Part shown: positions 1-13,976 of the stretch, piece after piece
How the letters are laid out: each line of letters starts with the position of its first letter
Numbering within the stretch: the first letter of the stretch is position 1
From: a bacterium
GTDB taxonomy: Bacteria; SM23-31; JAUVVT01
Reading direction: 5' to 3'
NCBI GenBank assembly: GCA_030616165.1
Contig: JAUWXV010000078.1
Span: 1 to 13,976 of the forward strand
Length of the DNA: 13,976 nt
Made by a program: the position numbers and the translations under genes
The notes under the pieces: generated by a model
Databases searched by the model: none
What the model was told of the DNA's origin: nothing
What the model saw: only the letters and a program-made list of their open reading frames with translations

Positions 1-1
1 A

Positions 2-124
2 TCTAAAGAAGTCTATGCTTGGAGTAGAGAACGGAATCGGAAAAAAGTAACTGTTCATTGGCAATTTACAAAGAACGATGCCCGAATTAAATTGGGCAGA
101 TATTATATTGATGTCAGAAATTAA
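2..124 (+). CDS. C-terminal end of a probable IS630-type transposase (partial, enters from the left edge)
   Basis: An open frame runs from the window edge to a TAA at 122-124 and gives 40 residues. It contains a basic stretch (SRERNRKKVTVHWQFT) followed by KNDARIKLGRYY. This resembles the extreme C-terminus of IS630-like DDE transposases, which often end in a Trp-x-Phe-Thr...Asp-Ala-Arg-x-Lys-Leu...Tyr pattern after the last catalytic Glu. That assignment is from memory of the family; the catalytic residues would lie outside the window. A palindromic repeat begins 19 bases after the stop and could be the flank of the element or unrelated. It could instead be another small DNA-binding protein. 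Confidence 0.5.
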   Translation, partial: SKEVYAWSRERNRKKVTVHWQFTKNDARIKLGRYYIDVRN

Positions 125-142
125 TGTCACAATGCACTAGAC

Positions 143-259
143 TGTCATGCTGTCCCGAAGTTTCGGGACCAGCATCTGAAATAAAGCAAATAATAGATTC
201 CAAAAATCCTGAACCCTGTGCTGAACTTGATTCAGTATTGTTTCAGGATCGGAATGACA
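143..259. repeat. Palindromic intergenic repeat with TGTCAT/ATGACA ends
   Basis: The ends TGTCAT (143-148) and ATGACA (254-259) are inverted copies. Inside lie a perfect palindrome GTCCCGAA/TTCGGGAC at 152-169, a TCCTGAA/TTCAGGA pair at 207-213 and 242-248, and a CTGAA/TTCAG hairpin between them. The order of words (GTCATGCTG, AGCATCTGAA, AGATTCC, GGAATGACA) is that of a common class of dispersed non-coding repeats in diderm bacteria. It lies between the transposase end and the 3' end of the methyltransferase gene. An open frame read through it on the plus strand has no protein-like character. Confidence 0.65.
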
Positions 260-299
260 TGTTAGGGGAATATTATATTAAATCCATAATCGTCAGACG

Positions 300-1073
300 T
301 TATTTTTTCATTTCCCACATAATTATCCCCGCAGCGACTGCTAAGTTGATTGAATCAAAACTTTTTACACCGTTGATTTTAATCCTGAAATCGCACATCT
401 TTAAAATTTCAGAAGAGATTCCTTTGGATTCGCTTCCAAGGATAATTACTTTTGGATATCTCGTATTTAACTTTTTAATGGGGTCAGTTCCAATCGGGTC
501 TGCTGCTATGAGGCTATATCCAATGTTTTTTAATTCTATTAATATTTCCTTAAGGTCTAAATCATACCAGATAGGGATGTGAAATATAGAACCCATCGTA
601 GACCTTATGACCTTTGGATTAAATAGTTCAATAGAATTTTTCCCGATAATTATTCCGCTTATTCTGAACCAGTGTGCGGTTCTAATAATAGTGCCCAGAT
701 TTCCAGCATCTGAAATATTATCAAGTGCTATTAACTCTGCATTTTTCTTTAATGATGATGGATTAAATTTTTTTTCTTTAATTTTTATTATTCCAAATAT
801 ACCTTGAGGAGTTATAACATCGGCAATTGAACCAATATCCCGTGAATGAATATGCGTTACATTGATATTTTTTAATTTTATAACACTGATAAGGGGAGAT
901 TTTTTTTTAAAAAATTCTTTACTGCAAATTACAGATTCTATTTCAGCATCAGAAATTAGAGCCTCTTTAATAAGTTTTTCACCCTCAATCAGAAATCTTT
1001 TTTCAGATATTCGATGCTTCTTCTGTTTGAGTTTTTTTAAGGTTTTTAAAAGGTTTTTTGAAATGAATTCCAC
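300..1073 (-). CDS. SpoU/TrmH-family RNA 2'-O-ribose methyltransferase
   Basis: The 257-residue product transfers a methyl group from S-adenosylmethionine to a ribose 2'-OH of rRNA or tRNA. The N-terminal substrate-binding part has RFLIEGEKLIKEAL at 27-40, typical of the 23S rRNA members (RlmB-like). The SPOUT knot follows with all three motifs: motif 1 DNISDAGNLGTIIR (118-131, with Asn125 and Arg131), motif 2 IILGSESKGIS (210-220, Glu215), and motif 3 SINLAVAAGIIMWE (241-254). Length is normal for the family. The start is a GTG at 1071-1073 without a clear Shine-Dalgarno sequence, but the N-terminus aligns with where family members begin. It is the last gene of a minus-strand run after the EIIA and zinc-ribbon genes, about 97 bases from the latter. 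Which nucleotide is methylated cannot be told from sequence. Confidence 0.9.
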   Translation of the reverse strand: MEFISKNLLKTLKKLKQKKHRISEKRFLIEGEKLIKEALISDAEIESVICSKEFFKKKSPLISVIKLKNINVTHIHSRDIGSIADVITPQGIFGIIKIKEKKFNPSSLKKNAELIALDNISDAGNLGTIIRTAHWFRISGIIIGKNSIELFNPKVIRSTMGSIFHIPIWYDLDLKEILIELKNIGYSLIAADPIGTDPIKKLNTRYPKVIILGSESKGISSEILKMCDFRIKINGVKSFDSINLAVAAGIIMWEMKK

Positions 1074-1170
1074 AATATATAACTGTTGATATTAATGAAA
1101 TAATAATTTATATTTTTTTATATGAAACGTTTAAATGAGGAAGCAGAAATTTATTATCAGAATGATAAAA

Positions 1171-1509
1171 TTATATATGATTGAACATCTGAGTAATGAT
1201 TTCTTCACATTCTTCGAATCGGTCTTCTGGGACAAATATAGTAGTTGTATCTCCGGAGATACCTCGTGTTCCATATGCGGATGAAAAAAATGTTGACCTT
1301 ACTAAAGATGGGATTCCCTTTTTATCAAAAACTTCTTTAACCATTTCAGCATAGATTCTGCCCGGTAAGGTCTGAAGCGGTTTCCATTTAACTTTAATTT
1401 CACTGCAATTAATTTCATCGGGAAGTTTATCTAATAGTTTTTCACCGCAGTCACAGCATACATCAATTTCTTCAACATATTCATATCTGCATTTTGGACA
1501 AAATGGCAT
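1171..1509 (-). CDS. Zinc-ribbon protein with DUF2007-type domain
   Basis: A 112-residue cytoplasmic protein. The N-terminus carries two CxxC pairs (FCPKC at 3-7 and CCDCGEKL at 18-25), which would form one zinc ribbon. The remainder (about 45-110) has the pattern of DUF2007 domains: an opening ...W-x-P-L-x-T, then a segment on a mobile 'which end of the interface' helix (AEMVKEVFDKKGIPSLV), and a closing I-F-V-P-E-D-R-F-E-E-C. DUF2007 proteins are called putative signal-transducing proteins, but no activity is established. It starts 18 bases after the EIIA stop, so the two are probably co-transcribed. The start ATG has no strong ribosome-binding site. Confidence 0.75.
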   Translation of the reverse strand: MPFCPKCRYEYVEEIDVCCDCGEKLLDKLPDEINCSEIKVKWKPLQTLPGRIYAEMVKEVFDKKGIPSLVRSTFFSSAYGTRGISGDTTTIFVPEDRFEECEEIITQMFNHI

Positions 1510-1527
1510 ATCAATAATTGCTTATTA

Positions 1528-2004
1528 TTAAAATGATTTATTAAATATATTTTTTTCTTCGTTTTCAAGAACCGAAGCAACCTCTTCAGGTGTATTGCAA
1601 TTTAGAAGTTTTCTCCTTGTGTCAGCATTGTTTAAAATTCTTGAAACAACGCTTAAAGCTTTGATGTGTGGACCAGATGGACCAACAGGAGCAACTAACA
1701 TAAAAACAATATTTGCCGGTTTGCCATCAATAGAGTCAAACGGAATGCCTTCTTTTACAATGCCGAGCGAACCAATCATATTTTTTACGCCTGCACATTT
1801 TCCATGTGGTATTGCCACACCATTTCCGATGCCTGTACTACTTGCTTTCTCTCTTTCGACAATAGATTTCAATACCTCTTTATTGTCTAATACAGAATCT
1901 GAACTCCCCATCAGGTCCACAAGTTCCTTTATAGCGTCTGGTTTGCTTTTGCTTCTGAGTTTTACTTTTATCCTTTCCTTATTGAGGATATCAGATATCC
2001 TCAT
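1528..2004 (-). CDS. PTS EIIA component, fructose/nitrogen (PtsN-like) family
   Basis: The 158-residue protein is a single EIIA type-2 domain, the phosphocarrier that takes phosphate from HPr (or NPr) on histidine. The active-site His67 sits in GNGVAIPHGK (61-69), and the conserved second His113 sits in PSGPHIKALS. The FMLVAPVG strand and the C-terminal leucine-rich helix are also typical. I chose the ATG at 2002-2004 because GGAGG lies five bases upstream; a GTG 12 bases further upstream would overlap that ribosome site. With no IIB or IIC domain attached or nearby, a regulatory role like PtsN is more likely than sugar transport. It heads the minus-strand run with the DUF2007 and methyltransferase genes and is divergent from nth. 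Confidence 0.88.
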   Translation of the reverse strand: MRISDILNKERIKVKLRSKSKPDAIKELVDLMGSSDSVLDNKEVLKSIVEREKASSTGIGNGVAIPHGKCAGVKNMIGSLGIVKEGIPFDSIDGKPANIVFMLVAPVGPSGPHIKALSVVSRILNNADTRRKLLNCNTPEEVASVLENEEKNIFNKSF

Positions 2005-2315
2005 TTCCACCTCCACAATAGTTTTTAATTTGTCAGATTCTATACATATCTAAATTTTTTAAACGAAAATATATATTATTTTTTAGTTAAAGGCAAGAAA
2101 AAATTATTAAACCTATGTTCAAGGTGACCGTTTTTAGCATATAAGGTATAATTTTCTTTTTTGTTTGAATATTTTTAGTTCTTTTTGAAAGGATTATACC
2201 AAAGATAATTAGAAAAAATAACAGTGATATGATTATTTTTTCAAAATCATTCCTCTTTATTGATTTTTTAAAATATTTTGAATATCTTTTGGTAATAAAA
2301 GGAGTGTTATAGAAA
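2005..2315. other. Divergent intergenic region between the EIIA gene and nth
   Basis: These 311 bases are very AT-rich and carry no convincing intact gene. On the plus strand a possible promoter for nth reads TTGATT (2260-2265), 17 bases, TATCTT (2283-2288). On the minus strand, 2087-2250 can encode a short peptide with two hydrophobic stretches, but only if a one-base frameshift in an A run is assumed (see findings). No riboswitch or RNA gene was recognised. Confidence 0.4.
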
Positions 2316-2969
2316 ATGAAAGATGACCATATAGATAATATAATAAGAATCTTACAAGAGGAGATAAAATCCCTGGGAATTCCAATAGTGACGGAAGTAT
2401 CGAGGGATAGGTCGCCATTTAAGGTTTTAATTTCTTGCATTTTGAGTCTCAGAACAAAGGACGAAGTTACAAGAGAAGCTTCAAAGAGACTTTTTATACT
2501 TGCAGAAACTCCAGTCGATATGATGAAACTTGACCAGAAAACAATCGAAAAAACCATATATCCAGTTGGATTTTATATTACAAAGGCAAAAAATATTATC
2601 GGGATTTCAAAAACTCTTGTTGAAAAATATAATTCTACGGTCCCACAAGAAATCGACGAACTCCTTAAACTAAAAGGTGTTGGGAGAAAAACCGCTAACC
2701 TTGTTGTTACTCTTGGCTATAAAAAATTAGGCATTTGTGTTGACACACATGTTCACAGAATTTCTAACAGATTTGGATATATCAGTACGAAAACTCCAAA
2801 AGAGACAGAATTTGCTCTTCGGGGAAAACTGCCAAAAAAATACTGGATTATATATAACGATTTACTGGTTACTTATGGACAAAATATATGTAAACCCATA
2901 TCCCCATTCTGCAGTAAGTGTAAAATCGAAAAATACTGTGATAAGGTTGGTGTAAATAAATCAAGATAA
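2316..2969 (+). CDS. nth: Endonuclease III (DNA glycosylase/AP lyase)
   Basis: A 217-residue base-excision repair enzyme that removes oxidised pyrimidines and cleaves the abasic site. The helix-hairpin-helix LLKLKGVGRKTANLVV (116-131) contains the catalytic Lys125; the catalytic Asp143 lies in CVDTHVHRISNR. The C-terminal iron-sulphur loop is intact with the spacing C-x6-C-x2-C-x5-C (Cys192, 199, 202, 208), which binds a 4Fe-4S cluster. The segment LISCILSLRTKDEVT (38-52) matches the DNA-binding region of the group that has RT(K/R)D rather than the E. coli AQATD. A GGAG lies 11 bases before the ATG, a little far. It is the only plus-strand gene between 300 and 12722 and is convergent with the PfkB gene. 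A hairpin repeat begins right at its stop. Confidence 0.95.
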   Translation: MKDDHIDNIIRILQEEIKSLGIPIVTEVSRDRSPFKVLISCILSLRTKDEVTREASKRLFILAETPVDMMKLDQKTIEKTIYPVGFYITKAKNIIGISKTLVEKYNSTVPQEIDELLKLKGVGRKTANLVVTLGYKKLGICVDTHVHRISNRFGYISTKTPKETEFALRGKLPKKYWIIYNDLLVTYGQNICKPISPFCSKCKIEKYCDKVGVNKSR

Positions 2970-3109
2970 CCCACTTTCTTTGAAAAGAAAGTGGGCAAAG
3001 AAACTTTATACTTATTCCCCCGATTGCTCGGGGGGAATAAAAGTAAATTTTCCCCGCCATAGGCGGGTCCTTCGGATTGCTTACTTCTTTTTAAAAAGAA
3101 GAAAGTAAG
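2970..3109. repeat. Composite hairpin repeat, copy A
   Basis: Four palindromes follow one another. First, an 11-bp perfect stem CCCACTTTCTT/AAGAAAGTGGG (2970-2995) starts at the base after the nth stop and could end its transcript, though no T run follows. Second, TTATTCCCCC/GGGGGAATAA occupies 3012-3040. Third, CCCGCC/GGCGGG occupies 3053-3067. Fourth, an imperfect CTTACTT...AGTAAG hairpin occupies 3080-3109. The linker GGGCAAAGAAACTTTATA (2993-3010) recurs inverted in copy C. The last hairpin overlaps the end of the PfkB gene, whose stop codon (3091-3093) lies near the hairpin loop. Confidence 0.85.
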
Positions 3110-4038
3110 AGGTCTCCAAATTTCTTCTTTATATTTCTTTCTTTAAATAAATTTATAAAATTATCTATATCTTTTTTCGAGTAAGAAGGTGTAGCACCTT
3201 TTTTTAATGCGACAAATGCACCCAGATAGTTTGAAAACTCGGCAACCTCTTTCAGTGGTTTTTCCTGGAGGTATCCTGTGACCAGAGCCGCTATGAAAGC
3301 ATCTCCGGAACCAACGGTATCCACAGGGGTTATCTTTACTCCGGGTGAATAGATTATATCATTTTTGCCGAAAAATAGACAACCCCACCTGCCAAATGTG
3401 ATGCAAACCAGTTCGAGATTAAATTCATCTAATAGTCGATTAAGAAATGAAATATGCCCAACTTTTTCCTCGTTGAATGCTTTTTTAAGTTTTATAAATT
3501 CTGTATCATTTACCTTCAGGATGTCCGAGAGGAGCAAAGAATTTTCTACAATACTTAAATGGCTTTTTCTAAAACCTCTGAAATTTGCATCATAGACAAT
3601 AATTGCTTTTTTTTGTAATTTGAGAAAATCTGTGATTGTTTTTCTTGAGACATAATTTCTTTGGGCTAATGTTCCAAATAGCACGGCATCAACTTTTCCT
3701 GAAAGGGATTCAAGGTCGTTGTTAAGTTCGAGATAGTCAAAAGCAACATTTTTACTGCACAGAAATTTTGGAATTGAGCCGGGAAGAAGTTTCACGTGGA
3801 CCGTTCCAGTGTGGTAATTAGTGTCCTGTTGAATAAAATCTGTGTTTAGCCTTTTTTTTCTCAGTGTATGGATAATTTCCTCTCCTAATTTATCTTTACC
3901 CACTTTGCTCACAACGATGCCTTCATTTCCTAACAGATGTGCATGGAATGCAAAGTTTGCAGGTGCACCTCCAAGATATTTCTCAGAACCGTAAATGTCC
4001 CAGAGAACCTCTCCTATTCCAATTATTGTAAATTTCAT
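3091..4038 (-). CDS. PfkB-family carbohydrate kinase, fructokinase-like
   Basis: The protein (315 residues from the chosen start) phosphorylates a sugar, probably at a primary hydroxyl, using ATP. The N-terminal GIGEVLWDIYG and the signature GGAPANFAFHAHLLG (23-37) bind the sugar. GTLAQR (122-127) is a fructokinase-like element. The ATP and catalytic region includes KVNDTEF (175-181), TFGRWGC and the second signature DTVGSGDAF (240-248), with Asp246 as the predicted base. I prefer the ATG at 4036-4038 because AGGAA lies six bases upstream; an ATG two codons earlier abuts that site. The last residues, LLLSSF, and the stop are encoded inside a hairpin repeat, so the tail is not native family sequence. 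The gene follows queC across a repeat element, so co-transcription is possible. Substrate is not proven. Confidence 0.88.
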   Translation of the reverse strand: MKFTIIGIGEVLWDIYGSEKYLGGAPANFAFHAHLLGNEGIVVSKVGKDKLGEEIIHTLRKKRLNTDFIQQDTNYHTGTVHVKLLPGSIPKFLCSKNVAFDYLELNNDLESLSGKVDAVLFGTLAQRNYVSRKTITDFLKLQKKAIIVYDANFRGFRKSHLSIVENSLLLSDILKVNDTEFIKLKKAFNEEKVGHISFLNRLLDEFNLELVCITFGRWGCLFFGKNDIIYSPGVKITPVDTVGSGDAFIAALVTGYLQEKPLKEVAEFSNYLGAFVALKKGATPSYSKKDIDNFINLFKERNIKKKFGDLLLSSF

Positions 4039-4095
4039 ATTCATTTCCTGTTTTAAATAACAGTATACTCAATTTCTTTATAAGAAAACAACCAA

Positions 4096-4260
4096 GAACT
4101 TACTTCTTTTAGTAAAAGAAGTAAGCAAGAAAACTTTATCTTATTCCTTATTACTTGCTTCGCAAGGAATAAGGAATGGTCAAATTTCTCATCTTTTGCA
4201 GAGCAAAAGATGAGAAATAAATTAGAAGTTTTTTGCCTACTTTTTTTCAAAAAAGTAGGT
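4096..4260. repeat. Composite hairpin repeat, copy B
   Basis: Four hairpins fill the gap between queC and the PfkB gene. They are a perfect 12-bp stem CTTACTTCTTTT/AAAAGAAGTAAG with AGT loop (4099-4125); ATTCCTTATT/AATAAGGAAT around an inner CTTGC/GCAAG pair (4143-4177); a perfect 16-bp stem with AGA loop (4184-4218); and CCTACTTTTTT/AAAAAAGTAGG (4236-4259). The linker CAAGAAAACTTTAT after the first hairpin matches copy A's CAAAGAAACTTTAT. The whole is roughly two-fold symmetric. Confidence 0.85.
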
Positions 4261-4272
4261 AATTTTAATGAA

Positions 4273-4944
4273 TTATTTAACATATTCTATCGTATCCTTA
4301 ATTTCTGCTTCTTTAAATGCTTTGATTCTGATGACGCAGCTGCTGCATTCACCGCAGGCTTTATCTTCATTATTATAGCAAGACCAGGAGAGATGCAGTG
4401 GTGCATTAAGTTCTGTGCCCAATTTTACGATTTCGCTCTTTTTCATCGCTATAAGGGGCGTAATAATTTCGATTTTTGTTTCTGGTTTAGTTCCTAATTG
4501 GACGACTCTGTTAAATGCATCATAAAATACTTTTCTGCAGTCAGGGTAGCCTGGACTATCCTGTTCGACTGCACCGATAAACACAGCCTCAGCGCCGATG
4601 ACTTCTGCCCAACTCACAGCCTGCGACAAAATATTTGCATTCCTGAATGGAACATAAGTTGAAGGGATTCCAGTTATTTTTTGGATTGCTTTTTCAACTT
4701 TGATTTTTTCATCGGTAAGACTTGAACCACCAACCTGTTTAAGGAAGCCGAGGTCGACGGTTATCCTTTTTTTCACATTGTAATAATCTGCAATATCATT
4801 AAATGCTTTTAGTTCTCTTTTTTCAGTTCGCTGATGATAATTAGCATGCAGAAATATTAGTTCATATTTTTGGTATGCAATCGCAGCAGTAACGCAACTG
4901 TCCATCCCACCACTAACAAGGACAATTGCCTTTTTACTTTTCAT
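4273..4944 (-). CDS. queC: 7-cyano-7-deazaguanine synthase
   Basis: A 223-residue cytoplasmic enzyme that converts 7-carboxy-7-deazaguanine to preQ0, using ATP and ammonia, on the queuosine pathway. The PP-loop SGGMDS at 11-16 binds ATP. VPFRN (98-102) and the SPGYPDCR stretch (130-137) are typical of the family. Four cysteines (189, 197, 200, 203) in the spacing C-x7-C-x2-C-x2-C form the zinc site. Length is normal. The ATG at 4942-4944 lies one base after the queE stop and has no strong ribosome site of its own, so translation is probably coupled to queE. No queD, queF or folE is in the window. Confidence 0.95.
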   Translation of the reverse strand: MKSKKAIVLVSGGMDSCVTAAIAYQKYELIFLHANYHQRTEKRELKAFNDIADYYNVKKRITVDLGFLKQVGGSSLTDEKIKVEKAIQKITGIPSTYVPFRNANILSQAVSWAEVIGAEAVFIGAVEQDSPGYPDCRKVFYDAFNRVVQLGTKPETKIEIITPLIAMKKSEIVKLGTELNAPLHLSWSCYNNEDKACGECSSCVIRIKAFKEAEIKDTIEYVK

Positions 4945-4945
4945 A

Positions 4946-5581
4946 TTATTTTGCCCTGGTGTTTGGTCCCCAGATTAATTTATGTAGTTGGGGTTGAAAC
5001 CGAACACGAAGATTGTCTTCTAAAATCCATTTGATAAGTGCTTCAGGTTTAAGTTTTTCATAAACCACTGACATAAGGACAACGGCTCTATCGGTAAGTC
5101 CGCATTTTTCAATAATTCCTTTTGCCCAATCGTAGTCTTCTCTTGTTCCAATCACAAATTTCACCTGGTCATCTTTCTTGAGTTTATCGATATTCCGCCA
5201 ATCATTCTTTTTTAATTCGCCACTCGAAGGGCATTTCAAATCCATTACTATTATTGCTCCCTCTTTTATTAGACTAATATCTTGATTGCCGCTTGTTTCA
5301 ACGATTACTTTGTACCCCTTGTTTAACAGTTTTTCTATAAGAACAGGGGTATCTTTTTGTAGAAGCGGTTCACCGCCTGTTATTTCAATATATTCAATAC
5401 TGAAACTTTCAACTATATTTAGCAGTTCATCAACCGAAACCTCTTTACCATTATTATATGCATACTTTGTGTCACAATATGTGCACCTCAAGTTACATCC
5501 AGCGGTTCTTATGAATAGTGTAGGAATTCCCATATATATTGATTCTCCCTGAATGCTTTTAAATATTTCGTTAATCTTCAT
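4946..5581 (-). CDS. queE: 7-carboxy-7-deazaguanine synthase (radical SAM)
   Basis: A 211-residue radical SAM enzyme that contracts 6-carboxy-tetrahydropterin into 7-carboxy-7-deazaguanine, the step before QueC. The N-terminus MKINEIFKSIQGES matches QueE. The cluster motif CNLRCTYC (Cys29, 33, 36) is the standard CxxxCxxC. ITGGEPLLQ (67-75) and VETSGN (94-99) contribute to SAM binding, and the tail LHKLIWGPN is characteristic of the family. The start is an ATG at 5579-5581 with no clear Shine-Dalgarno. The region upstream holds only a decayed four-helix-bundle gene; I saw no preQ1 riboswitch there. Confidence 0.95.
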   Translation of the reverse strand: MKINEIFKSIQGESIYMGIPTLFIRTAGCNLRCTYCDTKYAYNNGKEVSVDELLNIVESFSIEYIEITGGEPLLQKDTPVLIEKLLNKGYKVIVETSGNQDISLIKEGAIIVMDLKCPSSGELKKNDWRNIDKLKKDDQVKFVIGTREDYDWAKGIIEKCGLTDRAVVLMSVVYEKLKPEALIKWILEDNLRVRFQPQLHKLIWGPNTRAK

Positions 5582-5585
5582 AATT

Positions 5586-5794
5586 TTATTTATGGTTTAT
5601 AAGCCATAAGCTATTAGCTTTTAGCTTAATAATTAGTTTATTAAACATTTGTTTAAAATATGATAGTTTACCGATAATTTCATAATAAGTTTTTGAGTTT
5701 ATATACTTCAAATCATAACAAAACACTATTTGATATTCTACTTCGTTTTCATAACCAAAAGCAATTCACATGAATCTGCAAAATCGGCATCATT
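5586..5794 (-). pseudogene. Remnant of a four-helix-bundle (23S rRNA intervening-sequence, S23) protein
   Basis: Reading the minus strand, one frame gives NNDADFADSCE. After a one-base shift near 5763-5770 the next frame gives IAFGYENEVEYQIVFCYDLKYI and then NSKTYYEIIGKLSYFKQMF, ending in IIKLKANS and a short tail to a TAA at 5586-5588. This is the pattern of the C-terminal half of the family, where a residue pair before a conserved ALGSANE(L/V)EYQ and a final ...LIKSLKANS are typical. The N-terminal half is missing: a TAG closes the frame just upstream, where an AGCTATTAG-type repeat begins. With one frameshift and half the length lost, it is almost certainly non-functional. The family assignment is from memory of its pattern. 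Confidence 0.7.
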
Positions 5795-5838
5795 ATTTTT
5801 TAATAGCTAATGACTAATAGCCAAAAGCTATCATGCTA
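5597..5838. repeat. AGCTATTAG-type word repeats flanking the pseudogene
   Basis: Related AGCTATTAG-like words occur at both edges of the remnant. On the left, 5602-5627 reads AGCCATAAGCTATTAGCTTT and on into AGCTT. On the right, 5801-5833 contains TAATAGCTAATGACTAATAG followed by CCAAAAGCTAT, which is roughly the inverse of the left block. The left block also encodes the last residues (KANSLWL) of the remnant. Such words are often seen around genes of this family. Boundaries are approximate. Confidence 0.45.
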
Positions 5839-5861
5839 AGTTTTTTAGGAATTATTCAGAT

Positions 5862-6647
5862 TTAATAAAATGATTGAAGGAATTTGATATTTCGATTGAG
5901 ATTTCTAATAGAGAATAATTCTTCAGGAATATCGATATTAAACTTTATCTCCAGAGTTACCATTTCCGTTTTTGTGTTTTTTCTTAATTTGTTCTCCATA
6001 ACAACATGTGTTGGATAGAATCTGTCTTTGTATTTTTCTACCTTCAGAACAGTCATTAATTTGAGCAGTTTTCCACTTTTTGCATAAAGTTCGCTTTTAA
6101 GGATGATAAATCTCTCTTTATCGACCCATATTTTTCTCATATAATATGTAACATCGTGTCTGATTGCTGTGAGTTGGAGAATATAGCATTCTCTTCCTTC
6201 AATAAATTCTTCTCCAATAATCTTTGGTTCATAATGTGTTATAAGTTTTTTAAGTTCGAGAGAATCTTCATAGGAGAAATCGGAGCCCATCATACTTTGT
6301 CTCAGCATATGACCTGCAATTTTTATAACCTTTTCGACACTCGGCAGATACATCCACAAATTATTTCCAAGTTTTAGATATTTTGTATCTCTGTCTCTTG
6401 AAGGATTTAAAAATATTGCGAAGGATGTGTCTTTTGCAAAGGCAAATCCTACCATCTCCTTTTCGTATATTCTTCTGCCTTGATGAATAATCATTTTTGA
6501 CCTGTGCTGGAGAGAATTTGGGACCAAATTATTGTCTACTTTGTTTACGATTTCTCTCGCAGTAATATTATTATTCCCCTTTATTTTTAGAGGGAAAAGA
6601 AGAAACAATATTAAAACTGATATTGGAAAATTTTTAAAAATATTCAT
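5862..6647 (-). CDS. LolA-like outer-membrane lipoprotein-sorting protein
   Basis: A 261-residue protein predicted to be periplasmic. Residues 1-24 look like a signal peptide: a short basic start, then ISVLILFLLFPL, with cleavage near KIKG/NNN. The rest is the beta-rich fold of the LolA-like 'outer membrane lipoprotein-sorting protein' family. Its diagnostic stretch LWMYLPSVEKVIKIAGHMLR (97-116) runs on into QSMMGSDFSYED, followed by long alternating strands. Family members are thought to carry a lipid or lipoprotein between membranes, and they commonly sit beside FtsX/MacB-type permeases, as here (two upstream on the same strand). No lipobox is present. Start is an ATG with no obvious ribosome site. 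A composite repeat separates it from the permease upstream. Confidence 0.82.
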   Translation of the reverse strand: MNIFKNFPISVLILFLLFPLKIKGNNNITAREIVNKVDNNLVPNSLQHRSKMIIHQGRRIYEKEMVGFAFAKDTSFAIFLNPSRDRDTKYLKLGNNLWMYLPSVEKVIKIAGHMLRQSMMGSDFSYEDSLELKKLITHYEPKIIGEEFIEGRECYILQLTAIRHDVTYYMRKIWVDKERFIILKSELYAKSGKLLKLMTVLKVEKYKDRFYPTHVVMENKLRKNTKTEMVTLEIKFNIDIPEELFSIRNLNRNIKFLQSFY

Positions 6648-6710
6648 AATGGATCAGATTTTAATTTTTATTTGAGAAAAATTAATTTTATCCTGAACAT
6701 TCGGGACAAG

Positions 6711-6830
6711 TATAAAGTTTCTTTGCCCACTTTCTTTGACACCTTTTTTGAAAAAAGTGTCCTAAAAAACTTTCTATTATTTCACATCCCAAATATTTGG
6801 GGTGAGAAATTGGATTAAAGTAAGTTGAAT
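6711..6830. repeat. Composite hairpin repeat, copy C (rearranged)
   Basis: Bases 6711-6737 are an exact inverted match (27 bases) to 2984-3010 in copy A, covering one arm of its first hairpin and the linker. Instead of the other arm, the sequence passes into GACACC-T6-G-A6-GTGTC (6738-6761), the hairpin that starts copy D, and then an imperfect palindrome ATTTCACATCCC/GGGGTGAGAAAT (6779-6810). A short TTAAAGTAAGTT lies at the right edge, two bases from the permease stop. It appears to be a chimera of the A and D types. Confidence 0.75.
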
Positions 6831-6831
6831 T

Positions 6832-8061
6832 TTATTGAACTCTTAATGCTTCTGCAGGTTCCATTCTCGATGCTTTTAATGCTGGCAAAAACGCTGCCAA
6901 AACAGAAGCAAAAAGACCCATTAAGAATGACCTGATTACTATGAGCCATGTCAGGTCGCCATAGATAACCTGTCGGATAGGAATGGGATATCCCTCTACT
7001 GCTTTACCAATTGTTATTCCTTTGACTTCAAGCAGATAACCGAATCCTGAACCGACCAGAATCCCGACAATACTGCCTATAATTCCAATCATCAGGGCTT
7101 CAAAAAGTAATGACATCAAAATCTGCCTTCCTTTCATACCAACAGCATTGATTATACCTATCTCCCAGGTTCTTTCAAATACCGACATGAGGATAGTATT
7201 TACAATTACAAGAACAGCGAGTAGAAGAAATATAATCTCAAAAACAATTATCATAACCTGGACTAAAGGATAATAAGTTTCTAAAGATCCAGCCTGGAGC
7301 CAGTTAAGAAGAACGTAATTTTCAGATATTTCAGGTATCGTTTTTATTATGTTAATTACTTCATCGGTTTTTTTATAATCATCAGTGAAAACGAGAATCT
7401 CTGTCACCCTATCATACATATCAAGAAGGTCCTGGGCTTTATTGAGCGGCATATAGAATATTTTATTCATGTTATAATTGAGAAGGTCGCATATCCCGAT
7501 TATCCTGAGGTTAGCTGCGTTCAGTGAATTGTAGGCAGTGCTGACAATTACCGTTATGGTGTCACCAATATCAAGATTAAGAGAACTCACAATTTCCCTT
7601 CCTACAATAGTTTCATCATCCTTACCGGTGAAATACTGCCCTTTAATTAATGAGTTTTGTAAGTTTAATATTTCCCTCTCATCATCGGGAACTATTCCCA
7701 TTCCCAAACCGGTTTCATTCTTATCATTAATATTAATGATTGACCCGAATTTTATCCTGCCAGTGGCAAGTTTTATTTCCTTATTCTTTTTCAGTAGTTC
7801 GATTATATCCACATAGTTTTCTACTGGCACATTCAGAGAAAGCATTCGTTGCTTAAGTTTATACTCCGGATGTTGTAATTTTATATGACCTGTCGATTTT
7901 ATCGTGTCCTCGACGATATCTCCCATTACACCTCCAAAGTAACTTTCCAAAAAAACTACCGCCGAAACCGAAATCAAAACTGCTGTACAGGTTATTATTG
8001 TCCTTCTCGTATTTCTGAATATATTTCTGAATGCTATTTTAATCAGTATTGTATTCTTCAT
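6832..8061 (-). CDS. FtsX/MacB (LolC/E)-type ABC transporter permease, second of two
   Basis: A 409-residue inner-membrane permease. An N-terminal helix (about 23-43, CTAVLISVSAVVFLE) is followed by a large periplasmic domain. A C-terminal FtsX domain has three helices: VMIIVFEIIFLLLAVLVIVN, LLFEALMIGIIGSIVGILVG, and a last one before the closing LPALKASRMEPAEALR. The loop FERTWEIGIINAVGMKGRQI is the typical contact for the ATPase. I start at the ATG at 8059-8061: a longer reading from TTG at 8107-8109 would add 16 residues encoded by a repeat hairpin, and the shorter start gives a length matching the neighbouring permease (407). Its partner ATPase is not in the window. Confidence 0.85.
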   Translation of the reverse strand: MKNTILIKIAFRNIFRNTRRTIITCTAVLISVSAVVFLESYFGGVMGDIVEDTIKSTGHIKLQHPEYKLKQRMLSLNVPVENYVDIIELLKKNKEIKLATGRIKFGSIININDKNETGLGMGIVPDDEREILNLQNSLIKGQYFTGKDDETIVGREIVSSLNLDIGDTITVIVSTAYNSLNAANLRIIGICDLLNYNMNKIFYMPLNKAQDLLDMYDRVTEILVFTDDYKKTDEVINIIKTIPEISENYVLLNWLQAGSLETYYPLVQVMIIVFEIIFLLLAVLVIVNTILMSVFERTWEIGIINAVGMKGRQILMSLLFEALMIGIIGSIVGILVGSGFGYLLEVKGITIGKAVEGYPIPIRQVIYGDLTWLIVIRSFLMGLFASVLAAFLPALKASRMEPAEALRVQ

Positions 8062-8069
8062 ATTATTTA

Positions 8070-8218
8070 AAGTTACTTTAACACCTTTTTTGAAAAAAAG
8101 GTGTCCCAAAAAACTTGCTATTATTCCTCATCCCCCGAGTACTCGGGGGATGAGGAATATGTCTAAAGTTTGTTTTCCGCCTAAGGCGGTTCTTACTTTC
8201 TTTTTTAAAGAAAGTAAG
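8070..8218. repeat. Composite hairpin repeat, copy D
   Basis: It lies between the two permease genes, directly after the first permease's stop. Its parts are ACACC-T6-GA-A6-GGTGT (8081-8104); a perfect 38-base palindrome without loop centred on GAGTACTC (8122-8159); CCGCC-TAA-GGCGG (8177-8189); and a 12-bp stem CTTACTTTCTTT/AAAGAAAGTAAG (8192-8218). The order is the same as in copy A: first hairpin, linker, CCCC-rich central palindrome, small CCGCC hairpin, CTTACTT hairpin. Confidence 0.88.
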
Positions 8219-9442
8219 TTATACTTTTCTTAATGCTTCGCTCGGAACCATCTTTGACGCTTTAAGTGCCGGATAAAGTCCGGAAATAACAGATACTACC
8301 ACTCCTAAACAAAAGGTTGAAACAACCATTCCAACCGTAAGGTCAGCATAAAAAGTAGATATTGGAAAAGACGTGATACCTTCGATTCCCAACATTTCAA
8401 AACTAAGACCATGTGTTTCAAGGTAATAGGTAGCAACAGAACCTAATAAACATCCCACTATACTGCCAAATAATCCGATGAATGCGGATTCAAGGCAGAA
8501 GAGATAAGTGATATTTTTTGGTTTCATGCCAATAGCCATCATAGTTCCAATTTCTCTTATCCTTTCATACACAGACATCAAAATTGTATTAGCAATCCCG
8601 GCGGCTGCCATTAAGAGAATTACAAAAACTATTATTAAATTTGCTTTGGTTTTCATTTCCATCATATCAAAGAGGTCTTTCATATTTTCCTTATATGTCT
8701 CAATATCAAGTCCATATTGTTTAAGGGATATGTTTTTTACTGCATCGACATCCTCAATGTTGTTTAATAAAAGGGAAACCTCGGTAATTTCTTTCTCCAT
8801 TTCAAGGAGATTCTGTGCAATATCAATGGGAATAAAGAAATATTGATTATCGATTTCAGGATTTCCGCAATTAATAATACCCTTTATCTGAAAATCAAGT
8901 GCAGCAATCGTGTTATATTTTGACCGTGCAATGACCGTGAGATAATCTTCCACTCCCACTTCGAATAGTTCTGCAAGTTCAGTTCCCAAAAGCATTTTTT
9001 CTTCACCTGATTTGAGATATTCTCCTTCTATTATAGATTCACTTCGCATAAATACATCATCCTCACGCTCAGGGTCGATTCCTGCTCCGATACACACCAA
9101 TTCGTCAATACCATCGTTTAAATGACCTGAAAAGATTATTCTCGGCGCATTACTTTTTATCTCTTTAATTTTTTGCAAATCATTTAATAATTTATCATAT
9201 TCCTCAATTCGATAATCAAGTGAAAGAATATCTTTATCATCGATATATCCATTTCCATACATTTTAAGATGGGCTGTCATGTAGTCTATTGCTGATTTTA
9301 GCATCTGCTTATCAAATCCCTTCATAAAACCAAGAAAAATAATAGCATAGCATATTCCCAGAGAGACTGCTATAAATGATAGAACACTCCTTCGGAAGTT
9401 CCTGAATACATTTCTATATGCTAATTTAATCAGGGTAAACAT
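8219..9442 (-). CDS. FtsX/MacB (LolC/E)-type ABC transporter permease, first of two
   Basis: A 407-residue inner-membrane permease with the same plan as its neighbour: an N-terminal KLAYRNVFRNFRRS amphipathic start, one helix (SFIAVSLGICYAIIFLGFM), a periplasmic domain of about 220 residues, then the FtsX domain with IIVFVILLMAAAGIANTILM, SAFIGLFGSIVGCLLGSVAT and a final helix before YPALKASKMVPSEALRKV. The coupling loop YERIREIGTMMAIGMKPKN is conserved. Two such permeases side by side usually form a heterodimer, as in LolCE. Its stop codon directly abuts repeat copy D. The upstream partner is a beta-barrel gene 130 bases away. Transported substrate is unknown; lipid or lipoprotein is the likely class. 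Confidence 0.88.
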   Translation of the reverse strand: MFTLIKLAYRNVFRNFRRSVLSFIAVSLGICYAIIFLGFMKGFDKQMLKSAIDYMTAHLKMYGNGYIDDKDILSLDYRIEEYDKLLNDLQKIKEIKSNAPRIIFSGHLNDGIDELVCIGAGIDPEREDDVFMRSESIIEGEYLKSGEEKMLLGTELAELFEVGVEDYLTVIARSKYNTIAALDFQIKGIINCGNPEIDNQYFFIPIDIAQNLLEMEKEITEVSLLLNNIEDVDAVKNISLKQYGLDIETYKENMKDLFDMMEMKTKANLIIVFVILLMAAAGIANTILMSVYERIREIGTMMAIGMKPKNITYLFCLESAFIGLFGSIVGCLLGSVATYYLETHGLSFEMLGIEGITSFPISTFYADLTVGMVVSTFCLGVVVSVISGLYPALKASKMVPSEALRKV

Positions 9443-9514
9443 ATTAGTCTGTTTATTAGTGATTTTTTAAATTGATATAAATTTTTATTGCTTATGTAAA
9501 ATATATATTTAGTT

Positions 9515-9540
9515 GAGACATGCTATAGCATGTCTCTACA
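9515..9540. repeat. Small palindrome with TGTAG-type end
   Basis: GAGACATGCTA/TAGCATGTCTC (9515-9536) is a perfect 22-base palindrome, followed by TACA. On the minus strand it reads TGTAGAGACATGC..., the same plan as the hairpins at 10834 and 11006. It sits between the beta-barrel and permease genes and could attenuate read-through. Confidence 0.65.
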
Positions 9541-9572
9541 TTTTGCCGTTTCATCTTTCAGTAAAGTAAAAA

Positions 9573-10730
9573 TTAAAAATGCACCTTTGTCCAGACATAA
9601 AACTGGCTGTTTCCCATAAGATTCATAGGGTCATTTATCTTATCGGGTTTAAATTCTCCCCCTTCTGGTCCCAAAAACGAATTTATACCGAACATAACAT
9701 CAACATTTGTAAGAATATTTAATCTAAGGCTGGGTATAAATATAAAATCTCCATCATTTAAATTAAATATTGCTGAAGCCTGAATTGTAGTAAACATACT
9801 GTATTTATATTGAATCATTGAAAACATATAGTCCCTTGCCAGTGTATATCTTCTTCTCTGAAATATAAGATTATAATCGTAAATTTTATTATGCGAACCG
9901 CTGGTATCTCTAAAATATTCAGCCATAGTGTATAATCCATTACCTAAACTGAAAGTGTAATCAATTCCCAGTATAAATTTATCACAATTTTGTTTTTTTA
10001 AATATTCACTTTCGGAAATAAAAGCATTTTCGAGCCACCATCCGATTTTGTATTCTCCTTTTATTTCGAAACCTGCTATATTCTTTTTTGAAAAATCATT
10101 TCTGTCTCGGATAAGAGAAAAAGATATATCCTTTTCTTTTATATTTGTTGAAAATCTCAATCCTGCTCTTGAATCATCAATTTTATTTTCAGGCAGATAA
10201 ACCGCCTCTAATCTTGAAACATTAGATATCGGGATATAAACCTTAACTGCATTGACACCCCTTCTCTCTTCTCCCGGTTCAAATACATTTATCCTTTTAA
10301 AGACATCAAAAGGGCTCCATAACATCGATTTGCCCCATGATATCTTCTGCATACCTGCGGTAAAATCCATTTTACTAAAATGAAACTCCATATATGCTCT
10401 GTCAATTCGCAGAATTTGCTCAACCTTTTCAAACGATGGTTTCTCTCTCGGGTCAACAATACCTATCTTTTCCCTCAAATCTCCATGAAATGTAAAATAG
10501 TCTATAGCAAAGTTTAAATATGTCTCTTCTGAAGGATTTGCTTCAAATATCACCCTAACCCGATTATAATTCCCTATTGAGATATTATCTTTTACATTCT
10601 TTAAATAGAATTCATCCCTCGTATTGGTAAAAAAAAACCTGCTGTCCATATACCCTTTAATATCAATCTGACATAATAGAACCTCAACAGCCAACAGCAG
10701 TTGTAAAAAAATAAAAGTGAAAATCTTCAT
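9573..10730 (-). CDS. Predicted outer-membrane beta-barrel protein
   Basis: The 385-residue product has a signal peptide (KIFTFIFLQLLLAVEVLLC, cleavage near residue 20-22) and then mostly alternating strands with many aromatic residues (for example YMEFHFSKMDFTAGMQKISW). It ends in VWTKVHF, a C-terminal Phe typical of barrels inserted by BamA. The piece KMDFTAGMQKISWGKSMLWSPFDVF is like that of DUF1302/alginate-export-type porins. I choose ATG at 10728-10730; a TTG six codons earlier is less likely. The Cys at the signal end is not preceded by a small residue, so a lipoprotein is doubtful. As the first gene of the envelope set it may be the outer-membrane exit or acceptor for the permeases, by inference from order alone. 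Confidence 0.7.
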   Translation of the reverse strand: MKIFTFIFLQLLLAVEVLLCQIDIKGYMDSRFFFTNTRDEFYLKNVKDNISIGNYNRVRVIFEANPSEETYLNFAIDYFTFHGDLREKIGIVDPREKPSFEKVEQILRIDRAYMEFHFSKMDFTAGMQKISWGKSMLWSPFDVFKRINVFEPGEERRGVNAVKVYIPISNVSRLEAVYLPENKIDDSRAGLRFSTNIKEKDISFSLIRDRNDFSKKNIAGFEIKGEYKIGWWLENAFISESEYLKKQNCDKFILGIDYTFSLGNGLYTMAEYFRDTSGSHNKIYDYNLIFQRRRYTLARDYMFSMIQYKYSMFTTIQASAIFNLNDGDFIFIPSLRLNILTNVDVMFGINSFLGPEGGEFKPDKINDPMNLMGNSQFYVWTKVHF

Positions 10731-10833
10731 ATCAAAATAATTCTGCAAATGTATTATTTTTTATTGTATCTTCTGCTTTATCCCGAAAATAAAGTGCGTA
10801 ATTCATTGGTATTATAAAAATTACACAGATTAA

Positions 10834-10864
10834 TGTAGGGACAGAACACTATTCTGTCCTTACA
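10834..10864. repeat. TGTAGGGACAGAA hairpin
   Basis: TGTAGGGACAGAA (10834-10846) pairs with TTCTGTCCTTACA (10852-10864) across CACTA and one more base, with a single G-T wobble. The ends match those of the palindromes at 9515, 10964 and 11125. Confidence 0.65.
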
Positions 10865-10910
10865 ATTATTTTCATGTATCGTGGCGCTGCACAGCAGTAT
10901 GAGTGTTTAT

Positions 10911-11030
10911 TCCGAAAATAGAATATATTTTTAAATTAAATGAATATGATTATTTTAATTATCGGGTTCGATAAATCGAACCCCTACAAATGTTATCATT
11001 ATAATTGTAGGGGCTTGATAAATCAAGACC
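10911..11030. repeat. 120-base direct repeat, copy 1, with inverted ends
   Basis: This copy is nearly identical to 11071-11191 at an offset of about 161 bases. It contains hairpin GGGTTCGA-TAAA-TCGAACCC (10964-10983), a CTACAA...TTGTAG pair and a CTTGA-TAAA-TCAAG hairpin. The outer arms 10964-10988 and 11006-11030 are imperfect inverted copies (18 of 25 positions), as in a small MITE-like element. Confidence 0.8.
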
Positions 11031-11070
11031 GTTATGTTAATTTTTGTTAAATCTGCACTTACATAATTAA

Positions 11071-11191
11071 TCCAGAAAATGGAATATATTTTTGAATTAA
11101 ATGAATATGATTATTTTAATTATCGGGTTCGATAAATCGAACCCCTACAAATGTTATCATTATAATTGTAGGGGCTTGATTTATCAAGCCC
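11071..11191. repeat. 120-base direct repeat, copy 2
   Basis: This is the second copy of the unit at 10911-11030. It differs by a few bases, including TTTATCAAG for TAAATCAAG near the end. It lies 14 bases from the xylulokinase stop codon, so its hairpins would form in the 3' part of that transcript and could act as a terminator. Confidence 0.8.
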
Positions 11192-11204
11192 TATTTAAAA
11201 AAAT

Positions 11205-12722
11205 TTATGGTATTTTAGAATAAATATCTTTAAGAGAAGGATACGTCTCCTTGAAAATGTTATAAAATTCTTCGTAAATTTTTGAATTTGCAGGGTCAGG
11301 TTCACATACTTCCACCGGTTTAATGATTTCATCTGCAGCTTCAGCAACATCAGAGTATATACCAGCACCGGTTCCTGCCAGAAGTGCTGCACCGAAGGCA
11401 GGTCCTTCGCCGGAAGATACGGTGACAACTTCTGTATTGAAAACATCAGCCTGCATTTTTATCCAGAAACTATTTTTTGCTCCCCCGCCTGTTGCTCTTA
11501 CTTGAGAGACTTCCACACCTAATTCTCTCATAATCTCTATTGAGTCGCGCATAGCAAATGTGATACCTTCAAACACTGCTCTTATGAGATGCTCTCTCTG
11601 GTGAGTGAGTGTGAGTCCGACTAATGCTCCCCTTGCTCTGCCGTCTTGATGAGGTGTTCTCTCACCTGAAAGATACGGTAAAAAAATCAGCCCATTTGAA
11701 CCAATAGGAACCTTTCCCGCCTTCTGGCATAGTAAATCATAAGGGTCGGTCCCTTCCGATTTAGCAATTTCAATTTCTTCTTTACCGAGTGTATCTCTGA
11801 ACCATCTCAGAGAACCTCCAGCCTGAAGGACCACTCCCATAAGATACCATTTTTCAGGGACTGTATGGCAGAATGTATGGAGTCTCATATCCGGGTCAAC
11901 CTTCACACTGTTTGTATGAGCAACAACTGTTCCCGATGTGCCGATGCTCGACTGAACTCTTCCTTCTCTGACAATGCCGTTTCCGACAGCAGCACAGGGA
12001 TTATCCGCTCCCCCGCCTACTACTGGTGTTCCCTCCTTCAACCCTGTTAATTCTGATGTTTTTTTATTTATCTTTCCGATAACATCAATCGATTCAAAGT
12101 AGGGGGGAAGGTATTCTTTTGGAATATCCAATAAATTAAGTATCTCTTCAGACCATTCTCTCTTTTTTACATCAAAAAGGATAGTCCCTGCGGCATCAGA
12201 AACTTCCGTGGCAATCTCACCGGTAAGGTGAAACCTTATGTAATCTTTTGCTAATAAAATTTTATCGATTTTTTCGTATATGTGCGGTTCATTATCTCTT
12301 ACCCATATAATTTTTGGGGCAGTAAAACCTTCGAGGGGAGGGTTGGAGACAAGTCTTTTTAGATTTTCAAGTCCGACTTTTTCAGTAATCCACTCCCTTT
12401 GAGGAGTAGTCCTGTTGTCACACCATAGGATTGCCGGTCGGAGAACCTTTTTATTTTTATCAATAATAACCAGACTATGCATCTGTCCAGAAAGACCAAT
12501 CCCTTTTATATCTTCAGGATTTACACCTGTCTCTTTTATCACTTCCCTTAATGTATCTACTGTTCCATTCCACCAGTCTTCAGGATTCTGCTCTGCCCAT
12601 AAAGGTTGGGGGATAAGAAGACTGAGTTCAGCGGTTTTGCTGCCTAAAACTTTTCCATTTCGGTCAATTATTATAGATTTTATCCCACTTGTTCCTATAT
12701 CAATGCCTATAAGATACTCCAT
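11205..12722 (-). CDS. xylB: Xylulokinase (FGGY family)
   Basis: A 505-residue cytoplasmic kinase that phosphorylates D-xylulose to xylulose-5-phosphate with ATP. It has the whole FGGY pattern: GIDIGTSGIKSIIID at the start (phosphate 1), GLSGQMHS with the residue contacting substrate, ILWCDNRTTPQREW, the KDYIRFHLTGE segment, GGGADNPCAAVGNGIV, and the C-terminal LPYLSGERTPHQDGRARGAL and ATGGGAKNSFWIKMQADVF. QMHS, LWCDNR and SGERTPHQD are the xylulokinase-type versions. I start at the ATG at 12720-12722 (MEYLIGIDIG); a TTG 16 codons upstream would add residues not found in the family. No xylose isomerase or xylose transporter is in the window. It shares a divergent intergenic region with efp. 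Confidence 0.93.
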   Translation of the reverse strand: MEYLIGIDIGTSGIKSIIIDRNGKVLGSKTAELSLLIPQPLWAEQNPEDWWNGTVDTLREVIKETGVNPEDIKGIGLSGQMHSLVIIDKNKKVLRPAILWCDNRTTPQREWITEKVGLENLKRLVSNPPLEGFTAPKIIWVRDNEPHIYEKIDKILLAKDYIRFHLTGEIATEVSDAAGTILFDVKKREWSEEILNLLDIPKEYLPPYFESIDVIGKINKKTSELTGLKEGTPVVGGGADNPCAAVGNGIVREGRVQSSIGTSGTVVAHTNSVKVDPDMRLHTFCHTVPEKWYLMGVVLQAGGSLRWFRDTLGKEEIEIAKSEGTDPYDLLCQKAGKVPIGSNGLIFLPYLSGERTPHQDGRARGALVGLTLTHQREHLIRAVFEGITFAMRDSIEIMRELGVEVSQVRATGGGAKNSFWIKMQADVFNTEVVTVSSGEGPAFGAALLAGTGAGIYSDVAEAADEIIKPVEVCEPDPANSKIYEEFYNIFKETYPSLKDIYSKIP

Positions 12723-12790
12723 AATTCTACTCTTATTTTTTGAAGATGTTAATTTAAACTTTAAAACCAAAATAACTAAAAAAATATTAT

Positions 12791-12852
12791 AAAGTCAATA
12801 TTTATTTGTTATTACTTTTATAATTGACTTTTTTTTTATGTTTTATTATTTT
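12791..12852. promoter_or_regulatory. Divergent promoters with inverted -35 boxes between xylB and efp
   Basis: AAAGTCAAT (12791-12799) and ATTGACTTT (12823-12831) are perfect inverted copies, each containing a TTGACT -35 box facing outwards. Rightwards, TTGACT (12824-12829) is followed after 17 bases by TATTTT (12847-12852), upstream of efp. Leftwards, TTGACT (12793-12798 complement) is followed after 17-18 bases by TTATTTT, upstream of xylB. The region is almost pure A/T, so the -10 boxes are uncertain; the inverted repeat could also be an operator. Confidence 0.45.
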
Positions 12853-12899
12853 AATAACCAAGTTAAATAATTTTTTAAATAATCTACAAAAGGAGAGAT

Positions 12900-13460
12900 A
12901 TGATACAAGCAACTCAGTTAAGGGTAGGAATGAATATTAAACGAAAGGGGGAACTATGTCGTGTTGTGAAAGTTTTTCATCTGACTCCAGGTAAAGGGCG
13001 CGGTATGATTCAAGCAAAGATGGTTAATTTAATTAAGGGAACGAATGTGGAATACCGGTTCCGCTCTGATGAGAATGTTGAAGTGGTTAGACTTGACCAG
13101 AAAGAGATGGAATATATCTATAATGATGGGGATAATTACTACTTTATGGATACAGTAACTTTTGAACAGTTACCAATTTCAAAGAATTTTCTGGAAGAAT
13201 CTATCAATTACCTTATCCCTAATATAAAGTGTGAAGTAGAATTTTATGAAGAAAAACCGATTGGTATTACTCTTCCAAAGACGGTTGATATGGTAATAAA
13301 GGAGACAGAACCAAAGTTTAAAGGTGCTACTGCGGCAGGTTCTTTGAAACCGGCTGTTACTGAAACAGGGTTTACTATCCAGGTGCCGCCTTTTGTAGAA
13401 ATAGGGGATAAAGTCCGAATCGATACAGCCGAAAATAAATATATTGAAAGAATTAAATAA
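12900..13460 (+). CDS. efp: Elongation factor P
   Basis: The 186-residue protein enters the ribosomal E site and relieves stalling at polyproline. It has the three usual beta domains: residues 1-62 with the loop LTPGKGRGM, an OB domain at about 65-125, and a C-terminal OB domain ending TAENKYIERIK. The loop tip residue Lys32 in PGKG is the site modified (by lysylation in E. coli) in this Lys-type subgroup; no modification enzyme is visible in the window. AGGAG at 12891-12895 lies four bases before the ATG, a strong ribosome site. The next gene begins immediately after the stop (TAAATG), so the two are co-transcribed. Confidence 0.96.
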   Translation: MIQATQLRVGMNIKRKGELCRVVKVFHLTPGKGRGMIQAKMVNLIKGTNVEYRFRSDENVEVVRLDQKEMEYIYNDGDNYYFMDTVTFEQLPISKNFLEESINYLIPNIKCEVEFYEEKPIGITLPKTVDMVIKETEPKFKGATAAGSLKPAVTETGFTIQVPPFVEIGDKVRIDTAENKYIERIK

Positions 13461-13712
13461 ATGAATAATGAGATAATATTACAGGAATTGGAAAATATTT
13501 GCGGTAAACTTGGATTAAACCTCAGATACGAGGTGGGTGATTTTATCGGCGGGCTGTGCAGGATTGATGAAGAAAAGTTAATTATTATAAATAAAAAACT
13601 CCCGATTAACAGGAAAATAAAATTAATTGCACAAGAAATTTCAACCCTGAATTTCGAAGATATTTTTATTCTTCCTGCCGTGAAGGAGATTATTCTTGAA
13701 AACAAAGATTAA
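13461..13712 (+). CDS. Small conserved-looking hypothetical protein downstream of efp
   Basis: An 83-residue protein with a predicted alpha-beta-beta-alpha layout: helix EIILQELENICGKLGLNL, strands RYEVGDFIGGLCRIDEEKLIIINK, helix KIKLIAQEISTLNF, and a closing ILPAVKEIILE. The GDFxGGLCR...EKLIIINKKL pattern seems familiar as a conserved protein of unknown function in several bacterial phyla, but I know no characterised member. There is no signal peptide or membrane helix. Its ATG follows the efp TAA with no gap, and codon use matches efp. A link to translation is suggested only by position. Confidence 0.7.
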   Translation: MNNEIILQELENICGKLGLNLRYEVGDFIGGLCRIDEEKLIIINKKLPINRKIKLIAQEISTLNFEDIFILPAVKEIILENKD

Positions 13713-13797
13713 ATAATTCTTCTCTTTGAAAATAAAATCACCATTTTTGAACTTTTTTGTTGTTTGTTTTATCAGAATTTCGCTCATATTTAAATTT

Positions 13798-13976
13798 TTA
13801 AATTATTTTACTTAAAGCCTCTTTTATAAGATTTAAACCTGTCGTTTTATTGGCAACACCAATTGCTCCCAATATTATGTTATCTTTTTTTAATATAGTA
13901 ATCATACCATAATATCTATCTTCTCCGATAAAACCCTCATCGCCAATATTTTTAATCTCAGATACTATTTTGCCCG
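13798..13976 (-). CDS. C-terminal fragment of an unidentified protein (runs off the right edge)
   Basis: The minus-strand frame from the edge to the TAA at 13798-13800 gives about 58 residues, ending in KEALSKII. GKIVSEIKNIGDEGFIGEDR leads into RYYGMITILKKDNIILGAIG and VANKTTGLNLIKEAL. The piece with two strands around 'ILKKDNIILGAIGV' recalls the C-terminal domain of FAD-dependent pyridine-nucleotide oxidoreductases, where a strand of this kind precedes 'ILGA'. That is a weak guess. The gene is convergent with the efp pair, and 85 bases without features lie between them. Confidence 0.55.
   Translation of the reverse strand, partial: GKIVSEIKNIGDEGFIGEDRYYGMITILKKDNIILGAIGVANKTTGLNLIKEALSKII

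Follow-up and report, generated by a model that had tools for sequence, protein, structure and literature searches.

The window, a 13,976-nucleotide stretch of bacterial DNA, carries composite hairpin elements in four intergenic gaps between positions 2,970 and 8,218. An earlier note had placed all four between minus-strand genes, but element 1 lies between the convergent genes nth (plus strand) and a PfkB kinase gene (minus strand). Its left module begins on the base immediately following the nth stop codon (TAA, 2967-2969), and the predicted 3' end of the PfkB kinase gene (3091) extends into the element. The outer end of the right hairpin of element 4 similarly abuts the stop codon of the second permease gene (8219-8221, minus strand). 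The parts of the four elements are as follows:

2970-3006, plus strand: element 1, left module, type A; hairpin CCCACTTTCTTTGAAAAGAAAGTGGG, then C, AAAGAAA and CTT
3012-3040, strand not applicable: element 1, central palindrome TTATTCCCCCGATTGCTCGGGGGGAATAA
3041-3109, minus strand: element 1, right module, type B, read on the minus strand; hairpin at 3077-3109 including CAA
4099-4136, plus strand: element 2, left module, type B; arm CTTCTTTT and linker CAAGAAAAC, a mirror and not a direct copy
4141-4177, strand not applicable: element 2, central palindrome a
4184-4218, strand not applicable: element 2, central palindrome b
4226-4259, minus strand: element 2, right module, core wholly A/T (CCTACTTTTTTGAAAAAAAGTAGGCAAAAAACTT)
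6703-6737, minus strand: element 3, what remains of an A-type end (hairpin without its 5' arm); complementary to 2984-3018 at 94%
6738-6772, plus strand: element 3, C-type module GACACCTTTTTTGAAAAAAGTGTCCTAAAAAACTT, abutting the A-type remnant
6779-6810: element 3, central palindrome; the right end after it is cut short (AAAGTAAG, to about 6824)
8081-8116, plus strand: element 4, left module, type C (ACACCTTTTTTGAAAAAAAGGTGTCCCAAAAAACTT)
8122-8159, strand not applicable: element 4, central palindrome TATTCCTCATCCCCCGAGTACTCGGGGGATGAGGAATA
8177-8189, strand not applicable: element 4, small hairpin CCGCCTAAGGCGG, inserted in the right linker
8192-8218, minus strand: element 4, right hairpin, type A

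A module is made up of a hairpin, with one pyrimidine and one purine arm, and of a linker 3' to it, which is a purine tract with a C at either side and then CTT; all modules within the window are A/T-rich, with CTTTCTTT as the type A arm and CTTCTTTT as the type B arm. An element is an inverted pair of such end modules around a changeable central palindrome. Elements 1, 2 and 4 are complete composites, in which a hairpin and its linker are followed by one or two central palindromes and then by the linker and hairpin in inverse, so the shared order of parts described in the earlier note stood when we read and folded 2970-3109, 4099-4259 and 8081-8218. It did not stand at 6711-6830, since element 3 (6703-6830) is a broken composite of an A-type end minus its 5' arm, a C-type module and a truncated right end. 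The inverse repetition of hairpin and linker at the other end was likewise borne out in the three complete copies, except that elements 1 and 4 have a plain linker at the left end only. In the right linker of element 1, the sequence after CAA is broken by the hairpin TCCGAAGGACCCGCCTATGGCGGG (3053-3076), and the rest reads GAAAATTTACTT (3041-3052). The small hairpin (CGCC/GGCGG) that had been listed as a regular component is not a fixed part of the order but an insertion inside the linker of some right ends. Folded as RNA, elements 1, 2 and 4 gave about -61 to -69 kcal/mol on both strands, values that refer to the native sequence only, with no shuffle control.

BLAST searches with three copies returned about 50 matches per query copy in the genome to which the window belongs (G000; 3.74 Mb, 343 contigs), and a covariance model of the 37-nt end module, a search that the earlier note had suggested, found at least 116 matches there. 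Since only 150 candidates were scored and C-type modules are poorly captured by the model, the figure of 116 is probably a minimum, even though a few sites were matched on both strands. These numbers dispose of the possibility, raised in the same note, that the family amounts to just four copies whose alignment is limited to T/A runs. Elements were also present in the sister genus (G001; cold-seep MAG CSMAG_1171, same family), and none were found in the four class-level relatives that we searched. Across 290 genomes, comprising close relatives and others of the same domain, the covariance model matched in 6, 4 of them outside the family. Oscillospirales (Gemmiger among them), Ignavibacteria, Chlorobi, Chloroflexi and Nitrospirae contain matches to an exact 29-base pattern, a patchy distribution that fits transfer or loss. 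The type A pattern had no copy in viral contigs and no similar stretch in phages, while a plasmid search yielded one Subdoligranulum record and two weak Caballeronia matches.

The modules obey a rule that the earlier note did not see. The linker is the mirror image of the purine arm of its hairpin, not a copy of it, in 99 of 99 informative pattern matches. The lengths of the T-runs in the 5' arm, read from stem base to tip, equal those of the A-runs in the linker, with the combinations (3,3), (2,4), (4,2), (3,4), (5,2), (6,2), (4,6) and (3,1,2) among those found. The 99 matches come from a search of 22 genomes, with hits in 10, in which any of four linkers was allowed after each of four arms. 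All 77 CTTTTCTT arms have the linker CAAAAGAAC, all 22 CTTCTTTT arms have CAAGAAAAC, and none of these 99 arms in the 22 genomes is followed by a direct-copy linker; the reversed-pattern control gave 0 matches. The sole departure in this search was a homopolymer-T arm with the linker CAAAAGAAC. Many of the matches are paralogs within a genome and thus non-independent, so that the strength of the rule rests on how many different tracts and taxa it covers and not on raw counts. A Nitrospirae genome adds many more tracts, up to AAAAGAAAGAA, which occurs with TTTTCTTTCTT.

The same dependence was seen when 38 distinct modules were aligned. At the three variable positions of the third strand, every cell (100%) agrees with parallel pairing to the 5' arm, and 29 of these cells have changed on both sides; when the third strand was slid by 1 to 3 columns, no such cells remained. 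Within the hairpin, 63 cells have changed on both sides and 98.8% are paired; compensatory changes, a kind of evidence that the earlier note had proposed to look for, exist in both the outer stem and the core of the modules. We also considered the linker as a direct copy of the purine arm, antiparallel to the 5' arm; this arrangement fails at columns 8/32 and 10/30, and the pattern search contained 0 direct copies. An exact finder for class II intrastrand triplex motifs returned mirror versus direct-copy control matches of 35/7, 12/2, 49/13, 7/2 and 67/8, with several of the direct-copy matches being the same loci in another register. Although the element cores are short and A/T-rich, it is scarcely conceivable that the elements are a chance product of A/T-rich sequence, given that the 29-base pattern is near-identical in several phyla, that there are at least 116 copies, and that the mirror rule is strict, with G positions moving together.

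The layout resembles a known class of repeats. The BoxC/PIT/TM_ECO sequences of E. coli and other proteobacteria are class II intrastrand triplex motifs (Holder et al. 2015, PMC4666352). A pyrimidine arm, a purine arm and a mirror purine tract on one strand are what defines class II, and the modules agree with the published ranges (stems of 6-15 nt; third stem mirroring the purine stem) in having core stems of 7-11 nt and spacers of 2-9 nt. By this definition, we class the window elements, from their sequence, as an A/T-rich, cross-phylum variant of the BoxC kind of motif. In E. coli, BoxC/PIT elements are G/C-rich and intergenic, with 23 copies in K-12 that include five inverted pairs of the unlike subtypes A and B, and the intergenic sequence at their loci is altered between strains (PMC4666352). 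The window elements share with them the order of pyrimidine arm, loop, purine arm, short spacer and mirror-image purine third strand, as well as their dispersed, intergenic occurrence in inverted pairs of unlike subtypes. The BoxC pair between hrpB and mrcB of E. coli (L365) even has the layout of window elements 1, 2 and 4, with third strands facing inward, and no inverted allele of it was found among the E. coli genomes searched. In contrast to BoxC, elements of the window type show many different core sequences, each covarying with its third strand; their center is usually palindromic, with one or two hairpins, their linkers are A/T-rich and end in CTT, and they occur in other phyla. The A/T-rich modules of the window also do not match the narrow TM_ECO consensus, CCCTCNCCCN3-6GGGNGAGGGN3GGGNGAGGG (PMC4666352). 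With H-DNA the elements share a purine/pyrimidine tract with mirror symmetry, which any intramolecular triplex needs; however, H-DNA arises from duplex mirror repeats, whereas the hairpin and third strand of an element lie on one strand, so that single-stranded DNA suffices, and the tracts are short (7-11 nt).

Genome-wide statistics for G000 rest on a contig sample together with the profile and pattern searches of the genome. In 735 kb of contigs chosen regardless of content, hairpins with a pyrimidine 5' arm outnumbered the reverse by 42 to 6. No module in the contig sample lay inside an open reading frame (0/23), although these cover 80% of it; 20 of the 23 fell in gaps between tandem genes, and the modules were clumped (p about 0.001). 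Among the 11 modules whose outer end faces a stop codon, 6 start exactly on the next base. Other taxa also have modules flush with stop codons, TAA or TGA being followed at once by CCTAC or a similar sequence. In another genome (G050; L277-L291), modules stand in tandem 87-bp units beside a terminator-like CCCGTCGG hairpin, in up to three copies, which suggests local amplification.

Positions directly after stop codons, mostly in tandem gaps, raise the question of whether the elements act as RNA, that is, as structured gene 3' ends that stabilize mRNA or limit read-through within an operon. Their strong folding as RNA on both strands and the retention of element sites across two genera at 75% coding identity speak for such a role. 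We nevertheless regard it as unlikely. RNA does not form triplexes of the purine motif (cited in PMC4666352), whereas it is a purine third strand that covaries at one end of every strand; the tails after the hairpins are poor U-tracts, with 6 terminator-like matches versus 3.0 +/- 1.9 in shuffles; and the PIT elements of E. coli have neither promoter nor terminator activity and no known function (PMC4666352). An Rfam search of the elements gave sub-threshold matches only, none above the gathering score. The tie between each linker and its own hairpin by the mirror rule points instead to a three-stranded DNA fold rather than an array of RNA hairpins, and any RNA role of the elements may have been acquired secondarily.

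We compared orthologous gaps of G000 and G001, whose coding identity is about 75%. Most gaps are filled in both genomes, with hairpin types and centers exchanged; in one (L052/L166), both ends are kept and the center is different. The proposal of the earlier note that the center varies in sequence while holding its position thus extends even to orthologs. In a few gaps, just one of the two genomes carries an element (G001 at L153, G000 at L020), and presence or absence also distinguishes Gemmiger genomes: an element stands right after a stop codon in G053 and G322 and is absent after the same gene in 10 other genomes that we read. Beside dnaA, the Gemmiger genomes G341 and G333 carry the same element in opposite orientation (144 bp at 84%, plus/minus, with collinear flanks), and the breakpoints of this inversion are the outer hairpins. 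In the corresponding loci (L396 and L397), the element sits between the dnaA stop codon and a DnaA-box-like TTATCCACA directly after it, and it may touch origin function. The stronger matches in G333 and G341, which as related genomes count once, fall within 9-12% of the chromosome around dnaA. Strong modules in contig C1 of each of these two genomes lie mostly on one strand, which flips 50-200 kb to the right of dnaA. A clustering of the Gemmiger copies at the terminus, as deduced from strand flips, was rejected, since dnaA lies inside the cluster. At a further locus (L171, 2429-3047), about 600 bp of extra intergenic DNA holds several unrelated repeat-like pieces in the window's own genome and is absent from the sister genus.

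Inverted ends, high copy number and gain or loss between related species are also what classical MITEs would produce, their terminal inverted repeats being moved by the DDE transposase of a full-length parent. This origin is very improbable here, as inspection by eye showed no target-site duplications in the complete copies and none were seen where Gemmiger gained an element, the ends of the elements are themselves hairpins and are unlike in sequence within one element, and no gene flanked by inverted modules was found in the loci read. Among the complete copies and loci that we read, we found no enzyme for the elements, no target duplications and no autonomous copy. The lack of target duplications in complete copies fits single-strand DNA transposition.

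The earlier note's view of a mobile or maintained element under structural constraint is partly supported, by the compensatory changes, the number of copies, their taxa and their gain and loss, though it lacked the mirror relation between linker and hairpin. We consider it probable that these are dispersed, non-autonomous DNA elements in which two inverted modules, each an A/T-rich class II intrastrand triplex motif, flank a palindromic center that can be exchanged. Each module presents, in order, a 5' pyrimidine arm, a loop, a purine arm, a short spacer and a mirror-image purine third strand. When the DNA is single-stranded, either as lagging-strand template or when extruded under supercoiling, each end would fold into a hairpin with the third strand lodged in its major groove through A.A-T and G.G-C contacts in reverse Hoogsteen geometry. 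We place this fold in single-stranded DNA because purine-motif triplexes do not form in RNA. The triplex would be what the element is selected for or recognized by, and a folded pair of inverted ends could promote strand switching during replication, by which the center is flipped or replaced. Such strand switching would account for the exchanged centers and the inversion; dispersal to new sites would require a further process.

Triplex formation in the cell is something that we infer from sequence. The observations call for a factor or process that engages hairpin and third strand jointly, and a triplex need not be what the mirror rule serves. A closed outer stem leaves 1-2 bases to span about 5 bp before the third strand engages, which is a point against the triplex. 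The G/C-rich class II motif forms a triplex in vitro by CD and NMR but has not been seen stably folded in E. coli, and the in-cell relevance of intrastrand DNA triplexes is unsettled (PMC4666352). Purine-motif triplexes that are rich in A/T and 7-8 nt long would be expected to be less stable than the G/C-rich ones that have been measured. Only tentatively would we go further and suggest that the mirror covariation proves, on evolutionary grounds, that living bacteria use a three-stranded DNA fold, that a widespread single-stranded DNA enzyme recognizes ends made of a hairpin plus a third strand and moves, flips and re-centers the elements, and that the Gemmiger dnaA copy is an invertible example.

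BoxC repeats are little understood, and the window elements represent an unusually well-conserved, A/T-rich version of them. Covariation across many sequences and phyla indicates that the third strand is maintained, and it explains a conspicuous class of A/T-rich intergenic repeats of unrelated genomes. Dozens of natural variants are available for testing, with the in-place inversion beside dnaA as a readout. In the literature that we searched, hairpin-third-strand covariation has not been shown for the class II motif, and the element sequences themselves are not printed in the relevant papers. As far as this search reached, the covariation of the third strand across phyla, the A/T-rich composite with an exchangeable center, the flush placement at stop codons and the dnaA-side inversion are new.

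Repeats of the REP/BIME type also occur in this genome, and the elements could in principle belong to them and be moved by its Y1 (RAYT) transposases, for which we found seven Y1_Tnp matches. GTAG/CGTC REPs and BIMEs are palindromic and intergenic, often form inverted pairs, and lie mostly downstream of genes, between tandem or convergent open reading frames (PMC3733652). The elements resemble them in all of these respects, as well as in high copy number and the lack of target duplications, and one RAYT gene (C302) has a type A hairpin on its 5' side. Unlike REPs, however, the elements have a third-strand tract in place of a GTAG or CGTC tag, and they are not grouped around the RAYT genes of their own genome. 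The foot of the module hairpin varies (CCC, CCT, CTT, GTT, GAC and others) with a compensating partner. Only 1 of the 7 Y1_Tnp loci has an adjoining module hairpin, on one side only, and this C302 hairpin looks like an element cut by insertion of the RAYT. Most RAYTs instead sit among GTAG-type hairpins of other sequence, such as the array around the RAYT of C182 and the TGTAGGGG... units near others. REP/BIME membership therefore seems quite unlikely.

Within the window, positions 10906-11191 hold two 125-nt direct repeats (94%), each with a GTAG-type hairpin pair (TGTAGGGGCTTGATTTATCAAGCCC), and since similar units flank a RAYT gene in L097, these repeats are a separate, canonical REP family in the same genome. 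At L091 (900-2360), two arrays of GTAG hairpins in head-to-tail order (CCCGAGCCTGGGGACAGGCTCGGCTACGGAAA) flank a RAYT gene, an obvious case of a RAYT with its REP array. Finally, a REP-like stretch at 130-265 of the window (TCCCGAAGTTTCGGGAC ... GGAATGACAT), upstream of an rRNA methyltransferase-like gene, represents another repeat type.
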